DNA of 64,000 nucleotides from Haloferax sulfurifontis ATCC BAA-897 (GTDB lineage Archaea > Halobacteriota > Halobacteria > Halobacteriales > Haloferacaceae): NCBI RefSeq assembly GCF_000337835.1, contig NZ_AOLM01000011.1, positions 1-64,000 on the forward strand. The letters run 5' to 3'. Shown here piece after piece: positions 1-64,000 of this stretch. Position numbers and translations under genes: made by a program. The number at the start of each line of letters is the position of its first letter. Within the stretch, counting starts at the first letter, position 1. Below the pieces are notes generated by a model that made no database searches, was not told the origin of the DNA, and worked only from the letters and a program-made list of their open reading frames with translations.

Positions 1-355
1 GCGAGGACGCCGCGCGGTCGAGCGCCGCGGCTCGCTCCTCGTCGGTCGTCACGCCGCCGACCGCCATCGCGGCTTCGAACGCGGCGCGGCGGGCGCGGGC
101 GGGGGGCAGGGGAGCCGTCGTCTCGAACACCGCCTCGCGGTCGAGGAGCGACGCGAAGCCGCGGGCGAGTTTGAAGTCGTCGGCCTCGGCTTCGAGGTCG
201 GCGAGGGCGTCGTCGAGGTCGGCCCGCGCGTCGCCGACGTGTCGCCGGAAGACGCCGATGGCCTTCGCGGCCAGCGGGCGGTCCCCCCGGTCGGCGAACT
301 GCGGGTGATAGCCGCCGCCCGCCCGCGACACGCGAAGCAGGTCCTTCGTCAGCAC
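1..355 (-). CDS. bax1: Bax1/DUF790-family nuclease, N-terminal part (cut by window edge)
   Basis: The reverse strand reads from a GTG at 355 into a protein beginning MLTKDLLRVSRAGGGYHPQFA and continuing open to the window edge, so only the N-terminal ~118 residues are visible. This opening (conserved LTKDLLR and a YHPQFA stretch) is characteristic of DUF790, the Bax1 family. In archaea Bax1 is known to bind the XPB helicase and to act as a nuclease on DNA junctions in repair. The XPB homologue lies just upstream on the same strand (911-2245), which supports the call. Unusually, a small opposite-strand lipoprotein gene separates the two. Confidence 0.75.
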   Translation of the reverse strand, partial: MLTKDLLRVSRAGGGYHPQFADRGDRPLAAKAIGVFRRHVGDARADLDDALADLEAEADDFKLARGFASLLDREAVFETTAPLPPARARRAAFEAAMAVGGVTTDEERAAALDRAASS

Positions 356-501
356 GCTCGCCACGAGGGGGCCGCGGGACAAAAACGACTCGGGCGGCGG
401 AGACAACGGAGGTGTCCGGGGCGACGGTCGGACGACCGGAAGCCGAGAACGGAGACGACGCGGACGACAAGGTTCATTGCGCCCGCGGCGGACGCCACCG
501 T

Positions 502-894
502 ATGGAGCGACGACGCCTCCTCGGACTGGTCTCAGTCGGCCTGTCGTCGGGCTGTCTCGGCTCGCTACCGGGCGCGACGGGGCCGCGAAACCCGCCGGCG
601 GCACCGGCTGGCGACCCCCGGGACACGCCCGAGGTCTCCCCGGTCCGCATCGAAGATATCGACTACGAGGCGACCGACGACGGCCGTCTCCGGGTCTTCG
701 GGTCGGTCCTCAACGACGGCGGGGCCGAGCGGCTCACCACGGTCGAAGTCCGGGTCACCGTCGGCGGCGAACGCACGACGCAGTCGCAGGAACTCGCCGT
801 TCCGGCCGGCGGGACCGCCGACTTCGCAGTCGAGTTCGAGTTCGGGTACGACGCCTTCAGAGAAGACGGCGACCTGAACGTCTCGCTGGTCTGA
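502..894 (+). CDS. Small Tat lipoprotein, FxLYD-like
   Basis: This 130-residue protein starts MERRRLLGLVSVGLSSGCLG: a twin-arginine signal followed by a lipobox (LSSGC), so it should be exported folded by Tat and lipid-anchored outside the membrane. The mature part has an alternating beta-strand pattern (FGSVLNDGG, TVEVRVTVGG) like the FxLYD-type extracellular domains common in haloarchaea. Longer upstream starts exist, but the ATG at 502 places the signal peptide correctly. The gene runs opposite to its neighbours and sits between xpb and bax1. Its function is unknown. Confidence 0.65.
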   Translation: MERRRLLGLVSVGLSSGCLGSLPGATGPRNPPAAPAGDPRDTPEVSPVRIEDIDYEATDDGRLRVFGSVLNDGGAERLTTVEVRVTVGGERTTQSQELAVPAGGTADFAVEFEFGYDAFREDGDLNVSLV

Positions 895-910
895 GAGGAG
901 TTTCCCGCGG

Positions 911-2245
911 TCACCGACGCCGGGCCGCCACCCGTTTTTCCGCAGTCTCGACGCTCACGAGTTCGTAGAGCGTCGCGGTCGCGCCGTCGGCCTTCGGCCG
1001 GAGGATGCGGCCGAGTCGCTGGGTGAACTCGCGTTCCGACCCCGACCCAGAAAGCAGGATGCCGACGTTGGCGTCGGGCACGTCCACGCCCTCGTCGAGC
1101 ACGTTGGCCGCGACGACGGTGTCGTAGGTGCCGTCGCGGAAGCGGTCGAGGATTTCGCGGCGCTCTCTCGTGCCGGTCTCGTTGGTTATCGGCGGGACGA
1201 GGAAGCGCCGCGAGATGCGGTAGACGAGGTCGGTCGAGGCGGTGAAGACGATGACGCGGTCCTCGCGGTGCCGCGCGAGCAACCGGGCCAGTTTGTCCAC
1301 CTTCGCCTCGGAGTTCATCATCACGTCGCGGGCGCGCTGTTTGGCGAGAAGCGCCTCCCGGGCCCGCGGGTCGTTGCCCGAGCGCATCACGAGCTTCTGG
1401 TAGTCGCTCCCCGACTGCATCGACAGCCCCGAGGTGCGCAGGTAGTTCACGAACGTCTCCTGTGCCGCGTCGTACGTCTCGCGCTCGGCGGCCGTCAGTT
1501 CCACCTCGATGCGGCGGACCTCGTAGTCGGCGAGGTGGTCGCCCGCCAAGTCGTCCACGTCGAGGCGGTACACCCGCGGGCCGACGAGTTCCTCGGCGCG
1601 CTCGTGCGCGCCGTCGGGGCGCTCGAACGTCGCCGTCAGGCCGAGGCGGGCGGGCGCGGCGAGAAACCGCGGGATGTCTTGATACCCCTCGCCGCCGAGG
1701 TGGTGCACCTCGTCGAAGACGACGAGACCGAAGTCGCCGCCCACGTCGTCGGCGCGGAGATACGCCGAGTCGTACGTCGAGACCGTAATCGGCTCTTGGG
1801 TCTGTTCGCCGCCGCCGAAGCGCCCGACCGGCACGTCGAACTCGGTTTCGAGTTCGCGTATCCACTGGTCCTGTAAATCGATGGTCGGCACGACGACGAG
1901 CGTCGGCACCGAGCGGGCGACCATCGCGGCGACCGCGAGCACCGTCTTGCCCGCGCCGGTCGGCAGTTCCACGACGCCGCGGCCGTCCGCATCGAGCCAC
2001 GCGTCGAGGGCGGCGCGCTGGTAGTCGCGGAGGTCGTAAGTCGTCGAAAGCGAGAGGGGGGCGTCGAGGGCGAGCGTGTCTTCGAACTCGGTTCCCCGTC
2101 GCTCTAATTCGTCCCGAATGGCGGCGTACCGCATCGCTGGGGCTCGATAGCCACCGCTTCGGGGGTCGGCTTCGACGCCGAGAATCGAGATATCGAGGTC
2201 GGTAGCGAGGTGAATCGTTCCGTCCTCGAAGCGGAGGGTCGTCAC
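911..2245 (-). CDS. xpb: XPB/Rad25-type superfamily 2 DNA helicase
   Basis: The 444-residue product is an SF2 helicase: Walker A PTGAGKT at about 95-101, DEVHH box at about 178-182, and motif VI QRLGRIL at about 409-415. The short N-terminal domain before the helicase core and the DEVHH form fit archaeal XPB, which opens DNA in nucleotide-excision-type repair together with Bax1. The DUF790/Bax1 gene follows downstream on the same strand. The frame stays open upstream to 2410, but the GTG at 2245 (product MTTLRFEDGTIH) fits the family start, and the extension would run through the promoter of the divergent small gene. Confidence 0.85.
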   Translation of the reverse strand: MTTLRFEDGTIHLATDLDISILGVEADPRSGGYRAPAMRYAAIRDELERRGTEFEDTLALDAPLSLSTTYDLRDYQRAALDAWLDADGRGVVELPTGAGKTVLAVAAMVARSVPTLVVVPTIDLQDQWIRELETEFDVPVGRFGGGEQTQEPITVSTYDSAYLRADDVGGDFGLVVFDEVHHLGGEGYQDIPRFLAAPARLGLTATFERPDGAHERAEELVGPRVYRLDVDDLAGDHLADYEVRRIEVELTAAERETYDAAQETFVNYLRTSGLSMQSGSDYQKLVMRSGNDPRAREALLAKQRARDVMMNSEAKVDKLARLLARHREDRVIVFTASTDLVYRISRRFLVPPITNETGTRERREILDRFRDGTYDTVVAANVLDEGVDVPDANVGILLSGSGSEREFTQRLGRILRPKADGATATLYELVSVETAEKRVAARRR

Positions 2246-2379
2246 TACCGGCGCGTTGGCGGGGCACGGTGATAAATCGACGGTCCCACCGTGGATATTC
2301 GGGTCGGAGTGCCGCGGGGTTCCGGCCCCCCCGTCCGCGGGCCGAAGGTTCAAATCCGATGGCGGGGCTACGGACGTGT

Positions 2380-2529
2380 ATGAGCGACGACCTCGACGAC
2401 GCGGTCGCACAGTTCCTCAGCGACTACAACAGCGCGATGAAGGAGTACGAGAAGGGCTACGTCGACGCCGACGCGACGCTGTCGGTCATCGACGCACACA
2501 TCGACGAGTTGCGAGAGGCGCGGGAGTAA
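2380..2529 (+). CDS. Small acidic helical protein, 49 aa
   Basis: A 49-residue acidic protein starting MSDDLDDAVAQFLSDYN and predicted almost entirely helical. The ATG at 2380 lies about 28 bases downstream of an AT-rich element (GTTCAAAT, near 2349-2356), consistent with a leaderless transcript. An in-frame extension to 2269 would precede this promoter and is not favoured. It stands between xpb (divergent) and the end of the ABC transporter operon (convergent). I do not recognise the family; function unknown. Confidence 0.6.
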   Translation: MSDDLDDAVAQFLSDYNSAMKEYEKGYVDADATLSVIDAHIDELREARE

Positions 2530-2559
2530 GACGCGAGAATCGGGCGCGTAGAATCCGGA

Positions 2560-3357
2560 CTACTCCCCGATGAGTCCGCGAATCCGCTCGACGTATTCCG
2601 CGAACTCGCTTTCGGTCCGCTCGCGCGGGCGGTCGATATCGACCGAGACGATTTCGCGGACGCGGCCGGGGTTGGCGGCCATGACGACCACGCGGTCGGC
2701 GAGCGTGACCGCCTCCTCCACGTCGTGGGTGACGAACAGCACCGTCTTGTCCGTCTCCGCCCAGATATCGAGCAGTTCGCCGTGGAGCATGTCGCGGGTC
2801 TGGGCGTCGACCGCGCCGAACGGCTCGTCCATGAGGAGGAGTTCGGGGTCGACCGCGAGCGCGCGGGCGATGCCGACGCGCTGTTTCATCCCGCCGGACA
2901 GCTCTTTGGGGTAGGCGTCGGCGAAGCCGTCGAGGCCGACGAGTTCGAGCATCTCCGTCACGCGTTCCGAGCGCGCCGGTTCCTCGACGCCCTGTTCTTC
3001 GAGCCCGAAGGCGACGTTCTCGCTGACGGTTCGCCACGGGAACAGCACGTACTCCTGGAACACCATCCCGCGGTCGGTGCCGGGGCCGGTGACGGGCGAG
3101 CCGTCGAGGGTGACCGCGCCCGTCGTCGCGTCTTCGAGCCCGGCGATGACGCGGAACAGCGTCGTCTTGCCGCACCCCGAGGGGCCGACGATACAGGCGA
3201 ACTCGCCGTCCGCGACGGCGAACTCCACGCCGGAGAGGGCTTCGACCGTCCGCCGGTCGGACGCGTAGGTCTTGCCGAGCGAGTCGACGCTGACCTTCGC
3301 GGCCTCGTCGATGCCCGTCGCGGCCGCGGTCGTGTCCGCGTTCGCGTCGTCGCTCAT
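2560..3357 (-). CDS. ABC transporter ATP-binding protein, nitrate/sulfonate/taurine type
   Basis: A 265-residue ABC ATPase with Walker A GPSGCGKT (about 58-65), signature LSGGMKQR (about 153-160), Walker B LLLMDEP (about 173-179) and the H-loop FVTHDVEEA. These match the SsuB/TauB/NrtC group that drives import of organosulfonates, taurine, nitrate or related anions. Its ATG overlaps the stop of the permease gene by four bases (ATGA), so it is the last gene of a three-gene operon: binding protein, permease, ATPase. The N-terminal ~20 residues are an acidic, alanine-rich lead-in. The transported substrate cannot be told from the sequence. Confidence 0.9.
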   Translation of the reverse strand: MSDDANADTTAAATGIDEAAKVSVDSLGKTYASDRRTVEALSGVEFAVADGEFACIVGPSGCGKTTLFRVIAGLEDATTGAVTLDGSPVTGPGTDRGMVFQEYVLFPWRTVSENVAFGLEEQGVEEPARSERVTEMLELVGLDGFADAYPKELSGGMKQRVGIARALAVDPELLLMDEPFGAVDAQTRDMLHGELLDIWAETDKTVLFVTHDVEEAVTLADRVVVMAANPGRVREIVSVDIDRPRERTESEFAEYVERIRGLIGE

Positions 3358-4223
3358 GCTCGCCACTCCAGCACCCGCCGTTCGACCCGGCGGAACAGGC
3401 CGTCGCTCACGAGGAAGACGATGCTGATGACGAGCATGTAGGCGACAGACACGTCCATCGCGAGGTTCTGCGCCGTGTTGAGAATCTCGTAGCCGACGCC
3501 GACGCCGACGATGAGTTCGGCCGCGACGACAATCATCCAACACTGGCCGATGCTCGTCCGGATGCCGGTCATGATAGAGGGGCTGGCCGCCGGGATGACG
3601 ACCTTCCGAATCATCGTCCAGTCGTCGTCGACGCCGAGGGTCGCGGCGACCTCCTTGAGGTCCTCGGAGACCCCCTCGACGCCGCCGTAGGCGCTGTAGA
3701 AGTTAATCCAAAAGGAGCCGATGGCGACGATGAACGTCGCGCCCTGATGGTTGACGCCGAGCCAGATGACGGCGAAGCCGATCCACGCCAGCGGCGGAAT
3801 CGGGCGGAGGAGGCGCGTGACGGGCGTGAAGACGCTGTCGACGCGGGCGTTCCAGCCCATGGCGACGCCCGCGAAGACGCCGAGCGACGTCCCGATGAGC
3901 AGTCCCGGAACGTAGTGATAGAGGCTCTGAATCAGTTTGACCAGCAGTCGGGTCGCCGGGAGTTCCACGCCGGTGAACGGAATCGACAGCGAGGCCGGCG
4001 CGGTGAGCTCGACGACGAACGCCGCGAGCACCTCGACGGGCGAGGGGAGGAGATACGTCGGCTGGAACAGCGCGGCGACGTACCAGACGGCGAGAAAGCC
4101 CGCGAAGCCGGCGACCGCGAGCCCCGTCTGTTCCGAGGGCAACCCCGCGAGTCGGTCGAGCAGTCGCTCGTCCGCCTCGGGCTCCGAGAGGGTGACGCCC
4201 GCACCGACTTCGTCGTTGCTCAT
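3354..4223 (-). CDS. ABC transporter permease, SsuC/TauC type
   Basis: A 289-residue integral membrane protein with about six hydrophobic segments. In the second half it carries the cytoplasmic coupling loop characteristic of BPD-type permeases (EVAATLGVDDDWTMIRKV followed by IPAASP), which docks on the ATPase. Family and order match SsuC/TauC/NrtB importer permeases. The start ATG overlaps the binding-protein stop by four bases and its own stop overlaps the ATPase start by four, so the operon is translationally coupled. The N-terminal ~35 residues before the first membrane segment are acidic. Confidence 0.9.
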   Translation of the reverse strand: MSNDEVGAGVTLSEPEADERLLDRLAGLPSEQTGLAVAGFAGFLAVWYVAALFQPTYLLPSPVEVLAAFVVELTAPASLSIPFTGVELPATRLLVKLIQSLYHYVPGLLIGTSLGVFAGVAMGWNARVDSVFTPVTRLLRPIPPLAWIGFAVIWLGVNHQGATFIVAIGSFWINFYSAYGGVEGVSEDLKEVAATLGVDDDWTMIRKVVIPAASPSIMTGIRTSIGQCWMIVVAAELIVGVGVGYEILNTAQNLAMDVSVAYMLVISIVFLVSDGLFRRVERRVLEWRA

Positions 4224-5266
4224 AGCGAGTCGTAGATACCGTAGTCGAACATCTCGTCGATGCTCAACTGCGCTTCGGTCTTCCCGAGCGCCTGGGCGTA
4301 GTCGGCGAAGATTTCGGCCCCGCCTTCGATGTCGCGGGGGTCGGTGATGAAGTCGGAGGCGGGCGAGTCGAGCGCCGCGCGGGCGGTCTCGACCGGGAGC
4401 GCGCTCTCGCCGATGACCGAGCTCGCGTGCTCGGCGGCGCTGTCGGGGCTGTCGGCCACGAAGTTCGTCGCCTGCCGGTGGAGTTCGACGAACTCCGTGG
4501 CGAGGTCGCGGTTGTCCTGTCGGAGGCGGTCGTGCATGAGCGTGACCGCCGCGGGCTGGCCGGGCATGAAGTCGCCCGCCCACGCGATGGACTGGAACGG
4601 CGCGTCGTTGGCGTCGATGACCGTCGGCACGGGCTCCATGATGCTCGTGCCGTCGACGTTGTTCGAGAGGAGCGCCTGCTGGACCGCGGCCGCGCCGCCG
4701 AGGCCCTTGATGTTCACGTCCTCCTCGGGGTCGAGCCCGAGCGTGTTCTGAATCCAGTAGCGGAGCAGGATGTCGGGGACCGACCCCGGCGGGAATGTGC
4801 CGAACGTGAACTTGCGTCCCTTCTGCGCCTCGAACTCGGCGAAGGCGTCTTTGCCGTGTTCCTCCCACAGCGCGGCGAACTCGTCGGTGGCGAGAATCTC
4901 CATCGCGTTCTTGATGTTCGCCGCGGTTATCTTCGCGGGGATGCCCTTGTCCATGACAATCATCGCCGGGACGATGCCGAACATCATCACGTCGAAGTCG
5001 CCCGTCGCCGACGCCTGCACGATGCTCGGACCGTCGGAGAACTTCTTGCCCGCGACCGGGACCGAAAGCTGGTCGAACAGCCCCTCTTCTTCCATCACGA
5101 AGTACTGCATGTCCGGGTAGATGGGCATGTAGGCGACGTTGAGTTCGTCCAGCCCGCCCCCGCCGGAGCCACCGAGACAGCCCGCGAGGCCGGCGGTCGC
5201 GGCGAGGCCGGAGCCCTGCAGGAATCGTCTACGGCTAATCGAAGTCGAGCGTGGTGCCTCTGTCAT
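4220..5266 (-). CDS. ABC transporter substrate-binding lipoprotein, SsuA/THI5-like
   Basis: A 348-residue Tat-exported lipoprotein: SRRRFLQG twin-arginine motif followed by lipobox LAGC near residue 30, then a Gly-rich linker and a type II periplasmic-binding fold. The ligand-binding pattern (NVAYMPIYPDMQYFVMEEEG near the start) matches NMT1/THI5/SsuA-like proteins that bind sulfonates, thiamine precursors or nitrate. It is the first gene of the importer operon. A TATA-like AATAAG element on its strand at about 5289-5294 sits ~25 bases before the ATG, so the transcript is probably leaderless. Substrate is unresolved. Confidence 0.88.
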   Translation of the reverse strand: MTEAPRSTSISRRRFLQGSGLAATAGLAGCLGGSGGGGLDELNVAYMPIYPDMQYFVMEEEGLFDQLSVPVAGKKFSDGPSIVQASATGDFDVMMFGIVPAMIVMDKGIPAKITAANIKNAMEILATDEFAALWEEHGKDAFAEFEAQKGRKFTFGTFPPGSVPDILLRYWIQNTLGLDPEEDVNIKGLGGAAAVQQALLSNNVDGTSIMEPVPTVIDANDAPFQSIAWAGDFMPGQPAAVTLMHDRLRQDNRDLATEFVELHRQATNFVADSPDSAAEHASSVIGESALPVETARAALDSPASDFITDPRDIEGGAEIFADYAQALGKTEAQLSIDEMFDYGIYDSL

Positions 5267-5288
5267 TGTCCTCGTTACGAATCAGCGC

Positions 5289-5294
5289 CTTATT
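5289..5294 (-). promoter_or_regulatory. TATA-like element of the ABC importer operon
   Basis: On the reverse strand AATAAG lies about 25 bases upstream of the ATG at 5266, the spacing expected for a leaderless haloarchaeal promoter. The divergent aminotransferase starts at 5524, so this 257-base gap holds two outward promoters. No other clear element was seen in it. Confidence 0.4.
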
Positions 5295-5523
5295 CCGGAC
5301 GCGTACCCGGTAACGATAGACGCGGTAGATGACGCGCCGAAGCCGGAGAAACTCCGGTCTGCGGCCGTAGTCGGGGGTTACAGCGGTCGGTTTTTCCGAA
5401 TCGACGCCTCCCAGATAGCGGCCGTAATCTCCGATAAACGACGGCGGTCACGTCACCGAGACAACGGGTCGGCCGCGGCCCTGCGTGGGAAGAACTATCC
5501 CGAACGGCGACACCGGATAGGAT

Positions 5524-6645
5524 ATGACGCACTTCTCCGACCGGGTGGAGCGCATCTCCATCAGCGGCATTCGCAAGGTGTTCGAGGCGGCTGGCGAAGA
5601 CGCTATCAACCTCGGGCTGGGTCAGCCCGACTTCCCGGCCCCGGACCACGCTCGACGGGCGGCCATCGAGGCCATCGAGGCCGGCGAGGCCGACGGCTAC
5701 ACCGGCAACAAGGGACTTCCGAGCCTGCGCGAGGCCATCGCCGAGAAGCACCGCCGCGACCAGGGCGTCGACCTCGACCCCGACGACGTCATCGCCACGG
5801 CCGGAGGGAGCGAGGCGCTCCACATCGCCATCGAGGCGCACGTGAACGAGGGCGACGAGGTCATCATCCCCGACCCCGGCTTCGTCTCCTACGACGCCCT
5901 CACGAAACTCGCCGGGGGCGACCCGGTTCCGGTCCCCCTCCGCGACGACCTGACGCTCGACCCCGAGGCGGTCGAAGACGCCATCACCGACGACACCGCG
6001 GCGTTCGTCGTCAACAGCCCCGGCAACCCGACGGGCGCGGTCTCGCCGCCCGACGACATCGCCGAGTTCGCCCGCATCGCCGACGAACACGACGTGCTCT
6101 GCATCTCCGACGAGGTGTACGAGTACACCGTCTTCGAGGGCGAACACCGCTCGCCCATCGAGTTCGCCGAGACCGACAACGTCGTCGTCGTCAACTCGGC
6201 CTCGAAGCTGTTTTCGATGACCGGCTGGCGGCTCGGCTGGGTGTACGGCTCCACCCGCCGGGTCGAGCGCATGCTCCGCGTCCACCAGTACGTGCAGGCG
6301 TGCGCCTCCGCACCGGCCCAGTTCGCCGCCGAAGCCGCGCTCAGCGGCCCGCAGGACCGCATCGAGGAGATGACCGAGACGTTCCGCGAGCGCCGCGACC
6401 TCGTCGTCGAGGGGCTGGAGGACATCGGTCTCACCGTCCCGTCGCCGGGCGGCGCGTTCTACGTCATGCCCGAGGTCCCCGAGGGCTTCGTCGACGAGTG
6501 CATCGACCGCGGCGTCATTATCGTCCCCGGCGAGGCGTTCGGCGAACACGGTCACGGCTACGCCCGCCTGTCGTACGCGACCGACACCGAGTCGCTCCGC
6601 GAGGCCATCGAAATCATGGGCGAGGCGTACGACGCGGTCGTCTGA
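5524..6645 (+). CDS. PLP-dependent aminotransferase, class I/II (AspC-like)
   Basis: A 373-residue fold-type I aminotransferase. Visible landmarks are INLGLGQPDF near the N-terminus, the NSPGNPTGA substrate loop, SDEVYEY with the PLP-pyridine aspartate, and NSASKLFSMTGWRLGW, whose lysine forms the Schiff base with PLP; a late arginine in YARLSYA would bind the substrate carboxylate. This is the archaeal aspartate/alanine/aromatic aminotransferase group; exact amino-donor preference cannot be read from the sequence. It stands alone with convergent or unrelated neighbours. Confidence 0.9.
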   Translation: MTHFSDRVERISISGIRKVFEAAGEDAINLGLGQPDFPAPDHARRAAIEAIEAGEADGYTGNKGLPSLREAIAEKHRRDQGVDLDPDDVIATAGGSEALHIAIEAHVNEGDEVIIPDPGFVSYDALTKLAGGDPVPVPLRDDLTLDPEAVEDAITDDTAAFVVNSPGNPTGAVSPPDDIAEFARIADEHDVLCISDEVYEYTVFEGEHRSPIEFAETDNVVVVNSASKLFSMTGWRLGWVYGSTRRVERMLRVHQYVQACASAPAQFAAEAALSGPQDRIEEMTETFRERRDLVVEGLEDIGLTVPSPGGAFYVMPEVPEGFVDECIDRGVIIVPGEAFGEHGHGYARLSYATDTESLREAIEIMGEAYDAVV

Positions 6646-6775
6646 GGCGCTCACGCGTCCACATTCGGTCGATTCGCTGGTCGAACCACGACAACGAGAG
6701 GCATCCGATACGTCTTATTCTCGGCGTTCGAAGTGAAAACCGTTAAATTCGGGAGTCAGTGACGAAACGTTTGTC

Positions 6776-8368
6776 ATGCCCGCAGAGACGCAGGGAGTCA
6801 TCAGCCTGCTACCGGCGCTCTTCGCAATCGTGCTGACGCTGGTCAGCCGGCAGGTGCTCCTCTCGCTTTTCACCGGCATCTGGATCGGTGCGACCATCCT
6901 GGTGGGATGGAACCCCATCGGCGGGGCGGCGTACTCCCTCCAGTTGGTCATCAACAACGTGACCGAGTCGTTCAACAGCAAACTCCTCCTGTTTACGTTC
7001 CTCTCGGGCGCGATGCTCGGGATGATATTCCTCTCGGGCGGGATGAACGCGCTCGCACAGCGCATCATCGCCCGCATCAAGACCCGGAAACAGGCCGCGT
7101 TGGGGACGAGCGTCCTCGGGATGCTCATCTTCGTCGACTCCTACGCGAGCACGATGATTACGGGCTCGGTGATGCGCCCCATCACCGACAAGTTCGACAT
7201 CAGCCGCGAGAAGCTCGCGTACCTGCTCGATTCGACCACCTCGCCCGTGGTGAGCGTCGCCGTCGTCTCGACGTGGGTCGGCTTCGAGGTCGGCCTCATC
7301 CGCGAGCAGTTCGCCTCGCTCGGCATCGACCAGAGCGCCTTCGTGGTGTTCCTCCAGAGCATCCCGTTCCGCTTCTACAGCCTGCTCGCGGTCGCGCTCG
7401 TGTTCATCCTCGTCGTGATGGACTGGGACTTCGGCCCGATGAAGCGCGCCGAGCGGCGCGCGAAAGAAGAGGGGAAAGTCCTCGGCGACGACGCCGACCC
7501 CCTCATCGAGACCCGCGAGGAGGACATCGTCACGCCCGACCACGTCGACTCGCGCTGGTGGTACTTCGCCGCGCCCATCGTCACGCTCGTCGCCGTCACC
7601 GGCTTCGGCCTGCTGTACTCCGGCGGCTGGCCCGAATTGGCACCCGTCGAGGCGCTGAAGGGAGCGGCCACCGCCGACGCCATCCTCTGGGGAGTCTTCT
7701 CGGCGTGCGCGCTACTGCTCGCCATCCTCGTCGGCCACGCCCGCGTCCAACTCGAAGCCGTCAGCGACGCCATCTTCGAGGGCTTCAAGATGGTCATGTT
7801 CCCCGTGGCCGTCCTCTCGCTGGCGTGGACCATCGGCGGCGTCAGTCAGGCGCTCGGCGTCGGTCCGTTCGTCGTCAGCGTCGCCGAGGGCGTCATCACG
7901 CCCGAACTCCTGCCCGCGGTCGTCTTCCTCGCCGCGGCCATCATCTCGTTCTCCATCGGCACGTCGTGGGGGACGATGAGTATCATGTTCCCCGTCGCGG
8001 TGCCGCTTGCCTACCAGCTCGGCGCGCCGCTCCCCGGTGCCATCGGCGCTATCCTCACCGGCTCGCTGTTCGGTGACCACTGTTCGCCCATCAGCGACAC
8101 GACGGTCCTCTCGTCGATGTTCGCCGGCGCGGACCACGTCGACCACGTGAACACGCAGATTCCGTACGCACTGCTGAGCGGAACGGTCGCCACGGGGCTG
8201 TTCCTCGCGGACGGCTACGGCGTGAGCACGCTCACGGTCTCCGGCTACGGCGTCGGCCCCCTCGCGCTCCTCGGCGTCGGCGTCCTCACGCTCTTCGTCG
8301 CCGCCTACTATCTCTCCCAGCACGCCGACGTGAGCGTTCCGAACGCGTTCGGGTCGTCGTCCGACTAA
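6776..8368 (+). CDS. NhaC-family Na+/H+ (or organic ion) antiporter
   Basis: A 530-residue membrane protein with 11-13 hydrophobic segments. The core has the duplicated NhaC-type motifs: FVDSYASTMITGSVMRPITD in the first half and IGTSWGTMSIMFPVAVPL with a GDHCSPISDTT stretch in the second. The family exchanges Na+ for H+, or swaps related organic ions such as malate/lactate, across the cell membrane, important for a halophile's low cytoplasmic sodium. A hydrophilic loop with many charged residues lies near 220-255. It is monocistronic. Confidence 0.88.
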   Translation: MPAETQGVISLLPALFAIVLTLVSRQVLLSLFTGIWIGATILVGWNPIGGAAYSLQLVINNVTESFNSKLLLFTFLSGAMLGMIFLSGGMNALAQRIIARIKTRKQAALGTSVLGMLIFVDSYASTMITGSVMRPITDKFDISREKLAYLLDSTTSPVVSVAVVSTWVGFEVGLIREQFASLGIDQSAFVVFLQSIPFRFYSLLAVALVFILVVMDWDFGPMKRAERRAKEEGKVLGDDADPLIETREEDIVTPDHVDSRWWYFAAPIVTLVAVTGFGLLYSGGWPELAPVEALKGAATADAILWGVFSACALLLAILVGHARVQLEAVSDAIFEGFKMVMFPVAVLSLAWTIGGVSQALGVGPFVVSVAEGVITPELLPAVVFLAAAIISFSIGTSWGTMSIMFPVAVPLAYQLGAPLPGAIGAILTGSLFGDHCSPISDTTVLSSMFAGADHVDHVNTQIPYALLSGTVATGLFLADGYGVSTLTVSGYGVGPLALLGVGVLTLFVAAYYLSQHADVSVPNAFGSSSD

Positions 8369-8387
8369 CCCGGTCGCCCGCTCTTTT

Positions 8388-8807
8388 TCACCGCCCGACG
8401 AACCCCGCGACCAGCACCGTCGCGTACGCCAAGAGCAACAGCCCGCCGAAGAGCCCCGCGGCTCCGAGGCCCATGTTCGGGTAGACGACCGAGAACAGCG
8501 CCGTCGAGACCGCGTCGACGAGCATCCCGGGGACGACGAGCAACACCGCCGCCTCCCGCCGCGCGCCGCCGGAGAGCCCGCGCCACCGGAAGACCCCGAC
8601 CGCGAGCGCCCACATCGCGGGGACCGTCAGCGCGAACACCGCGGCCGTGACCAGCGGACGGGAGGGGACCAACACGAGTTGGCCGACGACGCGGAAGACG
8701 AGGCCCGCGACGAGGGCAATCGCCAGCCCGACGCCGAGGAGCACCCGCGTCTCCGACAGCGGGAGCCGGCGGGCGTCGGCCTCGACGACCTGTGAACCGA
8801 TTGTCAT
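8388..8807 (-). CDS. Small four-helix membrane protein (possibly DUF5367-like)
   Basis: A 139-residue protein with four hydrophobic segments (for example LLGVGLAIALVAGLVF and LVTAAVFALTVPAMWALAV) separated by short polar loops, and a 20-residue soluble N-terminus. It converges with the antiporter gene, ending about 20 bases from it. The pattern reminds me of the small DUF5367 membrane family, but I cannot confirm this. Function unknown. Confidence 0.7.
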   Translation of the reverse strand: MTIGSQVVEADARRLPLSETRVLLGVGLAIALVAGLVFRVVGQLVLVPSRPLVTAAVFALTVPAMWALAVGVFRWRGLSGGARREAAVLLVVPGMLVDAVSTALFSVVYPNMGLGAAGLFGGLLLLAYATVLVAGFVGR

Positions 8808-8888
8808 GCGCTCCGTACGCGGGCAGAAGGTATCAGCGTTCGTGCCGGCCGCAGGATATTATGTCACTCGGGCACAACGCTTGGTCGA

Positions 8889-9134
8889 ATGTCAGTTCTC
8901 TCGACTGCCGACGAAGGGAAGTTCCTCATGGACGAGGAGGCCGAACAGATCGGAATCGTGACCGAGGTCGACGCGGACGCCCAAATCGCGTACGTCGAAC
9001 CCGACCCGGACCTCGCCGAGGCGGTCCTGCAGGGCCTCGGTTTCGGCGACGCCGACGGCGACGACATCGAGGTCCCGGCCGAGTCGGTCGAGACGGTCAC
9101 CGACTCGGAGCTTCGCGTCGCCAAGGACCTCTGA
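8889..9134 (+). CDS. Small acidic protein, PRC-barrel-like pattern
   Basis: An 81-residue very acidic protein. Its strands (EQIGIVTEVDADAQIAYVEP, then DIEVPAESVETVTDSELRV) resemble a PRC-barrel-like small beta domain. A GATATTATG element near 8855-8863 lies about 28-30 bases before the ATG at 8889, consistent with a leaderless transcript; an internal ATG at 8931 is a weaker alternative start. No functional assignment is possible from sequence alone. Confidence 0.65.
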   Translation: MSVLSTADEGKFLMDEEAEQIGIVTEVDADAQIAYVEPDPDLAEAVLQGLGFGDADGDDIEVPAESVETVTDSELRVAKDL

Positions 9135-9295
9135 GCCGCCGCGACGAACCGCTGTTTTCCGCCGCGAATCTCGATTCGCGAGCCGCGCGTCGACCGAACT
9201 GACGGCGGCTCCGTCTCCCGCGTTCGGCCGCCTCTCAGATATCAGGGTTGGGACAGGCATAACCGTCCTGCACTCCTCACACTAGAGAGTTACTT

Positions 9296-10501
9296 ATGGA
9301 TATCTCCGAGATACTCTCAACGAAGTTCACCGAGTTCGACATCGGAACCCCTCTCTCGAAAGTCGCCGGGGCGTTCGAGAACCAGGAACTCGATGCCGTC
9401 GTCGTAACGGACGGCGACGAATATCGCGGTATCGTGAGCCGCCGACAGCTGGCGTCCTCGTCCAATCAGCCGTCCGCGAAGGTCGGCTCACAGGTCCAGC
9501 ACGTCCCGACTGTCGACCGCACCGAGGACGTCCGCGAGGTCGCGCGACTCATGGTCGGGAGCGACGCCAAAACGCTCCCCGTACTCCGCGACGACCGTGT
9601 CGTCGGTGTGGTGACTGGCGATGCCGTGCTCGAAGCCGTTCGACCGTTTCTCGACGCGGTGACTGTCGACGACGCCTACACGGCGGAATTGGTCAGTGCG
9701 ACCCCTGAGACCACGATCGGGAAAGCGCTCAACCTGCTCCGAGAAGCCGGAATCGACCATCTCCCGATCGTCGACGGGGACGACCTCGCGGGCATGCTGA
9801 GCCTGTACGACGTCATCGAGTTCACGACGCGGGGCGGTCAGAAGAGCCAAGGCGGGTCGGGTGGCTCCAGTGGCCGCGGCGGTGGCCGACAGAACCGTGG
9901 CGGGTTCGGGGCGCGCGAGGGCGATTCCGACCGAATGCTCGATCTACCGGTACGGAACCTGATGTCCGACGCGGTCTTCACCGTCGAGCGGAGCGCTCCG
10001 CTCGACGAGGTCGTCGAGACGATGTTCGAGCGGGAGATATCCTCGCTCATCGTCACGGCCGACGGGACCGGTGAGCCGGTCGGCATCATCACGAAGACGG
10101 ACGTCATCGAGGCGCTCACCTGGGAGCGAAACGACCGGAACGCCGTGCAGGTGTTCGGCCTTGAACTGCTGGAGGGGATGGACTACGACGACGTCTCCGC
10201 ACTCATCGAGGACATGGCCTCGAAGTACGGCGAGATGAGCGTGATCAAGGCCAGTATCGAACTGCAGGAGCACAAGGAACAATCGCGGGGCGTGCCGCTG
10301 GTGCTGGCGCGGATTCGGCTGGTCACCGACCGCGGTTACTTCACGGCCGACGGGGAGGGGTACGGTGCTTCCCACGCCCTCCGTCTGGCTGCGAACGCTG
10401 TCGAACGCCAGCTTCTCAAGGGGAAGACCTACGGCCAGTCGAAGAAGCGCCCCGTCACTGACGAGCAGGCACAGCTCTATGGCTGGTGGCTCGGTAGGTA
10501 A
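9296..10501 (+). CDS. Multi-CBS-domain protein with C-terminal HPF/RaiA-like ribosome-binding domain
   Basis: A 401-residue protein. Residues ~1-180 hold two to three CBS motifs (DAVVVTDGDEYRGIVSR, KTLPVLRDDRVVGVVTGD, DHLPIVDGDDLAGMLSL), then a Gly/Ser/Arg linker of about 35 residues, then another CBS unit (SSLIVTADGTGEPVGIITKTD). Residues ~285-385 fit the beta-alpha-beta-beta-beta-alpha pattern of ribosome hibernation promoting factor HPF/RaiA: VLARIRLVTDRGYFTADGEG followed by a helix ending NAVERQLLKGK aligns by eye with the end of bacterial HPF. CBS domains usually bind adenine nucleotides, so an energy-sensing ribosome factor is inferred. The gene is somewhat less GC-rich than its surroundings. 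The CBS part is certain, the HPF part likely. Confidence 0.85.
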   Translation: MDISEILSTKFTEFDIGTPLSKVAGAFENQELDAVVVTDGDEYRGIVSRRQLASSSNQPSAKVGSQVQHVPTVDRTEDVREVARLMVGSDAKTLPVLRDDRVVGVVTGDAVLEAVRPFLDAVTVDDAYTAELVSATPETTIGKALNLLREAGIDHLPIVDGDDLAGMLSLYDVIEFTTRGGQKSQGGSGGSSGRGGGRQNRGGFGAREGDSDRMLDLPVRNLMSDAVFTVERSAPLDEVVETMFEREISSLIVTADGTGEPVGIITKTDVIEALTWERNDRNAVQVFGLELLEGMDYDDVSALIEDMASKYGEMSVIKASIELQEHKEQSRGVPLVLARIRLVTDRGYFTADGEGYGASHALRLAANAVERQLLKGKTYGQSKKRPVTDEQAQLYGWWLGR

Positions 10502-10600
10502 TCGAATCGGTAGCTACAAGCGGGCAACCGTTGCTGGCCGGCACACTCCCCTAGTCAAAGCGAGTTCGGGGCGTCATCTGAACGTGGATGCGACCGGGGC

Positions 10601-11029
10601 TTACCCCCGAGTCTGACGGATGAACTCGTCGAGTGCTTCTTCGATGAGCGTCGCAACCCGCTCACTGTACCGCCAGAGCGCCGCGTTGAGTCGCTCTTCG
10701 GTCTCGTCATCGAGGTCGTCGGCCCCACGAAGGACGGAGTCTTTGGTTATCTGGGGGTGATACACACAAACGACGCCGAGCGAGGTATCCGAACTCGAAG
10801 TTCCAGCCGTGTGGATTCCGTATTGGTCAGTTCCCCAGACACCATCCCCGCCCTCTCGCTCCAGTTCGGAGTCGAGCGCGTCGACCAGTTGGACCTCTCC
10901 GGGGGAGAGGATGGCGTCGTCACCTTCGAACAGTTCAGTGTACGCCTCCATTCGCGCATCTCTCGTCCACTGGTCCAGCTGGGACCGCGCACGGAGTACG
11001 AGCTGGCGCTCGTCTGGGAATTCTGCCAT
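10601..11029 (-). CDS. Conserved-looking hypothetical protein, 142 aa
   Basis: A 142-residue acidic, soluble protein starting MAEFPDERQLVLRARSQLDQW. It is mostly helical, with a middle beta stretch (YGIHTAGTSSSDTSLGVVCVYHP) and a C-terminal helix. The reading frame has normal haloarchaeal codon positions and acidic composition, so it is very likely a real gene. It lies between the CBS-HPF gene (convergent) and the CorC-type gene (same strand, 240 bases upstream). I do not recognise a family; no catalytic motif is evident. Confidence 0.6.
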   Translation of the reverse strand: MAEFPDERQLVLRARSQLDQWTRDARMEAYTELFEGDDAILSPGEVQLVDALDSELEREGGDGVWGTDQYGIHTAGTSSSDTSLGVVCVYHPQITKDSVLRGADDLDDETEERLNAALWRYSERVATLIEEALDEFIRQTRG

Positions 11030-11266
11030 AGTTCTAGAAGGACGGCCAGGTCAATCAACGTTCGTGCGGTGAATCAGAGCGCCGCGAACGGTGATGAGCC
11101 TGCGTTAGGGACACATCCCAACCGTTGATTCAGATTTCGAGTTCCGACAGCATCGTCTTCTGGCACCAGCCGGCTCCGGGACGTGGACGTCTGCAGTGAT
11201 AATCGGACAATCCGAATCGCGGCTCTTGGACCGCGCTGGGCTCGTTTCCGTTTCCGTTTCGAATTA

Positions 11267-12607
11267 CTACTCACCGTCCGTCTCTTCACCTGACTCGGCC
11301 TCGTGAATCACGAGCCGTTCGATTCGAGCGTCATCGACGGCCTCGACCCGAAGGACGTATCCGTTCTGTTGGATTTGGTCTCCCACTTCGGGAACTCTGC
11401 CGAGACGGCTGAAGACCAGCCCACCGATCGTCTCGACATCGTCGCTCTCCAATCGCGTGTCGAGCCTATCGTTTACGTCCTGAATGGAAATTCCTCCGTC
11501 GACGACGTACGCTCCGTCGTCTCGCTTCTCGATGGACCGCTCCTGCGCATCGGTATCGAATTCGTCCTGGATATCGCCCACGATTTCTTCGAGGATGTCT
11601 TCGATGGTCACGATGCCCTCGAAGACACCCCACTCGTCGACGACGACGGCCATCTGGCCTTCGCCACGCGTCTGAAAGTCGGCGAGAATCGCGTCGATCC
11701 GACGCGTTTCCGGGACCGTGAGGACCGCTCGTGCGAGTTCACGTGCCGTGACCGTGCCGTCCGGGTCCGTCCCGGTTTCGCTCGCTCGCAGGATGTCCTT
11801 GGCGTGGACGAATCCAAGCGGTTGATTCCCGTCCTCGTCGAGCACGAGATAGCGCGTGTACGACCCGGTGGCGGCAATCGACCGGAGTTCCGAGAGCGGC
11901 ATCGAGGCGGTCACGGTTTCCACGTCTGGCCGCGGGACCATGACCTCGCGGGCGACCGTATCTCCGAGTTCGAAGACGCTCTCGATCATTTCAACCTCGT
12001 CGAGGTCGATGTGTCCCGTCTCCTCCGAGCGGGTGAGGATCATCCGAATCTCAGATTCGGAGTGGGTCTCCTCGCTCTCGGAGGCCGGGGAGACACCTAC
12101 GAGGCGGGTGAAGTAGTTGGCCGTGCCGTTGAAGACGATGATGCCGGGCACGAACACGTAGTAGAAGAACTTCATGAGCGGGGCGAGGAGGAGCGAGACA
12201 CGCGTGGCCTCTTGGATGGCGAACGTCTTCGGTGCGAGTTCGCCGAACACCACGTGGAGGAACGTGATGAACCCGAAGCCCAGGACGAACGCGACGAGAT
12301 GGACTGTGTCCGCAGGGAGCACCTGGCCGAGGACGGGGTCAATGAGCGCTGCGACAGCCGGTTCACCGATCCAGCCGAGACCGAGCGAGGAGAGCGTGAT
12401 ACCGAGTTGACTGACAGCCAGATAGTCGTCCAGGTTCTGGATGACGTCCTGCACGAGGGGCGCGCCCGGTCTCCCGCGTTCGACGAGCGCGTTCACCTGC
12501 GTGGGACGGACTTTGACGAACGCGAACTCCGCCGCGACGAAGACTCCGTTCATGACGACGAGGAAGAAGGCGAGGAGCAGTCCGCCGAGAGAAATCAGGT
12601 CTACCAT
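11267..12607 (-). CDS. CNNM/CorC-HlyC-type membrane protein with CBS pair
   Basis: A 446-residue protein in the usual order for the family: CNNM transmembrane domain (about 1-170; motifs ISLGGLLLAFF, GITLSSLGLGWIGEPAVA, FGELAPKTFAIQ), two CBS domains (about 200-330; VMVPRPDVETV, MAVVVDEWGVFEGIVTIEDILEEIVGDI split over both) and a C-terminal CorC/HlyC transporter-associated domain (VDGGISIQDVNDRL). Relatives are implicated in Mg2+/Co2+ efflux or Na+-coupled Mg2+ transport; bacterial members are often labelled hemolysin. It is the second CBS protein in this cluster. Confidence 0.9.
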   Translation of the reverse strand: MVDLISLGGLLLAFFLVVMNGVFVAAEFAFVKVRPTQVNALVERGRPGAPLVQDVIQNLDDYLAVSQLGITLSSLGLGWIGEPAVAALIDPVLGQVLPADTVHLVAFVLGFGFITFLHVVFGELAPKTFAIQEATRVSLLLAPLMKFFYYVFVPGIIVFNGTANYFTRLVGVSPASESEETHSESEIRMILTRSEETGHIDLDEVEMIESVFELGDTVAREVMVPRPDVETVTASMPLSELRSIAATGSYTRYLVLDEDGNQPLGFVHAKDILRASETGTDPDGTVTARELARAVLTVPETRRIDAILADFQTRGEGQMAVVVDEWGVFEGIVTIEDILEEIVGDIQDEFDTDAQERSIEKRDDGAYVVDGGISIQDVNDRLDTRLESDDVETIGGLVFSRLGRVPEVGDQIQQNGYVLRVEAVDDARIERLVIHEAESGEETDGE

Positions 12608-12906
12608 AGTCGATTACGGACACCCGGACACTTGTAGGGACGGATACCGCTCGGTCTTCTGCGGTCAGCGTGTCCACGAATCGCGGGTGACCACGCTTCC
12701 GATTCCGTCTGTACTATCCCTCGATACTCACGCTCTCTCGCCCGTTCGTTGAGGACAGTGACAGACGGCCTTGTGAACTCCCGGTGGTTCGAGGCCGTTC
12801 GGGCAGACACGTCAGATCCATGGCTGTGCTCGTCCCGGCGGCGACGCACGCGACACGCCGAGTCACAGACGTAACTGGACCGATTCCAAGGGGAGCGTCC
12901 GCGCCC

Positions 12907-13143
12907 TCAGTCCGCGAAGTCGTCGTCGTATTGTTCGTAGATGATGGTCAGCCGCCCCGGTGTGGGCCGCTTCGCTGCGTCTCGAAGCGTACGGAACTCT
13001 TCCAAGAGTTCGTCGGCGTCGTCCGTCTCTTCTCGGACGCTCCGCGATTCTTCTCGAATAGTATCGTACACCTGCGCCAGCATGCGCCGAGCGGCGTACG
13101 AATCGGTCTTCGAGTCTATCTCGAAAGACGCCTCGTAGGACAT
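12907..13143 (-). CDS. Small helical protein, 78 aa
   Basis: A 78-residue protein beginning MSYEASFEIDSKTDSYAARR, with a beta strand followed by one long charged helix. The ATG at 13143 is preferred because a GTTATCCC TATA-like element lies about 24 bases upstream; an upstream ATG at 13182 would precede this promoter. It is isolated between gene-poor flanks of 299 and 537 bases. Function unknown. Confidence 0.55.
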   Translation of the reverse strand: MSYEASFEIDSKTDSYAARRMLAQVYDTIREESRSVREETDDADELLEEFRTLRDAAKRPTPGRLTIIYEQYDDDFAD

Positions 13144-13680
13144 ACTCGTAGTTGGCGCTCCACTGGGATAACTCACCTTCATTTCTTATCGTGGAGAACC
13201 GTTCGTTTGATGCGGATTGATTTTCGTCCCTTCGAACGCTCCGGTTCGACAGCCTAAGAGTATCCTCGGAATCGCCCCCTCAAGCGCGGGAGAACGACTA
13301 GTACTGACGGCTCCCATGAATGACTCGCAACGTGCTGTCTTTCGAGATATCGCACAGTCCGTCCACCGAGTGGCCTGCGACGATTCAACTCCACTATCGA
13401 CCGGAGCCCGCTCTCCGGCTGGAATCAGATATCCGCATTGTCTCGGGGAGGTGGTTCGAACACGATGCTCATGGCTCGTTGAGCAGTTCGTCTGCGGTCT
13501 TCCGATGGCCGATTTCAAATTCGCCCCCCACGACTGTTACAGAGGTTCTACACGCTACGAACTGATCGCCCCCAACCAATCAATTCTGTATAGCGACTTT
13601 TGGTTTACCTGTGGCGTGTCGGACGGGTTTCTGACCCACAAGATGCGACAAGAACCCCGAGAAAAACAGTGCGTTGACAG
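13144..13680. other. Gene-poor stretch, no supported gene
   Basis: No frame here carries a convincing protein. Open frames exist on both strands (for example 13217-13780 plus and 13186-13518 minus) but they lack the acidic composition and third-position GC bias of neighbouring genes, and the longest runs into the 3' end of ychF. Base composition is lower in GC than the flanks. It may hold a decayed gene, plus the promoter of the gene ending at 12907. Confidence 0.4.
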
Positions 13681-14856
13681 TTACTTCGCCGTCGAGACGA
13701 TTTTGATGACGTCGCCCTCTTCGAGTTCGTGGTCTTCGGCGATGCGGCGTTTCTCCCTCGCGTCGACCGCGTGGAGGTAGCCGTCGCCGATGTCGGAGTG
13801 GACCGCGTACGCGAGGTCCCGCGGCGTCGACCCCCGTGGGAGGAGGAAGGCGTCGGGGAGGACGTTGCCCGTGCCGTCGGTCCACTTCGACTCGTTTTGG
13901 ACCGGGTAGACCGTGATACGGTCGAGCACGTCGTAGACCGCGGTGTCGATGGCCTCCTGCGTGCCGGTGCCGCCGTGTTCGCCCATCAGGTCGCGGATGC
14001 GTTCGAGACCCGTTTCCTGTGCGCCGCTCACGTCGCCGACGAGTTCGAAGTCGTCGTCGCCGGGGTGGTAGTCGATGATGCCCGCCTCGCGGGCCCGCCG
14101 GAGCGCGAGTTCGCCGTCCGCGGTCGCGGCGATGACGGGCTTTCCGGTCTCGGCGAGTCGTTCGAGGTTCTCCGGGGGCGCGATGTCGACCTTGTTGGCG
14201 ACGAGGACGATTGGCTTGGTCCGCTGGCGAATCGCGCGGGCGAGTTCGACGCGGTCAGCGTCCTCCCAGTCTCGGGGGTTCGGCGAGTAGTCGAGTTCTC
14301 GCAGGACCGCGGCAATGTCGTGTTCGCTCGCGCCGACGCCCGTCAGGAGGTCCGAGAGGGCGTCGTCCATGTCGAAGTCGGGCGACCGCGACTTGCGGAC
14401 CACGGACTCCCAGTTCTTGTGGACGATGCCCGCGAGCCACTGTTCGAGTTCCTCCTCGATGAAGTCGACCTCCTCGACGGGGTCGAAGCTCCCCACCTCG
14501 ACGGGTTCGCCCTCGGCGTTCGTCCCGCCGGAGGCGTCGACGACGTTGACGATGGCGTCGGCGTTCGTCAGTTCGTCGAGGAACTGGTTGCCGAGGCCGC
14601 GACCCTCGTGCGCGCCGGGGACGAGGCCCGCAACGTCCACGAGTTCGACCGGAACGTAGCGGATGCCGTCCTCGCAGTTGCCACAGCGCTCGTCGCGGTC
14701 GAGACAGGGACAACGGGTCCGAGCGTGCGTGACGCCGCGGTTCGCGTCGATAGTCGTGAAGGGGTAGTTCGCCACGTCGACCTCGGCGAGCGTCGAGGCC
14801 GTGTAGAACGTCGATTTGCCGGCGTTCGGCTTGCCGGCTAACGCGAGAGAGAGCAT
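13681..14856 (-). CDS. ychF: YchF/Ola1-type GTPase/ATPase
   Basis: A 391-residue OBG-family P-loop NTPase. The N-terminus begins MLSLALAGKPNAGKST (G1 motif), followed by a Cys-rich insertion (CPCLDRDERCGNC) seen in archaeal members, DVAGLVPGAHEGRGLGN (G3 region) and VLVANKVD (G4). The last ~70 residues form a TGS domain. Family members bind ribosomes and act in translation or stress response; some prefer ATP. It ends next to the gene-poor 13.1-13.7 kb stretch. Confidence 0.92.
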   Translation of the reverse strand: MLSLALAGKPNAGKSTFYTASTLAEVDVANYPFTTIDANRGVTHARTRCPCLDRDERCGNCEDGIRYVPVELVDVAGLVPGAHEGRGLGNQFLDELTNADAIVNVVDASGGTNAEGEPVEVGSFDPVEEVDFIEEELEQWLAGIVHKNWESVVRKSRSPDFDMDDALSDLLTGVGASEHDIAAVLRELDYSPNPRDWEDADRVELARAIRQRTKPIVLVANKVDIAPPENLERLAETGKPVIAATADGELALRRAREAGIIDYHPGDDDFELVGDVSGAQETGLERIRDLMGEHGGTGTQEAIDTAVYDVLDRITVYPVQNESKWTDGTGNVLPDAFLLPRGSTPRDLAYAVHSDIGDGYLHAVDAREKRRIAEDHELEEGDVIKIVSTAK

Positions 14857-14931
14857 GGCTCGACGATGGTCGCGGACGCGGAAAAACGCTCGCGTGCGAG
14901 GGAGCGCGAGCGACGAGGGAAACGTGAGGGG

Positions 14932-15795
14932 TCAGTCCGTCAGTCGCCTGAACGCGGCGCGGCCGGCGAGCACCACCCCGCTCCCGAGAATCGCGAGGAG
15001 ACCGCCGAAGACGACGAGGTACGGGACCGCGTAGGCGACGGCGACGACGAGCGCCCGGAGGGCGACGAACGCGCCGTTGACCGACTCGGAGAACGCCTGC
15101 AAGACCGGCGTGTCGTACCAGTTCGCCGGGCCGGGCGGTCGCTCGGACAGCGAGACGCGGACCGTCGAGAGGGCGACGCGGTCTTCGAGCGACTGCTTCT
15201 GGGCTTCGAGTCGCTCGATTTCGGTCTGGACCTCGGTCAGGCGCTCTTCGACCGCGAGCACGTCCTCGGTCGTGTTGGCCGACTCGTAGAGGTCGCGGAG
15301 GCGGTCGCGCTGGGCGCGGAGGTTGCTCAGCCGCGCTTCGATATCGACCAGTTGGTCGGTCACGTCCTGCGAGTCCGTCTCGACGCGCTCGACCTCACCG
15401 AGGTCCTTCATATCGGACATGAACGCCGAGAAGTCCTCGGAGGGGACGCGCACGACGAGTTGGCCCGAGCGGTAGGTGCCGCCGCTCCGGCGGTTGACGT
15501 ACTCGTTGGAGTCGCTGACGTAACCGCCGTAGGATTCGGCGGTCGATTCGACCGCGTCGCGCGACTCGTTGAACTCGTCGACGGTCAGTTCTATCTGGCC
15601 GTTCCTGATGACCGCCCGCCGCTGGGCCTGCGGGAGGTCGTCGCCGCCCGCCTGTTCGGCCTCGGTGGAACCGCCCGCGTCGGCGGCGAGAGACACGCTC
15701 TCCGACCCGCCCGCACCGCCGTCCGCCGCGCCGCCGGTACACCCGGCGAGGACGACGAGGAGGGCGACCGAGAGAAGTTTCAGTCGATTGTCCAT
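14932..15795 (-). CDS. DUF4349 lipoprotein with coiled coil and C-terminal membrane helix
   Basis: A 287-residue protein with a lipobox signal peptide (LLVVLAGC), a low-complexity linker, and a DUF4349-like core (QRRAVIRNGQIELTV, YGGYVSDSNEY, LVVRVPSEDFSAFM). Residues ~150-215 form a coiled coil (VEERLTEVQTEIERLEAQKQ) and the C-terminus has a hydrophobic segment, so the protein is probably anchored at both ends with its core outside the cell. The ATG at 15795 is preferred over 15804 because both give the same signal peptide and it is the shorter. Its cellular role is unknown. Confidence 0.8.
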   Translation of the reverse strand: MDNRLKLLSVALLVVLAGCTGGAADGGAGGSESVSLAADAGGSTEAEQAGGDDLPQAQRRAVIRNGQIELTVDEFNESRDAVESTAESYGGYVSDSNEYVNRRSGGTYRSGQLVVRVPSEDFSAFMSDMKDLGEVERVETDSQDVTDQLVDIEARLSNLRAQRDRLRDLYESANTTEDVLAVEERLTEVQTEIERLEAQKQSLEDRVALSTVRVSLSERPPGPANWYDTPVLQAFSESVNGAFVALRALVVAVAYAVPYLVVFGGLLAILGSGVVLAGRAAFRRLTD

Positions 15796-15906
15796 AGGCG
15801 ACACTCTCGACGTGAGGGATTAATCGTTGGGTAGGCACAAACGGCGACTGTTGCTATCGCGGCCCACGGGTGTCGCGGTCGGTCGGTCGGCCGGACGCGA
15901 CGCCGG

Positions 15907-16758
15907 CTACTCCGCCTCTCGGGGGAGGTTGTCGCGGTGGATGCGCATCTCGCCGCGGGCGCGCATCGTCCCGTCGACGTGCGCGCCGGCTTCGAGCACG
16001 AGGTCGTGACAGGACACGTCGCCGAGGACGCGCGCGCCCTCGTGAATGCGGACCTCGCCGTTTCGCGTGGTCACGTCGCCGTGGATGCGCGTCCCGCTCC
16101 CGACGACGATGTCGTCGCGGGCGCGGAGGCTCCCGAAGACGTTGTTGTCCTCCGCGAGGTCGATGGACTTCGCGCGGATGTTGCCGTGGATGCGGCAGTC
16201 GGAACCGACGTGAGCGGGCGTCGAGACGCGCCACGCGTCGTCGGAGACGGTGGCGTTCCGGGGAATCACGAGCGGGTCGTGCGGCGACTCGCCCGAGAGC
16301 GTCTCGGCGAGTTCGTCGGCCGCCTCGTCCTCGCCGAGTCGGAGGAGTTGCGAGAGGACGATGAAGTAGAACACGAGCGTCGGAATCGGGTTGCGGATGA
16401 CGATCCAGCCGTTGGCCTCGAACCCCTCTTCGATGTCGACGTCGTCGCCGATGTCGAGGTCGCCCGAGACCATCAGGCGGCCGGCGATGTGGACGCGCTC
16501 GCCGAGGTAGGCGTCGTTGCCGACGAGGACGTTACCGGCCACGTCGTCGAGCATATCGAGTCGGCAGTCGGCCTCGGCCTCGATGTCGCCGCCGAAGGTG
16601 ACGCGCTCGCCCGCGAGGACGTTCCGGCCGCGGACGCCGAACTCGACGGTGCTCTGCCCGCCGACGACCACGTCGCCGTCCGTGACGAGGTCGTGTTCCT
16701 CGACCGTCGTCCCGTCGGGAATTTCGAGCGCATCGAGCGGGTCCGTACCCAGTGACAC
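15907..16758 (-). CDS. Bactofilin-like (polymer-forming) protein, halofilin-type
   Basis: A 283-residue protein with two regions of short repeating strands and glycines typical of the right-handed beta-helix of bactofilins (ERVHIAGRLMVSGDLDIGDD; RIHGNIRAKSIDLAEDNNV). A hydrophobic segment (PTLVFYFIVLSQLLRLG) separates them at about 140. Bactofilin-like 'halofilins' control cell shape in Haloferax volcanii, and gene order suggests this could be HalA, though I cannot verify that. The GTG at 16758 is chosen because a TATA element on its strand (complement of 16782-16788) lies 27 bases upstream; a longer start at 16803 would lie upstream of that element. Confidence 0.75.
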   Translation of the reverse strand: MSLGTDPLDALEIPDGTTVEEHDLVTDGDVVVGGQSTVEFGVRGRNVLAGERVTFGGDIEAEADCRLDMLDDVAGNVLVGNDAYLGERVHIAGRLMVSGDLDIGDDVDIEEGFEANGWIVIRNPIPTLVFYFIVLSQLLRLGEDEAADELAETLSGESPHDPLVIPRNATVSDDAWRVSTPAHVGSDCRIHGNIRAKSIDLAEDNNVFGSLRARDDIVVGSGTRIHGDVTTRNGEVRIHEGARVLGDVSCHDLVLEAGAHVDGTMRARGEMRIHRDNLPREAE

Positions 16759-16781
16759 GCTCCGAACCAACACCCGTGCCG

Positions 16782-16788
16782 TAATAAA
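16782..16788 (-). promoter_or_regulatory. TATA element of the bactofilin-like gene
   Basis: On the reverse strand TTTATTA lies about 27 bases before the GTG at 16758. This spacing is diagnostic for leaderless initiation and decides the start codon of the bactofilin-like gene. Confidence 0.55.
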
Positions 16789-16879
16789 CCGTCCGCAAGA
16801 CAACCGTCAGACACGACGGAGGCCACCGGTTTCCCGGCGACGACGCGTATTTAACTACGCGCGGGATACAACGAGAGGT

Positions 16880-17083
16880 ATGACGATTCTCTCTTTCGAC
16901 GACGACGGCGTAGACGTGGTCTACGAGGGAACGGAGTTCCGCCTCGAAAAAGCGCTCATCGAGGAGGCCATCGGGAAGTCCTACCCCGACGTGACCGACC
17001 ACGAAGTGCTGAAAATCGTCGAGAAGGAACCCGCGCTCTCCGGCGAACCCCGGCGCGTCCGCGACATCCTGAACTCGTCGTAG
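16880..17083 (+). CDS. DUF5800-like small protein
   Basis: A 67-residue protein starting MTILSFDDDGVDVVYEGTEF and ending in a helix that follows VTDHEVLKIVEKEPALSG. This resembles the DUF5800 family found throughout Halobacteria. A TATTTAAC element at about 16848-16855 lies ~29 bases upstream of the ATG, consistent with leaderless transcription, and the gene is divergent from the bactofilin-like gene. Function unknown. Confidence 0.75.
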   Translation: MTILSFDDDGVDVVYEGTEFRLEKALIEEAIGKSYPDVTDHEVLKIVEKEPALSGEPRRVRDILNSS

Positions 17084-17161
17084 CCGCCCGCTGAACGACC
17101 GACCGGAACGTCCGTTTCTCCCACGTATCGCTCTCGAACCACGCGCGCCCGCCGCGCGAAC

Positions 17162-17848
17162 TCAGAACCGAAGCCGTTCTTCCAGACAGACTTTGACGAT
17201 GGACTTCCCGATGGCCGCGCCGCCGGCGAAGGGGTCGAGTTTCGTCTCGCCCGCGCGCTCGCGGTAGGGGATGGGAACCTCGGCGATGCTGTAGCCGCGC
17301 ATCGCGGGGCGGATGAGGAGTTCGGCGGACAGCCCCGTGTTCTCCGTCCACTCGATGTCGTGGAGGAGTTCGCGGCGGTACGCCCGCATCCCGGTGGTCG
17401 TGTCGTGGACGGTCGCGCCCATGAGGAAACTTGCGAGGCGAGCGAACGCGACGTTCCCCGCGCGGTTGAGCCGGGGCATCGTCTCCGCGCCCGTCGTGAT
17501 TCGGTCGCCGGAGACCACGTCGTAGCCGTCGTTGATGAGGTCGAGGAACTTCGGGAGATACTCCATCGGATAGGTGTCGTCGCAGTCGGTCGTGACGACG
17601 ACCGGGCGGTCGGGCGCGAGCACCGCGGCCTCGACCGCGACGCCGTACCCCTGCGGCTCCTGTTCGATGACGCGCGCGCCCATCTTCCGGGCGATTTCGG
17701 GCGTTCGGTCGTCGGAGCCGTCCACACAGACGACCTCGGCGCGCCCGTCGGTAATCCGGTCGATGTCGGCCAACACGGACCCGATAGCCTGCTCTTCGTT
17801 GTACGTCCCCATCACGACCGCGAGGTCGTCGAAGGTGAACTCGGTCAT
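17162..17848 (-). CDS. GT2-family dolichyl-phosphate glycosyltransferase
   Basis: A 228-residue soluble GT-A glycosyltransferase: N-terminal VVMGTYNEEQAIGSVL, nucleotide-binding VDGSDDRTPEIA, the acidic metal-binding TTDCDDTYP, and a late RAGETKL element typical of dolichol-phosphate mannose/glucose synthases. These enzymes transfer a sugar from a nucleotide donor to dolichyl phosphate at the membrane surface for glycan assembly. It has no C-terminal membrane domain, like DPM1-type enzymes. Sugar specificity cannot be told, and no other glycosylation genes are adjacent. Confidence 0.85.
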   Translation of the reverse strand: MTEFTFDDLAVVMGTYNEEQAIGSVLADIDRITDGRAEVVCVDGSDDRTPEIARKMGARVIEQEPQGYGVAVEAAVLAPDRPVVVTTDCDDTYPMEYLPKFLDLINDGYDVVSGDRITTGAETMPRLNRAGNVAFARLASFLMGATVHDTTTGMRAYRRELLHDIEWTENTGLSAELLIRPAMRGYSIAEVPIPYRERAGETKLDPFAGGAAIGKSIVKVCLEERLRF

Positions 17849-17918
17849 TGGACGGGGTTGTCGACGGCCGCTCTTGAGCGTTTAGGTTTGCCAAAACCGG
17901 GGCGGTTCGGGTCCGACG

Positions 17919-18278
17919 TTAGCTCAGTCCGCGGGAGTCGGGCTGGTCTTCCAGCTCTTTGGCGTGGTCGACGAGGTAGTCCATGAGGCGGGTCGCCGAC
18001 GCCTCCACGTCGCCGAGTTCGTCGCTGGACTGCCCGCTGACGCGGACGGAGAGTTCGTAGAGGTCGAGTTCGACGTGCGGGACGGTCTCGTCGCCGTTGC
18101 CGTTGCCGTTGCCGTTGTCGCGCTCGTCGGTGCCGCCGTCCGCCGCTTCGACGGCCGCGTCGGCATCGACTGGCTCATCGCCGTCGGTCGTCTCGGTCGC
18201 CTCGGCCGCGTCGTCGGACGGCGGGGTCGAATCGGCGGGGTCGTCCGCCTCGGGGTCGGCGTCGGGGTCGTCGGTCAT
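17919..18278 (-). CDS. Acidic hypothetical protein with NG repeat
   Basis: A 119-residue protein. The first ~75 residues are disordered and very acidic (DDPDADPEADDPAD) and include an Asn-Gly dipeptide repeat encoded by a hexanucleotide tandem repeat. The last ~45 residues (HVELDLYELSVRVSG, then a helix LMDYLVDHAKEL) look folded and are probably the conserved part. The ATG at 18278 is preferred over one at 18326, which would only add a basic, non-typical leader. Function unknown. Confidence 0.6.
   Translation of the reverse strand: MTDDPDADPEADDPADSTPPSDDAAEATETTDGDEPVDADAAVEAADGGTDERDNGNGNGNGDETVPHVELDLYELSVRVSGQSSDELGDVEASATRLMDYLVDHAKELEDQPDSRGLS
18093..18116. repeat. Hexanucleotide tandem repeat, four copies
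   Basis: GCCGTT is repeated four times in a row. It lies in frame in the acidic protein gene on the reverse strand, where it encodes alternating Asn-Gly. Because the unit is six bases, gain or loss of copies would keep the reading frame. Confidence 0.8.
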
Positions 18279-18401
18279 GTGCGGCGGGTCGCTTCGGGGG
18301 ATGAAAAAAGCGCGGGGTTCCGGCACGCTCGATCGGGTTGGCTCGTCGCCCGACCGCGAGCGCGAACACGGCTCGGCGACCGATTCAGGCGAGTTCGGGA
18401 T

Positions 18402-19157
18402 TCAGCCGAGGTCCGCGTCGAGACCCTCGCAGGCGCGGTCGTGGAGGCGGCCGGTGACGGTCTCCATGAGGCGTTCGAGGTTGACCGCGTCCTCGCGGTT
18501 GTACGAGACGAGCGTGTCGAGCGACGACTGGTCGCCGCGTTCGTACTCGTGCCAGAGGCGGACGGCGTCGCGCCCGGAGATGTCGGGGCGGTCGCGGTCG
18601 ATGCCGACGTCCTTCTCGATTTGCTTCAGCCCGCCGGTGAGGTCGAGCGTCCGGCACGGATACATGAGGTCGACGTGCGGCACGTCGATGGAGACGTCGA
18701 ACGAGGATTCGAGAAACGGCACGTCGAAGCGCGCGCCGTTGAACGTCGCGATGAGTTTCGCGTCGACGAACTGCTCGCGGAGGGCGTCGGCGGTCAGGTC
18801 CTCGCCGGTGACGAGCGTCGTCGTCTCGCCGTCCTGATAGAACGAGACGGTCGTCACCGAGTCGCGCTCGGGCGAGAGGCCGGTCGTCTCGATGTCGAAA
18901 AAGCACGTCTCGTCGCGGAAGTTCTCGTACAGTCGCCAGCGCTCGCCCGAGGGGAAACAGTCGTCGAAGAACCGCGAGTTACCGTCGTCGAGGTGGGCGG
19001 CGGCGTCGGCGATGAACGTCTCGATTCGGTCGCCCGTCTTCGCGCCGACGAGCGAGGCGTCGAACTCGTCCCAGTGGGTCGACCCGGCCCGCCAGAGGTT
19101 CCGCTCCGTCCGCTCGCCCACGCCGCGGACGGGGATGAAGCTGTTCTCGATTCGCAT
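18402..19157 (-). CDS. YprB-like ribonuclease H-fold 3'-5' exonuclease
   Basis: A 251-residue protein. After an N-terminal helical region starting MRIENSFIPVRGVGERTE, the exonuclease core carries the DEDD-type first motif FFDIETTGL, then FNGARFDVPFLES and a late SYNREDAVNLERL motif with the final acidic residues. This matches YprB_RNaseH-like proteins, predicted to trim nucleic acid 3' ends. The gene is divergent from the SRAP DNA-repair gene, with only 107 bases between the two starts. Substrate is unknown. Confidence 0.8.
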   Translation of the reverse strand: MRIENSFIPVRGVGERTERNLWRAGSTHWDEFDASLVGAKTGDRIETFIADAAAHLDDGNSRFFDDCFPSGERWRLYENFRDETCFFDIETTGLSPERDSVTTVSFYQDGETTTLVTGEDLTADALREQFVDAKLIATFNGARFDVPFLESSFDVSIDVPHVDLMYPCRTLDLTGGLKQIEKDVGIDRDRPDISGRDAVRLWHEYERGDQSSLDTLVSYNREDAVNLERLMETVTGRLHDRACEGLDADLG

Positions 19158-19264
19158 GTCCGACAGGGGGGCGTCGGCGACCCTAAATGCGTCGTCTGCG
19201 GCGACGACACGCGTCCGGCGTCCCCGCCGCGGGCGTTTTACCCGCAGGGCGCGAAGCCGGAGAT

Positions 19265-19969
19265 ATGTGCGGCCGCTACACGCTGTTTACCCCGCCCGAG
19301 GAACTCGAAACGCGGTTCGACGCGACGCCGACGCGCCCGCTTTCGGCGCGGTACAACTGCGCGCCCGGCCAGGAACTCCCGGTCGTGACCAACGAAGCGG
19401 ACGACGAGTTCCGCTTCCTCAAGTGGGGGCTCGTCCCCTCGTGGGCCGACAGCGCCAGCGTCGGCAACGACCGAATCAACGCCCGCGCGGAGACCGTCCG
19501 GGAGAAGCGGAGTTTCGCCGACGCCTACGAGGCCCGCCGGTGTCTCGTTCCCTCGGACGGCTTCTACGAGTGGGTCGACCGCGGCGGGCGAAAACAGCCC
19601 TACCGCGTCGCCTTCGAGGATGACCGCCCGTTCGCCATGGCCGGCCTCTGGGAGCGGTGGACGCCATCGACGAAACAGACCGGTCTCGGCGACTTCGGAA
19701 GCGGCGGCCCCTCGCGCGAACAGGAGCCGCTTGAGACGTTCACCGTCGTCACGACCGAGCCGAACGACCTCATCTCCGAGCTCCATCACCGGATGGCCGT
19801 CGTCCTCGACCCCGAGGAAGAAGAGACGTGGCTCCACGGCGACCCCGACGAGGCGGCGGCGCTCCTCGACACCTACCCCGACGACGAACTCGCGGCCTAC
19901 CCCGTCTCGACGCGGGTGAACAGCCCCGCCAACGACGGCCCCGAACTGATAGAGCGAGTCGAGGCGTAG
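19265..19969 (+). CDS. SRAP/HMCES-family abasic-site DNA-protein crosslink protein
   Basis: A 234-residue protein whose second residue is the catalytic cysteine (MCGRYTLF), exposed after removal of Met1. Other SRAP landmarks follow: YNCAPGQELPVV, RFLKWGLVPSWA, NARAETV, CLVPSDGFYEW and a late HHRMAV histidine. HMCES/YedK proteins crosslink covalently to abasic sites in single-stranded DNA to shield them during replication. The conserved Met-Cys start fixes the ATG at 19265 rather than the upstream in-frame ATG at 19187. Confidence 0.92.
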   Translation: MCGRYTLFTPPEELETRFDATPTRPLSARYNCAPGQELPVVTNEADDEFRFLKWGLVPSWADSASVGNDRINARAETVREKRSFADAYEARRCLVPSDGFYEWVDRGGRKQPYRVAFEDDRPFAMAGLWERWTPSTKQTGLGDFGSGGPSREQEPLETFTVVTTEPNDLISELHHRMAVVLDPEEEETWLHGDPDEAAALLDTYPDDELAAYPVSTRVNSPANDGPELIERVEA

Positions 19970-21183
19970 CGCGTCGGGTGAAATCGCCGGCGTTCGACCG
20001 TCTCGGCGACTTTGACGCGAATCGGCTGGGTTCGACAGGACCTCGAATTTCCGAACTCGGTCGAGCCCGAGAACCGAGATTGTGTATAGCGATATGCGGT
20101 ATACAAGTCTCGAATCGGACAGTCGGGCAAGCCGACAGAGACCGAAACGCTCGGAGAATCAGCGATTGAGTCGAGCTAACGCGGAAAATCGGAGTTCAAA
20201 GAGTCGATAGTGTCGGCCGTCAACGCCGCAAGCGACAGCCACGTCGCGCTCGCGTCTCGGGTGGTTCGTATCGCAGTCGGAAGCACAGGTAGTTGGGGGG
20301 CACGGCCACGACTCGGTTGTGCAGACGGAGTGCGGCGTCGCATTCGAGATTCGGGGCGGTCCGCTCGACCGAGTCACCAGCCGAGAGATGGTTCGCTCGA
20401 ACGGGTCGTCGCCGCAGGACGAGCGAGTCGTCGAATCCGGCCGTGAGCGAGAGCCGAAACCCCGGATTCACGCGACCCCATCAGGACGGCCACAGCGCGC
20501 TTGAGCGCCGCTTCACCTGAGATGAGACCATGCCCGTGTTACTGTGCTCACCGCGAAGACGAGGGCTGTGAAGGCGTCAAAAGAGACCGAATCGAGCCGG
20601 CAAGGACCTCGGTTGGGTTCGTCTTCGAGTGGGTTCGAAACGGCGTCACCCGAGCGGTTGCGTGTTCGAATCAGACAACACTCACTGGAGTTCTTCGAGA
20701 TAACACCCACATAATGACAGACGAAATCAGTTCAAAAAGAAGTCCCGTCCGACGACATATATTCACAGGAAAATATCGGATATAATCGGTGAAAATACCG
20801 GTTTCGCTCTAGTTGAAATATAGTCGTTCGAGAGAACACGAATGGCGCGTCGCCCCGCGAGTATATTTCTGAGAAAATAGGCAGAAGATATATTCGGAAT
20901 AATTCCATTTACAGTAGAGGTAATAAAACAGAGGCAGAACCACCGCATCCAGATTGTATAATAGTTCAGTAAAATCGGGGATGAAATAACGAAACCCGTG
21001 TAAGTGGTTCTTCCATGCGCTACTCGGAGGGTAAATGACGAGAGAAGTGCCATCCAAAAATTGGTTGTCGTCACAGAAAAGAGACGGTACTGTGCAAAAT
21101 CAACCTACTAGAAGCAACAGAATACTGGCCGATTCTCAGATTCGCTCGAAACGCCCGAAATCGGCGTTCTCCGGGAGAATTTA
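19970..21183. other. 1.2-kb gene-poor region, AT-rich in its second half
   Basis: No gene is supported here. From 19970 to about 20700 composition is moderate and only weak open frames appear on either strand. From about 20700 the sequence becomes clearly AT-rich, with many TATA-like runs. Two overlapping reverse-strand frames in it (20763-21074 and 20809-21057) encode hydrophobic peptides without acidic bias and are probably chance or remnants. A short inverted repeat CGGT-N6-ACCG occurs near 20790-20805. The region leads into the repeat cluster and regulator/recombinase pair. Confidence 0.45.
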
Positions 21184-21308
21184 TTATCCTGAATAGTGCA
21201 TGTAAACTACCGAAAACACGATTGCAGTATTCAGGATAAGCGTATTTAGCCGCCGAAAATCTGCATGTACTGCTCAGGATAACTTCTCTTATTCTGAACT
21301 GTGCCGGT
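21184..21308. repeat. Four-copy inverted/direct repeat cluster before the regulator-recombinase pair
   Basis: The element TTATCCTGAATAGTGCA occurs in plus orientation at 21184-21200, in minus orientation at 21223-21239 (one mismatch), in minus orientation at 21262-21282 (TTATCCTGAGCAGTACATGC) and in plus orientation at 21289-21308 (TTATTCTGAACTGTGC, more diverged). The first two form a 17-base inverted repeat with a 22-base spacer. The last two stand back to back (TCAGGATAA-N6-TTATTCTGA), an arm-spacer-arm layout like a tyrosine-recombinase core site. The cluster ends 33 bases before the ATG at 21342, so it overlaps the promoter region. Confidence 0.75.
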
Positions 21309-21341
21309 AGATTGAATATCGATCCCCGTGTCGACCCGTTC

Positions 21342-21788
21342 ATGAGCGATGAGGTCGACCGCGCGACGGTGCAAACCTACCTCCCGGCCCACCAGAAGGC
21401 CATCTGGAAGGACCACGCGGACCGACTCGGGATGAGTCAGAGCGAATTTGTCAGAACCATGGTACAGGCCGGTCGGCGCGATTTCGATGTCCCTCCGAGA
21501 GGCGATGAAGCGACCACAACCCCCGGGGTCGAAGGGGTGGAAACGGGGCTCCAGAACGACGGTTCAAATCAGGACGGTGGGAGCGAAAATAACGGTGAGT
21601 TCGAGGCTCGAATCGTCGAGGCGCTCGCGACCGATTCGCACCGGTCGTGGGACGACCTCGTCGCGGCGCTGACCGACGACATCGAAGACCGCCTCGAATC
21701 GACGCTTCAGAAGTTGCAATCGAGGGGCCGAGTCGTGTACAGCGGGCGACACGGCGGCTACACGCTGGCGGAGCGCGATGGCCGCTGA
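21342..21788 (+). CDS. DUF5805-like ribbon-helix-helix / winged-helix DNA-binding protein
   Basis: A 148-residue protein. Residues ~5-45 (RATVQTYLPAHQKAIWKDHA, then GMSQSEFVRTMVQAGRR) have the strand-helix-helix pattern of ribbon-helix-helix DNA-binding proteins. A polar linker follows, then residues ~90-145 resemble a small winged helix (SWDDLVAAL, then RVVYSGRHGGYTL). This arrangement recalls the haloarchaeal DUF5805 family. Its 3' end overlaps the recombinase start by 11 bases, so they are probably co-translated. The repeat cluster immediately upstream is a natural binding target. An upstream TTG at 21312 is a less likely start. Confidence 0.75.
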   Translation: MSDEVDRATVQTYLPAHQKAIWKDHADRLGMSQSEFVRTMVQAGRRDFDVPPRGDEATTTPGVEGVETGLQNDGSNQDGGSENNGEFEARIVEALATDSHRSWDDLVAALTDDIEDRLESTLQKLQSRGRVVYSGRHGGYTLAERDGR

Positions 21789-22827
21789 GCGACCCGCCGA
21801 CGCGGAGGACCCGGTCGGCTACTTCCTACAGGATATGACCTATCACGGGAAGACCGACCGGACCCGCGCCGCCTACGAGCGCGTCCTCCGGGCGTTCGAG
21901 TCGTTCCTCGGCGACCCCTCGCGGAACCCCTCCGGGACCGCCCGTTCGGTCGACGACGCGACCCACCGCGACTGCATGGCGTGGATACACACCCTGCGAA
22001 ACCGGGATGTCGCGCCGAGCACGGTGGCGACGTACGCCTCCTACCTCCATCGGTTTTACGCCTACATGGCGCAGGTCGGCGCGTTCGACTCCAACCCGAT
22101 GAGCCTCGTGATGGAGGAGATGGACGAGCGCATCGACACCAACCCCGCCCGACGGGAGCTCTCGGTCCCGCAGATGCGGGGGTTCGTCCGCGAAATCGCC
22201 CATCCGCTGGACCACGCGCTGGTGGTCACCCTCCTCAAGACCGGGATGCGCGTCGGCGAACTGTGCAACCTCGACCTTCGAGACGTGTCGCTGGCGGCGG
22301 ATACACCATTGGCCGGTGTATCGACCCGCGCCGCGCTCGACGGTCGCGGGCCGTCGATGTACGTCGCCGCCGACCCGAGCGTCGGGAGCATCACCAACGG
22401 CGAGGAGCGAACCGCCTCGAACAAGCGGAAGCGGTCGACGGTCGTCCCCGTCGACGACGAACTGGAAGACGTTCTGCTTCGCTGGCTGGCGGTTCGGCCC
22501 GATTCGCCGTCTCCGGCCGAACCGCTTTTCGTCGGTACCGCCTCGGGGTGGGGTCAGCGACTGGACCCCGACGCCGTCCACCACGTCGTCACCGCTCACG
22601 CCGCCGCCGCCGGCTGGTACCGGGCGGGCGGCGACCGCGAGGAAAACGTCACGCCGCACTACTTCAGGCACTTCTTTACGACCCACCTCCGGGACCGCAC
22701 CGGCGACCGCGGCATCGTCAAGTACCTCCGCGGCGACGTTGCCGGCGATATCATCGACACGTACACCCACAACTGGGGCGACAGAGTGCGCGAAACGTAC
22801 GAATCGAACATTTACTCGCTCCGCTGA
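21778..22827 (+). CDS. Tyrosine recombinase/integrase (XerC/D-like)
   Basis: A 349-residue site-specific recombinase. Residues ~10-110 form a SAM-like N-terminal core-binding domain (TRAAYERVLRAFESFLG). The catalytic domain shows the first arginine in TGMRVGELCNL (about R158), the HYFRHFFTTHL box (His-x-x-Arg) and a nucleophilic tyrosine in IIDTYTHNW near residue 330. It overlaps the upstream regulator gene, and the gene-poor AT-rich region precedes both. No plasmid, capsid or conjugation genes are next to it, so this is either a stable chromosomal Xer-type pair or the remnant of an integrated element. Confidence 0.88.
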   Translation: MAAERPADAEDPVGYFLQDMTYHGKTDRTRAAYERVLRAFESFLGDPSRNPSGTARSVDDATHRDCMAWIHTLRNRDVAPSTVATYASYLHRFYAYMAQVGAFDSNPMSLVMEEMDERIDTNPARRELSVPQMRGFVREIAHPLDHALVVTLLKTGMRVGELCNLDLRDVSLAADTPLAGVSTRAALDGRGPSMYVAADPSVGSITNGEERTASNKRKRSTVVPVDDELEDVLLRWLAVRPDSPSPAEPLFVGTASGWGQRLDPDAVHHVVTAHAAAAGWYRAGGDREENVTPHYFRHFFTTHLRDRTGDRGIVKYLRGDVAGDIIDTYTHNWGDRVRETYESNIYSLR

Positions 22828-22898
22828 GGAGCGCGCTCGCTGTTCGAAACGCGACTTGTAAACTGTATCTCGCTATATCGAATTTGTGGGTGAGCGAC

Positions 22899-23282
22899 CT
22901 ATCGCTTGACGCCCGTCGCCTCGATTTGGACGGCGGCGTCGTTCGGGAGTTCGGAGACGCCGACGACGGTCATCGCCGGCCGGCGGGCGGCGAAGTAGGC
23001 GTCGTAGGCCGACTCGATGGCGTCGATTCGGTCGAGGTCCGTCGTGTAGACCGTGGTTCGGAGCACGTCGTCCAAGTCGAGCCCCGAGCGTTCGACGGCC
23101 GCTTCGACGCGTTCGAGCGCGCTCATGGTCTGGCTCTCGACCGACTGGTGGTCGTCGGCCGTCGCTTCCGGTTCGGGGTACTGCGCGTCGAAGAAGACGA
23201 GTTGCAGGTTCCGCTTTCGGGCGCCGTAGCCGGCGGTCGCCTTGAAGTGGTCGCTCTCGTATCGGACCGCATCGCCGTTCAT
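22899..23282 (-). CDS. RidA/YjgF-family protein (enamine/imine deaminase-like)
   Basis: A 127-residue Rid-family protein. The C-terminal stretch ARRPAMTVVGVSELPNDAAVQIEA matches the family signature in position, though in RidA proper the active-site arginine is followed by a different pattern, so this may be a Rid2-7 type. RidA hydrolyses reactive enamines formed by PLP enzymes and works as a homotrimer in the cytoplasm. It converges with the recombinase gene and is divergent from the HTH regulator. Confidence in the superfamily is high, in the exact activity low. Confidence 0.82.
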   Translation of the reverse strand: MNGDAVRYESDHFKATAGYGARKRNLQLVFFDAQYPEPEATADDHQSVESQTMSALERVEAAVERSGLDLDDVLRTTVYTTDLDRIDAIESAYDAYFAARRPAMTVVGVSELPNDAAVQIEATGVKR

Positions 23283-23406
23283 ACTTGTTCCTCCGTGGAA
23301 TTCGTTCGACTCTGGTTCACGGTCGTACTACCCCGCGAGCGGCCATCGCCGTGTCGCCAGCATGTACTAATCCACACAGACGTTCGTCGTGTCCAATAGA
23401 GCGAGG

Positions 23407-23424
23407 CTCAAACGGGCGCTTGAC
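23407..23424. promoter_or_regulatory. Imperfect palindrome upstream of the HTH regulator (putative operator)
   Basis: CTCAAACGGGCGCTTGAC matches the perfect palindrome at 24075-24092 at 15 of 18 positions. It lies directly upstream of a TTTATC element (23438-23443) that is ~30 bases before the regulator's GTG start, a position typical for archaeal operators. Confidence 0.5.
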
Positions 23425-23470
23425 TCATACCGGCCTCTTTATCGGCGAAGCGAGAACGTCGGCCGAGACC

Positions 23471-24091
23471 GTGAGTTCGTTGCTCCCGCTGAAACCCGCC
23501 GCCGCATCGGTTCGAGACCGGGCCCTGACGCCGCTTCTCGTCGAACTCGACGACGACGACGCGGACGAGGTCCTGTCGGCGCTCTCGTCGGCCACCGCGA
23601 GGCGGCTCCTCGCCGCCGTCTACGACGACCCGCGCCCCGCCTCCGAACTGGCCGACACACTCGACACGACGCTCCAGACCGTCGGCTACCACGTCGAGCG
23701 ACTGGTCGACGCCGAGTTGATAGAGCCCGTGGCGACGTGGGTCTCCGCGCAGGGCCGCGAGATGACCGTCTACGGCCCGACCCGCTCCGCCGTCGTTCTC
23801 TTCGCGGGCGCGGAGCGAACCGAATCGAAGCTCTCGTCGGGCCTTCGGACGCTCGTCACCGGCGTCGGTGTCACGCTGGTCGGAAGCGTCGCCGTGCAGG
23901 CGCTGTGGACCGCGCGACAGCCGCAGGTCAGGTACGCCGCGCCGGCTCCGGCCGCTCCCGTCCCCGAACCGGGCGTCGCGGAGTTCGTCTCCGCCTTCCT
24001 CGCCGGTCCCGGCGCGCTCGCGTTCCTCGTCGGCGTCGTCCTCGCCGTCCTCGTGAGCCTCGGCGCGGTCTGGACTCAAACGCGCGTTTGA
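23471..24091 (+). CDS. Winged-helix transcriptional regulator (ArsR-like) with C-terminal membrane segments
   Basis: A 206-residue protein. Residues ~25-90 form a winged HTH (DEVLSALSSATARRLLAAVYDD, then TTLQTVGYHVERLVDAELIE) of the ArsR-like type common in haloarchaea. The second half has two hydrophobic stretches (LVTGVGVTLVGSVAVQAL and GALAFLVGVVLAVLVSLG), so the regulator is probably membrane-attached. The GTG at 23471 is chosen because TTTATC at 23438-23443 lies ~30 bases upstream. Matching palindromes flank the gene, one before the promoter and one at its stop codon, suggesting autoregulation and control of the lipoprotein gene that follows. Confidence 0.78.
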   Translation: MSSLLPLKPAAASVRDRALTPLLVELDDDDADEVLSALSSATARRLLAAVYDDPRPASELADTLDTTLQTVGYHVERLVDAELIEPVATWVSAQGREMTVYGPTRSAVVLFAGAERTESKLSSGLRTLVTGVGVTLVGSVAVQALWTARQPQVRYAAPAPAAPVPEPGVAEFVSAFLAGPGALAFLVGVVLAVLVSLGAVWTQTRV

Positions 24092-24092
24092 G
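24075..24092. promoter_or_regulatory. Perfect 18-bp palindrome between regulator and lipoprotein genes
   Basis: CTCAAACGCGCGTTTGAG is a perfect palindrome. It covers the last codons and stop of the HTH regulator and lies 42 bases before the GTG start of the lipoprotein gene at 24134. Its near-copy sits upstream of the regulator promoter. Confidence 0.6.
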
Positions 24093-24133
24093 CCACACAC
24101 AGGGGGAAGTGACCCCGACTCGTTGGGATAGCT

Positions 24134-25093
24134 GTGCAACGACGAACCCTCCTCGCCGCGGCCGGAACCGGCCTCGCGGCGGCGCTGACTGGCTGTACCG
24201 CGAGTGCCGGCGACGGCTCCGACGGCTCTGACGACGGAGACTCGACGACTGAATCGACCTCCGACCCGACGCCGACGCCCGAACCGGTCGAAGCCGTCTC
24301 GGTCGCGACCGGCGAACGCCTCACGACCGTCGTCGGCGACGGACCCGCCAGCGACGACGGGGTGCTGAAACCGCACCACGTCCGCCTCGAAAACCCGACC
24401 GACGAGCCGTGGACCGCCCGCATCGACGTCTCGCGCCCGCTCGGGGCGGGGCACGTAGAGACCTACGAACTCGCCCGCGACGCGACGGTGACCGTCTCGC
24501 TTCGGGTCCCCGCCGACTACGACGTGACGGTCACCGACATCGACTCGGACGCCGCGGCGACCGACTCGGTCGGGCCCGACGACTTCGACTGTAACCGCTC
24601 GTGGACCGCGTTCTCACCCGGTGACGGCGGTGTCTCGGTCTCCGGCGGGTCGACGCAGATGGCCTGCGGACCCCGCGTGGTCGCGGCAGACGACGCGGTC
24701 ACGGTCGCGCTCGGCGACGGGTCGCTCCCGACCGAGTCCACGAAGCCCCACGGCCTCGCCGTCTCGAATCCGACCGACGCGGCCGCAGTCGTCGAGTTCG
24801 CCTACGAGACGCCCGCGGGCGCGGTGGCGTTCGGCGGCACGTACCGCCTCGAACCCGGCGCGCGAGTCGGGGCGTCTTTGACCGAGGCCCGCGAGGTCAC
24901 GCTTCGCGTCGCTCGGCGGAGCGAGTCGGGCGAGGAGGCGACCGAGACGGTCACCGTCGAACAGTCGCAGTTCGACTGCAACGCGTCGAGCACGACCGTC
25001 TCGCTCACCGACGACGGCGGCTTCGAGTCGCGGACGCTCTCGACGCTGATGTTCTGCGGCGACGCGGAACCGAAAAACGAGTCGTCGACGTAG
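24134..25093 (+). CDS. Tat lipoprotein of unknown function
   Basis: A 319-residue protein beginning MQRRTLLAAAGTGLAAALTG followed by Cys: a twin-arginine lipoprotein signal. A Thr/Asp/Ser-rich linker (about 25-55) leads to a duplicated beta-sandwich-like body; each half contains a related pattern (VRLENPTDEPWTARI and LAVSNPTDAAAVVEF) and an FDCN motif (DDFDCNRS, QFDCNASS), so the protein arose by internal duplication. It starts with GTG. It follows the palindrome-flanked regulator and may be its target. No enzyme motif is evident. Confidence 0.75.
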   Translation: MQRRTLLAAAGTGLAAALTGCTASAGDGSDGSDDGDSTTESTSDPTPTPEPVEAVSVATGERLTTVVGDGPASDDGVLKPHHVRLENPTDEPWTARIDVSRPLGAGHVETYELARDATVTVSLRVPADYDVTVTDIDSDAAATDSVGPDDFDCNRSWTAFSPGDGGVSVSGGSTQMACGPRVVAADDAVTVALGDGSLPTESTKPHGLAVSNPTDAAAVVEFAYETPAGAVAFGGTYRLEPGARVGASLTEAREVTLRVARRSESGEEATETVTVEQSQFDCNASSTTVSLTDDGGFESRTLSTLMFCGDAEPKNESST

Positions 25094-25108
25094 GGCGTCG
25101 ACCAGCAG

Positions 25109-26005
25109 TTAGACCTTCAGTTCGGTCTCCAACTCGGGCGACGCGATGGCCCGTTTGACCGTCTCCGCGGCCGGCGTCGCCTCCGCGACGTTCTCCATCA
25201 GGACCGTCTCGCTCGGGAACAGGTGTTCGCCGAGGACGAGGCCGTGTTCGCGCGCGGTCGACCCAGTCATCGTGAGGTAGACTCCGAGACCGGTTTCCGC
25301 GATTGCGGCCTCCTCTTCGGGCGCGTCGTCCGGGTACGCGAACGTCACGTCGTCGAGACACCGCGTGCCGAGGACCGCCTCCACGAGGCGCTCGTAGCGC
25401 GGCGAGATACACAGGTCGCCCGCGTAGTTCGCGACGAAGTCGCGGTCGAGTTCGGAGCCCGGCGGGAGGAGTTCGGGGTCGGCCATGAGCGTGTGATAGA
25501 CCGTGTCGCCGAGGCCGGAGACGACCCGAACGTCGGTGTCCATCGGGTCGATGCGGGCGTTCACGTCCTCGATACTCCCGAGGCCCTCGGGGCGGAGCTT
25601 CACGACCTCTTCGAGCACGAGGTCGGCGCTGTCGAAGCCGAGGCCGAACTCGTGGGTCCGCAGGGCGCGGAACGGTTCCTCGCGCCCGACGAGGTGGATG
25701 TCCACCCCGTCGATTTCGAGGACGACGCTGTCGAAGACGATGCGCCGCGGCATGCCGTCTCGGTCGTCGCGCAGGAGCGTGTACTCCGGCGCGGCCGGGT
25801 CCGAGAGGTCGCTGTAGTCCGCGAGTCGCTCGTACACGTCATGTTCCGGCTGGGTATGGCCCTTCGTGACCGACTTCTCGTATCGGAGTGTCGAGGTGAT
25901 TTCGTCCGCCACCTCGGCGATGCTCTCGGTCGTGGCGAACCGTTCGAGCACCGCTTCGAGGGGGCGACCCTTTCGCGGAACAGCGACGCGCACCGTCTCT
26001 GTCAT
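25109..26005 (-). CDS. HisG-like protein (ATP phosphoribosyltransferase-related fold)
   Basis: A 298-residue acidic protein starting MTETVRVAVPRKGRPLEAVL, which resembles the HisG opening, and containing VDIHLVGREEP and FGLGFDSADLVLEE in the order expected for the HisG catalytic fold. The family's PRPP-binding DxxxxGxTL-type loop is not obvious, so catalysis of the first histidine step is doubtful; it may be a haloarchaeal paralogue with another role. No other his genes are nearby. A second in-frame ATG lies one codon upstream at 26008. Stop codon is TAA at 25109-25111. Confidence 0.6.
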   Translation of the reverse strand: MTETVRVAVPRKGRPLEAVLERFATTESIAEVADEITSTLRYEKSVTKGHTQPEHDVYERLADYSDLSDPAAPEYTLLRDDRDGMPRRIVFDSVVLEIDGVDIHLVGREEPFRALRTHEFGLGFDSADLVLEEVVKLRPEGLGSIEDVNARIDPMDTDVRVVSGLGDTVYHTLMADPELLPPGSELDRDFVANYAGDLCISPRYERLVEAVLGTRCLDDVTFAYPDDAPEEEAAIAETGLGVYLTMTGSTAREHGLVLGEHLFPSETVLMENVAEATPAAETVKRAIASPELETELKV

Positions 26006-26081
26006 CATCGGAACGTCGGGACGGCCCGCTAAACAGGTTGCGCTTCGGGAAAACGTCTCTCGGAAGCGTGCCGCGGTCGGG

Positions 26082-28124
26082 CTACTCCGCGTCGCCGTCG
26101 CCGCCATCGCCGCCGGCGGCCGGGCCGCCGCCCATACCGGTTCCGAAGGCTCCCGCGAGGCGCTCGCGGAAGGTTTCGAGTTCGGCGACGGTGTCGTTCA
26201 GCTCCCGGATGTCGTCGCGCAGGGCGTCGATTTCCTCGTCGGCCGCGGCGTCTTCGACGCTCGCTTGAACGTCTGCGAGGCGCTCGTCGAGGGCTTCGCG
26301 CGTCTCCACGATGTCCCCGTCGAGGTCGGCGATGTCCTCGCGGATGTCGCCGACTTCGGCGTGGAGCGTCGAGGCCTGCTCGGTCGCTTCCGCGGCGCTG
26401 TTTTCGGCCCCTTCGAGCCGGTCGACCGTCTCGTCGAGCCGACCGGAGATGTCGTCGAGGCGCTCGCGGACCGTCACGAGTTCCTCCTCGCGCTTGGCGA
26501 GCGTCTCCTCGACGCTGTCGAGGCGCGCGGAGCCGGCGTCGATGTTCCGCGAGGCGGTTTCGAGCCGCTCGTCGTGGTCCTCGAACCGACCGTCGTGGTC
26601 GTCGAGGCGGCCCTCGACGGCCTCGAACTGCTCGTTGTGGGATTCGAGCCAGCCGTGGTGGTCGTCGAGCGTACCGTCCGCGGTTTCGAGGTCGGACGCG
26701 AGGCCTTCGAGCCGGCCGTCGTGGTCGTCGAGGCGACCTTCGGCGTCCGCGACTCGGGTGGCGACGCGGTCGGAGCGCTCGTCGACTGCGGCGATGGTCT
26801 CCTCGGCCGCGTCGAGCCGAGAGGTCGCGTCGTCGACCGACTCGACCGCGCCGTCGACCATCGAGTCGAGGGCGTCGAGGTCCTCGCGGAACGCGGTCAT
26901 CTCGGCGCGGAACTCAGAGACGAGTTCGCTCCCGGTCCCCTCCTCGTCGATGAACTCCGCGAGCGCGTCGGAGTACGCCGCGAGGTCCTCCATCTGCGAC
27001 TGAAGGCGGCGGATGCGCACGTCGGTGCTCCGGCGCGTCTCGGCGTCGACCGCCTCGCGCAGGACTTCGATGTCCTCCTCGTCGGCCGCGCCGGACCGAA
27101 TCTCGGCGGCGAGCGCGCCGACGAGGCGGCCCGCGTCGGTCGCGGGCGCGCTTCCGGCCGGAGTCGTGTCGTCGTCCACACCCGATTCGCCGGCCGACGA
27201 CTCGGCGTCGGCTTCGACATCGGCGTCTTCGGCGACTTCAGTCTCGACCTCGGTATCGACATCTGGCTGTTCGAGGTGCGCGGTCACGGCTGGCGCGGTG
27301 TCGGTGGCGACCGCGCGCGGGCCGGTCGGCTCGGCGGGGTCGTCGTCGGCTTCCCCGTCGTCGCCGAGCACGTCGGCGTCGGGCGAGGGCGCAGGGACCG
27401 ACTCGTCGTCGTCGGCCGTCTGGGCCCCGGACGCGTCAGCGTCGGGCGTCGCGTCGGATTCTCCGTCCTCGTCGTCTCCGCCACCGAAGGCGGCCGCGAG
27501 GTCGCCGTCGCTCGGCTCGTCGCCGCGGGCTCCCGCGTCGGCGGTCGCGGCCGCGTCCGTCTCGGCGGCAACGGTTGCTTCGGCCTCAGAATCGGCGTCC
27601 GCGGGCGCGTCGAGGACGACTTCCCCTTCGTCCTCTCGGTCCGCGTCGGCGTCGGACGACTCGTCGCGGGGCGGGTCGCGGTTGCCCGCGAGCACGTCCC
27701 GGACGATTTGACTGCGGTCTTCGCCGAGGATGTCGTCGATGTCGTCGGGGTCGATGCCGCCGTCCACCGGGATGCGTTCGAGCGTCGGCTCTTCGAGGAA
27801 ATCCGTCTCGTCGTGGCCGTCGGTGATGCGGATTCCGTAGACCGTCACGAGTTCCTCGCCGGGGTCGAGCGTCCGCTCGTACTCGACGCGGTGGTCCTTG
27901 TAGGCCGTCCAGTTGTCGCTCTCGAAGTCGGGGTGGAACCCGACGCTCTCCATCGGGAACGACTCCGGGATGCGGTCGATGACCCGGATTCGGGTCGCCT
28001 CGTCTCGCGTCGAACTGATGACGAACTTGATGGCGGGAACGGGAAACTCGTCGGCGGCGAAGGTCTTTTCGACCGTGACCTCGCCGTCGGAAACCGATGT
28101 AACCCCTTCGGACTCGCGGCTCAT
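26082..28124 (-). CDS. Long coiled-coil protein with N-terminal conserved domain
   Basis: A 680-residue acidic protein in three parts. Residues ~1-150 form a folded domain (VTVEKTFAADEFPVPAIKFV, RVIDRIPESFP, ERTLDPGEELVTVYGIRI). Residues ~150-300 are low-complexity Asp/Glu/Ala. Residues ~300-660 are one long coiled coil with repeating modules such as EGRLDDHDGRLE and EDHDERLE. The tail is Gly-rich. The ATG at 28124 is chosen because a TATA element (28148-28155) lies 27 bases upstream; the ATG at 28148 would overlap that element. A structural or chromosome/cell-envelope scaffold role is possible but not shown. Confidence 0.75.
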   Translation of the reverse strand: MSRESEGVTSVSDGEVTVEKTFAADEFPVPAIKFVISSTRDEATRIRVIDRIPESFPMESVGFHPDFESDNWTAYKDHRVEYERTLDPGEELVTVYGIRITDGHDETDFLEEPTLERIPVDGGIDPDDIDDILGEDRSQIVRDVLAGNRDPPRDESSDADADREDEGEVVLDAPADADSEAEATVAAETDAAATADAGARGDEPSDGDLAAAFGGGDDEDGESDATPDADASGAQTADDDESVPAPSPDADVLGDDGEADDDPAEPTGPRAVATDTAPAVTAHLEQPDVDTEVETEVAEDADVEADAESSAGESGVDDDTTPAGSAPATDAGRLVGALAAEIRSGAADEEDIEVLREAVDAETRRSTDVRIRRLQSQMEDLAAYSDALAEFIDEEGTGSELVSEFRAEMTAFREDLDALDSMVDGAVESVDDATSRLDAAEETIAAVDERSDRVATRVADAEGRLDDHDGRLEGLASDLETADGTLDDHHGWLESHNEQFEAVEGRLDDHDGRFEDHDERLETASRNIDAGSARLDSVEETLAKREEELVTVRERLDDISGRLDETVDRLEGAENSAAEATEQASTLHAEVGDIREDIADLDGDIVETREALDERLADVQASVEDAAADEEIDALRDDIRELNDTVAELETFRERLAGAFGTGMGGGPAAGGDGGDGDAE

Positions 28125-28147
28125 GGCCGCCACTTTCCCGACATCCA

Positions 28148-28155
28148 TTATAAAA
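28148..28155 (-). promoter_or_regulatory. TATA element deciding the coiled-coil gene start
   Basis: Reverse-strand TTTTATAA is centred 27 bases upstream of the ATG at 28124. It argues for leaderless initiation there and against the in-frame ATG at 28148, which overlaps it. Confidence 0.55.
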
Positions 28156-28277
28156 CAACCGGGGCCGCGAAGTCGCCTCGCCGCCGTCTCTCGATTCGAC
28201 GGTTTCGGTGCGGTGACTGTCAGCCGTCGACGACCGTCGCGGGGACGGCCGCCCCCGAAATCGGCTCGGGAGCGACC

Positions 28278-29111
28278 TCAGAGGTCGACGCGGTCGCCGA
28301 TTTCGACGAGTTCGAGCGAGCGCGGGGCCTCGAAGCTCTTGGCGTGGTGGTGCAGTACCTTCGGGTCGGAGGTCAGCCCCTTCCACATGTCCCAGTGGGT
28401 CGGGACGAGGCGGTCGAGGTCGAGGTCGCTCGCGGCCTCGATAATCTGGTTCTCGTCGTTGTACCACTTCGTGCGGACCGGTTCGCCCGTCTCCTTGTCG
28501 GGGATGTTGCCGACGGTGCCGAACGCGAGGATGCCGAGGTCGAGGTCGTAGCGGTCGCCGATGTCGGCGAACTCCTCGGCGGGCTTGGTGTCGCCGCCGT
28601 GGATGAACGTGCCCGACTCGTGTTCGAAGACGTAGGCGACCGGATGGCTCGCATCGGGGTCGTAGGCGGGTTCGACGTGGACCGTGAACTCGCCGACGTC
28701 GACGCTGTCGCCCTCCGTGACCTCCTCGAACTGGTCCTCGGAGAGGTCGTAGTCGTCGAACCACGCCTCGTCGTCGTAGGCGACCGAAAGCGAGTCGTCG
28801 GGGGCGACGAACGTCGCGCCCGTATTTTCGAGGATGGGCGCTTGACTCGGGCCGTGGACGTGGTCGGTGTGCTCGTGCGTGGCGAGAATCGCGTCGGCCT
28901 CGGTCACGTCCTCGGGGTCGAACGGGACGGGAATCATGCGGACCGTCCGCGGCGGGTCGCCGATGCCGACGTACGGGTCGACGAACACCGTCGTCCCCTC
29001 GCTACCCTTGATGACGAACCCGTTGCATCCAAGATACCAGATGGCCACCGTCTCGGGGTCGGCCGCCTCGACCGCGCGCGGGAGCCAGTCGCTCCAGTCG
29101 CTGACTGTCAT
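28278..29111 (-). CDS. Metallo-beta-lactamase-fold hydrolase, UlaG-like
   Basis: A 277-residue MBL-fold protein with the zinc motif THEHTDHVHG, the downstream IHGGDTKPAEEF (third metal ligands) and a late PTHWDMW histidine. Sequence style and length fit UlaG/L-ascorbate-6-phosphate lactonase-like hydrolases, which act on phosphorylated lactones or related substrates in the cytoplasm. No sugar-utilisation genes surround it, so the substrate is open. Start ATG is at 29111; the coiled-coil gene follows on the same strand with its own promoter. Confidence 0.85.
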   Translation of the reverse strand: MTVSDWSDWLPRAVEAADPETVAIWYLGCNGFVIKGSEGTTVFVDPYVGIGDPPRTVRMIPVPFDPEDVTEADAILATHEHTDHVHGPSQAPILENTGATFVAPDDSLSVAYDDEAWFDDYDLSEDQFEEVTEGDSVDVGEFTVHVEPAYDPDASHPVAYVFEHESGTFIHGGDTKPAEEFADIGDRYDLDLGILAFGTVGNIPDKETGEPVRTKWYNDENQIIEAASDLDLDRLVPTHWDMWKGLTSDPKVLHHHAKSFEAPRSLELVEIGDRVDL

Positions 29112-29342
29112 AGAGACGTGTCCTCACGCGGGGGGACTAAGCGTTGCGCTCTCCCGTTGACTCGCCGCGGGCGTTCCGCACTCGCGCCCTCACGCCCTCC
29201 CGCTCTCCGTGCCGTACTCCCCGCCGCACGGACGGGTTCGAACGTGAAATCTACAACAATTACGTGAAATTTGCGATAGAATCGACTAAGGTTCGAAATA
29301 GTTTGAGGACATATGTGGTGTATAAGGTGGTACTCGGACAAG

Positions 29343-29350
29343 ATATTTAA
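29343..29350 (+). promoter_or_regulatory. TATA element before a 40-aa ORF
   Basis: TATTTAAT is centred about 31 bases before the ATG at 29377 in an AT-rich stretch (29240-29376). It supports transcription of the small ORF that follows. Confidence 0.45.
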
Positions 29351-29376
29351 TGTGCAACCTCATGCTATTATTCACC

Positions 29377-29499
29377 ATGTCAGGAACTCACAAGCAAACG
29401 GCGAACTTCTCTTCGATGGCTCGGACGATGCGCGCGTGCGGTGCGTGGGAGGCGGTCTCCCCGCTGGACGACGGCTCGCGGCGAACGGACGAGTTCTGA
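29377..29499 (+). CDS. Candidate leaderless small protein, 40 aa
   Basis: An ATG at 29377 opens a 40-residue frame beginning MSGTHKQTANFSSMARTMRA and ending in RRTDEF. A TATA element ~31 bases upstream and the sharp rise in GC exactly at the start codon favour a real gene. It contains one Cys-Gly-Ala-Trp motif and an acidic C-terminus. There is no ribosome binding site, as expected for leaderless translation. I recognise no family; it could also be a short leader transcript. Confidence 0.45.
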   Translation: MSGTHKQTANFSSMARTMRACGAWEAVSPLDDGSRRTDEF

Positions 29500-29578
29500 C
29501 GCGACCGAAAACACTAGTCCGACTCCGGTCGGGCGACGCGGCCCCGCACTTATCTTCTTCGACGCGGTCCGATACCAC

Positions 29579-29686
29579 ATGAGCACGGACGTTAGCCGCG
29601 GTATCGACGAACCCCGAGTCGACATCGACACCGACACCGCCAGTGACATCCGCGAACGCCGAGGGGAGGTCCCGCCGTGCGCGTGA
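29579..29686 (+). CDS. 35-aa ORF overlapping the TIGR00725-family gene
   Basis: An ATG at 29579 opens a 35-residue acidic frame (MSTDVSRGIDEPRVDIDTDT, ending GEVPPCA) whose stop lies 10 bases inside the next gene. An ACTTATCTT element near 29548-29556 sits about 27 bases upstream, as expected for a leaderless promoter. The overlap would allow translational coupling to the downstream GTG start at 29677, so this may be a small protein or an upstream ORF that tunes expression. Confidence 0.45.
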   Translation: MSTDVSRGIDEPRVDIDTDTASDIRERRGEVPPCA

Positions 29687-30126
29687 GCGTCGTCGGCGGG
29701 AGCGTCGTCCCCGCCCCGGTCGAGACCATCGCGGAAGACCTGGGTCGCCTGCTCGCCCAGCGCGGCCACACGGTCGTCTGCGGCGGCCTCGGCGGCGTCA
29801 TGGAAGCGGCCTGTCGCGGCGCGAAGGACGCCGGCGGCACGACCATCGGCGTCCTGCCGGGCGAGGACCGCGACGAGGCGAACCCCTACGTCGACGTGGC
29901 CATCGCGACCGGGCTCGGCCACGCGAGAAACGCGCTCGTCGCGATGAACGGCGACGCGGTCATCGCCGTCGACGGCGGCGGCGGGACGCTCTCCGAAATC
30001 GGCTACGCCAACGTCTTCGACCGCCCGACGGCCGGAATCAGAACTCAACAGGTCGGCTCGCTGGACGGGTTCAAGCCGTGCGACTCGCCGGAAGCGGCCG
30101 TCGCGTTCGTCGAAGACGCGGTCTGA
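29677..30126 (+). CDS. TIGR00725-family SLOG/LOG-like nucleotide-binding protein
   Basis: A 149-residue Rossmann-like protein with VSVVGGSVVPAP at the N-terminus, CGGLGGVMEAACRGAKDAGG and VDGGGGTLSEIGYA. The GGxxGxM and GxGTxxE-like motifs place it in the SLOG superfamily near the LOG/lysine decarboxylase-like proteins and TIGR00725. Relatives bind or hydrolyse nucleotide-like molecules such as cytokinin monophosphates; the archaeal substrate is unknown. It begins with GTG and overlaps the preceding 35-aa ORF. Confidence 0.85.
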   Translation: MRVSVVGGSVVPAPVETIAEDLGRLLAQRGHTVVCGGLGGVMEAACRGAKDAGGTTIGVLPGEDRDEANPYVDVAIATGLGHARNALVAMNGDAVIAVDGGGGTLSEIGYANVFDRPTAGIRTQQVGSLDGFKPCDSPEAAVAFVEDAV

Positions 30127-30154
30127 GAATCCAGTTCTTTCGGGCCGTTCTGTG

Positions 30155-31759
30155 CTACGCGTCGGCGACGCCCTCGTCGCGCTCGACGCAGTCGCGGAGC
30201 AGGTCGTCGACGACGGTCTCGCGGAACGACTCCCAGTCGGTCGTCGACGCCCACAGCCGGCCCGCGTCCGTCGGTTCGAGCGCGTCGCGACCGCGCTCGC
30301 GCTCGCGCGTCGCGACGAACCCGTTCGCGGCGAGTCCCTCGACGGCCACGTCGAGCCGCGGGGCGAGCGCGTTCGAGAGCCGCTTTTCGAAGCGGTCGCC
30401 GGTCACGCTATCGCGAGCGACGCCCACGCAGAACGAATCGAACGCCGACCACGTCTCCTCGTCGCGCGCGCCGGCGACGATGCCGTGGTGTTCGGCGCGC
30501 TCGCGGAGTTCGGCGGCGACCGCGCGGCGCGCCCGCGGGCGAGAGCGCGGCGGCCCCGTGGCGAGGACGGACAGCACCGCCGCTTCGAGATCGCCTAACG
30601 GTGAGAGCGCGTGGGCGTCGAGTTCGAGGGCCGACTCGCCGGTCGCCGGGCCGGAGTCGTCGAGTTCGGAGAGGGTCGTCGCGGCCGCCGTGGCCCGCTC
30701 GGAGAGGTCGGCCGTCCGCTCGGCGACCGGGCCGGCGGCGGCCGAGAGTTGCGACCGGGCGTCCAGATAGGCGTCGAGGTGCGCCTCGAAGCGGTCGAGC
30801 GACTCGAACAGCTCGATGGTCGCCCGGTCTTCGAACTTCCCGAAGCGCGCCTCACAGCTCGTCCGGAAGCGCGCAACCAGTTCGTGGGGGTCGTCTTCGA
30901 CCGACGCGAGCAGGCGGCTCTCGGTGTCGAGCCACTCGTCGAGCGCGTCGAGGACCGCGTTCGGGTCGCGCGTGTCTTCTGGGTCCGGGCGGGGGGCCTC
31001 CGACTCGACGAGGTCGGCCAGTTGTTCGCGGGCGCGGCCGACGTAGGAACTCATCGCGCCGAGCGGCGAGTCGCCGCCGGAGCGCGCTCCGCGAGCGCCC
31101 GCGGGGCGGCGGACGCGGGAGTTCGGACGGGACGGGCGCGACTCGCCGCTGGCCTCGGCGAGCGCGTCGCGCAGGTCCGACAGGGCAATGCGGAGCGGCC
31201 GAGCGACGGCCGCGGCCGCGGGGCCGTCGGCGACGCGCCGGAACTCGGCGAACGCGTCGGACGCGGCCTCGACGTCGGCGACGAGCGTCCGGAGGTCGTC
31301 GATGGCGTCGAGGTCGGGGCGCTCGGTCGCGGGAATCGTCAGGAGCGAGACGGTGCCGCGGCCGAGTTCGCCGCCGTCGACGAGGGCGGTTCGCGCGGCG
31401 TAGAAGGCGGCGGCGACCTGCGGCGGCGCGCCGGCGAGGTTCACCCGCACGTCGCCGTCCGCGGCGGCCTCGCGGAGCAGGTCGGCCGTCGCGGCGTACA
31501 GTTCCTCGAAGGAGGCGGTGAAGGGGAGCCGCGCTTCGTCGAGCGTCTCCCGGCCCGCGAGCCGTTCGGAGACGGCTTTCGCGGCGCGGGCGCTCGCTCG
31601 CGGCGCGCCGGGCGCGCAGTCGTCCGGGTCGCGACCCTGCTCGGGGTCGGCCTCGTCGCGGACCAGCCGAACCCGGTCTGCGTCGACGTCGGCGGCTTCG
31701 AGCGGGGTGACGACCCGCTGCACGTCGAGTCCGAGGACGGAGAGGTGGGTCGTCGGCAT
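30155..31759 (-). CDS. HFX_2341-type regulator-like protein with CARF-like N-terminal domain
   Basis: A 534-residue protein. Residues ~1-170 (HLSVLGLDVQRVVTPLEAAD, SFEELYAATADLLREAA, GDVRVNLAGAPPQVAAAFYA) follow the Rossmann-like CARF/Csa3 pattern, with a conserved NLAG loop in place of the NxTGGTK-type loop. The middle is low-complexity and helical. Residues ~400-534 look like a winged helix region (LEAAVLSVLATGPPRSRP, VEGLAANGFVATRER, ALEPTDAGRLW). This matches my recollection of the Haloferax HFX_2341 regulator family. There are no CRISPR genes or arrays in the window. The ATG at 31759 is preferred over 31771. Confidence 0.65.
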   Translation of the reverse strand: MPTTHLSVLGLDVQRVVTPLEAADVDADRVRLVRDEADPEQGRDPDDCAPGAPRASARAAKAVSERLAGRETLDEARLPFTASFEELYAATADLLREAAADGDVRVNLAGAPPQVAAAFYAARTALVDGGELGRGTVSLLTIPATERPDLDAIDDLRTLVADVEAASDAFAEFRRVADGPAAAAVARPLRIALSDLRDALAEASGESRPSRPNSRVRRPAGARGARSGGDSPLGAMSSYVGRAREQLADLVESEAPRPDPEDTRDPNAVLDALDEWLDTESRLLASVEDDPHELVARFRTSCEARFGKFEDRATIELFESLDRFEAHLDAYLDARSQLSAAAGPVAERTADLSERATAAATTLSELDDSGPATGESALELDAHALSPLGDLEAAVLSVLATGPPRSRPRARRAVAAELRERAEHHGIVAGARDEETWSAFDSFCVGVARDSVTGDRFEKRLSNALAPRLDVAVEGLAANGFVATRERERGRDALEPTDAGRLWASTTDWESFRETVVDDLLRDCVERDEGVADA

Positions 31760-31839
31760 CTGTCTGACCAATTCGCTACCTGTACCCTGAATGTTGTGGT
31801 GGCTCGTGGGAGCCGCCTGTCAGAAGCGCCGGCGCGGCG

Positions 31840-32400
31840 TCAGACCCACGACCGGATGAGGTTGCGACCGACGACGCCGAGTCCGAGCGTGTCGACGACG
31901 AACAGGATGACGCCGCCGGCGACGGGGACGAGCGACAGGACCGCCGCGACGAGCGCGCCAACCACGAGCGAGACGCCCAGCGAGGGCGACCCGCTGGAGG
32001 CGGTGCCAGTCACGAGCGAGCCGAGGAGGACGGTCGAAACCGCGCCCCCGACGATGCTGAGGAGGATGAACGCGAGGAAGCCCGGAATCGCCACGAGGAG
32101 GCCGATGATGGTGATTGCGAGGAGGACGAGGACTATGAGGCCGCCGATGCCGATGCCGAGGCCCCAGAGGAACGACCCGCCGGGGTCGTCCCGAATCTCG
32201 GCGATGGCGTCTCTGGTGTACGCCGGGGCCGCGGCGACGAGGATGCCGCCGACGACGAGGTCGACGAGGAAGCTTCCACCGGCGCGGAACACCGGCGAAA
32301 TCTGCGGTGCGGATTCGAAGTTCTGCGCGGCGGCGGTCCCCGCGAGCGCGAGGACGCCGAGCAGGCTCAGGAGGGCAGTTCGTGTTCGTGGAGGGACCAT
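31840..32400 (-). CDS. Membrane protein with signal peptide, haloarchaeal
   Basis: A 186-residue protein with a cleavable-looking signal peptide ending in TAAAQ, then a beta-type stretch, and three to four long hydrophobic segments rich in Gly/Ile/Leu (LGIGIGGLIVLVLLAITIIGLLVAI split over two helices). The C-terminus ends in a short basic tail. This layout resembles membrane proteins that carry bactofilin-like or porin-like N-termini elsewhere in haloarchaea, but here the extracellular part is short. It lies 80 bases downstream of the CARF-like gene's start on the same strand. Function unknown. Confidence 0.7.
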   Translation of the reverse strand: MVPPRTRTALLSLLGVLALAGTAAAQNFESAPQISPVFRAGGSFLVDLVVGGILVAAAPAYTRDAIAEIRDDPGGSFLWGLGIGIGGLIVLVLLAITIIGLLVAIPGFLAFILLSIVGGAVSTVLLGSLVTGTASSGSPSLGVSLVVGALVAAVLSLVPVAGGVILFVVDTLGLGVVGRNLIRSWV

Positions 32401-32556
32401 ACGTGTCCGTGAACGGGCGACCCGTATAGGTATTCTGGACGGACTGTAAGGAAAGAGGACATATTCGAAACGAGGCGCGACGAGAGAATCGAGACAGGAC
32501 GTGACACGCGGCGGCGGCGCGCGCGGTCGTTCACCGGCGTCGTGGAGCGTCCCGGC

Positions 32557-33591
32557 TTACCAGGTACCGTGGAAGGTGTCGAATTCGAGAGCGTCGAGGG
32601 GTTCGTCGCCGACGGCGATGCGGTACTCCTGCGGCGTCAGCATCGGCTTGTGGAACCGCGGGCCGTCGTCGGTCGTGATGCGCGGACAGCCGGTGTTGAC
32701 GAACGCGTCCATGTCGAAGTTGCGGAGGCGGTCCGGCGTCACCTCGTCCATCGTGAGGAGGTAGGCGTTGTCGTTGTCTTCGAGAATCTCCTCGGCGATT
32801 TCCATGCGTCCCTGCCCGATTTTCGTACAGAAGATGACGCCCCACTTCTCGGCGTCCATCGCCTTGTGGACCGACGCGTAGCGCTGTTTCATGAACTTCC
32901 GCGTGTCGGCGATGGTGACGACGTTGTTGACGGGGTCGGCGATGACGACGTTCTTGTCGGGGTGTTCCATCGCGAGGCCGAGCGGGTGGAACTTGCCGCC
33001 GCCGACGTAGAGCACGTCGTCGGCCGGGATGTCCGCGGAGGCGTAGTTACAGCCGAGAACCTGTCCCTCGTAGGTGAGGCGGTCGTCGCCCTTGCGCGTC
33101 TGGACGGTGTAGCCGCGCTCTTCGAGCCAGTCGCACATCTCCTCGAAGCGGTTCATGTGCTGGGCGGTGGTGACGAGGCCGACCTCGTCGCCCTCGATGT
33201 CGTCGAGCGCGTCCTCCATGATGGGGAAGGGGTCGACGTTGGAGAAAAGCGGGACGTAGATGATCTTGTCCGACTCCTTCATCGGCGAGTGGCCGAAGTG
33301 GACGAACACGTCGGTCCGGCGCATGAGGTAGGTGTCGAGGTCGCACGCGCCGTAACACGGCTGGCCGGAGAGCATGAACGTCACGTCGTCGTCGCAGAGC
33401 TGTCGGAGGTCGTCGGCGACGGCCGGGCCGCGGCGCTTCAGTCCCTCGGGGAACTGGAGGCCGACGCGCTTGGCGTCGCGCTCTTCGACGGCTTCGACGA
33501 TTCGTTCGAGTTCGTAGTCCCACTCCCGGTCGTGCTTCAGCGACATCCCGGTGTTTCGAAGGTCTCCCTCCGAGGAGGCGTCCTGGCTCAT
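32557..33591 (-). CDS. dph2: 2-(3-amino-3-carboxypropyl)histidine synthase Dph2 (diphthamide step 1)
   Basis: A 344-residue Dph2-family enzyme that transfers the aminocarboxypropyl group of AdoMet onto a histidine of elongation factor aEF2, the first step of diphthamide synthesis. The non-canonical radical-SAM iron-sulfur cluster is held by three cysteines, one in each domain: PCYGACD (about 78-84), VLGCNYA and VNTGCPR. GLQFPEGL and HFGHSPM are also family landmarks. The ATG at 33591 (MSQDASS) is used; a further upstream start at 33651 would read through the likely promoter. Confidence 0.92.
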   Translation of the reverse strand: MSQDASSEGDLRNTGMSLKHDREWDYELERIVEAVEERDAKRVGLQFPEGLKRRGPAVADDLRQLCDDDVTFMLSGQPCYGACDLDTYLMRRTDVFVHFGHSPMKESDKIIYVPLFSNVDPFPIMEDALDDIEGDEVGLVTTAQHMNRFEEMCDWLEERGYTVQTRKGDDRLTYEGQVLGCNYASADIPADDVLYVGGGKFHPLGLAMEHPDKNVVIADPVNNVVTIADTRKFMKQRYASVHKAMDAEKWGVIFCTKIGQGRMEIAEEILEDNDNAYLLTMDEVTPDRLRNFDMDAFVNTGCPRITTDDGPRFHKPMLTPQEYRIAVGDEPLDALEFDTFHGTW

Positions 33592-33754
33592 TGCCCCATC
33601 GTTGCGGACGGAGCCGTTTAACCACCGCGCTTCCCCACGAATGGGCGTCACACACCCGCACGCGGGTCCGACTCGGTTGGCGTCGGCGACGGAGTCACCC
33701 GGTTACCCTCCCGTCACTCGGGGATTCAAGGCTCGCGGCGGCCTACCGCCGTCC

Positions 33755-34408
33755 ATGTCCGACATCCCGCTCGAACACGTCCACGTCGAACCGTCGGAGC
33801 CGACCGACGGACCGGCTCCCGCCGTCGTCCTGCTCCACGGTCGCGGCTCGAACGAACAGGACCTCCTGTCTATCGCACGGGAGTTCCCCGACCACGTCCA
33901 CGTCGTGAGCCTCCGCGCGCCCGACCGCCTGCAGGGCGGCTACACGTGGTACGAACTCGACCTCTCGGAGGGCGGACTCCACCAGAGCCAACCGCACGCC
34001 GAGCAGTTCGAGCGCTCGCGGACCCTCGTCCGCGAGGCCGTCGCCGGCGCGGTCGAGGCGTACGACATCGACCCCGACCGAATCGGTCTCCTCGGCTTCA
34101 GTCAAGGCGCGATTACCAGCCTCTCGCTCCTCCTCGACGACCCCGACGACTACGCGTGGGTCGTCGCGCTCCACGGCTACCTCGCGGACTCGCACGCCGA
34201 CCTCGAACCCGAGGGCATCGCCGGCAAGCCGGTGTTCGTCGGCGGCGGGTCGATGGACCAGATAATCCCGGCCTCGCGGGTCGAACGCGCGGCCGAGCGA
34301 CTCCGCGAACTCGGCGCGGACGTGACCGCGAACGTCTACGGCGCGCCCCACGGCGTCGGCCCGGACGAGCTACAGGACGTGGTCGCGTTCGTCGAAGCCC
34401 ACGTCTGA
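33755..34408 (+). CDS. Alpha/beta-hydrolase, phospholipase/carboxylesterase family
   Basis: A 217-residue serine hydrolase. VVLLHGRGSNEQDLL contains the oxyanion-hole region, LLGFSQGA the nucleophile serine in the GxSxG elbow, GGGSMDQIIP the catalytic aspartate, and APHGV the histidine. This is the small cytosolic carboxylesterase/acyl-protein-thioesterase-like family. The start ATG at 33755 gives an N-terminus directly leading into the fold. Physiological substrate unknown. Confidence 0.88.
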   Translation: MSDIPLEHVHVEPSEPTDGPAPAVVLLHGRGSNEQDLLSIAREFPDHVHVVSLRAPDRLQGGYTWYELDLSEGGLHQSQPHAEQFERSRTLVREAVAGAVEAYDIDPDRIGLLGFSQGAITSLSLLLDDPDDYAWVVALHGYLADSHADLEPEGIAGKPVFVGGGSMDQIIPASRVERAAERLRELGADVTANVYGAPHGVGPDELQDVVAFVEAHV

Positions 34409-34477
34409 GCCCCCAGCGGAATCACTCATCCTTCCCCGTTCGGCAGGTTGAAACCGCTCGCACCCCAACGCGCGGCT

Positions 34478-34852
34478 ATGAGCACGCAGACGACGCGGCT
34501 CGAAGAACTCGGGCGCGAACTCGGCGAAGCCATCGCCGACCATCCGAAGTACGAGGCCTACGAGGAGGCGAAAGCCGCCGTCGAAGCCGACGACGACGTG
34601 CAGGAACTCATCACCGAGTTCAATCAGCTCCGCGAGGAGTTCAACGTGTCCCGGCAGATGGGCGAAGCGACCCAAGAGGGGCTCCGGAAGGTCCAGGCGG
34701 CCCAAGAGGAACTCCACTCCGAACCCGTGATGGAGGAGTACCTCCTCGCGCAGGCCGAACTCGTCGGCGAGTTAGAGAAGATTAACCAGGCCATCTCGGA
34801 GCCGCTGTCGGTCGACTTCGGCGGCGAGGCCGGCGGCTGTTGTCACGACTGA
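34478..34852 (+). CDS. YlbF/YmcA-family protein with C-terminal Cys-Cys
   Basis: A 124-residue, almost wholly helical protein (KAAVEADDDVQELITEFNQL, LRKVQAAQEELHSEP) matching the Com_YlbF family. In Bacillus, YlbF and YmcA form with YaaT an iron-sulfur complex that steers RNase Y. The archaeal protein ends in a tail GGEAGGCCHD whose adjacent cysteines and histidine could ligate a metal. It precedes the ParA-like gene on the same strand by 63 bases. Archaeal function is not known. Confidence 0.85.
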   Translation: MSTQTTRLEELGRELGEAIADHPKYEAYEEAKAAVEADDDVQELITEFNQLREEFNVSRQMGEATQEGLRKVQAAQEELHSEPVMEEYLLAQAELVGELEKINQAISEPLSVDFGGEAGGCCHD

Positions 34853-34915
34853 GGTCGGTTCGACGGACTCGTTTTCGCCGCAGGTTCAAGTACCAAGCCG
34901 GGGCCAGCCCCGGCT

Positions 34916-35533
34916 ATGTTGGCAATCGCGGGCGGCAAGGGCGGAAGCGGGAAGACCACCACGACCCTCGGACTGGCGAGCGCGCTCGACGGCCCGGTGC
35001 TCGCCGTCGACGCCGACAGGGACATGCCGAACCTCCACGCGATGGCCGGCGTCGAACGCCCGGTGGACGCCGCGCCGGGCGCACCCGTCCGAGAGCCGTC
35101 GGTCCGGTCGCATCCGACTGACCCGACCGTCTCGGTGCTACCGGCACCCACCGGGACCGACGACGACGCCTTCGAGCGGTGGCTCCGAACCGCCGCGGAC
35201 GACGAGCGGCGGGCGGTCGTCGACTGCCCCGCGGGGGCCGGCCCCGACGCCGCCGTCCCGCTCCGCGTCGCCGACGGCGTGGTCGTCGTGTCGCCGCTGT
35301 GCGCGCCGGCGCTCCGCGACGCCGCGAAGACGGCCGCGATGGCGCGGGCGCTCGGCACCCCCGTCGTCGGATGTGTCGTCTCGCGGTCACGAATGGCCCC
35401 CGAGGCGGTGTCCGACCTCGTGGGCGCACCGGTGCTCGGGACCGTTCCGGAGGAGTCGTCGCCAGTCCTCACTCGTCCGACAGTTCGGGCGGCGTACAGT
35501 CGAATAGCCGACAGGATTCCGGGGAAGGAGTAA
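34916..35533 (+). CDS. ParA/MinD-family ATPase
   Basis: A 205-residue deviant-Walker ATPase: MLAIAGGKGGSGKTTTTLG holds the KGGxGKT P-loop at the very N-terminus, VLAVDADRDMPNLH is the switch I region and AVVDCPAGAGP the Walker B. It is shorter than typical MinD (about 260 residues) and lacks an evident C-terminal amphipathic membrane helix, so it may be a specialised haloarchaeal ParA-like protein. It is followed 26 bases later by a RecA-like ATPase gene, with which it likely forms an operon. Confidence 0.85.
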   Translation: MLAIAGGKGGSGKTTTTLGLASALDGPVLAVDADRDMPNLHAMAGVERPVDAAPGAPVREPSVRSHPTDPTVSVLPAPTGTDDDAFERWLRTAADDERRAVVDCPAGAGPDAAVPLRVADGVVVVSPLCAPALRDAAKTAAMARALGTPVVGCVVSRSRMAPEAVSDLVGAPVLGTVPEESSPVLTRPTVRAAYSRIADRIPGKE

Positions 35534-35559
35534 TATGAGTCACCGCCTAACACGTGAGC

Positions 35560-36183
35560 ATGCCTCGACTGGCGACGGGAATCGACGTGCTCGACCGCCA
35601 ACTCGGCGGGGGCATTCCCGCGGGGAGCATCGTCCTCCTCGCCGCCAACCCGGCCAGCCAGTCTGAACTGTTTCTCCACGAGCTGACGACCACGCGGGGG
35701 ACGCTGTGGCTGACGACGATTCGCTCCGAGCAGGCGGTCACCGACGCGCTGGAGCGGAACCCGGTCCCGACCGGGAACCCCACCGTGCGCGACGTGGGCG
35801 GCGACGCCCCGCTGGACGCCGCGAGCAGTCTGGTCCGCGACCTCCCGGAGGGCGCGAACCTCGTCATCGACGTGGTCGACGTGCTCGAACGGAGCGAGCC
35901 GCCCCGCTACCGGCGCTTTCTCAACGACCTCCAGACACACATGGTCAACACGCAGGGGCTGACCGTCCTCCACGGCCTGAAAGGCGAGACGATTCCCGAC
36001 AACCGCGACCTGACCGAGCACATGGCCGACGTGGTGTTCGACCTCGACACGAAGATAGACGGCTCGGAAATCGTCAACCGACTCGCGGTCCCCAAGTTCC
36101 GCGGGGGGCGGGCGCTCGACGAGACCATCAAGCTCCGGCTGGCGGAGCGCGTCACCGTCGACACCAGCCGCGACATCGCCTGA
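35560..36183 (+). CDS. RecA/KaiC-superfamily ATPase-like protein (HTR-like)
   Basis: A 207-residue protein with a KaiC/RadA-like start (PRLATGIDVLDRQLGGGIPA) and downstream core strands (NLVIDVVDVLE, GLTVLHGLKGE). The P-loop is degenerate: where GxxGxGKT is expected the sequence reads LAANPASQSELF, lacking the lysine, so ATP hydrolysis is unlikely. Such proteins are often annotated HTR-like in haloarchaea. The ATG at 35560 lies ~26 bases after a TAATAT element; a GTG at 35554 is an equally possible start. It pairs with the ParA-like gene upstream. Confidence 0.75.
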   Translation: MPRLATGIDVLDRQLGGGIPAGSIVLLAANPASQSELFLHELTTTRGTLWLTTIRSEQAVTDALERNPVPTGNPTVRDVGGDAPLDAASSLVRDLPEGANLVIDVVDVLERSEPPRYRRFLNDLQTHMVNTQGLTVLHGLKGETIPDNRDLTEHMADVVFDLDTKIDGSEIVNRLAVPKFRGGRALDETIKLRLAERVTVDTSRDIA

Positions 36184-36213
36184 GCGTCGCTTCGGAGGCG
36201 AGCCGGCCGGCGT

Positions 36214-36480
36214 TTAGAACACGAAGAAGCCGAACGTGCCGAGCGTGACGACCGCGGTGAGCGCCATCCACGTCCGAGCGGACAGCGCCGCGCCGCGGGA
36301 GAAGACGTAGGCGAAGTACGGTGCGAGCGGGGAGAGACGGTAGACGAACGGCACCTCGATGCCGACGCCGTATTCGAGCGAGAGGGTCAATGCGACGGTA
36401 CAGAGCCCGGCGACGAGCGCGACTTTCACGTCAGTGAGGTCGCGGAACTGCTCCGTCGCGGCGTCGTCTGGCGAAGCCAT
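36214..36480 (-). CDS. Small membrane protein, 88 aa
   Basis: An 88-residue protein with a short soluble N-terminus (MASPDDAATEQFRDLTD) and two to three hydrophobic segments (VALVAGLCTVALTLSL and WMALTAVVTLGTFGFFVF). It converges with the RecA-like gene and is downstream of the FKBP gene on the same strand. No family recognised. Confidence 0.65.
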   Translation of the reverse strand: MASPDDAATEQFRDLTDVKVALVAGLCTVALTLSLEYGVGIEVPFVYRLSPLAPYFAYVFSRGAALSARTWMALTAVVTLGTFGFFVF

Positions 36481-36553
36481 GGCTACGAAGCGGTCGGAAG
36501 GCGAGTATCAAGAAGCCGCCGGTTCGCCGGGAGAGCGAGGGCGGCGGACTCGC

Positions 36554-37486
36554 TTACTCTTCGTCGGCGTCGAGTTCCGCGGCGAGTTCGTCGGCGTCGA
36601 TGTCGACGTCCTCGATTGCCTCTTCGATGTCGGCGCCGCCCGCGCCGCCCATCATACCGCCGAGGCCGCCCATGCCGCCCATGCCGCCCTCGATGGTCTC
36701 CTGCACGATGACGCGGTCGATGTCCAGCCGCTGCATGATGTCCTGTGCGATCTGTTGCTTGGAGAACATCCACTGCTGGTTCATCGTCATCTGCGGCGTC
36801 GCCTCGATGTAGAGCGTGTCCTTCTCGACGGTGACGGTCTCCGTCTCGGGCTCGGCGTCTTCGTCCTCGTCGTCGTCGGACTCGACGACCTGCTCCTCTT
36901 CGACCTCGTCCGTCTGAATCCAGACTTCGGGGGCCTGCTGGAGGTACATCCCGAGGAGGCCGGAGGCCTGCTCCTCGCGGTCGTCGACGAGGTCGAGCAC
37001 TTCGTACTCGTATTCGAGGTCCTCGCCGGCGAGGGGGTGGTTGAAGTTGACGCGGGCGCGACCGCCGATGATGGTCTCCAGACGGCCCTGGTCGCCGTCG
37101 ATGGTGACCTGCGCGCCGGGGTAGCGGTCGTCCTCGTCGATCTTGTTGGCGCTGACCGTGCGCACCTCGTCCTCGTCGTACTCGCCGAAGGCGTCGACCG
37201 CCGGAATCTCGACGGTACCCTCGTCGCCCGCCTCGGCACCGATGAGGGCCTCGTCGACCTCGGGGAAGACGTGGCCGGCACCGACGATGACGACGCGGGG
37301 CTCGAACTCGTAGCCCTCGACGTCTATCTCGGCCTCTTCGGCCACTTCTTTGTCCGTCGTGTCGACGACGTCGCCGTCCTCGATCGTTCGCACCGTGTAC
37401 GCGAGGCGGACGAAGTCGCCGTCCTGAATACCGGACTCGACCTCTTCATCGACCTGCTCGGCCTCCGCCTGCTGTTCGTCGCTCAT
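36554..37486 (-). CDS. FKBP-type peptidyl-prolyl isomerase, SlyD-like with C-terminal extension
   Basis: A 310-residue archaeal FKBP. The isomerase domain (FVRLAYTVRTIEDGDVVDTT and VFPEVDEALIGAEAGDEGTV) is interrupted by an insert-in-flap chaperone domain (ARVNFNHPLAGEDLEYEYEV), as in SlyD and long archaeal FKBPs. The C-terminal ~120 residues add an acidic region and a helical part (MTMNQQWMFSKQQIAQDIM), then a Met/Gly-rich stretch (GGMGGMGGLGG) and an acidic tail. It assists protein folding in the cytoplasm. The ATG at 37486 is used. Confidence 0.9.
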   Translation of the reverse strand: MSDEQQAEAEQVDEEVESGIQDGDFVRLAYTVRTIEDGDVVDTTDKEVAEEAEIDVEGYEFEPRVVIVGAGHVFPEVDEALIGAEAGDEGTVEIPAVDAFGEYDEDEVRTVSANKIDEDDRYPGAQVTIDGDQGRLETIIGGRARVNFNHPLAGEDLEYEYEVLDLVDDREEQASGLLGMYLQQAPEVWIQTDEVEEEQVVESDDDEDEDAEPETETVTVEKDTLYIEATPQMTMNQQWMFSKQQIAQDIMQRLDIDRVIVQETIEGGMGGMGGLGGMMGGAGGADIEEAIEDVDIDADELAAELDADEE

Positions 37487-37641
37487 ACACGCTACGTGAC
37501 TCGTGCGACCCTTAAGAATCACGTTTCGCCGTCGCGACGCGTTCGAGGCGGCCGACCGCCGGGAACTCGACCCCGAGGGCCGCTGTGTGGTCGAATCGCT
37601 TATATCATCGTCAATAGTTATAGAAAACGAGGCGTGTTCAC

Positions 37642-38121
37642 ATGGCACAGACTGGCTTGTTCCTCGGGTTCGTCCTCGGCGTCGTACTGCTGGCGCTCAC
37701 CGTGTTCCTGACCGGCCGCGGCTGGCGACACTACTCCGTCACGAGCGTGCCGATGCCGACCGGTGGCGGCTCGTCGGGGCGCGCGGGCGGAAGCGATACC
37801 GAGAGCGGAGCCGCCGCTGGCCGCTGGGCCGACGACCCGACGGTCCTGTCGCTCGTGTTTCTCCTCGCGGCGCTCGGGTTCGGCGCGGTGGCGGTGCTTT
37901 TCGTCGGCGGAAGCGCCATCCCCGAGGGCGTGTCGAACGCCGCGGGGCCGGTCCTCGTCGCCGGGACGCTCACCGTCGTCGTCGCGTACCTCTTCTACGG
38001 GACGTACCACGCCGCGCGGGGGCGCGGACTGACGCGGTCGCAGGCGACGCTCCTCGGGTCGTGGGTGCTCGGCCTGCTGTCCGTCGTCGGTATCGTACTC
38101 AGGTTGGTGGGATTCCTCTGA
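37642..38121 (+). CDS. Small membrane protein, first of a respiratory-region operon
   Basis: A 159-residue protein with four hydrophobic segments and a polar Gly/Ser-rich loop (about 35-60). A CTTATAT element lies near 37598-37604, ~40 bases upstream of the ATG. It is followed with one base of spacing by the 38123 gene, and then by two more overlapping genes, so four membrane proteins are co-transcribed toward the cox genes, which lie on the other strand. Family not recognised. Confidence 0.7.
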   Translation: MAQTGLFLGFVLGVVLLALTVFLTGRGWRHYSVTSVPMPTGGGSSGRAGGSDTESGAAAGRWADDPTVLSLVFLLAALGFGAVAVLFVGGSAIPEGVSNAAGPVLVAGTLTVVVAYLFYGTYHAARGRGLTRSQATLLGSWVLGLLSVVGIVLRLVGFL

Positions 38122-38122
38122 G

Positions 38123-38830
38123 ATGGCGACCTCGTACGCGGGGCGGCTCGACCCCCGACACGCGCCGCGGCTGTGGTGGCTCGCGGCGCTCTGCTGGGTC
38201 GAGGCGCTCGCCGTCGGGGCGTATCTCTCCGCCGCGCCGGAGCGCGTCGAGAGCCTCCGATACCTGTTGTACCCGCTCGTCTGGATAACCGTCGGCGCGG
38301 CGGCCGTCCTCTGGACCGACCCGCCGCGGGCGAGCCGTCGGGCGCGACTCGTCGCCGGCGCGGTCGCAGTCGCGTACTTCGTCGTCCTCGCGTCGCTGGC
38401 CGGGTTGGTGTCCGTTGACCTCGCCGCGCTTCTCGGCGGGAGCCACGGCCACGTCGCCGCGCACCGCCCGCCCGGCTGGCAGTTCTCGCTCGCCGCGCCG
38501 GGATGGGGGCCGCGAGTGGGCTACGCCGGCGAAGCCGTTTCGGCGACGTTCGTCCCGTACCGCGTCGCCGGCTACCTCGCGCTCGCGTACCTCGTCTACG
38601 CCGCCGTCCTCGACGCCGCGAAGAGCGCGCTCTCGGGGGCGCTCGGACTCGTCTCGTGCGTCGGCTGTACCGTCCCGCTCGTCGGCGGGCTCACCGCGGG
38701 GGCGGCCGGCGGCACCGGCGTCGTGAGCGCGCTCCGGGCGCTCTCGGTCGACATCTCGACGCTGGTGTTCGTCGTCGCCGTCGCCCTGCTCGCGGTCGGG
38801 CCGGCGCTGGCGGAGCGGGCGCGCCGATGA
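38123..38830 (+). CDS. Membrane protein of the cox neighbourhood, DUF7546-like
   Basis: A 235-residue protein with about six hydrophobic segments. A VSCVGCTVPLVGGLTAG stretch contains two cysteines in a membrane-edge position, possibly metal- or redox-active, and there is a His-containing loop GGSHGHVAAHRPPGW. It resembles a haloarchaeal family found beside cytochrome oxidase genes (I recall DUF7546, unverified). The stop overlaps the next gene's ATG by four bases. A role in oxidase assembly or copper handling is inferred only from position. Confidence 0.7.
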   Translation: MATSYAGRLDPRHAPRLWWLAALCWVEALAVGAYLSAAPERVESLRYLLYPLVWITVGAAAVLWTDPPRASRRARLVAGAVAVAYFVVLASLAGLVSVDLAALLGGSHGHVAAHRPPGWQFSLAAPGWGPRVGYAGEAVSATFVPYRVAGYLALAYLVYAAVLDAAKSALSGALGLVSCVGCTVPLVGGLTAGAAGGTGVVSALRALSVDISTLVFVVAVALLAVGPALAERARR

Positions 38831-40252
38831 GCCGACGCGCCGCGGGGGCGGTCCGCGACGGAGGTCGACGCGGCGCAGTCTGGACCGCGGCGCTCGCGGT
38901 CGCTTCGGTCGCTTTTTTCGACGCCGGCGCTCGCGCACGCCGGGTCGCTGGCCGGGTCGCTCCGCTCCGTTCCGGCCCCGTTCTGGCTCGTCGTCGTCTC
39001 CGGCGGCGGCGTCGTCTGCGTCTCGTTCCTGCTTTCGGCGTTCGTCACCGACGACGAGACGCTCGACGCCTTCGGGCGCGCAGGCGTTCGAATCGGGGGA
39101 GTCGCCGGAGCCGTCACAACCGCGACGGCCGCGCTCAGGCTCCTCGGCGTCGCCGCGCTCGTCCTCGTCGTCGCCTTCGGGCTGTTCGGGCCGCCCGTGG
39201 GCATCGCCAACCTCGGCGTCCTGCTCGTTTGGGTCGGCTGGTGGGCCGGGTTCACGATGATCACCTACCTCCTCGGGAACGCGTGGCCGCTCGTGAATCC
39301 GTGGCGGACGCTCGGCGCGGCGCTTCGGGGTCGGCTCGGGAGCGAATGGAGGCTGTCGCGGCCGTACCCCGACCGACTCGGGTCGTGGCCGAGCGTCGCC
39401 GGCCTGCTCGGACTCGTCTGGCTGGAGGTCGTCAGCCCGCTCGCGGCGAACCCGCGGGCGCTCGCAACCGTGGTCGTCGCCTACACCCTCCTCATCGTCG
39501 GCGGCGCGGTCGTCTACGGCGACGCGTGGTTCCGCCGCGCCGACCCCGTGGCTCGGGTGTTCCGGCTGTACGGCCTGCTCGCGCCGGTCCGGCGGGGCGA
39601 CGACGGCGGCCTCTCGATTTCGGTCCCCGGCGCGGGGCTGGCGCGCACCCGCGAGCGACTCGATGCCGACGACGTGGCGTTCGTCGTCGCGCTCCTCTGG
39701 GTGACGACGTTCGACGGCCTCGTCGTCACCACCGCGTGGGGGCGCGTCCTCGACGCCGCGGCTCCGGCCCCCGCGTGGCTCGTGAACCTCGTCGGAATCG
39801 TCGCGGGCTTTCTCGTCTTCCTCGGCGGCTACCGACTGGCCGCGCGGGTCGCCCGCGGAACCGCCGACACGTACGTGACCGTCGGCTTCGTCGCCGGCTG
39901 GTTCGCGCCCGCGTTGGTCCCCATCGCCGCCGGCTACCACCTCGCGCACTTCCTCGGCTACGTCGTCGGCCTCGCGCCCGCGCTGGTCGCGGTCGCGGCC
40001 TCGCCGCTGTCGCCGCCCGCGAACCCCTCGGTGCTGGCCGTCCCGGCGTGGTTCGGCGGCCTCCAGTTGGCGTTCGTCGTCCTCGGCCACCTGCTTTCGG
40101 TGTGGGTGGCCCACGCCCGCGCGTTCGACCTCTTTCCGGGCCGCCTGCAACCGCTCCGGAGCGAGTACCCCTTCGTCGCCGTCACGGTCTGCTACACGAT
40201 GGCGAGCCTGTGGGTCGTCGCCCAACCGACGGTCGGAGGTGTCGCGGGATGA
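38827..40252 (+). CDS. Multi-pass membrane protein with reading frame broken by one extra base
   Basis: Starting at the ATG that overlaps the previous stop, the frame gives MSRRAAGAVRD and a hydrophobic signal core (TAALAVASVAF), then meets six Ts at 38913-38918. In that frame the protein turns into Arg-rich nonsense; moving one base restores STPALAHAGSLAG, a signal-peptidase site, and about 445 residues of clean membrane protein with 9-10 helices to the TGA at 40252. The expected length with five Ts is 474 residues. The gene is thus frameshifted as sequenced, by mutation, slippage or a base-call error. The start of the next gene overlaps its stop (ATGA). It is probably an unclassified haloarchaeal membrane family. 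Confidence 0.7.
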
Positions 40253-40560
40253 GTCGCGAAGTGAGTCACGGGATGAGTCGCGAAGAATCGGTCGTCGTCC
40301 CCGAAACCGCCGTCCCCGACGGCGAGACCGCGGCCGCGACGTGTCCCTACTGCGACCGCCCGTTCCGACACAAGCGACTCCGGGACCTCCACGTCGGCGA
40401 CGCCCACGAGGGACTGCGCGACGGCGAAACCGCGGCGTACGAGGCGGCGGTCGAGGCCGAGGCCGAAGACCTGTTCGTCTATCACCTGAAGGTCGCCGGC
40501 GCGCTCGGCGTGGTCTTCACGGCGCTGTTCCTGCTCGCGGTCGTCGGCTTCAGCTTGTGA
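40249..40560 (+). CDS. C2H2-type zinc-finger protein with C-terminal membrane helix
   Basis: A 103-residue protein. Residues ~32-55 form a zinc finger: CPYCDRPFRHKRLRDLHVGDAH supplies two cysteines and two histidines in C2H2 spacing. A Glu/Ala helix follows and the C-terminus is one membrane segment (LGVVFTALFLLAVVGFSL). It overlaps the upstream membrane gene by four bases and is the last gene of the operon. A membrane-tethered zinc finger in a cox neighbourhood suggests a role in assembly or metal handling rather than transcription, but this is inference. Confidence 0.8.
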   Translation: MSREVSHGMSREESVVVPETAVPDGETAAATCPYCDRPFRHKRLRDLHVGDAHEGLRDGETAAYEAAVEAEAEDLFVYHLKVAGALGVVFTALFLLAVVGFSL

Positions 40561-40584
40561 ACCGCCGTTCTCGTGGCGAGCCGG

Positions 40585-40797
40585 TCAGGCATGGTCGCCG
40601 CCGCCGCGTTCTCCCTCGTGGGGGTCCGGCAGGCGCATCACGACCCCGGTGAGGACGCCGACGCCGACCAGCGCGACGACGCCGCCGACCACGACGAACG
40701 ATTCGCTCGTGCCGACCGCCTCCGAGCCGAGGAGGACCGCGAGTCCGAGGACGACTGCTCCGAAGGCGGCCGCGAGTGCGACGGTAGTCCGATTCAT
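40585..40797 (-). CDS. Small two-helix membrane protein, 70 aa
   Basis: A 70-residue protein: MNRTTVALAAAFGAVVLGLA opens the first hydrophobic segment, VVGGVVALVGVGVLTGVVM forms the second, and the C-terminal tail is polar with histidine (DPHEGERGGGDHA). It converges with the zinc-finger gene. The ATG at 40797 is preferred over an upstream start at 40812. It resembles small membrane proteins that accompany haloarchaeal cytochrome oxidase genes (possibly DUF7520, unverified). Confidence 0.65.
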   Translation of the reverse strand: MNRTTVALAAAFGAVVLGLAVLLGSEAVGTSESFVVVGGVVALVGVGVLTGVVMRLPDPHEGERGGGDHA

Positions 40798-40917
40798 GCG
40801 TAGTGTTACCACGGCAAAGTCAAAGAAGGTACGTGCGAGTGCGGAGGAGGAAAAAGAGATTCTGTCGAAGCCCTCAGTTACGGATAGTTTTCTGCGGTTG
40901 TGCTGAATAGAGTGCGC

Positions 40918-41112
40918 TTAGTTATCGGCAGACAGTTCGTCTCTTTTCACGAGGAGCACTATCGCCATAACCACCGCAAATGTCGTGTGTGACATCCTCA
41001 GAGTGTTGGTATCAACTACATCCGAAAACTGAGTTAACACGATAACGAACGCGGAACCATAGAGTAGACACGGAACAATGAGGTAAACGGTAAGCGCCCT
41101 GTTTCGTTCCAT
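40918..41112 (-). CDS. Small two-helix membrane protein, low GC
   Basis: A 64-residue protein starting MERNRALTVYLIVPCLLYGS with two hydrophobic segments and a short acidic C-terminus (KRDELSADN). Its region is markedly less GC-rich than neighbours. A reverse-strand GAATATAC element (41137-41144) lies 29 bases before the ATG, which supports a leaderless gene. Family not recognised; possibly a recent acquisition. Confidence 0.5.
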   Translation of the reverse strand: MERNRALTVYLIVPCLLYGSAFVIVLTQFSDVVDTNTLRMSHTTFAVVMAIVLLVKRDELSADN

Positions 41113-41238
41113 ACCGACTGATTTCTCCGACAGAACGTATATTCGCCGGAGATACGTGTGTTTCCTGCCTGTATCACACAGTTCTATCAGCTTCTAACGA
41201 GTTCGACAGAGCCACAGAAAGAGACGAATAGCGCCCAG

Positions 41239-41472
41239 TCAGGCCGCGTTCTCGCCGGTCGTCGCGGCCGCGACGACGAGCGCGAAGACGGCCACCGCGA
41301 GCACGAGGCCGGGGCCGACGACGAGCGGGTCGGTGAGTCCCCCGGGGGCGACGCGGGTCATCATGACGGTCACGCCGACGCCGACGGGGACCGAAAACAG
41401 GAGCGCGTAGCCGACCGCGACGAGCGTTTCGCGGGAGCGCCAGCGGGAACGGGAGTCGGCTCGCACGGTCAC
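41239..41472 (-). CDS. Small membrane protein in the cox operon, 77 aa
   Basis: A 77-residue protein with an Arg/Ser-rich N-terminus and two hydrophobic segments (ETLVAVGYALLFSVPVGVGV; GPGLVLAVAVFALVVAAAT). Its ATG overlaps the stop of the cox subunit IV-like gene by four bases, so it is the last gene of the cox operon. It is probably an accessory or small oxidase subunit. Confidence 0.7.
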   Translation of the reverse strand: MTVRADSRSRWRSRETLVAVGYALLFSVPVGVGVTVMMTRVAPGGLTDPLVVGPGLVLAVAVFALVVAAATTGENAA

Positions 41473-41738
41473 AGGAGCGAGTACGACGCCGCGAGCGTGA
41501 GCGCCAGCGCGGCCGCGAGGCCGATGCCGACCAGATACGTCAGCGACCGCGGTTCGAACCGGAGGTGCTGGAAGTACGCCGCGACCAGCACCGCCTTCGC
41601 GGCCGACAGGACGAGGATGACGCCGAAGGCCAGCCAGTAGCTCAGTCCGGCGAACTCGACCAGCACCTGGACGGTCGCCGAGACGAACAACACCGCGTAA
41701 ATCGCCGTATAGAGTTTCGTTGACACCATTTCTGTCAC
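41469..41738 (-). CDS. Cytochrome oxidase subunit IV-like protein
   Basis: An 89-residue protein with three hydrophobic segments, matching the COX4_pro/CyoD-type small subunit: a first helix near the N-terminus (YTAIYAVLFVSATVQVLVEF), a middle one ending AKAVLVAAYFQHLRFEP, whose KAxLVAxYFMHL-like motif is characteristic, and a last one (LVGIGLAAALALTLAASYSLL). It begins with GTG immediately after the subunit I+III stop; an internal ATG three codons in is an alternative. It stabilises the oxidase complex in the cell membrane. Confidence 0.85.
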   Translation of the reverse strand: MTEMVSTKLYTAIYAVLFVSATVQVLVEFAGLSYWLAFGVILVLSAAKAVLVAAYFQHLRFEPRSLTYLVGIGLAAALALTLAASYSLL

Positions 41739-41739
41739 C

Positions 41740-44301
41740 TCACAGGATGTAGAACAGCGGGAACAGGAACAGCCAGACGATGTCGACGAAGTGCCAGTAG
41801 AGGCCGAAGTACTCCACCGAGCGGCTGTCTTCGAGGTACGCGCCCCGCCAGGCGCGCGCGGTCAGGTACAGTGCGACGAGGAGGCCCGCGATGACGTGGG
41901 CGGCGTGCAGGCCGGTCGTGAGGAAGAACGTCGAGGCGCGGACGTTCGTCGAGAGCCACAGCCCCTCGTGGAACAGGTGTTGCCACTCCAGTCCCTTGTT
42001 GACGAGGAAGCCGATGCCGAGGACGAACGTCGCCCCGAGGCTCGTCACGACGCCCCACTTGTGTTGCTTTTCGGCCGCGACGAGCGCGAGGACGACCGTG
42101 AAACTGCTCGTGAGCAGGATGTAGGTGTTCACGAGCCCCGGAATCGGGTCCGGCGGAATCGGCTCCCAGCCGGTCCAGCCGAAGGCGACGCGGGTGAACA
42201 CGTACGCCCCGATGAAGCCGCCGAACAGCACCACGTCGGACGCGAGGAATATCCACATCCCGACCTTGCCGTTGTCGATGCCGGCGAAGGGCCACGCCTC
42301 GCCCTCCTCGAAGACCGGGCCGTGGAACGGTTCGAGCCCCATGGCGACGAGCGACCCGAGGGTGACGACGCCGCCCGCGACGGCCGTCGTCGCGTAGGCG
42401 GCCCCGACCATCCCCTCGGGGAACGCGGCGTCCTGAAGCGGCGAGAGGCCGAGGAGCACGAGGAACGCGCCGGCGGAGAGGACGAACGGCCAGATGCTCG
42501 CGTGGCTCGGCCCCTCGACTTCGGTCGCTTCGGCCGTCGAGAGGGCGGTGGCGACGGTCGTCGTCGCCGAGGCCGTCACGCCGCCGTCGGAGACGGCCGC
42601 GCCGGTCGGCCCGCCCGCGCGGTCCTCGCTCGGCGCGACCTCGCCGGTGTCGAGGAATTCGAGGTGGCCGTTTCGGTAGGTCGGCGTCCCGTCGAAGTTC
42701 TCCAGCGGCGGCGGCGACGAGACGGCCCACTCGGCCGTCGTCGCGTACTCCCACGGGTTGTCGGGCGCGGGGTCGCCCGCGAAGGCGCTCTTGAACAGGT
42801 TGTAGAACATGATGAGAAACGACAGCCCGAGGACGAACCCGCCGACGGTGGCGAGCTGATGCCACGGCGCGAGTTCGGGCGCGTAGTCGAACACGCGGCG
42901 GGGCGTCTCCCACGCGACGAAAAGCGGGAAGTACAGCAGGTTGAAGCCGACGAAGTAGACGGCGAAGTGGAGTTTGCCGAGGAACTCGTCGTACATCCGG
43001 CCGGTCATCTTCGGGAACCAGTAGTAGAGGCCGCCGACGAGCGCCGTTACCCCGCCGACCATCACGTAGTGGAAGTGGGCGACGACCCAGTAGGTGCCGC
43101 GGAACTCGTAGTCGAGGACGACCGCGCCGAGGAAGACGCCGGTGATGCCGCCGATGATGAACAACAGGAGCGCCCCGAAGACGAACAGGAAGGGCGTCGT
43201 GAAGCGAATCTTCCCCTTCAGCATCGTGTAGATGAGCGCGAACACCATCAGGTCGAACGGAAGGGAGATGCCGATGGTGGTGATCATGAACAGGGTCTTG
43301 ACTTGGAGGTTGATGCTCGTCAGGAACATGTGGTGCATCCAGACGGCGAAGCTCTGGATGGCGACGAGCACCATCGCGAGGATGAACCACTTGCGGCCGA
43401 CGATGCGGCGGCCGGTGAACGTCTGGAACACCTCGGCCATGACGCCGAGCGCCGGGAAGAAGACGATGTACACCTCGGGGTGGCCGAAGAACCAAAACAG
43501 GTGCGTCCACAGGAGCGCCCCCGCCGGCGACTCCATGGCGAAGTAGGTCGTCCCGAGCAGGCGGTCCGACGAGAGCACCAAGAGCGCCGCCAGAAGCGCC
43601 GCGAAGGCGAAAAGCATCATCCAGACCGTCAGGAGAATCGTCCAGCTGAACAGCGGGAGGTTCCGGAGCGTCAGCCCCTCGGCGCGCATCCGGTGCATCG
43701 TCGTCAGGAAGTTGACCGACGAGACGGTGACGGAGGCGACGAACAGCACGAGCGCCAAGACGGCCGTCGATGCCCCCACGTCGGGCGTGAACGTCGGGAC
43801 GTTCAGCGGGGCGTACATCGTCCACCCGCCGGAGAACGTCCCCCCTTGGAAGAACGAGACGCCGAACAGGATGCCCGAAAAGAGATACAGCCAGTACGAC
43901 AGCGCGTTGAGCCGCGGGAACGCGAGGTCCTTCGCGCCGAGTTGGAGCGGGACGACGTAGTTGGCGAAGCCGAACGCGAACGGCGAGAGGAACCAAAACA
44001 CCATCAACAGCCCGTGAGCCGAGACGGCCTGATTGTACGCGACGGGCGAGAGAATCCCCTCGCCGAGCGCCCGCGGGGCGAGCAGTTGGACGCGCATCAG
44101 CCACGCGAGGACGCCGCCGAGCACGAGGAAGAAAAGCGACGTGACGATGTAGAGGATGCCAACGTCCTTGTGGTTCGTCGTGACGAACCAGCGTTTGATG
44201 CTCCCCGTGCCGGGGAAGTCGTGAGCGTGGTCGTCGCCGCCGTGGGCGACCTCGTGGCCGCCGTCGGTCGCGGCGTCCCGCTCGGGAGACGCGTCGGTCA
44301 T
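41740..44301 (-). CDS. coxAC: Cytochrome c oxidase, fused subunits I and III
   Basis: An 853-residue fusion. The subunit I part (about 30-520) has 12 helices, with haem ligand His in [11 protein letters not shown] (about H96), the copper-B/tyrosine motif [14 protein letters not shown] (about 273-286) with the His-Tyr pair, HHMFL, and HFHYVMVGG for the other haem ligands. A linker (about 550-600) leads to subunit III, with [21 protein letters not shown] and a late [10 protein letters not shown]. It reduces O2 to water and pumps protons as the terminal oxidase. The start overlaps the subunit II stop by four bases. Confidence 0.95.
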
Positions 44302-45089
44302 GGGACCACCGCCGGTCGGAGGTTCGATTGCGCGGCGACAGACGCGTCGGCGCTCGACTCGTTCGCGGCCGCGCTATCGGCGGTCGCGTTCTCCGCGGTC
44401 GCGTTCGCGTACCACGCCTCGTACTCGTCGGGCGGCATCACGATGACCTCGGCGGACATGTAGGAGTGGCCCGCCCCGCAGAGTTCGTAACACTGCGCGG
44501 TGTAGGTCCCCGGTTCGTCGGCGGTGAACCACGTCTCCGTCTCCTGTCCGGGGATGGCGTCGGACTTGACGCGTAACTCCGTGACGCCGAAGTTGTGGAA
44601 CACGTCCGCCGTGGTAATCGTCAGTTGGACGGGCCGGTCGGCGGGGACCCGGAGCACGCCGTCGGTAGTGTGGCCGTTCGGGTAGGTAAAGCGCCAGCCG
44701 AACTGGTAGCCCTCGACCTCGACGTCGAGCGACTCGTCGTCGGCGGGTCCCTCCTCGACGTACAGGAGCGTCAGGTACGTCCACGAGACCAGCGAGACGA
44801 CGATGACCATGCTCATGAAAAACGAGGTGAACAGCTTTCGGCCCCCGCCGCTCCCCGACGGGAGTTCGCCGAGAACGAGGCGGTTTCCCTCGTCGGCGCG
44901 GCCCTTTCCGGAGCCGGAGCGATACTTGTACGCGTTGTAGAGCATGTACCCCACGACGACGACCCCGACGAGCGCCCCCAAAAGCAGGAACACCTCGAAG
45001 ATGCGTTCGAAGACGAACGCGCGCGTCCCCCGCGGGACCAACCCCGACTGGAGCGGGAACGCGGCTGTCAGTGCGAGTTCCGTGACCAT
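44298..45089 (-). CDS. coxB: Cytochrome c oxidase subunit II (CuA)
   Basis: A 263-residue protein with two membrane helices and an external cupredoxin domain. The dinuclear CuA ligands are all present: His in ADVFHNFG, then [12 protein letters not shown] with two Cys, the Glu carbonyl position, His and Met. It takes electrons from a halocyanin-type donor. The ATG at 45089 is chosen because ATAATTAA (45111-45118) gives a TATA box about 25 bases upstream; a GTG at 45101 is too close to it. First gene of the cox operon. Confidence 0.92.
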
Positions 45090-45282
45090 TGATAACACCA
45101 CCCAAATAAGATAATTAACGTTCGTGATGATTATTGTTTCGGAGAAGCCGGGTCAGATGGTGTCGAGCGGCCGGTTCCGGCCGTCCGCGGCGACGGTCGA
45201 ACAGAGAAGAGACGCCGGCTGGGCGAAAAGCGCGGACGGCAGTGGGGGCGGCCAACAACGGCGACCGCGCCCGCGGTGACGC

Positions 45283-45798
45283 TCAGACCTCGTGTTGCGG
45301 GATATCCGCGAACAGGTCGAGCACGTAGCCGAGCGAGAGGCCGTACACCCAGTGAGCCAGAAGCGAGAACACGAGGAACGAGGCAATGACGAACGCGTCC
45401 GCGGGCGGCCAGAACGCCGGCACGAACCCGACCCAGTAGAGCGTCGCGAACGACACGCCCCGGAGGTATTTCGGCGACTCCGGCGGGAGGAACGCGCCGA
45501 CGACGACGAACGTCACCGGGAGGACGACCACCCCGCCGATACCGAAGAGGAACGCCCCGAGCGCGAACGTCGGTTCGTAGCCGAAGAACGCCGCCATCCC
45601 GGCGAACCGCGTAATCGGCTCGGTCGTGAAGAGACCGAGGAGTTCGGGGATGCCGACGAGGACGGGAAGCATCAACACCGTCCCGACGAAGCCGCCGGCC
45701 ATCGCGGTGAGGATGACGTTCCCCGTGATTTCGTAGTCGGCTGTCTCGCCGACGTGCTGTTCTACCGCGGTGGCCGGGTTCGGCGTCTCTTGGCTCAT
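45283..45798 (-). CDS. Four-helix membrane protein near cox genes (DUF6789-like)
   Basis: A 171-residue protein starting MSQETPNPATAVEQHVGETA, with four hydrophobic segments (VILTAMAGGFVGTVLMLPVL; FALGAFLFGIGGVVVLPVTF and two more). It resembles the DUF6789 family often encoded beside haem-copper oxidases in haloarchaea, but I cannot verify the number. It lies upstream of coxB on the same strand with its own promoter region. Function unknown; an oxidase accessory role is inferred by position. Confidence 0.7.
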   Translation of the reverse strand: MSQETPNPATAVEQHVGETADYEITGNVILTAMAGGFVGTVLMLPVLVGIPELLGLFTTEPITRFAGMAAFFGYEPTFALGAFLFGIGGVVVLPVTFVVVGAFLPPESPKYLRGVSFATLYWVGFVPAFWPPADAFVIASFLVFSLLAHWVYGLSLGYVLDLFADIPQHEV

Positions 45799-45912
45799 AC
45801 TCCCGTCATACTACGGGTTCTTTCATGATAAAAGGTAACAAATGCCGTGGTTCCGAGGGGTCGCCGACGCGAGTCACCGAGGTTTTTGCCCTCCGAACGC
45901 GCCCGTGAGAGC

Positions 45913-46470
45913 ATGTACGAAGTCGAGGTCAAGGTCCGCGCGGACCACGGCGCGGTTCGCGAGCGACTCGACGCGGCCGGGGCCGAACAGGTCAACCGCG
46001 TCGCCCAGACGGACACCTACTACGACGCCCCGCACAGGGACTTCGCCGAGACCGACGAGGCGCTCCGCCTCCGGCGCGAGTCGCGCTACGAGGGCGGCGA
46101 ACTCGCCGACGAGGAGACGGTCGTCACCTACAAGGGACCGCTCGTGGACGAGTCGTCGAAGACCCGCCGGGAGTACGAGACCGGCGTCGAAGACGGCGAG
46201 ACGATGGACGCCATCTGCGAGGCGGTCGGCTTCGAACCCGCCGCGACCGTCGAGAAGGACCGCGAGCGGTTCGCCCTCGACGGCTACACCGTCTCGCTCG
46301 ATTCGGTGTCGGGCCTCGGCGAGTTCGTCGAGGTCGAAGTCGAGGTCGAATCCGGCGTCGACGACGCCCGCGAGGGCGCGTTCGCCGTCCTCCGGGTGCT
46401 CGGTCTCGACCCCGACGACCAGATTCGGACCTCCTACCTCGGGATGTTGCTCGGCGCGCCCGAGGAGTAG
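45913..46470 (+). CDS. cyaB: Class IV adenylate cyclase-like CYTH-domain protein
   Basis: A 185-residue CYTH protein beginning [11 protein letters not shown], the ExExK signature on the first strand. Further tunnel residues follow: [33 protein letters not shown] and a late [10 protein letters not shown]. The family binds triphosphates and includes CyaB adenylate cyclases and inorganic triphosphatases/thiamine triphosphatases; archaeal members are named CyaB but tripolyphosphatase activity is equally likely, and the polyphosphate kinase gene lies nearby. The ATG at 45913 puts ExExK at residue 3. Confidence 0.88.
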
Positions 46471-46595
46471 GCGGCCTCCCGGCCCGCGGGCGTCGGTTCT
46501 CTCGGCAGATACTGCCCGAGCATACTCTCAAGTAATACGACGGTGGCCAAAGGTTTCCGCAAGTTATAGAACCGCCCGCCGGGTACGTCCCGCCA

Positions 46596-47804
46596 ATGAG
46601 CGACCGAAATATCCGCCTCGAATCCGCCGACAAGCGCGCGGTCGAGGACCAGGAGGTCGAAATCGTCGAGCGAAAGGGTATCGGGCACCCTGACTCCATC
46701 TCCGACGGCATCGCCGAGAGCGTCTCCCGCGCGCTCTCGAACCTCTATCTCGACCGCGTCGGCAAGGTGCTTCACTACAACACCGACGAGACACAGCTCG
46801 TCGCCGGCACGGCCGCGCCCGCCTTCGGCGGCGGCGAGGTCATCGAGCCCATCTATCTCCTCATCGTCGGCCGCGCCACGAAGGAGTACGACGGCGAGAA
46901 GATTCCCGTCGACTCGACGGCGCTCCGGGCCGCCCGCGAGTACCTCAACGAGAACATCCCCGGGCTCGACGTGGGCACGGACATCATCGTCGACGTGAAA
47001 CTCGGCGAGGGCTCCGGCGACCTCCAAGACGTGTTCGGCGAGGAGACCCAGCAGGTCCCGATGGCCAACGACACGAGCTTCGGCGTCGGCCACGCCCCCC
47101 TGACCGAGACGGAGCGCATCGTCCTCGAAGCCGAGCGCGCTCTCAACGGCGCGGCCTACGGCGACGACCACCCCGAACTCGGACAGGACATCAAGCTCAT
47201 GGGCAAGCGCGAGGGCGACGTCATCGACGTGACCGTCGCCGCCGCGATGGTCGACAAGCACCTCGACGACATCGACGACTACGTCGCCGCCGTCGACGAC
47301 GTGCGCGAGTTCGTCACCGACCTCGCCACCGACTACACCGACCGCGAGGTCAACGTCGAGGTCAACACCGCCGACGACTACGAGGAGGGCTCCATCTACC
47401 TCACGACGACCGGCACGTCCGCCGAGCAGGGCGACGACGGCTCCGTCGGCCGCGGCAACCGCGCTAACGGCCTCATCACGCCCAACCGCCCGATGAGCAT
47501 GGAAGCAACCTCCGGCAAGAACCCCGTCAACCACATCGGGAAGATTTACAACCTGCTTTCGACCCACATCGCCGAGACGGTCGTCGCCGAGGTCGACGGC
47601 ATCCGCGACCTGCAGGTCCGCCTGCTCTCGCAAATCGGCCGCCCCATCGACGAACCGCACGTCGCGGACGCGAAGGTCATCACGGACGACGGCGTCACCG
47701 TCGCCGACATCGAAGACGAGGTTATCGCCATCATCGACCGCGAACTCGCGAACGTGACCGACATCACCCGCCGGACCATCGAAGGCGAACTCAGCACGTT
47801 CTGA
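46596..47804 (+). CDS. mat: Methionine adenosyltransferase, archaeal type
   Basis: A 402-residue archaeal-type S-adenosylmethionine synthetase, makes AdoMet from methionine and ATP. Characteristic motifs are [17 protein letters not shown] near the N-terminus, [46 protein letters not shown] and [13 protein letters not shown]. This type shares little sequence with bacterial MetK. A GTTATAG element lies ~33 bases before the ATG. The product supplies Dph2 (32.6 kb) and other methyl- or aminocarboxypropyl transferases. Confidence 0.95.
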
Positions 47805-47876
47805 GGCGTCGCCTCGCGGGGTCTCGAAAACAGAGACAGAACACCGACCGCCGCGTCGCCCGCGCGGTCGACGACG

Positions 47877-50348
47877 CTACTCCTCGCCGTAGTACTTCTC
47901 GACCAGCCGCGCGGCCGCCTCGGCCGTCTTCCGGTAGTCGCGGTCGCCGTCGGGCGTCCGAACCGCGAACTCGTAGTGCCGACTGCTCGGCACGTACCAC
48001 TTCTCGGGATAGCTGTCGAGGACGTACTGCGGGTCGCCGTTCGTCGGCGCGCCCGCGTCAGCCTCGACGACGGGTTCGGCGCTCTCGTCCTCGTCACCGT
48101 CCTGCGACTCTGCCCCGTCTCGCGGGGCCATCACGGACGGGTCGGACTCCACGAGGAGCGTCTCGGGCACGTCCGGGTGCGACGCCGAGATACCGCGGTG
48201 GACGCCGGGCGTGTTCGACGCCGCGAGCGTCTGGTCCATCAGAATCTTCTGCATGCTAATCTCGTGGTCGTCGCCGGGGGCGCGCTGGTCGTAGGTGCCG
48301 TCGGCGTGCATCTCCCACGCCTTCCGGTTGTCGGCGAAGCCGAGTTCGAGGACGAACCGCAACTGCTCGCGGATGTCGGGGTCCTCGACGGGCGCGATGG
48401 CCTCCACGCGCTTGTCGAGGTTGCGGGTCATCCAGTCGGCGGAGCCGATGTAGTAGTCCGGGTCGCCCGCGTTCTCGAAGTAGAAGATGCGGGAGTGTTC
48501 GAGGAAGCGGTCCACGACGCTCCGGACCGTGACGGTCTCCGAGACGCCCTCCAGACCGGGGCGGAGCCGACAGATGTCGCGGACGAGCAGGTCGATGTCG
48601 ACGCCGGCCATCGACGCCTCGTACAGCTCCTCGACGATGCCGGGGTCTTCGAGCGCGTTCATCTTGGCGACGATGCGGGCGTCGCGGCCGGCACGGGCGT
48701 GTTCGGCCTCCCGGCGGATGCACTTCGTGAACTCGTTTCGCATCGTCACGGGCGCGATGAGGAGCTTCCTGAACTCCTCGTCCAGCGAGGGGCCGGTGAA
48801 GAAGTTGAACACCTTCACGAGGTCCTGTCCGATGTCGCGGTCGGCGGTGAGGACGCCGAGGTCGACGTAGCCCTTCGCGGTCCCGGAGTGGTAGTTGCCG
48901 GTGGCGACGTGGGAGTACAGCCGGACGCCGTCTTCCTCCTCGCGGACGACGAGCGCGGTCTTCGTGTGCGTCTTCAGGCCGATGGTGCCGTAGGCGACGT
49001 GGATGCCCTCCTCTTCGAGGCGACGGACCCATTCGAGGTTGTTCTGCTCGTCGAACCGCGCTTTGAGTTCGACCATCGCCGCGACCTGCTTGCCGTTGTC
49101 GGCCGCGTCGATGAGCGCCTCGATGACCTTCGAGTCCGAGGCCGTCCGGTAGATCGCGGCCTTGATGGCCAGCACGTCGGGGTCGTTTGCGGCCGCGTCG
49201 AGGAACTGCTGGACGGTGTCGCCGAAGGAGTGGTACGGGTGGTGCAACAGCACGTCCTTGCGGCGAATCTCGTCGAAGATGGTGTCGCCGTCCTCGCCGG
49301 CCGCCTCGGGGGAGGACGCGCCCGAGCCGATTCCCGCGTCGGCCGCGCCGAGGTCCGAAAACCGCGGGTGCGGCTGGGGCGTCCACGACGCCAGCGAGAG
49401 GTCCGGGCGGTCGAGGTCCGTGAGGTCCATCAGTTCGCGGTAGTCGAGCGGCCCGCGGAGTTCGAACACCTCGCGGTCGTCGAGGCCCAACTGCTCGACG
49501 AGGAGGTCCCGCGCGGCCTCGGGCGCGTCGGCCTCGATTTCGAGGCGGACCACGGTCGCGAAGCGGCGCTGTTCGAGCACCTCCTCAATCATGTCGATGA
49601 GGTCCTCCGCGACCTCCTCGTTCCGGCTGACCTCGGCGTTCCGCGTCAGCTTGAACACCGCGGTGTCGACGACCTCGACGTTCGGGAACAGCAGGTCGAG
49701 GTTGGCGCGGATGACCTCCTCCAAGAGGACGTACCGAACCTCGTCGCCGTCGGTGTCGACCTCGACGAGCCGCGGGCGGTTCTGCGGAATCTTCACCCGC
49801 GTGAACGTCTGGTCGCCGTCGTCGTCGTGGGTGACGACCGCGAGCGACAGCGAGAGGTTCGAGATGAACGGGAACGGGTGCGCCGGGTCGAACGACAGCG
49901 GGGTGAGCGTCGGCAACACCGAGAGTTCGAAGTAGTCGCGCATCTCCGCCCGCTGGTCGGGCGTCAGCTCGTCGTAGTCGCAGATGCGGATGCCCTCCGC
50001 GGCGAGCGCCGGGCGAATCTCCTCGCGGTAGCACGCGGCCTGCCGCTCGAACATGGGCCGGGCCTTGTCGATGGCCTCCTCCCACTGCTCGCGGGGCGTC
50101 CGGCCGTCGGTCGTCCGCTCGGTCACGCCGGCGTCTATCTGCTGTTTCAGCCCGCCGACGCGCTTCATGAAGAACTCGTCTAAGTTCTTCGTGAAGATGG
50201 AGAGAAAGCGGACCCGTTCGAGAAGCGGGTTCCGGTCGTCGAGGGCTTCGTTGAGCACGCGAGACTGGAACTCCAGTTCGCTCAGCTCGCGGTTGAGGTA
50301 GTACTGCGGGTCGGCGAGGTCGATGTCGGCTGGCGACTCGTCGGTCAT
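47877..50348 (-). CDS. ppk1: Polyphosphate kinase 1
   Basis: An 823-residue PPK1 with the family's four domains: N-terminal helical (YYLNRELSELEFQSRVLNEA), head (TLTPLSFDPAHPFPFISNLS) and two C-terminal phospholipase-D-like domains. KTHTKTALVVREE carries the autophosphorylated histidine region and RIFYFENAGDPDYYIGSADW the second. It reversibly makes polyphosphate from ATP. The middle has a haloarchaeal insertion (about 320-350) rich in Ala/Gly, and the C-terminus an extra ~90-residue acidic part followed by a small domain (EKWYVPSSRHYEFAVR). The start is ATG 50348, shortly after one at 50354. Confidence 0.93.
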   Translation of the reverse strand: MTDESPADIDLADPQYYLNRELSELEFQSRVLNEALDDRNPLLERVRFLSIFTKNLDEFFMKRVGGLKQQIDAGVTERTTDGRTPREQWEEAIDKARPMFERQAACYREEIRPALAAEGIRICDYDELTPDQRAEMRDYFELSVLPTLTPLSFDPAHPFPFISNLSLSLAVVTHDDDGDQTFTRVKIPQNRPRLVEVDTDGDEVRYVLLEEVIRANLDLLFPNVEVVDTAVFKLTRNAEVSRNEEVAEDLIDMIEEVLEQRRFATVVRLEIEADAPEAARDLLVEQLGLDDREVFELRGPLDYRELMDLTDLDRPDLSLASWTPQPHPRFSDLGAADAGIGSGASSPEAAGEDGDTIFDEIRRKDVLLHHPYHSFGDTVQQFLDAAANDPDVLAIKAAIYRTASDSKVIEALIDAADNGKQVAAMVELKARFDEQNNLEWVRRLEEEGIHVAYGTIGLKTHTKTALVVREEEDGVRLYSHVATGNYHSGTAKGYVDLGVLTADRDIGQDLVKVFNFFTGPSLDEEFRKLLIAPVTMRNEFTKCIRREAEHARAGRDARIVAKMNALEDPGIVEELYEASMAGVDIDLLVRDICRLRPGLEGVSETVTVRSVVDRFLEHSRIFYFENAGDPDYYIGSADWMTRNLDKRVEAIAPVEDPDIREQLRFVLELGFADNRKAWEMHADGTYDQRAPGDDHEISMQKILMDQTLAASNTPGVHRGISASHPDVPETLLVESDPSVMAPRDGAESQDGDEDESAEPVVEADAGAPTNGDPQYVLDSYPEKWYVPSSRHYEFAVRTPDGDRDYRKTAEAAARLVEKYYGEE

Positions 50349-50505
50349 TGGCATCGAATGTGCGTCGGGGGGCGTCGGTGAGCGGGGCGTCGAGCGAGCG
50401 TCGGATGGGCTCGAATCGACGGCGGGTCGTTCGGCGGTCGTACGAGACAGAGACGGGGTGAAATCTATTAAGCGGTTTATATTGTTTCGCCGTCTGTCTA
50501 CAGTT

Positions 50506-50527
50506 CAGTAAATTGTACTATTTACAG
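50506..50527. promoter_or_regulatory. Inverted repeat between divergent ppk1 and thiI promoters
   Basis: CAGTAAAT-TGTACT-ATTTACAG has 8-base arms with one mismatch around a 6-base spacer. It abuts an ATATATAAC element (about 50527-50535) that would serve thiI and lies ~25 bases from a reverse-strand AATATAA element (about 50476-50483) that would serve ppk1. The placement suggests a regulator site controlling one or both. Confidence 0.45.
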
Positions 50528-50625
50528 ATATATAACACTAATAGCGGCCGAGGGAGCCCTGTCGCGCCGGGCGCGAGCGCCCCGTGAAACGAGACGCTGA
50601 AGGGTGCCGGCGGAGAACGTCGACC

Positions 50626-51801
50626 GTGAATCAGACGGCGCACGTCGTCCTCGTCGGCTACGGCGAGGTGGGCACGAAGAGTTCGAGCGTCCGGGCGAAG
50701 ATGGAGGCCAGACTGCGGACGAACCTCCAGGCGGTCCTCGACGACCGCTCGCTCTCGGGCCGCGTCGAGCGGGAGTGGTCCCGCCTGCTCGTCCGCGACG
50801 TGGCCGACGCCGACGCCGTCGCGGCCGCCTGCGCCGAGGTGCCGGGCGTCGTCTGGGCGCGCCCCTGCGTCGCCTGCGACCCCGTTCTCGACGACATCGT
50901 CGCGGTCTGCCGCGGCCTCGCGTCCGACCACCCCGACGGGGCGGCGTTCGCCGTCGACGCCGACCGCGTCGGCGACGCCGACCGACACGCGTTCACGAGT
51001 TCCGACCTCGAACGCGAGGCCGGGAGCGCCGTCGTCGAGGCGACCGGCGCACCCGTGAACCTCGACGACCCCGACCGGACCTACCGAATCGAGTGCCGCG
51101 AGGAGACCGCGTATCTCTCCGTCCGGCGGTTCGACGGCCCCGGCGGACTCCCGCTCGGGACGCAGGGGCGGGCCGTCTCGCTCGTCTCCGGCGGCATCGA
51201 CTCGCCGGTGGCGACGTGGGAGCTGATGCGCCGCGGCTGTGAAATCGTCCCCGTCTACGTCGATTTGGGCGACTACGGCGGCGCGGACCACCGCGCGCGG
51301 GCCATCGAGACGGTGCGGACCATCGCCCGCCGCGCCCCGAACGCGGACATGCGAGTGCACGTCGTCCCCGCCGGCGACGTGGTCGAGCGACTGATGGAGG
51401 CCGTCGACGACACCCGGATGCTCTCGCTTCGGCGCGCCATGCTCGCCATCGCCGCCGAGATCGCCACCGACGAGCACGCCCACTCGCTCGTGACCGGCGA
51501 ATCGCTCGGCCAGAAGTCGAGCCAGACCGGCGAGAACCTCGCCGTCACCGAGGCCGCGGTCGACTACCCCGTCCACCGCCCGCTTTTGACCCGCGACAAG
51601 ACCGACATCGTCGCGGCCGCCCGCGACCTCGGCACCTACGACGACTCGACGCTCCCCGTCGGGTGCGAGCGCGTCGCGCCGAGTTTCCCCGAGACGAACG
51701 CCTCGCTGTCGGCCGTCGAGGCCGCGGAACCCGACGACCTGTTCGACCTCGCGGTGGAGGCCGCCCGGGAGCGGGTGGTCGTCTCGCCGGACGGCGAGTG
51801 A
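50626..51801 (+). CDS. thiI: ThiI-family tRNA 4-thiouridine synthetase
   Basis: A 391-residue protein in ThiI order: NFLD/THUMP domain in the first ~170 residues (VRAKMEARLRTNLQAVL), then a PP-loop ATPase (AVSLVSGGIDSPVATWELMR), with TGESLGQKSSQT and KTDIVAAARDLGTY downstream. ThiI activates tRNA U8 by adenylation and inserts sulfur. There is no C-terminal rhodanese domain, as usual in archaea, so sulfur is delivered otherwise. The GTG at 50626 follows a GGAG stretch by ~10 bases; an upstream GTG at 50584 is an alternative. Confidence 0.9.
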   Translation: MNQTAHVVLVGYGEVGTKSSSVRAKMEARLRTNLQAVLDDRSLSGRVEREWSRLLVRDVADADAVAAACAEVPGVVWARPCVACDPVLDDIVAVCRGLASDHPDGAAFAVDADRVGDADRHAFTSSDLEREAGSAVVEATGAPVNLDDPDRTYRIECREETAYLSVRRFDGPGGLPLGTQGRAVSLVSGGIDSPVATWELMRRGCEIVPVYVDLGDYGGADHRARAIETVRTIARRAPNADMRVHVVPAGDVVERLMEAVDDTRMLSLRRAMLAIAAEIATDEHAHSLVTGESLGQKSSQTGENLAVTEAAVDYPVHRPLLTRDKTDIVAAARDLGTYDDSTLPVGCERVAPSFPETNASLSAVEAAEPDDLFDLAVEAARERVVVSPDGE

Positions 51802-51969
51802 GCGTGGAAGCGCGAGGTGGGGGTCGCCGACGAGGGACCCGAGGACGGTCGCCGCCCGACCCATCGGGGTGCGATACCGGAGCACACACGAACCGTGCAA
51901 ACGACAACCATAGTCACGAATAGGCGACTGTTTAGGACCGTTTCGAATGAACAATCGCACAAAAATGGC

Positions 51970-51977
51970 TTTATTTA
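51970..51977 (+). promoter_or_regulatory. TATA element of the zinc-ribbon protein gene
   Basis: TTTATTTA is centred 26 bases before the ATG at 52000, a clear leaderless promoter. Confidence 0.55.
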
Positions 51978-51999
51978 CCGTGAGCGCTAGGGTTCTCCC

Positions 52000-52254
52000 A
52001 TGTCGAAAACATCGCGTCCCGGTCGCGGACACTCCGGCCCCGAGTGGCGCGTCAGCCATCGGGCGTCGCAGACCGACTGGAGCGACACCGTCGAGCGCTG
52101 CGCGGCGTGTCACGCCCGCGTCGACCTGAGCGAACCCCACTATCAGGTCCTCCTCGAACGGGACATCGACAAGCCCGGGAAGATAACCCTCGAACGCGAG
52201 CGCCTCGTCTTCTGCGACGAGTCCTGCGCCGCCGAGTGGGAATCGACCGCCTGA
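52000..52254 (+). CDS. Small zinc-ribbon protein (DUF7576-like)
   Basis: An 84-residue protein. CAACHARVDLSEPHY contains a CxxC knuckle and VFCDESCAAEW a second CxxxC pair, so it binds one zinc in a treble-clef or ribbon. The N-terminal 20 residues are Arg/Ser/Gly-rich. A strong TATA element lies 26 bases upstream of the ATG. Similar short haloarchaeal proteins are called DUF7576 (from memory). Role unknown. Confidence 0.75.
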   Translation: MSKTSRPGRGHSGPEWRVSHRASQTDWSDTVERCAACHARVDLSEPHYQVLLERDIDKPGKITLERERLVFCDESCAAEWESTA

Positions 52255-52296
52255 GTACCGGAACCGCTTTACCGAGTCCGGTCCCTCCCTCTCGAC

Positions 52297-52749
52297 GTGA
52301 CGCAGGTCTGTATCGTCGGCGCGGAGGACGTCCACCTCCAGTACGAACTGCTGTCGCGCGACACCGCGCGCGCGGCGCTCTCGACCTACGACATCTCCGA
52401 ACCGTTCGACAACTCGCTTTCGGTCGACACGGTGAGCCTCGGCGCGGCCGTCTCGCTTCTCAACGACCTCAACTGGTATCTCGTCCGGTTCGCCGACTTC
52501 TCTCTGGTCCGCGAGCCCTCCGTCTCGGCCGACGAGTGGCTCTCCCGCGACCTCGCCCGACAGATTCGAGACGGGAAGGTCCAGCCCGAAGACACCGGCG
52601 ACCACCTCGCCATCTACGGCGTCGAAGAGGGCCGCCTCGTCGAGCCGATGTACGTGACGCGCGTCGACGGCTCGGTGCCCGACTACGACCTCAGAGACGT
52701 CGAGCGAACGCTCGTCGTCAGAGTCGCGGAAGACGAGTTCGGTCGGTAA
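52297..52749 (+). CDS. DUF5804-like protein, 150 aa
   Basis: A 150-residue protein starting with GTG (MTQVCIVGAEDVHLQYELLS), containing SLLNDLNWYLVRFADFSLV and a C-terminal beta stretch (ERTLVVRVAEDEF). It resembles the haloarchaeal DUF5804 family. A CTTTACC element lies ~30 bases upstream. It converges with the cysteine synthase gene. Function unknown. Confidence 0.7.
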   Translation: MTQVCIVGAEDVHLQYELLSRDTARAALSTYDISEPFDNSLSVDTVSLGAAVSLLNDLNWYLVRFADFSLVREPSVSADEWLSRDLARQIRDGKVQPEDTGDHLAIYGVEEGRLVEPMYVTRVDGSVPDYDLRDVERTLVVRVAEDEFGR

Positions 52750-52782
52750 GCGAGGCGACCGGCGAAAAGCCGCTCTGGACCG

Positions 52783-53703
52783 CTATTCCTCGGCGTCGAA
52801 CATCCCGGTCGACATGTAGCGCTCGCCGGAGTCCCAGAAGACGGTCACGACGAGCGGTTGGTCTTCCTCGTCGGCCTCGGGGTCGGCGAGTCGCTCTGCG
52901 ACGCGCTTGGCCGCGAGGAGCGACGCGCCGGACGACTGGCCGGCGAGGATGCCCTCCTCGCGGGCGAGGCGGCGACACTCGGCCTCGGCGTCGGCGAGTT
53001 CGACGATTTCCACGTCGTCGAGGAGGTCGGTGTCGAGGTTGGGGCTGACGAAGCCCGGCCCCATCCCCTGGAAGTCGTTGTTTCCGACCTCGTGACCCGA
53101 GAGGACGGCGCTCTCGGCGGGTTCGACCCCGACGACGCGCATCGAGGGGAACTCCTCGACGAGGCGGCGGCCGTTGCCCGAAATCGTGCCGCCGGTGCCG
53201 ATGCCGGCGACGAAGGCGTCGATGCGGCGGTCGCCCACCTGTTCGAGAATCTCCTCGGCGGTCGTCCGGTAGTGCGCCTCGGGATTCGCGGGGTTCTCGA
53301 ACTGCCGGAGTTGGTACATGCCCTCAGCTTCGAGTTCGTCGGCGCGGTCCTTCGCGGCGGAGATGTCGCCGTCGACGAGTTCGATGGTCGCCCCGTAGGC
53401 GCGCATGATTTCGCGGCGCTCGGGCGACATCGAGTCCGGCATGACGATTGTGAGGTCGTAGCCCTTCGCCGCCGCGACGACGGCGAGTCCGATACCGGTG
53501 TTCCCGGACGTGGGTTCGACGAGGTGGTCGCCCGGCGAGATGTCGCCCGCCTCCTCGGCCGCCTCGACCATCGCCAGCGCGGGGCGGTCCTTCGCCGACC
53601 CGCCCGGGTTCTTCGACTCTATCTTCGCCGCGACCGTCGACCCCTCGGGGGAGTCGACGCGGACCAGCGGCGACCCGATAGCGTCGAGGATACTGTCGTC
53701 CAT
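52783..53703 (-). CDS. cysK: Cysteine synthase (O-acetylserine sulfhydrylase type)
   Basis: A 306-residue fold-type II PLP enzyme. SKNPGGSAKDRPAL contains the Schiff-base lysine, PTSGNTGIGLAVVAA the substrate-binding loop, GIGTGGTISGNGR the phosphate-binding loop, and GILAGQSSGAS the C-terminal serine site that contacts the pyridine. It makes cysteine from sulfide and an activated serine. It is divergent from a thioredoxin-like gene 145 bases away, suggesting joint redox-sulfur function. Confidence 0.92.
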   Translation of the reverse strand: MDDSILDAIGSPLVRVDSPEGSTVAAKIESKNPGGSAKDRPALAMVEAAEEAGDISPGDHLVEPTSGNTGIGLAVVAAAKGYDLTIVMPDSMSPERREIMRAYGATIELVDGDISAAKDRADELEAEGMYQLRQFENPANPEAHYRTTAEEILEQVGDRRIDAFVAGIGTGGTISGNGRRLVEEFPSMRVVGVEPAESAVLSGHEVGNNDFQGMGPGFVSPNLDTDLLDDVEIVELADAEAECRRLAREEGILAGQSSGASLLAAKRVAERLADPEADEEDQPLVVTVFWDSGERYMSTGMFDAEE

Positions 53704-53848
53704 CGACCCTCCGTTGACGGCGGGACACTAAACGACTGGCGGAGGCGGACGATACGGCCACCGTCTCAGGGAGAGACACCGCCGCGCGCGGACGGCGAGC
53801 CCCGCCGCGAGCGCACCCGTTAAATCCGCGCGGCCGGTACGCCCTGTC

Positions 53849-54229
53849 ATGGCTGAAGCCGAGACGCTCGAAACGATGCAACCGAACCCCGCGTGGGACG
53901 CGGCCTCGTACCCCGACGTGGTCGACGCCCTCGCGGCCGAGGAGTACACGTTCAAGGTCTGGGGCGGCGACTGGTGCGGCGACTGCCGCGGACAGCTCCC
54001 CGACTTCGCGGCGGCGCTCGACGCCGCCGGCGTCCCCGCCGAGCGAATCGACCACTACCCCGTCGAGAAGGCCGACGACGGCTCGAAGGTCGGCCCGCTC
54101 GTCGAGGCGTACGACATCGAACTCATCCCGACGGTCGTCGTCGAACGCGACGGCGAGGAGGTCGCCCGCTTCGTGGAGGAAGAAGACGTTCCGATTGCGG
54201 CCTACCTCGCAGAGCGGCTCTCGAACTGA
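53849..54229 (+). CDS. Thioredoxin-family protein (WCGDC)
   Basis: A 126-residue thioredoxin fold with the active site WGGDWCGDCRGQLPDF and the cis-proline strand LIPTVVVERDGEEVARF. The WCGDC form with an acidic residue between the cysteines differs from the WCGPC of classical thioredoxin and usually shifts the redox potential. The N-terminus (MAEAETLETMQPNPAWDA) is a helical lead-in. Divergent from cysK. Confidence 0.88.
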   Translation: MAEAETLETMQPNPAWDAASYPDVVDALAAEEYTFKVWGGDWCGDCRGQLPDFAAALDAAGVPAERIDHYPVEKADDGSKVGPLVEAYDIELIPTVVVERDGEEVARFVEEEDVPIAAYLAERLSN

Positions 54230-54381
54230 GCGTCTGTTCCGGTTTTTCGTTTTCTCGAACTCACCCAATCCGCCCACACAGTCGAATCCCCCGATTCAAT
54301 CGAATCCGCCGAAACCGTGATACGACACCCGCGGGTACGGCGATGCGATGCGACGAGCGCAGTTGTCGCGGGAGTCGGAAG

Positions 54382-55152
54382 ATGCCTGAGAAACGCGGTG
54401 GGGACGCGGGTGAGCGCCCGGACGACGGTGACGAACCGCGGCACTATCTCCTCGACAGCGACGACTACCGCCGCGACCTCGTTCCGGTGTTCTCCGAAGC
54501 CGTCCCCGTCGCAAGCGCGGTTCGGGTGGAACTCGACGAGAGCTGTCTCGACGGAGCGTACGGTGAAGACGACATCGAGCGATGTTTCGAGGCGCTCACA
54601 ACCGTCGAAGCACTCGACCCCAAGCGCCCGGACGACGGGACCCGCGTCTTCTCTCTCGACCGCGACGGCGAGGACGCGCTGTTCGCGCTTCTCGACGCCG
54701 CGACGACGATGGTCGGGGAGAACTTCGTATTTCGCCTCGCGCTCCTCGACGAGCGCGGCGACGAACTGCTCGTGGCGATTCCCCACGAGTCGATGCTCTG
54801 GGGCGAGTCGCCGCCGCTCCCCGAGGCGGCCGTGGCGTCGATTCGGGACCTGCTCACCGACCGAGTCGGTGTGTTCGCGGCGTCGACGGTCCACGAGCGC
54901 TGGGAGACCGACGACCACGCCTACCGCTTCGAAACCACGGCAATCGTGCAATCGACGCTGGACCGGAAGACGAGTCTGACGTACTGTTCCGCGCTCTCGG
55001 CGCGCCGTCTCGACGTCGTCGACGGAACGACGCTCGTCTTCGACACGCCGATGGGAGAGAAAGTCGTCCCGTGTGTGACCCGCGAGCGCGCCGAGCGAGT
55101 CGCAAACACGGTGCGGTCGTTGCGGCGGCGGTACGACGGGACGCGACTCTGA
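54382..55152 (+). CDS. Hypothetical protein, 256 aa
   Basis: A 256-residue acidic, soluble protein. It opens with a polar stretch (MPEKRGGDAGERPDDGDEPR) and has an alternating alpha/beta pattern (HYLLDSDDYRRDLVPVFSEA, NFVFRLALLDERGDELLVAI, LVFDTPMGEKVVPCV). A longer start at 54343 would add a Cys/Arg-rich leader and is possible. It converges with the YyaL-type gene, ending 14 bases away. No family recognised. Confidence 0.6.
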   Translation: MPEKRGGDAGERPDDGDEPRHYLLDSDDYRRDLVPVFSEAVPVASAVRVELDESCLDGAYGEDDIERCFEALTTVEALDPKRPDDGTRVFSLDRDGEDALFALLDAATTMVGENFVFRLALLDERGDELLVAIPHESMLWGESPPLPEAAVASIRDLLTDRVGVFAASTVHERWETDDHAYRFETTAIVQSTLDRKTSLTYCSALSARRLDVVDGTTLVFDTPMGEKVVPCVTRERAERVANTVRSLRRRYDGTRL

Positions 55153-55166
55153 GTCGGGGGACCAGC

Positions 55167-57293
55167 TTAGTTGTCGTCGCCCGCGCCCGCGTCGCCCGCC
55201 GTGAACCACGCCAGCGCCTCGTCGAGGTCGTGGGTCGGCGCGGAGCAGGTGAAGTTCTCGCAGGCGTAGACGGTGGGGTCGCCGTCGGCCGCCTCGCGGC
55301 CGGCCCAGATTGGCGGGGCCTCGTCGAGTCCGAGTTCGTCCAGCCACGCGTCGAGTTCCTCGTCGGTGCCGGGGCGACGGGAGACGACGAGGCCGGGGAG
55401 GTATCGCGAGGCGAGCGTCTCGCGCCACTCGTCGGGCACCTCGTCGGCGGCGATGGTGAGTTCGGGGACGCCGCTTGCGGCCTTCTCGGCGGCGAGCGCG
55501 AGCGAGACGTGTTCGAGCGGACTGCCGCGGACGCGGTTGGCGAACGACCCGAGGACCGCGTCGGCGACCTCGCCGAAGCCGTCTTCGGGCGCGAACTGTT
55601 CGAGGTCCAAGAACAGCGACGTGGCGACGCCGAGGCTCGACGGCGTGGACTGGTCGGTCGGCTCCTGCGGGCGGGTGACGAGCGACTCGCCGCTCTCGGG
55701 GGTGAAGTAGAGCGTCCCCGCGTCGGCGTCGTAGAACTCCCGGCGGGTCGCCCGCGCGAGGTCGAGCGCGAACGAGAGCGGCGCGAGATCGCCGGTCGCC
55801 TGATAGAGGTCGAACGCGCCGCGCGCGAGGAAGGCGTAGTCTTCGAGGTAGCCGTCGCCTTTCACCTCGCCGTTCATCACGCGCCGCGAGAGCGTCGCGG
55901 TCTCGTCGTCCCAGAGGCGCTCGCGCACGAAGTCGAGGGCGCGGCGGGCGTCGTCAGCGAGCGAGTCGTCTTCGAGGACGACCGCCCCCTGCGCGAACGC
56001 CGAAATCATCAGGCCGTTCCAGCCGGCGAGCACCTTCTCGTCGCGGGCGGGGCGCTCGCGGCCCTCGCGGGCGGCGAACAGCGCCTTCCGGGCCTTTTCG
56101 AGCCGGTCTTCGACCTCGGACTCGTCGAGGTCGTACTCGTCGGCGAGGTCGGCGGTCGTCGCCGAGACGTTCAGGACGGTCGTCTTGTTCTCGAAGTTGC
56201 CGCCGGGGGTGACGCCGTAGCGGTCGCAAAACAGGTCGGCGTCGAGTTCGGGGAGGAGACCGCGCACGTCGTCGGGCGTCCAGACGTAGAAGGTGCCCTC
56301 CTCGCCGCCGGACTGGGCGTCGAGCGTGGCGAAGAGGCCGCCGTCGTCGTGGGTGAGTTCGCGGCGGACGAACTCGAACGTCTCGGCGGCGACGGTCGCA
56401 TAGGACTCGTTGCCGGTGAGTCGCGCGGCGTCGAGGTACCGGGCGGCGAGGCCGGCCTGGTCGTACAGCATCTTCTCGAAGTGCGGGACGGTCCACTCGC
56501 GGTCGACGCAGTAGCGGTGGAAGCCGCCGCCGAGGTGGTCGCGGAGACCGCCGTTGGCCATCGCGTCGAGGCTCTGTCGCGCCACGTCGAGCGCCTCGTG
56601 GCGGCCGGAGACGGCGTAGCCGCGGAGCAGGGCGTCGATGCGACCGGGTTGGGGGAACTTCGGTCCGTCGCCGCCGAAGCCGCCGTGGTCGCGGTCAGCG
56701 CCGCGGAGCGCGGCCTGCACGGTGGTGTCGAGTACCTCCGAGCCGGGGGCCTCGCCGGCCACGTCGGGCGTCTCCTCCAGTCGGTCGGTGATGGCGCTCG
56801 TCCACTGCTCGGCGCGGTTCTCTATCTCGTCGCGGTCGGTCCGCCACGACTCGGCGAAGCTCTCGACGAGGTCGCGGAAGCCGGGCGCGCCGCGGCGGGG
56901 TTCCGGCGGGAAGTACGTGCCGACGAAGAAGGGCTTGCCCTCGGGCGTGAGCCAGACGGAAAGCGGCCACCCGCCGCCGCCGGTGACGAGCTGGCAGATG
57001 GTCTGGTAGATGCGGTCGAGGTCGGGGCGCTCCTCGCGGTCGACTTTGACGGGGACGAACTGTTCGTTGAGCACCTCGGCGATGTCGGGGTCCGAGAAGC
57101 TCTCGTCGGCCATGACGTGACACCAGTGGCACGCCGAGTAGCCGACCGAGAGGAATATGGGTTTGTCCGCCTCGCGGGCGGCGTCGAGCGCCGTCTCGTC
57201 CCACGGTTGCCAGTTGACCGGGTTGTCGGCGTGCTGGCGGAGGTACGGGCTCTGCTCCTCGTCGAGTCGGTTGCGTCCCACCGGGTCGGACAT
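55167..57293 (-). CDS. YyaL/SSP411-type thioredoxin-domain protein
   Basis: A 708-residue protein. The N-terminal ~150 residues are a DUF255 thioredoxin-like domain (SPYLRQHADNPVNWQPW, SVGYSACHWCHVMADESF with the CxxC) and the rest is an (alpha/alpha)6 barrel of the six-hairpin glycosidase/epimerase type (GGFHRYCVDREWTVPHFEKM; NGLMISAFAQGA). Relatives include spermatogenesis-associated protein 20 and bacterial YyaL; their activity is not settled. The ATG at 57293 is used, as the upstream start at 57317 adds only a basic leader. Confidence 0.9.
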   Translation of the reverse strand: MSDPVGRNRLDEEQSPYLRQHADNPVNWQPWDETALDAAREADKPIFLSVGYSACHWCHVMADESFSDPDIAEVLNEQFVPVKVDREERPDLDRIYQTICQLVTGGGGWPLSVWLTPEGKPFFVGTYFPPEPRRGAPGFRDLVESFAESWRTDRDEIENRAEQWTSAITDRLEETPDVAGEAPGSEVLDTTVQAALRGADRDHGGFGGDGPKFPQPGRIDALLRGYAVSGRHEALDVARQSLDAMANGGLRDHLGGGFHRYCVDREWTVPHFEKMLYDQAGLAARYLDAARLTGNESYATVAAETFEFVRRELTHDDGGLFATLDAQSGGEEGTFYVWTPDDVRGLLPELDADLFCDRYGVTPGGNFENKTTVLNVSATTADLADEYDLDESEVEDRLEKARKALFAAREGRERPARDEKVLAGWNGLMISAFAQGAVVLEDDSLADDARRALDFVRERLWDDETATLSRRVMNGEVKGDGYLEDYAFLARGAFDLYQATGDLAPLSFALDLARATRREFYDADAGTLYFTPESGESLVTRPQEPTDQSTPSSLGVATSLFLDLEQFAPEDGFGEVADAVLGSFANRVRGSPLEHVSLALAAEKAASGVPELTIAADEVPDEWRETLASRYLPGLVVSRRPGTDEELDAWLDELGLDEAPPIWAGREAADGDPTVYACENFTCSAPTHDLDEALAWFTAGDAGAGDDN

Positions 57294-57470
57294 GCGTCGG
57301 AGTCGGCGCTCCGGCAACTAAAGCGGCGTGGAGACGGCCGTCGTGGCCGGCGCGGGGCGTGGGCCGGACAGCGAGTCACCCTCGGTGGCGACCGAACATA
57401 ACCACAATCGTGCCTATTTCGTCGGCGATAAAGAGCAATCTTTACACTCCCGTGCGCAGGGTATGCGACC

Positions 57471-58757
57471 ATGAGCGAGACCGTCCTTCTCGTCGGCGGC
57501 GGCGGCCGCGAGCACGCGATTGCCCGCGCGCTGGCCCCCGACTGCGACCTGTACGCCTGCGCCAGCAACCGAAACCCCGGCATCGCCGCCCTCGCCGAGG
57601 GCTTCGAGACGATTTCGGAGACCGACGCCGAGGACATCGTCGCCTACGCCGAGTCCGTCGACGCGACGCTCGCAATCGTCGGCCCCGAGTCCGGCCTCGC
57701 GGCGGGCGTCGCCGACGCCCTCGACGAGGCGGGTATCTACACCTTCGGCCCGCAGGCGGCCGAGGCGCGCATCGAGACGGACAAGGCGTTCCAGCGGCAG
57801 TTCATGCGCGACGAGGAGATTCCGGGCAACCCCGACTTCGCCACCTTCGACGACATGGAGGCCGCCTGCGACTACATCGACGACTACGACGGCGACCTCG
57901 CGGTCAAGCCCGCGGGTCTCACCGGCGGCAAGGGCGTGAAGGTCATCGGCGACCAGGTGACGCCCGAGGAGGCGAAGGCGTACCTCCGCGACTCCGACTA
58001 CGAGCGGGTCGTCCTCGAAGAGCGCCTCGTCGGCGAGGAGTTCACGATTCAGGCGTTCGTCGCCGACGGCGAGTTCCGCGTCAGCCCCGCCGTACAGGAC
58101 CACAAGCGAGCCTACGAGGGCGACGAGGGACCGAACACCGGCGGCATGGGCAGTTACACCGACGTGACGCCGTCCCTGCCGTTCATGGCCGACGGCGACT
58201 ACGAGGCCGCCGTCGAGGTCATCGAGGCCGTCGTCGAGGCGCTCCCGGAGTACAAGGGCATCCTCTACGGCCAGTTCATGCTCACGACCGAGGGACCGAA
58301 GGTCATCGAGTTCAACGCCCGCTTCGGCGACCCCGAGGCGATGAACACGCTTCCGGTCCTCGAAACGCCCTTCATCGACGTGCTCACCGCCGCCCGCGAG
58401 GGCGAGTCGCTCCCCGAACTCGACTTCGCCGAGGCCGCGACGGTCTGTAAGTACGCCGTCCCCGAGGGCTACCCGACGGACCCCGAGGCCGGCGCGGAAA
58501 TCACGGTCGAGGTGGACGAGGACGCCGACGCCCTGCTGTTCTACGCGAGCGTCGACGACCGCGAGGACGGCCTGTACACGACGACCTCGCGGTCGTTCGC
58601 CGTGGTCGGCGTCGCCGACAGCATCGCCGCGGCGGAGGAACTCGCGGAGGACGCGCTCGCCGACGCCGGCGAGGGCTTCCACATCCGCCACGACATCGGC
58701 ACGGCGGCGCTCGTCCAGCGCCGCATCGACCACATGGCCGAACTCCGCGGCGAGTAA
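57471..58757 (+). CDS. purD: Phosphoribosylamine-glycine ligase (GAR synthetase)
   Basis: A 428-residue ATP-grasp enzyme for the second step of purine synthesis. Domain order is normal: N-terminal VLLVGGGGREHAIARALA, the central ATP-grasp with VKPAGLTGGKGVKVIGD, GPNTGGMGSYTDVTPS and IEFNARFGDPEAMN, then a C-terminal domain. A CTTTACA element (57439-57445) lies ~29 bases before the ATG, so transcription is leaderless. It is divergent from the YyaL-type gene. Confidence 0.95.
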   Translation: MSETVLLVGGGGREHAIARALAPDCDLYACASNRNPGIAALAEGFETISETDAEDIVAYAESVDATLAIVGPESGLAAGVADALDEAGIYTFGPQAAEARIETDKAFQRQFMRDEEIPGNPDFATFDDMEAACDYIDDYDGDLAVKPAGLTGGKGVKVIGDQVTPEEAKAYLRDSDYERVVLEERLVGEEFTIQAFVADGEFRVSPAVQDHKRAYEGDEGPNTGGMGSYTDVTPSLPFMADGDYEAAVEVIEAVVEALPEYKGILYGQFMLTTEGPKVIEFNARFGDPEAMNTLPVLETPFIDVLTAAREGESLPELDFAEAATVCKYAVPEGYPTDPEAGAEITVEVDEDADALLFYASVDDREDGLYTTTSRSFAVVGVADSIAAAEELAEDALADAGEGFHIRHDIGTAALVQRRIDHMAELRGE

Positions 58758-58846
58758 GCCGGGAGCGGTCCCGCGGGACCGATTTTCCAGTTCGCTCGTT
58801 GCCCCCCGCCGAGGGCGCTTTTACCCCCGCGGCCCAATCGACTGAC

Positions 58847-59389
58847 GTGACTGACGACGATGCCGCACCGGCGGACGCAGAGGGCCGCCGACACGACCGA
58901 ATCCAGCACCACCCGACGCCCGGCCCGCGGAACTCGCTCCAGTACTGGACCGACGCCAAACCCGTCTGGCGCGTGATGCTCAACTACGTGTTCGTCCTCG
59001 TCGCGCGCATCGCGCCGTCGCTCAAGCTTCGAAACTGGGCGCTCCGACGCATCGGTGTCACCGTCGGGACGGGCGTCTCGTGGGGGCTCGAAGCGACGCC
59101 CGACGTGTTCTGGCCGGAGCTTATCACCATCGAAGACGACGCCATCATCGGCTACGACTCAGTCATCCTCTGTCACGAGTTCCTGCAGGACGAGTACCGG
59201 ACCGGCGAGGTCGTCGTCGGCGAGCGCGCCATGATCGGCGCGAAGGCGACCATTCTCCCGGGCGTTCGCATCGGCACGGGCGCGCAGGTCGCGGCGAACT
59301 CCCTCGTCACGCGCGACGTGCCCGCCGGCGAGACGGTCGCCGGCGTGCCCGCGAGACCGATGTCCGGCGGCGAGGCAGACGGGGAGTGA
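58847..59389 (+). CDS. Hexapeptide-repeat acyltransferase (left-handed beta-helix)
   Basis: A 180-residue protein. After a basic helical part (VWRVMLNYVFVLVARIAPSL) come hexapeptide repeats (ITIEDDAIIGYDSVILCHEF, VVVGERAMIGAKATILPGVR) that form a left-handed beta-helix of trimeric acetyl- or succinyltransferases; the His in LCHEF is a plausible catalytic base. The hydrophobic N-terminal helix suggests membrane association. The GTG at 58847 is chosen because CTTTTACC lies ~27 bases upstream. Substrate unknown. Confidence 0.8.
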   Translation: MTDDDAAPADAEGRRHDRIQHHPTPGPRNSLQYWTDAKPVWRVMLNYVFVLVARIAPSLKLRNWALRRIGVTVGTGVSWGLEATPDVFWPELITIEDDAIIGYDSVILCHEFLQDEYRTGEVVVGERAMIGAKATILPGVRIGTGAQVAANSLVTRDVPAGETVAGVPARPMSGGEADGE

Positions 59390-59466
59390 CCGACTCACCG
59401 TCGCCCGTCAGGTCGCCGTTAGGTCGCCGTCAGGCCGAACGAGCGACTTCTCGCGGGGTGGTGGGC

Positions 59467-59487
59467 GTTCGGGTTCGGGTTCGGGTT
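59467..59487. repeat. Short tandem repeat touching the mscS stop codon
   Basis: GTTCGG is repeated three times followed by GTT, ending at the TTA that is the complement of the mscS stop. Copy-number change here would lie in the 3' untranslated region. Confidence 0.6.
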
Positions 59488-60373
59488 ACCTGCGGACGCG
59501 CCCAACGCCCTTGTTGAGGACGCGCGCGTTCGGCACGACGAACTCCGTCTCCTCGGCTTCGACGTGAGTGACGAACATGTCGAACTCCTGTACCACGCCG
59601 CGGACGTCGCCGACGACGATTTCGTCGCCGATGCTGTACGGTTGGGTGAAAAGGAGGTACGTCCCCGCCGCGCCCGAGCGAAGCAGGTCGCGGAACGCCA
59701 CGGCGCTGAACACGATGAGGCCGAGCAGGTACGCTCCGAGGAGGACGATGAGCGCGAGCGTGGCGACGCCGACCTGCGAGAGCGCGACAAGCGTGGCGAG
59801 AAAGAAGACGGTGTACTTGGCGAGCGCGGGGAGGAGGTTCACCTGCGGGAGTTTGACCGCGCGGAACCGCTCGGCGACGAGGAGTTCGACCTTGTCGCCG
59901 ACGACGACGCCGATGATGAGAACGAGGATGGCGATGAACAGTTGCGGGAGGATGGCGATGACGAGGCCCCAGAACCGGTCGGCGTAGTTGACGCCGGCGA
60001 ACGACAGCGCGGCGAAGAGGCTGATGCCGAGGACGAAGTACCGCGTCAGCCACGACAGGATTTCGACCGTCGAGGTCTCGAAGTCGCGGGCGGTCCGCTC
60101 GAACGCCGTGCCCTCGATGGCCTCCGGTACGCCGACGCTAATGAGGAGTCGGTGGACGAGCGTCCCCGCGACGTACGCGAGCAGTATCCCGAAAAGCAGG
60201 ATGGCGAGCACGCCGAGAAACCGGACGCCGGCGATTCGAACGATGTCGTCGACGACGCCGCCGACCGTCTGGAGCGGGACGGCTGACGCGGACGCGGATG
60301 TTGACGCGGCTGTGGCCGCTGGTGCGGGACCGACCGACGAGTGGATGAGGGACGCCGAAGCGAACCCCGGCAT
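59486..60373 (-). CDS. MscS-family mechanosensitive channel
   Basis: A 295-residue protein with a Ser/Ala-rich N-terminus, four to five membrane helices and the small MscS beta domain (PYSIGDEIVVGDVRGVVQEF, FVVPNARVLNKGVGRV). The last helix before it (LRSGAAGTYLLFTQ region) and the GDEI motif are typical. It releases ions upon hypo-osmotic shock. It starts one base after the stop of dacZ on the same strand, so the two are almost certainly co-transcribed, linking c-di-AMP signalling with osmotic control. It lacks the long TM3a pore sequence of E. coli MscS and is closer to small-type archaeal channels. Confidence 0.85.
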   Translation of the reverse strand: MPGFASASLIHSSVGPAPAATAASTSASASAVPLQTVGGVVDDIVRIAGVRFLGVLAILLFGILLAYVAGTLVHRLLISVGVPEAIEGTAFERTARDFETSTVEILSWLTRYFVLGISLFAALSFAGVNYADRFWGLVIAILPQLFIAILVLIIGVVVGDKVELLVAERFRAVKLPQVNLLPALAKYTVFFLATLVALSQVGVATLALIVLLGAYLLGLIVFSAVAFRDLLRSGAAGTYLLFTQPYSIGDEIVVGDVRGVVQEFDMFVTHVEAEETEFVVPNARVLNKGVGRVRR

Positions 60374-60374
60374 C

Positions 60375-61184
60375 TCAGTACGCCTCCGGGTCGATTTCGA
60401 GAATCATCTTGCCGCCCTTGAACGCCCGGACGAGCCCGTCGGACTCCGAGAGGACGATGGCCGTGGCGTTGGTGTCGCGGGTGATAGCGCCGCCGGCCAT
60501 GTGGCGCGCACCCAGCCCTTTCGGGATGTCGACGCCCTCCGCCGAAGGTTCGAGGTAGCGGTACGCCGAGACGATTTTCCCCGAGTCGGAGATGACGAAC
60601 GCGCCGTCGAGCCGCGAGAACTCCTTGAGCATCACGTTGACGATGGGGTCGCCGACGTAGACGTGGGACTTCTCGAAGGGGTTGTACGAAAGCGGCCGGG
60701 ACTTGTTCATCACCTTGCCCGCGTCGCCGACGATGAACAGCGCGCCGACGGGTTCGCCCTTCTGGCCCTTCTTGCCCAGTTCGATGGCCACCTCGAACAC
60801 GTCGCGGATGACGCCCGGGTCCGCCCGGGAGTTCGCAAAGAGGTCGTAGATGCCCGACCGCATGTTCTCCTCGACGCGGACGCGGACGAGCGTGTCGGGG
60901 TCGCCCCCGAAGACCCCGACGTTGCAGGCGATGGTGTCGCCCGCCTCGACGATGCTCTGTTCCATCGCGCCCTCGACGCCGAAGCGGATGCGGTCCTTGA
61001 CGTTCTGGAACTGCAGGGGCAGTTCCACGAACGTCTCGGCTTCGACCGTGTTCTCCGGCGCGATGACCACCGTCGGAACGTCCGTCTCGGCGAACTGCTC
61101 GTAGTGGGAGTGACTCGGCGTGAACAGGAACAGCCCATCGACGTCCGCCACGAGGTCGCCCAATAATTCGGATAACGCCGCCAT
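60375..61184 (-). CDS. dacZ: Diadenylate cyclase DacZ (c-di-AMP synthase)
   Basis: A 269-residue protein. The C-terminal half is the DisA_N/DAC catalytic domain: VGALFIVGDAGKVMNKS, SRLDGAFVISDSGKIVS with the DGA motif, and GLGARHMAGGAITRDTNA, where the RHxxG position replaces the bacterial RHR. The N-terminal half (about 1-115) is a regulatory domain specific to archaeal DacZ (VIAPENTVEAETFVELPLQF). In Haloferax volcanii DacZ makes c-di-AMP and its level is essential for growth. It lies upstream of mscS. Confidence 0.92.
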   Translation of the reverse strand: MAALSELLGDLVADVDGLFLFTPSHSHYEQFAETDVPTVVIAPENTVEAETFVELPLQFQNVKDRIRFGVEGAMEQSIVEAGDTIACNVGVFGGDPDTLVRVRVEENMRSGIYDLFANSRADPGVIRDVFEVAIELGKKGQKGEPVGALFIVGDAGKVMNKSRPLSYNPFEKSHVYVGDPIVNVMLKEFSRLDGAFVISDSGKIVSAYRYLEPSAEGVDIPKGLGARHMAGGAITRDTNATAIVLSESDGLVRAFKGGKMILEIDPEAY

Positions 61185-61300
61185 TGGTGGAGAGACACAC
61201 CGGGTGAGAAAAAGGGTTGTGTCGCGTCTGACGCGTGGCGTGCGCGATTCGGCCGGTCGAAACCGGCGACTGATTCTCTCCGAAGGGGGCCGAACGGAGC

Positions 61301-61663
61301 TTACTGCCCCAGAATCGGGGCTCTGAGCGCGGCGACTTCGTCGAGAATCGCATCGGCGTCTTCCGGGGCGACGCCGTTCTCGTCGAGCGCCGCCGCGAGG
61401 TGTTCGGCGATGGCGTCGAAGTCCTCACCGGAGAGGTCGAGGTGGTCGTGGGCCGCCCGCATGTCGGCCCCGTCGTACTCGACGGGACCGCCGGCGACGG
61501 CGCTGATGAACTTGACCTGATGGGCGCGCTGTTCGACCATGTCGATGTCGTCGAAGTAGTGGGCGACCGAGTCGTCGGCGAGGACGCGGTCGTAGAAGTC
61601 CGAGACGACTGCTTCGACGGCCTCGCGGCCGCCGAGGCGAGCGTAGAGTGACTGCGCTGGCAT
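61301..61663 (-). CDS. Truncated haemoglobin, group I-like
   Basis: A 120-residue 2-on-2 globin: SLYARLGGREAVEAVVSDFY is the start of the fold, VAHYFDDIDM the B-CE region, and MRAAHDHLDL carries the proximal haem histidine. It binds O2 or NO and protects against nitrosative or oxidative stress. It is located 117 bases upstream of dacZ on the same strand. The start ATG at 61663 fits the family length. Confidence 0.88.
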   Translation of the reverse strand: MPAQSLYARLGGREAVEAVVSDFYDRVLADDSVAHYFDDIDMVEQRAHQVKFISAVAGGPVEYDGADMRAAHDHLDLSGEDFDAIAEHLAAALDENGVAPEDADAILDEVAALRAPILGQ

Positions 61664-61858
61664 TCGTCGGGGTGTTGGACGGCGCGACGGTAAGGCTTCC
61701 TCCGAACGTATTCGGGGTGTTTAAGCGTGGGTTGGGTGAGGACCACAGAAGTGAAGCTAGCTGTGTCAGCGGGCGTTCGTCCGTTACCGGGCCCGCTTCT
61801 CTGTTCTCAGGAAGCATAGCGCTGGACTATGAGGTTACTCGACAGATAGTACCGCGAG

Positions 61859-62746
61859 ATGGTCGTACCGAACCCACAACTGAGGACCGAAAAGAGAACC
61901 GCAGACACCTCCGGACTCGTCGGACGTTGGTGGGTGTATCTCGCCGTCGCCGTGGGCGGGACCTGGGCCTTCTGGCTCCCGGCGATTGCGCTTGGGGTTC
62001 GGTTCGACAGCGCTGTCGGGCTGTTGTTGCTTCTCGTTGGCCTCGCGGTCCCCGGCGTGAGCGGCATCGCGTTCGCCTCTCTCGTTTACGACGAACGCGG
62101 GCGGAGCGACTTCTGGAACCGCGTGCGTAACCCCCGTCGGGTCGGCGTCAGATGGCTCCTCGTCATTCTCCTCGTCCCCCTCGGCGTCGGCGTTCTCGCC
62201 GGTGCCCTCGACTTGCTACTCGGTGGGCCCGGGCCGACGTGGGGCGAAGCCGTCACGGAGTTCGGCGTGAACCCGCTGGCCGTGCTTCCCACGCTGTTCT
62301 TTGCGACCCTCCCCCCGATTCTCGAAGAGTTAGGGTGGCGGGGATACGCGCTCGACAGGCTCCAACTGAAGCGGTCGGCCGCGAGCGCGAGCCTGGTTCT
62401 GGGCGTCGTCTGGGCGCTCTGGCACCTCCCCCTGTTCTTCATCGAGGGCTCGTTCCAACACGACTCGGTCGGGGTCGCGACCACGGGGTTTTGGCTGTTC
62501 ATGGCCGGCATCGTCGCGCTCTCGTTCACGTTCACGTGGGTTTACAACAACACGGAGCGGAGCATCCTCGGTATCATCGTCCTCCACGGCTGGGTGAACT
62601 TCACCGCCGAAGTCATCGTGGTGCCCGACCCCGCGTACTACGGCCTCTGGTTCGTGCTCGCCGGCGCAATCGTCGCAATCTGGGGCGCGAAAACCATGAC
62701 TGCCGACGACGACGTTCCGCATCCACCACTCCCACTGACTCGATAG
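61859..62746 (+). CDS. CPBP-family intramembrane metalloprotease
   Basis: A 295-residue protein with about eight hydrophobic segments. The catalytic motifs of the CPBP/Abi family are present: EELGWRGYALDRL (Glu-Glu with Arg), ALWHLPLFF with the first histidine, and IIVLHGWVNF with the second. Members cleave or modify membrane proteins; eukaryotic homologues process CAAX proteins and bacterial ones give bacteriocin immunity. It lies next to the tRNA 3'-end repeat array, a location that suggests transfer, though its codon use does not stand out. Confidence 0.88.
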   Translation: MVVPNPQLRTEKRTADTSGLVGRWWVYLAVAVGGTWAFWLPAIALGVRFDSAVGLLLLLVGLAVPGVSGIAFASLVYDERGRSDFWNRVRNPRRVGVRWLLVILLVPLGVGVLAGALDLLLGGPGPTWGEAVTEFGVNPLAVLPTLFFATLPPILEELGWRGYALDRLQLKRSAASASLVLGVVWALWHLPLFFIEGSFQHDSVGVATTGFWLFMAGIVALSFTFTWVYNNTERSILGIIVLHGWVNFTAEVIVVPDPAYYGLWFVLAGAIVAIWGAKTMTADDDVPHPPLPLTR

Positions 62747-62876
62747 GCTGTGTTTTTTAGCTTCTGACAGTCCCCTTCGAGCCATCGCGGTTTCTCACCC
62801 GGAGGGACCAGCATCCGGAGACACAGGGGACGGGGTTCGAACGTATCTGCTCCCTCGGTCACTTCACCCGCTTAGT

Positions 62877-63217
62877 GCGCGGGACAGGGTTCGAACCGGA
62901 CCGAGACTCGCGGTGCTCGTCTCGTAGGGTTCGAACTCTTCTGCCACGGTTTTCGTCCTCGCTCACGGCTTCGCTATTCGGGTCGCGTCGGATAGAAAAG
63001 GCGCGGGACAGGGTTCGAACCGCGGTCGCAACGCTCCGCGTTGCTCCCTGATTCGAACCCTTCGGCTTGCATACACGTCTCTCACGATGTTCGAGTCGGT
63101 ATGCGCGGGACAGGGTTCGAACCGGGCCGAGACTCGCGGTGCTCGTCTCGTAGGGTTCGAACCTGTCTGCTCCCTCGCTCACTTCGTTCGCTCAGTGCGC
63201 GGGACAGGGTTCGAACC
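62877..63217. repeat. Array of tRNA-Leu 3'-end copies (att-like repeats)
   Basis: GCGCGGGACAGGGTTCGAAC, which is the acceptor and T-arm end of the adjacent tRNA-Leu read from the plus strand, starts at 62877, 63001, 63103 and 63197; the last is the functional gene end. Spacings are 124, 102 and 94 bases. Copies 1 and 3 are extended by a near-identical flank of about 38 bases (CCGAGACTCGCGGTGCTCGT and beyond) up to a further GGGTTCGAAC. A partial copy is near 62830 and an inverted GGGTTCGAAT near 63050. The layout suggests repeated integration or duplication at the tRNA end. Confidence 0.8.
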
Positions 63218-63278
63218 TGCGAAGGTCTACACCACAGCGTCCTAAGCGCTGCGCCTTTGGCCACTTGGCTACCCGCGC
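63196..63278 (-). tRNA. tRNA-Leu (anticodon UAG)
   Basis: The reverse strand starts GCGCGGGTAGCC and ends CCCGCGC plus discriminator A: a perfect 7-bp acceptor stem. The D-arm is GCCAAGTGGCCAAAGGC, the anticodon stem CAGCG/CGCTG around the loop CTTAGGA (anticodon TAG, reading CUA-type Leu codons), followed by a long class II variable arm and a T-arm with GGTTCGAACC. Length 83 bases, no intron and no encoded CCA. Three further copies of its 3' end lie downstream of it. Confidence 0.93.
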
Positions 63279-63384
63279 GCAATCGGGCGACGCTCGCCCT
63301 TCGACCGCACATTTCCCGCAACGATATATAAACGTCACGAGGGCTCGCCGCGGGGATTATGCTCCCGCGGCCGCAACGACGACC

Positions 63385-63693
63385 ATGTACAGCGCCCGAG
63401 ACCAGCGAGACAACCGGGAGTGGCTGGCCCGCATCGACGCCGCCGCCGACGGCCTCGAACTCGGTAGCGAGGCCCGCTCGTACGCCTCGGACATGTTTCT
63501 CACGCAGTTACCCGACGAGGAGCGCTCGAAGAAGGCCGTCGCCGCCGCCAGCCTCTACGCCGGCGCGCTCATCGCCGGCGAGGAGCGCTCGCAGACCGCC
63601 GTCGCCGAGTCGATGGACGTCTCGCGGCTCAGCATCCAACAGCGCTGGAAGGACCTCCTCCGGGAGGCCGGCTTTCGCCCCCCGAGTTGGTAG
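63385..63693 (+). CDS. Single-cyclin-repeat TFB-like protein
   Basis: A 102-residue, fully helical protein. The pattern SYASDMFLTQLPDEERSKK, AVAAASLYAGALIAGEERSQ and TAVAESMDVSRLSIQQRWKD matches one cyclin-like repeat of archaeal transcription factor B, including the helix-turn-helix that contacts the BRE. The zinc ribbon, B-finger and first cyclin repeat are absent, so it cannot recruit RNA polymerase as normal TFB does; it may compete for or modulate promoters. Start ATG at 63385. Possibly a derived stand-alone module. Confidence 0.75.
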   Translation: MYSARDQRDNREWLARIDAAADGLELGSEARSYASDMFLTQLPDEERSKKAVAAASLYAGALIAGEERSQTAVAESMDVSRLSIQQRWKDLLREAGFRPPSW

Positions 63694-63696
63694 CGC

Positions 63697-63903
63697 TCAC
63701 TCCGAGGCGTTCGACGGTGCCATCCGGCGAGTCAACAGCGCGTACGTCGCCGCGGTGGCGAGGACGCCGGCGACGACGCCGGCCGGGATACCGACGAAAA
63801 GCGAGAAGAAGACCCACCGAGCGGCCACCTCGGTGACGGCGATGCCGACGAGGACCGCGGCGACGACGCCGACGGCGAAGCTGGCGAAAAGCGGGTGTCG
63901 CAT
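63697..63903 (-). CDS. Small membrane protein, 68 aa
   Basis: A 68-residue protein with two hydrophobic segments (FASFAVGVVAAVLVGIAV and VFFSLFVGIPAGVVAGVLAT) and a polar C-terminus (RRMAPSNASE). It converges with the TFB-like gene, three bases apart. Family not recognised. Confidence 0.65.
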   Translation of the reverse strand: MRHPLFASFAVGVVAAVLVGIAVTEVAARWVFFSLFVGIPAGVVAGVLATAATYALLTRRMAPSNASE

Positions 63904-63932
63904 GGGCGACAGTACGACCGTGAGCGTGAAAA

Positions 63933-64000
63933 CTATTCGTCGCTCGGCGGCGTCCGACCGCGGCCCTCGCGGTCGGGCGTGAGGTTGCCGTGGCGGTCTA
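63933..64000 (-). CDS. C-terminal end of a protein cut by the window edge
   Basis: The reverse strand enters at 64000 and reads DRHGNLTPDREGRGR followed by TPPSDE and a TAG stop at 63935-63933. The acidic end and open frame suggest a true gene tail, transcribed toward the small membrane protein gene. Too little is visible to name it. Confidence 0.45.
   Translation of the reverse strand, partial: DRHGNLTPDREGRGRTPPSDE

Follow-up and report, generated by a model that had tools for sequence, protein, structure and literature searches.

Proteins that join four CBS repeats to an HPF/RaiA domain were named HibA in April 2026 and are present in 47% of archaeal genomes (PMC13324472). In Thermococcales, HibA binds 70S ribosomes, inhibits translation in vitro and preserves 70S, and cells that lose it have ~60% less 70S in stationary phase and resume growth later (PMC13324472). 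The protein occupies single 70S particles, a 50S-only HibA complex was not seen in Pyrococcus, and a loop in the CBS module is assigned to the peptidyl-transferase centre (PTC); the 9SR9 structure comes from the same work (PMC13324472). For the H. volcanii CBS protein HVO_2384 (published mass 42,521 Da, pI 4.87), which co-purified with Pat2 Y154A, a hibernation-factor domain had been noted earlier (PMC12607858). Because both are published, the architecture of four CBS repeats plus HPF, and its general reading as a hibernation factor, are already known; what is new here is a mobile accessory haloarchaeal HibA subfamily with an enlarged PTC loop and a link to DUF7539, found alongside core HibA. 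In the main text of the HibA paper, accessory haloarchaeal copies are not mentioned (PMC13324472). Other CBS modules that bind archaeal ribosomes are Dri of Pyrobaculum (9e6q/9e7f) and SriA-D of Methanosarcina (9znf, 9zng, 9zni), neither of which has an HPF/RaiA domain. With one CBS module and an HPF domain, the protein described below is not of the Dri type, which comprises two CBS modules. Bacterial HPF/RaiA proteins (PF02482; e.g. 6h4n, 4v8i, 4hei) share the fold of its residues 284-375, but lack a CBS module and are at most ~20% identical to it.

The locus lies in a 64,000-nucleotide stretch of the Haloferax sulfurifontis ATCC BAA-897 genome (contig NZ_AOLM01000011.1, positions 1 to 64,000), which we refer to as the window; its features are collected in the table below. 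The forward-strand reading frame at 9296-10501 opens with ATG at 9296, closes with the stop ending at 10501 and encodes 401 amino acids with no internal stop. Against Pfam the full-length protein gave four CBS stretches (E 9e-39) and no other domain, whilst phmmer searches of PDB sequences aligned its residues 2-375 with residues 5-370 of P. abyssi HibA (9sr9_H, E 6e-37) and matched it over its full length to chain 9l96_a (E 3e-114). By this homology the product is a member of the HibA family; P. abyssi HibA (Q9UYR4; PDB 9sr9 series) has the same four CBS repeats and HPF/RaiA domain and is homologous to it throughout. Comparison with six relatives gave dN/dS of 0.09-0.20, the gene is thus maintained under purifying selection, and 50,697 phage records returned no match, so a phage origin was rejected. 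We read the product, at a probability of about 0.85 and by analogy with its relatives, as an accessory, horizontally mobile ribosome-hibernation factor of the HibA type.

Features of the hibA locus and its surroundings (positions are those of the window; residues are those of the 401-aa protein)
Feature	Position	Strand	Evidence
Antiporter gene, left flank of the insertion	6776-8368		
4.4-kb insertion between conserved chromosomal genes	~9139..13580	.	window compared by blastn with L132, L133, L134
Conserved upstream region, ACAGGCATAACCGTCC...TAGAGAGTTAC-ATG	9234..9295	+	nine aligned group A upstream regions, flanks beyond them unrelated
Group A accessory HibA homologue, 401 aa, CBSx4 + HPF/RaiA-like domain	9296..10501	+	ORF; full-length homology to 9sr9_H and 9l96_a; clade A support 100
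N-terminal CBS module, residues 1-276, four repeats	9296..10123	+	Pfam CBS, 4 stretches
Gly/Ser-rich loop, residues 179-208, where P. abyssi HibA has its PTC loop	9830..9919	+	alignment, lengths
HPF/RaiA-fold domain, residues 284-375	10145..10420	+	AF2 model, Foldseek, VIA-align, profile search
C-terminal extension, residues 378-401, ends YGWWLG	10427..10498	+	alignment
DUF7539 protein, 142 aa, convergent partner gene	10601..11029	-	PF24383, E 2e-68
CNNM/CorC-HlyC membrane protein, two CBS repeats, within the insertion	11267..12607	-	Pfam
YGR210-like GTPase gene, right flank of the insertion	13681-14856		

A preliminary description of this DNA, made from its letters, had proposed a CBS protein fused to an HPF-like domain and had read a beta-alpha-beta-beta-beta-alpha pattern in the last ~100 residues. 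Both proposals held: besides the four CBS repeats, the whole-protein AlphaFold2 model (pLDDT 74) places exactly this order of strands and helices at residues 284-375. Since AMPK-gamma-like CBS modules dominated the structural search with the full-length model, the C-terminal 123 residues were folded alone with 33 homologues, and the resulting model (pLDDT 79.6) has an identical order of elements. With this model, Foldseek against the PDB returned mainly HPF, YfiA and protein Y chains at the top, and the first 32 VIA-align matches were all HPF, RaiA or YfiA proteins, led by E. coli HPF (6h4n_x, Z 12.8, rmsd 2.5 over 94 residues), before any unrelated fold appeared. The structural comparison with RaiA/HPF that had been proposed thus yielded HPF top matches of the right topology, but the profile half of it fell short: PF02482 scores 14.4-14.6 bits on the window protein, below the Pfam gathering cut-off of 23.7 bits, and this match by itself was rejected as proof of HPF identity. 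It is all the same the best PF02482 match in the whole 3.8-Mb genome, 25 of the 33 homologous C-termini match the family (best E 2.5e-5), and a profile built from these C-termini found six different bacterial HPFs in the PDB at E 0.003-0.07, and the homology is more than chance. A dsRBD-like alpha-beta domain that resembles HPF by accident would agree with the sub-threshold PF02482 score and with the presence of dsRBDs in the structural match list; however, the dsRBDs, the first unrelated fold to appear, reach Z of at most 7.9 over ~70 residues against up to 12.8 over 87-106 residues for the HPFs, and structures of homologous HibA proteins have already been solved. The profile matches, the structural matches and the HibA structures together rule this reading out for practical purposes, and we give it a negligible probability.

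To place the gene within the family, haloarchaeal HibA copies from a survey of 116 Halobacteria genomes, every one of which holds at least one HibA, were sorted by identity to the window protein. Core HibA (~40% identity, 380 aa) is present in nearly every genome; group B (44-54% identity) occupies 30 places in 28 genomes among the matches listed; and group A, to which the window gene belongs (74-100% identity), occurs in 14 genomes. Some genomes hold several copies. In the tree, group A and the core each form a clade with support of 100, and the accessory copies of A and B together form one branch (support 98) within which group B alone is not one clade. We use "accessory haloarchaeal HibA" for groups A and B, a class defined in this analysis, and the window protein, with its long Gly-rich loop and GWxL tail and its position outside the core clade, belongs to it. 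The core HibA of H. sulfurifontis (L002) lies on another contig (G000:C12:50227-51315); its mass of 42520.3 and pI of 4.87 match the published values for HVO_2384, which is therefore most likely the core form, with the window gene a second copy. The two proteins of this genome share the two-domain architecture at ~40% identity, but the HVO_2384-type form is nearly universal in Halobacteria, has a short loop and lacks the GWxL tail. The locus had been proposed as a one-protein link between nucleotide level and translation shut-down in haloarchaea; as an accessory copy beside core HibA it is not "the" haloarchaeal link, and here the genome departs also from the arrangement in P. abyssi, with an accessory copy on an insertion in addition to core HibA. 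In one genome (G049) a core hibA (L071:302-1444) and a group B hibA (1489-2709) are adjacent on the same strand. In another genome (G021, L089) the single full-length HibA has no GWxL tail and diverges before all other accessory copies, possibly an intermediate form.

The accessory copies differ from the core in two regions. The PTC-loop place aligns to the 190-207 region of P. abyssi HibA, and at this equivalent position the window protein has an enlarged loop of ~31 residues rich in Gly and Ser, against 12 in P. abyssi. Loop lengths in the alignment have medians of 31 residues (13 Gly) in group A and 37 (10 Gly) in group B, and are ~12 in haloarchaeal core HibA, other Halobacteriota HibA and P. 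abyssi HibA; in the AlphaFold2 model pLDDT is below 50 at residues 181-208. The second region is a GWxL tail, which P. abyssi HibA does not share, present in 26/26 group A and 32/34 group B sequences and in none of the 13 core or nine outgroup sequences. From this anatomy we infer that the long loop would enter the peptidyl-transferase centre more deeply, or with more flexibility, than a 12-residue PTC loop, and that the tail would project past the HPF fold in the direction of the mRNA exit. A GGQ is present in the window loop, and mimicry of release factors was considered and rejected; GGQ is not a conserved motif, since it occurs in 13/26 group A loops and 1/34 group B loops at differing places.

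The S/T-x-x-D adenylate-contact pattern is found in CBS3 (S169/D172) and CBS4 (T266/D269) of the window protein and is kept in both repeats in groups A and B, in core haloarchaeal HibA and in P. abyssi, whilst in group A, the core and P. abyssi it is mostly missing from CBS1 and CBS2. P. abyssi HibA binds AMP/ATP at CBS3/CBS4, with Kd values of 12 µM for AMP, 65 µM for ADP and 113 µM for ATP (PMC13324472). Judged from the shared motif, the window protein probably binds an adenylate between CBS3 and CBS4. The energy-sensing role suggested for the protein, with control by AMP/ATP, is plausible, but binding of Pyrococcus HibA to the ribosome was unaltered by AMP/ATP (PMC13324472). A CBS ligand of accessory HibA could also be c-di-AMP or Mg2+. 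Genes for diadenylate cyclase and for magnesium transporters lie near accessory hibA on plasmids of Haladaptatus and Haloferax (L109:11443-12000 and 8603-9853; L104:10012-11262).

The insertion that carries hibA and the DUF7539 gene is shown to be recent; in one genome of the same species and in two congeners the antiporter and YGR210-like GTPase genes are joined by a short spacer without it. The hibA-DUF7539 unit (9234-11126) is also found, among unrelated neighbours and with DNA identity of 90-91%, in another Haloferax and on a plasmid of Haloarcula marina, and 42 plasmids in PLSDB carry a HibA homologue (E <= 1e-30), all except one being accessory forms by identity. Neither terminal inverted repeats nor an obvious target duplication was found at the edges of the cassette or the insertion, and transposon ends were accordingly rejected as an account of them. 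Of 42 group A loci, 25 have a DUF7539 gene nearby, and DUF7539 is present in 10/14 group A genomes against 16/102 others (Fisher p 3.6e-5, genomes counted as independent), at 10 kb or less from the group A gene in eight of the 14; the H. sulfurifontis genome holds a second DUF7539 copy (G000:C18:67517-67900). A relative of the CNNM/CorC-HlyC protein, 90% identical, lies 4.4 kb from the accessory hibA of the Haloarcula marina plasmid (L106). By blastn the left edge of the cassette falls at 9234/9238. Within the conserved region upstream of hibA, CATAACCGTCC stands ~30 bases before the ATG in nine group A genes with different flanks further out, and the element GGGACAGGCATAACCGTCC ... TAGAGAGTTAC at 9250-9298 recurs in group A copies with unrelated flanks; on these alignments, the region is a probable promoter (a stress promoter) that moves with hibA. 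A small conserved ORF of 81 aa (8889-9134, +) is found at the left edge of the insertion, and four other group A copies have weak relatives of it nearby.

An accessory copy is also a chain of ribosome entries. Chain a of 9l96, 9l98, 9l9c and 9l9v is the group B protein WP_004060604.1 of the H. mediterranei plasmid pHME505, to which 9l96_a is identical over 403 residues; like the window protein it has a long loop and GWxL tail, is ~48% identical to it, and falls outside its clade A. All four entries also contain a Haloferax-like uL2 (519 bits with H. sulfurifontis uL2), whilst the 9l96 series was absent from the matches to uS12 and uS7, so the entries may be 50S-only. The solved group B complex may therefore be 50S-only, with a binding mode differing from that in Pyrococcus. 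A literature search found no paper or deposited title for these entries, and the link between the accessory form and the ribosome that they offer is a lead.

The predicted role in ribosome hibernation is supported by homology to the HibA family, for whose members it is published (PMC13324472), whilst the alternative proposal of a dimerisation factor found no support, HibA binding single 70S particles (PMC13324472). Most likely, the HPF domain would anchor in the mRNA/tRNA channel of the 30S, the CBS module would sit in the tRNA sites on the 50S, the Gly-rich loop would enter the peptidyl-transferase centre, and the ribosome would be reversibly silenced and shielded from nucleases. This mechanism has been shown for Thermococcales only, and its accessory-specific parts would follow by analogy.

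How the accessory copy would differ from the core copy can be read in several ways. It may be subfunctionalised and serve a ribosomal state, subunit or stress that core HibA does not (its Gly-rich PTC loop might, for example, engage free 50S), a reading that we regard as a serious possibility though at somewhat less than even odds. Accessory copies have long kept a loop and a tail that set them apart from the core, which points this way, as does the 9l96 series, with uL2 and the accessory protein but no uS12 or uS7 match, whereas no 50S-only HibA complex was seen in Pyrococcus; however, the HPF domain, which requires the 30S, is fully kept and conserved, and the missing 30S chains may stem from a masked map or from subunit purification. 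Somewhat less probable is redundancy by dosage, in which a mobile additional HibA would only increase the total capacity for hibernation and be kept by plasmid or island spread. The patchy distribution, plasmid location, recent insertion and several copies in some genomes are consistent with it, but the accessory copies are deep and separate in the tree and have their own conserved loop and tail, needless for plain dosage. A CBS-domain regulator that has lost its ribosome function (e.g. transcriptional or transporter-linked, like CM-3 HhpR) would suit the versatility of CBS modules and the Mg2+ and other transporters that adjoin several relatives, yet we consider it improbable, as the HPF domain is well conserved at the low dN/dS given above and a close paralogue is present in ribosome entries.

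Taking the accessory, mobile hibernation factor as the preferred reading, we tentatively suggest, as a possibility well short of even odds, that haloarchaea carry mobile specialised hibernation factors, plasmid- or island-borne HibA proteins whose Gly-rich loop would plug the peptidyl-transferase centre and whose target particles (perhaps only the 50S) or stresses would not be those of core HibA; DUF7539 would be a partner or antagonist. If this is true, translation shut-down would be a strain-specific, horizontally exchanged trait. Haloferax, a single tractable genus, combines a universal core with mobile accessory copies that differ exactly in the loop assigned to the peptidyl-transferase centre, so what the loop, the nucleotide site of the CBS module and copy number each contribute can be tested directly in a genetically easy archaeon, and the mobile accessory copies suggest that ribosome-hibernation genes are traded on plasmids.

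Follow-up and report, generated by a model that had tools for sequence, protein, structure and literature searches.

A compound dif-like site beside a Xer-like recombinase gene pair is probably the chromosomal dif of Haloferax and its relatives in the Halobacteriales

Introduction

The closest described systems are the XerA/dif pairs of archaea, reported from Pyrococcus abyssi, Thermoplasma acidophilum and the Sulfolobales. In the published passages that cover them, a single chromosomal tyrosine recombinase acts at one site per chromosome, made of inverted arms of ~11 nt around a 6-nt centre, and in Thermococcales this site lies on the terminus side. The haloarchaeal locus described here shares all of these traits. 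In contrast to archaeal XerA, its recombinase scores below the XerA_Arch cut-off and carries an Asp instead of the second His/Trp; its gene overlaps one for a ribbon-helix-helix (RHH)/winged-helix protein, and accessory half-sites stand at fixed distances from the core. The location of the site relative to the gene also sets it apart: predicted Sulfolobales sites lie near xerA while euryarchaeal sites do not, according to the main text of PMC2958812 (which contains no word beginning with 'halo'), whereas the haloarchaeal site adjoins its recombinase gene at the terminus. The same source reports that P. abyssi XerA needs no accessory protein in vitro, and FtsK is described as lacking in archaea in the relevant passage of PMC8371274.

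For haloarchaea themselves, the account in PMC7776575 gives H. volcanii 12 xerC/D-like genes and leaves their role and the dif sites open. Smyshlyaev et al. 2021 (PMC8138268) described the 'Arch1' simple tyrosine recombinases as Halobacteria-specific and Xer-like, with a short insertion, and suggested that they may compensate for Xer. Likened to that published description, the recombinase studied here probably belongs to Arch1; the Arch1 passages mention neither a target site nor a partner protein. A literature search, with subscription papers and preprints outside its reach, brought up no account of either a haloarchaeal dif site or DUF5805.

Outside archaea, the cer and psi compound resolution sites combine, as here, a core with upstream accessory sequences, possibly as a topological filter. 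Their accessory proteins are ArgR and PepA, and their accessory DNA differs from the core arms. In the haloarchaeal locus, by contrast, the accessory sites resemble core half-sites and the candidate partner is the RHH/winged-helix protein. XerS/difSL of streptococci and lactococci is another instance of a recombinase linked to its own site as a module, yet difSL, as given in PMC5357621, spans 31 bp, 11 bp of them in the centre, whereas the site reported here has a 6-bp centre, accessory half-sites and a partner gene.

Results

We analysed a window of 64,000 nucleotides (positions 1 to 64,000 of contig NZ_AOLM01000011.1 of Haloferax sulfurifontis ATCC BAA-897), in which a 17-base element is found in four copies within 21184-21305. 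A first-pass annotation of the sequence had stated that the element occurs four times, in the orientation order + - - +. The order is as described; the count is approximate, because copies 3 and 4 are degenerate. Copy 1 (21184-21200, + strand) is exact and copy 2 (21223-21239, - strand) has 1 mismatch, and together they form, as the annotation had reported, an inverted repeat of 17 bases whose halves are 22 bases apart. Copies 3 (21266-21282, - strand, 3 mismatches) and 4 (21289-21305, + strand, 4 mismatches) stand back to back around the 6-base spacer CTTCTC at 21283-21288, again as claimed, and make up a Xer-type core, TCAGGATAA-CTTCTC-TTATTCTGA, with copy 3 as left half-site, copy 4 as right half-site and the spacer as the presumed strand-exchange region. 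Measured from this spacer, the inner TTAT end of copy 1 lies at -99 and the inner end of copy 2 at -43, and we refer to these two copies as accessory half-sites.

The cluster precedes two genes on the + strand. The first (21342-21788) encodes a 148-aa protein with an N-terminal RHH part and a C-terminal, winged-helix-like DUF5805 part, a candidate accessory or regulatory partner; the second (21778-22827) encodes a Xer-like tyrosine recombinase of 349 aa. Conservation supports ATG 21342 as the start of the RHH gene, in agreement with the 33 bases given earlier between cluster and start, and the overlap of the two reading frames is real, with the recombinase starting at 21778.

No copy of the element at ≤3 mismatches is expected by chance (expected count 0.00 in 100 shuffles of the window), and a search of the organism's own assembly (3.81 Mb, 29 contigs) at this threshold gave 3 places only, all in the cluster. 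The pattern TCAGGATAA-N4-10-TTAT has a single occurrence in the assembly. An Rfam search of 20000-24000 gave no match. A promoter and terminator scan around the genes, of a bacterial type unsuited to archaeal promoters, gave nothing above shuffles. A chance origin of the repeats was weighed and ranked low.

Downstream of the core, a conserved block on the + strand (21302-21318) consists of T-R-G, ~13 bp outside the core, followed by AGATTGAA. Blocks like TGGGATAGATTGAAG lie 3' of the core throughout the order, and their distance from it hardly varies. The T-R-G part is mirrored to the left of the core, with symmetric positions 14 and 16 that had no part in core picking. This block may be an outer contact, an RHH site, a promoter element, or a protein site and promoter at once.

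Comparison across Halobacteriales showed that a symmetric core is kept in front of nearly all orthologous gene pairs of the order; the lack of conservation that the first-pass annotation would have taken as a refutation was not observed. In almost every genus a core of the form NNNGATAA-N6-TTATCNNN, or a lineage variant of it (GGATTA-N6-TAATCC and ATCTTA-N6-TAAGAT, for example), precedes the RHH gene, and the 6-bp spacing of the centre is kept throughout the aligned loci. Using one fixed score on windows 20-100 bp upstream of the gene, a palindrome score ≥23 was reached in 121/150 upstream windows, compared to 3.9% of shuffles and 4/150 control windows taken farther upstream. In a set of 64 representatives, 73.8% of cells agree between the two arms over the nine paired positions; shuffling the partners lowers this to 61.6 ± 1.4%, and sliding the arms to 35-39%. 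Judged by these alignments, the core arms co-vary, remaining mirror images of each other while their sequence diverges across lineages. Since cores were picked with a score that rewards symmetry, the symmetry of the inner nine positions is partly selected, a bias that the shuffled, slid and farther-upstream controls address, and the outer arm positions are the cleaner test. There, positions 14 and 16, which lie outside core picking, show more left-right symmetry than chance would give, both over the full set of 146 loci and in the 64 representatives, while positions 11, 12 and 15 do not.

Core placement needed some intervention, and this counts against a dif reading: 19 loci were re-fitted, 10 by a fixed motif rule and 9 by hand where automatic placement had missed or misplaced the site (L013-L017, L019, L021, L022 and L043). 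The core alignment leaves out L072 and L098, which had no clear core, and of the 40 loci from other families, L134 and L143 gave no core. A 110-bp search over 80 loci from named genomes missed the site in 8; it lies farther out in L172, several others are sub-threshold variants, and none is clear in L202, L205 and L208.

In most loci ~50-70 bp separate the core from the RHH start. In 7 loci of genera g8 and g26 (one of the g26 loci being Halogeometricum pallidum) the same site is found 167-721 bp from the RHH gene; the distances are 167-327 bp except in L016, where it is 721 bp. In the latter, a 215-aa protein that looks, by its motif, like an HNH nuclease is encoded between core and RHH gene (333-1059 of that locus, from genome G047).

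We then took the Haloferax positions of the accessory copies, -43 and -99, as a prediction for all other loci, scoring the top three upstream matches to each locus's own arms. Within the family but outside Haloferax, 30/97 loci have copy 2 exactly at -43, where the null gives a mean of 1.1 and a maximum of 4; in other families 8/38 loci do (null mean 0.27), and a tolerance of 1-2 bases leaves this count at 8/38 (null mean 1.1). Copy 1 is found exactly at -99 in 14/97 non-Haloferax loci of the family (null mean 0.5, max 3), rising to 26/97 for -97 to -100 (null mean 2.0); in other families the exact position is occupied in 2/38 loci, and 11/38 have a match at -97 to -100, that is, with the 1-2-base tolerance (null mean 0.85). 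These half-sites track lineage-specific sequence, such as ATTTGTG/CACAAATAA in g25. In g8 and g26 copy 2 lies at ~-33 in a by-eye reading, one helical turn closer to the core. Accessory copies at the predicted places were not found in every genus, an observation that speaks against a dif reading.

Sites per genome were counted with R1, a profile built from the core plus its right flank, in 117 genomes of the order. It matched at E ≤0.5 in 106/117, and 91/117 each hold one strong place (E ≤0.005), the remainder being weak or without a match; an additional strong row, in G013, reads this palindrome from the opposite strand. In 66/67 genomes for which a DUF5805 place is listed, the strong site lies ≤700 bp upstream of DUF5805 on the same strand, and in the remaining one (G121) the same palindrome is read on the opposite strand.

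The position of the site on the chromosome was measured relative to Cdc6-1, located by its distinctive split match and a protein search, which we take to be the initiator of oriC1. The site lies opposite this initiator: as a fraction of chromosome length, the two are 0.278-0.5 apart in 71/71 chromosomes (mean 0.43), all of them therefore beyond 0.25. Averaged by genus the mean is 0.446 over 36 genera. The distribution of distances is far from uniform (KS p = 1.5e-20). The other 8 of 79 genomes were left out: G109 has no initiator match, G241 has its initiator on another contig, and six are without known length; eleven of the chromosome lengths are rounded. G153 and G142 have two initiator-like copies, and the alternative copy gives ~0.35 and ~0.31. 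Two points count against a dif reading here. In some genera the site is at 0.28-0.39 of the chromosome and so not exactly opposite the initiator, and haloarchaea often have several origins, the measured distances being those to oriC1 only.

As a control we used the gene for SRAP (SOS response associated peptidase). Unlinked copies are evenly spread (mean 0.251, KS p = 0.72, 37 copies), whereas the site has a mean of 0.446 in the same genomes, with none below 0.25; 18 copies ≤20 kb from the site had been set apart as linked. The gene radA lies near the origin (mean 0.08) and is for this reason a contrast rather than a neutral control, SRAP being the better one. In Haloferax a SRAP gene is itself a neighbour of the site, at 19256-19969 of the window, and SRAP lies ≤20 kb from the site in 18 of 58 genomes searched.

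The recombinase matches Pfam SAM-like and Phage_integrase, both over cut-off, and its closest named relative, at 97%, is that of H. denitrificans. It is matched in 117/119 genomes of the family and in 104/104 of good quality; a strong ortholog (E <1e-100) is present in 116/119, with G114 weak, and additional hits within these genomes are for the most part distant paralogs. Sequence comparison with solved structures places XerA 5hxy and 4a8e among its nearest relatives, fold comparison 4a8e, and an AlphaFold model (mean pLDDT 86.5) matches the Brujita integrase, P. abyssi Xer (4a8e), Cre and T. acidophilum XerA (5hxy). The active site of tyrosine recombinases reads R-K-H-R-(H/W)-Y. Arg158, Lys216, His294, Arg297 and Tyr329 are invariant in 43/43 aligned recombinases, and presumably take the corresponding catalytic roles, by alignment to the XerD motif. 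The usual His/Trp position is Asp320 in 43/43, which counts against a dif reading, as does the score of 110.4 bits against NCBI XerA_Arch (NF040815), below its 220-bit cut-off. Among 59 genomes of the order, none has a canonical XerA over the NCBI cut-off.

The RHH gene lies directly upstream of the recombinase gene, on the same strand, in 110/110 loci of the family; these were drawn from the 116 strong orthologs, leaving out six on short contigs (G003, G012, G041, G054, G069 and G082). The same holds directly upstream in 40/40 loci of other families (mostly one per genus, from the DUF5805 genome listing of the order) and in 80/80 loci from named genomes. The pair belongs to the core genome, with DUF5805 present in 229/243 genomes of the order, and in a sample of 120 genomes of the phylum the 19 with a match are all Halobacteriales. 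A model of the RHH protein (mean pLDDT 72.6) has two RHH-type N-terminal helices and a C-terminal helix-helix-strand-strand unit. Fold matches are weak throughout, with VapB, TacA, Arc and CdbA for the N-terminal part and MntR, Z-alpha and others for the C-terminal part; the best of them all reaches E 0.056, none being below 0.05. The Pfam NikA-like match is unconvincing, and a PDB sequence search with the family returned weak unrelated matches only. The description 'RHH plus winged helix' draws on these predicted helices and strands, the unconvincing NikA-like match and the weak fold matches.

Discussion

The first-pass annotation had left open whether the cluster is an operator, a recombination site or both, and had proposed neither dif nor chromosome dimer resolution. 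Half-site geometry, co-varying arms, single copy, terminus location and order-wide conservation strongly support a recombination site. Going by sequence comparison, it is very likely that the cluster is the chromosomal dif of Haloferax, that its counterparts are the dif sites of the Halobacteriales, and that the gene overlapping the RHH frame codes for their cognate, single-protein Xer. A pair of recombinase protomers would occupy the mirrored half-sites at 21266-21282 and 21289-21305. After a crossover has joined two chromosomes into a dimer, its two copies of the core would synapse, and exchange of strands at the 6-bp centre (21283-21288) would resolve it. The upstream half-sites at -43 and -99 and the RHH/winged-helix protein probably form an accessory complex, which we infer would control synapsis or the direction of the reaction, the job of FtsK in bacteria. 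Binding at the accessory half-sites may also regulate the operon.

A further step is plausible while falling short of probable: that RHH/winged-helix protein and recombinase form a two-protein cassette that works without FtsK, in which the RHH/winged-helix protein and the outlying half-sites set the timing or topology of Xer and so replace FtsK, and that this cassette goes with the replicon.

The alternative to this part of the explanation keeps the dif assignment and makes the RHH/winged-helix protein a transcriptional regulator only, with the upstream half-sites serving repression. The lone half-sites resemble the core arms and could recruit the same repressor, and the in vitro independence of P. 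abyssi XerA from accessory proteins (as reported in PMC2958812) fits too. What speaks against it is that the upstream half-sites keep to the core and not to the gene, still preceding the distant core of g8 and g26 (at ~-33 by eye), and that the pair is never separated in 110 + 40 + 80 loci. We regard it as possible, leaning to doubtful.

It could also be argued that the repeats are operators and nothing else, autoregulatory sites of the RHH protein or the recombinase at which no strands are exchanged. RHH proteins commonly repress their own operons, and the placement of most cores, ~50-70 bp before the RHH start and near the likely place of the promoter, makes an operator role possible. This cannot be the whole story, as the earlier annotation would have allowed, because the same site keeps its form 167-721 bp away in 7 loci of two genera, in one of them with the HNH-like gene between. 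An operator would also leave unexplained the 6-bp Xer spacing and a location opposite oriC1 in 71/71 chromosomes when an unlinked gene is evenly spread. We consider this reading quite improbable. Least probable of these readings is that the cluster is the attachment site of an integrated mobile element with the two genes as its integrase and regulator: such elements often carry a tyrosine recombinase together with a small DNA-binding protein, and the gene on the Natrinema megaplasmid is annotated 'integrase', but the pair is not patchy (recombinase ortholog in 116/119 genomes, DUF5805 in 229/243), the viral collection holds no relative of the RHH protein, phages offer no good relative of the recombinase (only a 38% match at 28% cover), and there is one strong site per genome rather than two flanking copies.

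With the dif assignment, one gene pair and one site per genome are named at the pole opposite oriC1, in genetically tractable organisms, and because the site adjoins the gene for its enzyme, the question of haloarchaeal dimer resolution is now directly testable. The analysis also puts forward a candidate for the FtsK-like control that archaea are missing, the site would give a terminus landmark for multi-origin polyploid chromosomes, and DUF5805 would gain a likely role on the strength of these comparisons.

Relatives of DUF5805 are also carried by plasmids, on three records. The 987-kb Natrinema and 1.16-Mb Halomarina plasmids each have the whole cassette, with RHH gene, recombinase gene and core. 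In Halomarina PSR21 the chromosome (L201) and the 1.16-Mb megaplasmid each have their own cassette, with the 6-bp centre GGCTCA in the former and GGGCAC in the latter, a difference that, if the cassette goes with the replicon, would keep the two replicons from fusing. The 149-kb plasmid of Halobaculum halophilum (L241) encodes a DUF5805 protein at 2956-3342 without a recombinase nearby.

Two chromosomal loci are unusual in their arrangement. At 600-3164 of L146 (genome G231), an intact RHH-recombinase pair with its compound site stands back to back with a broken second copy facing the opposite way, which looks like a cassette replacement at the terminus. At 25-3271 of L098 (genome G103), two divergent RHH-recombinase pairs share one common intergenic region with two dif-like cores, and their recombinases are 64% and 50% identical to that of the window.
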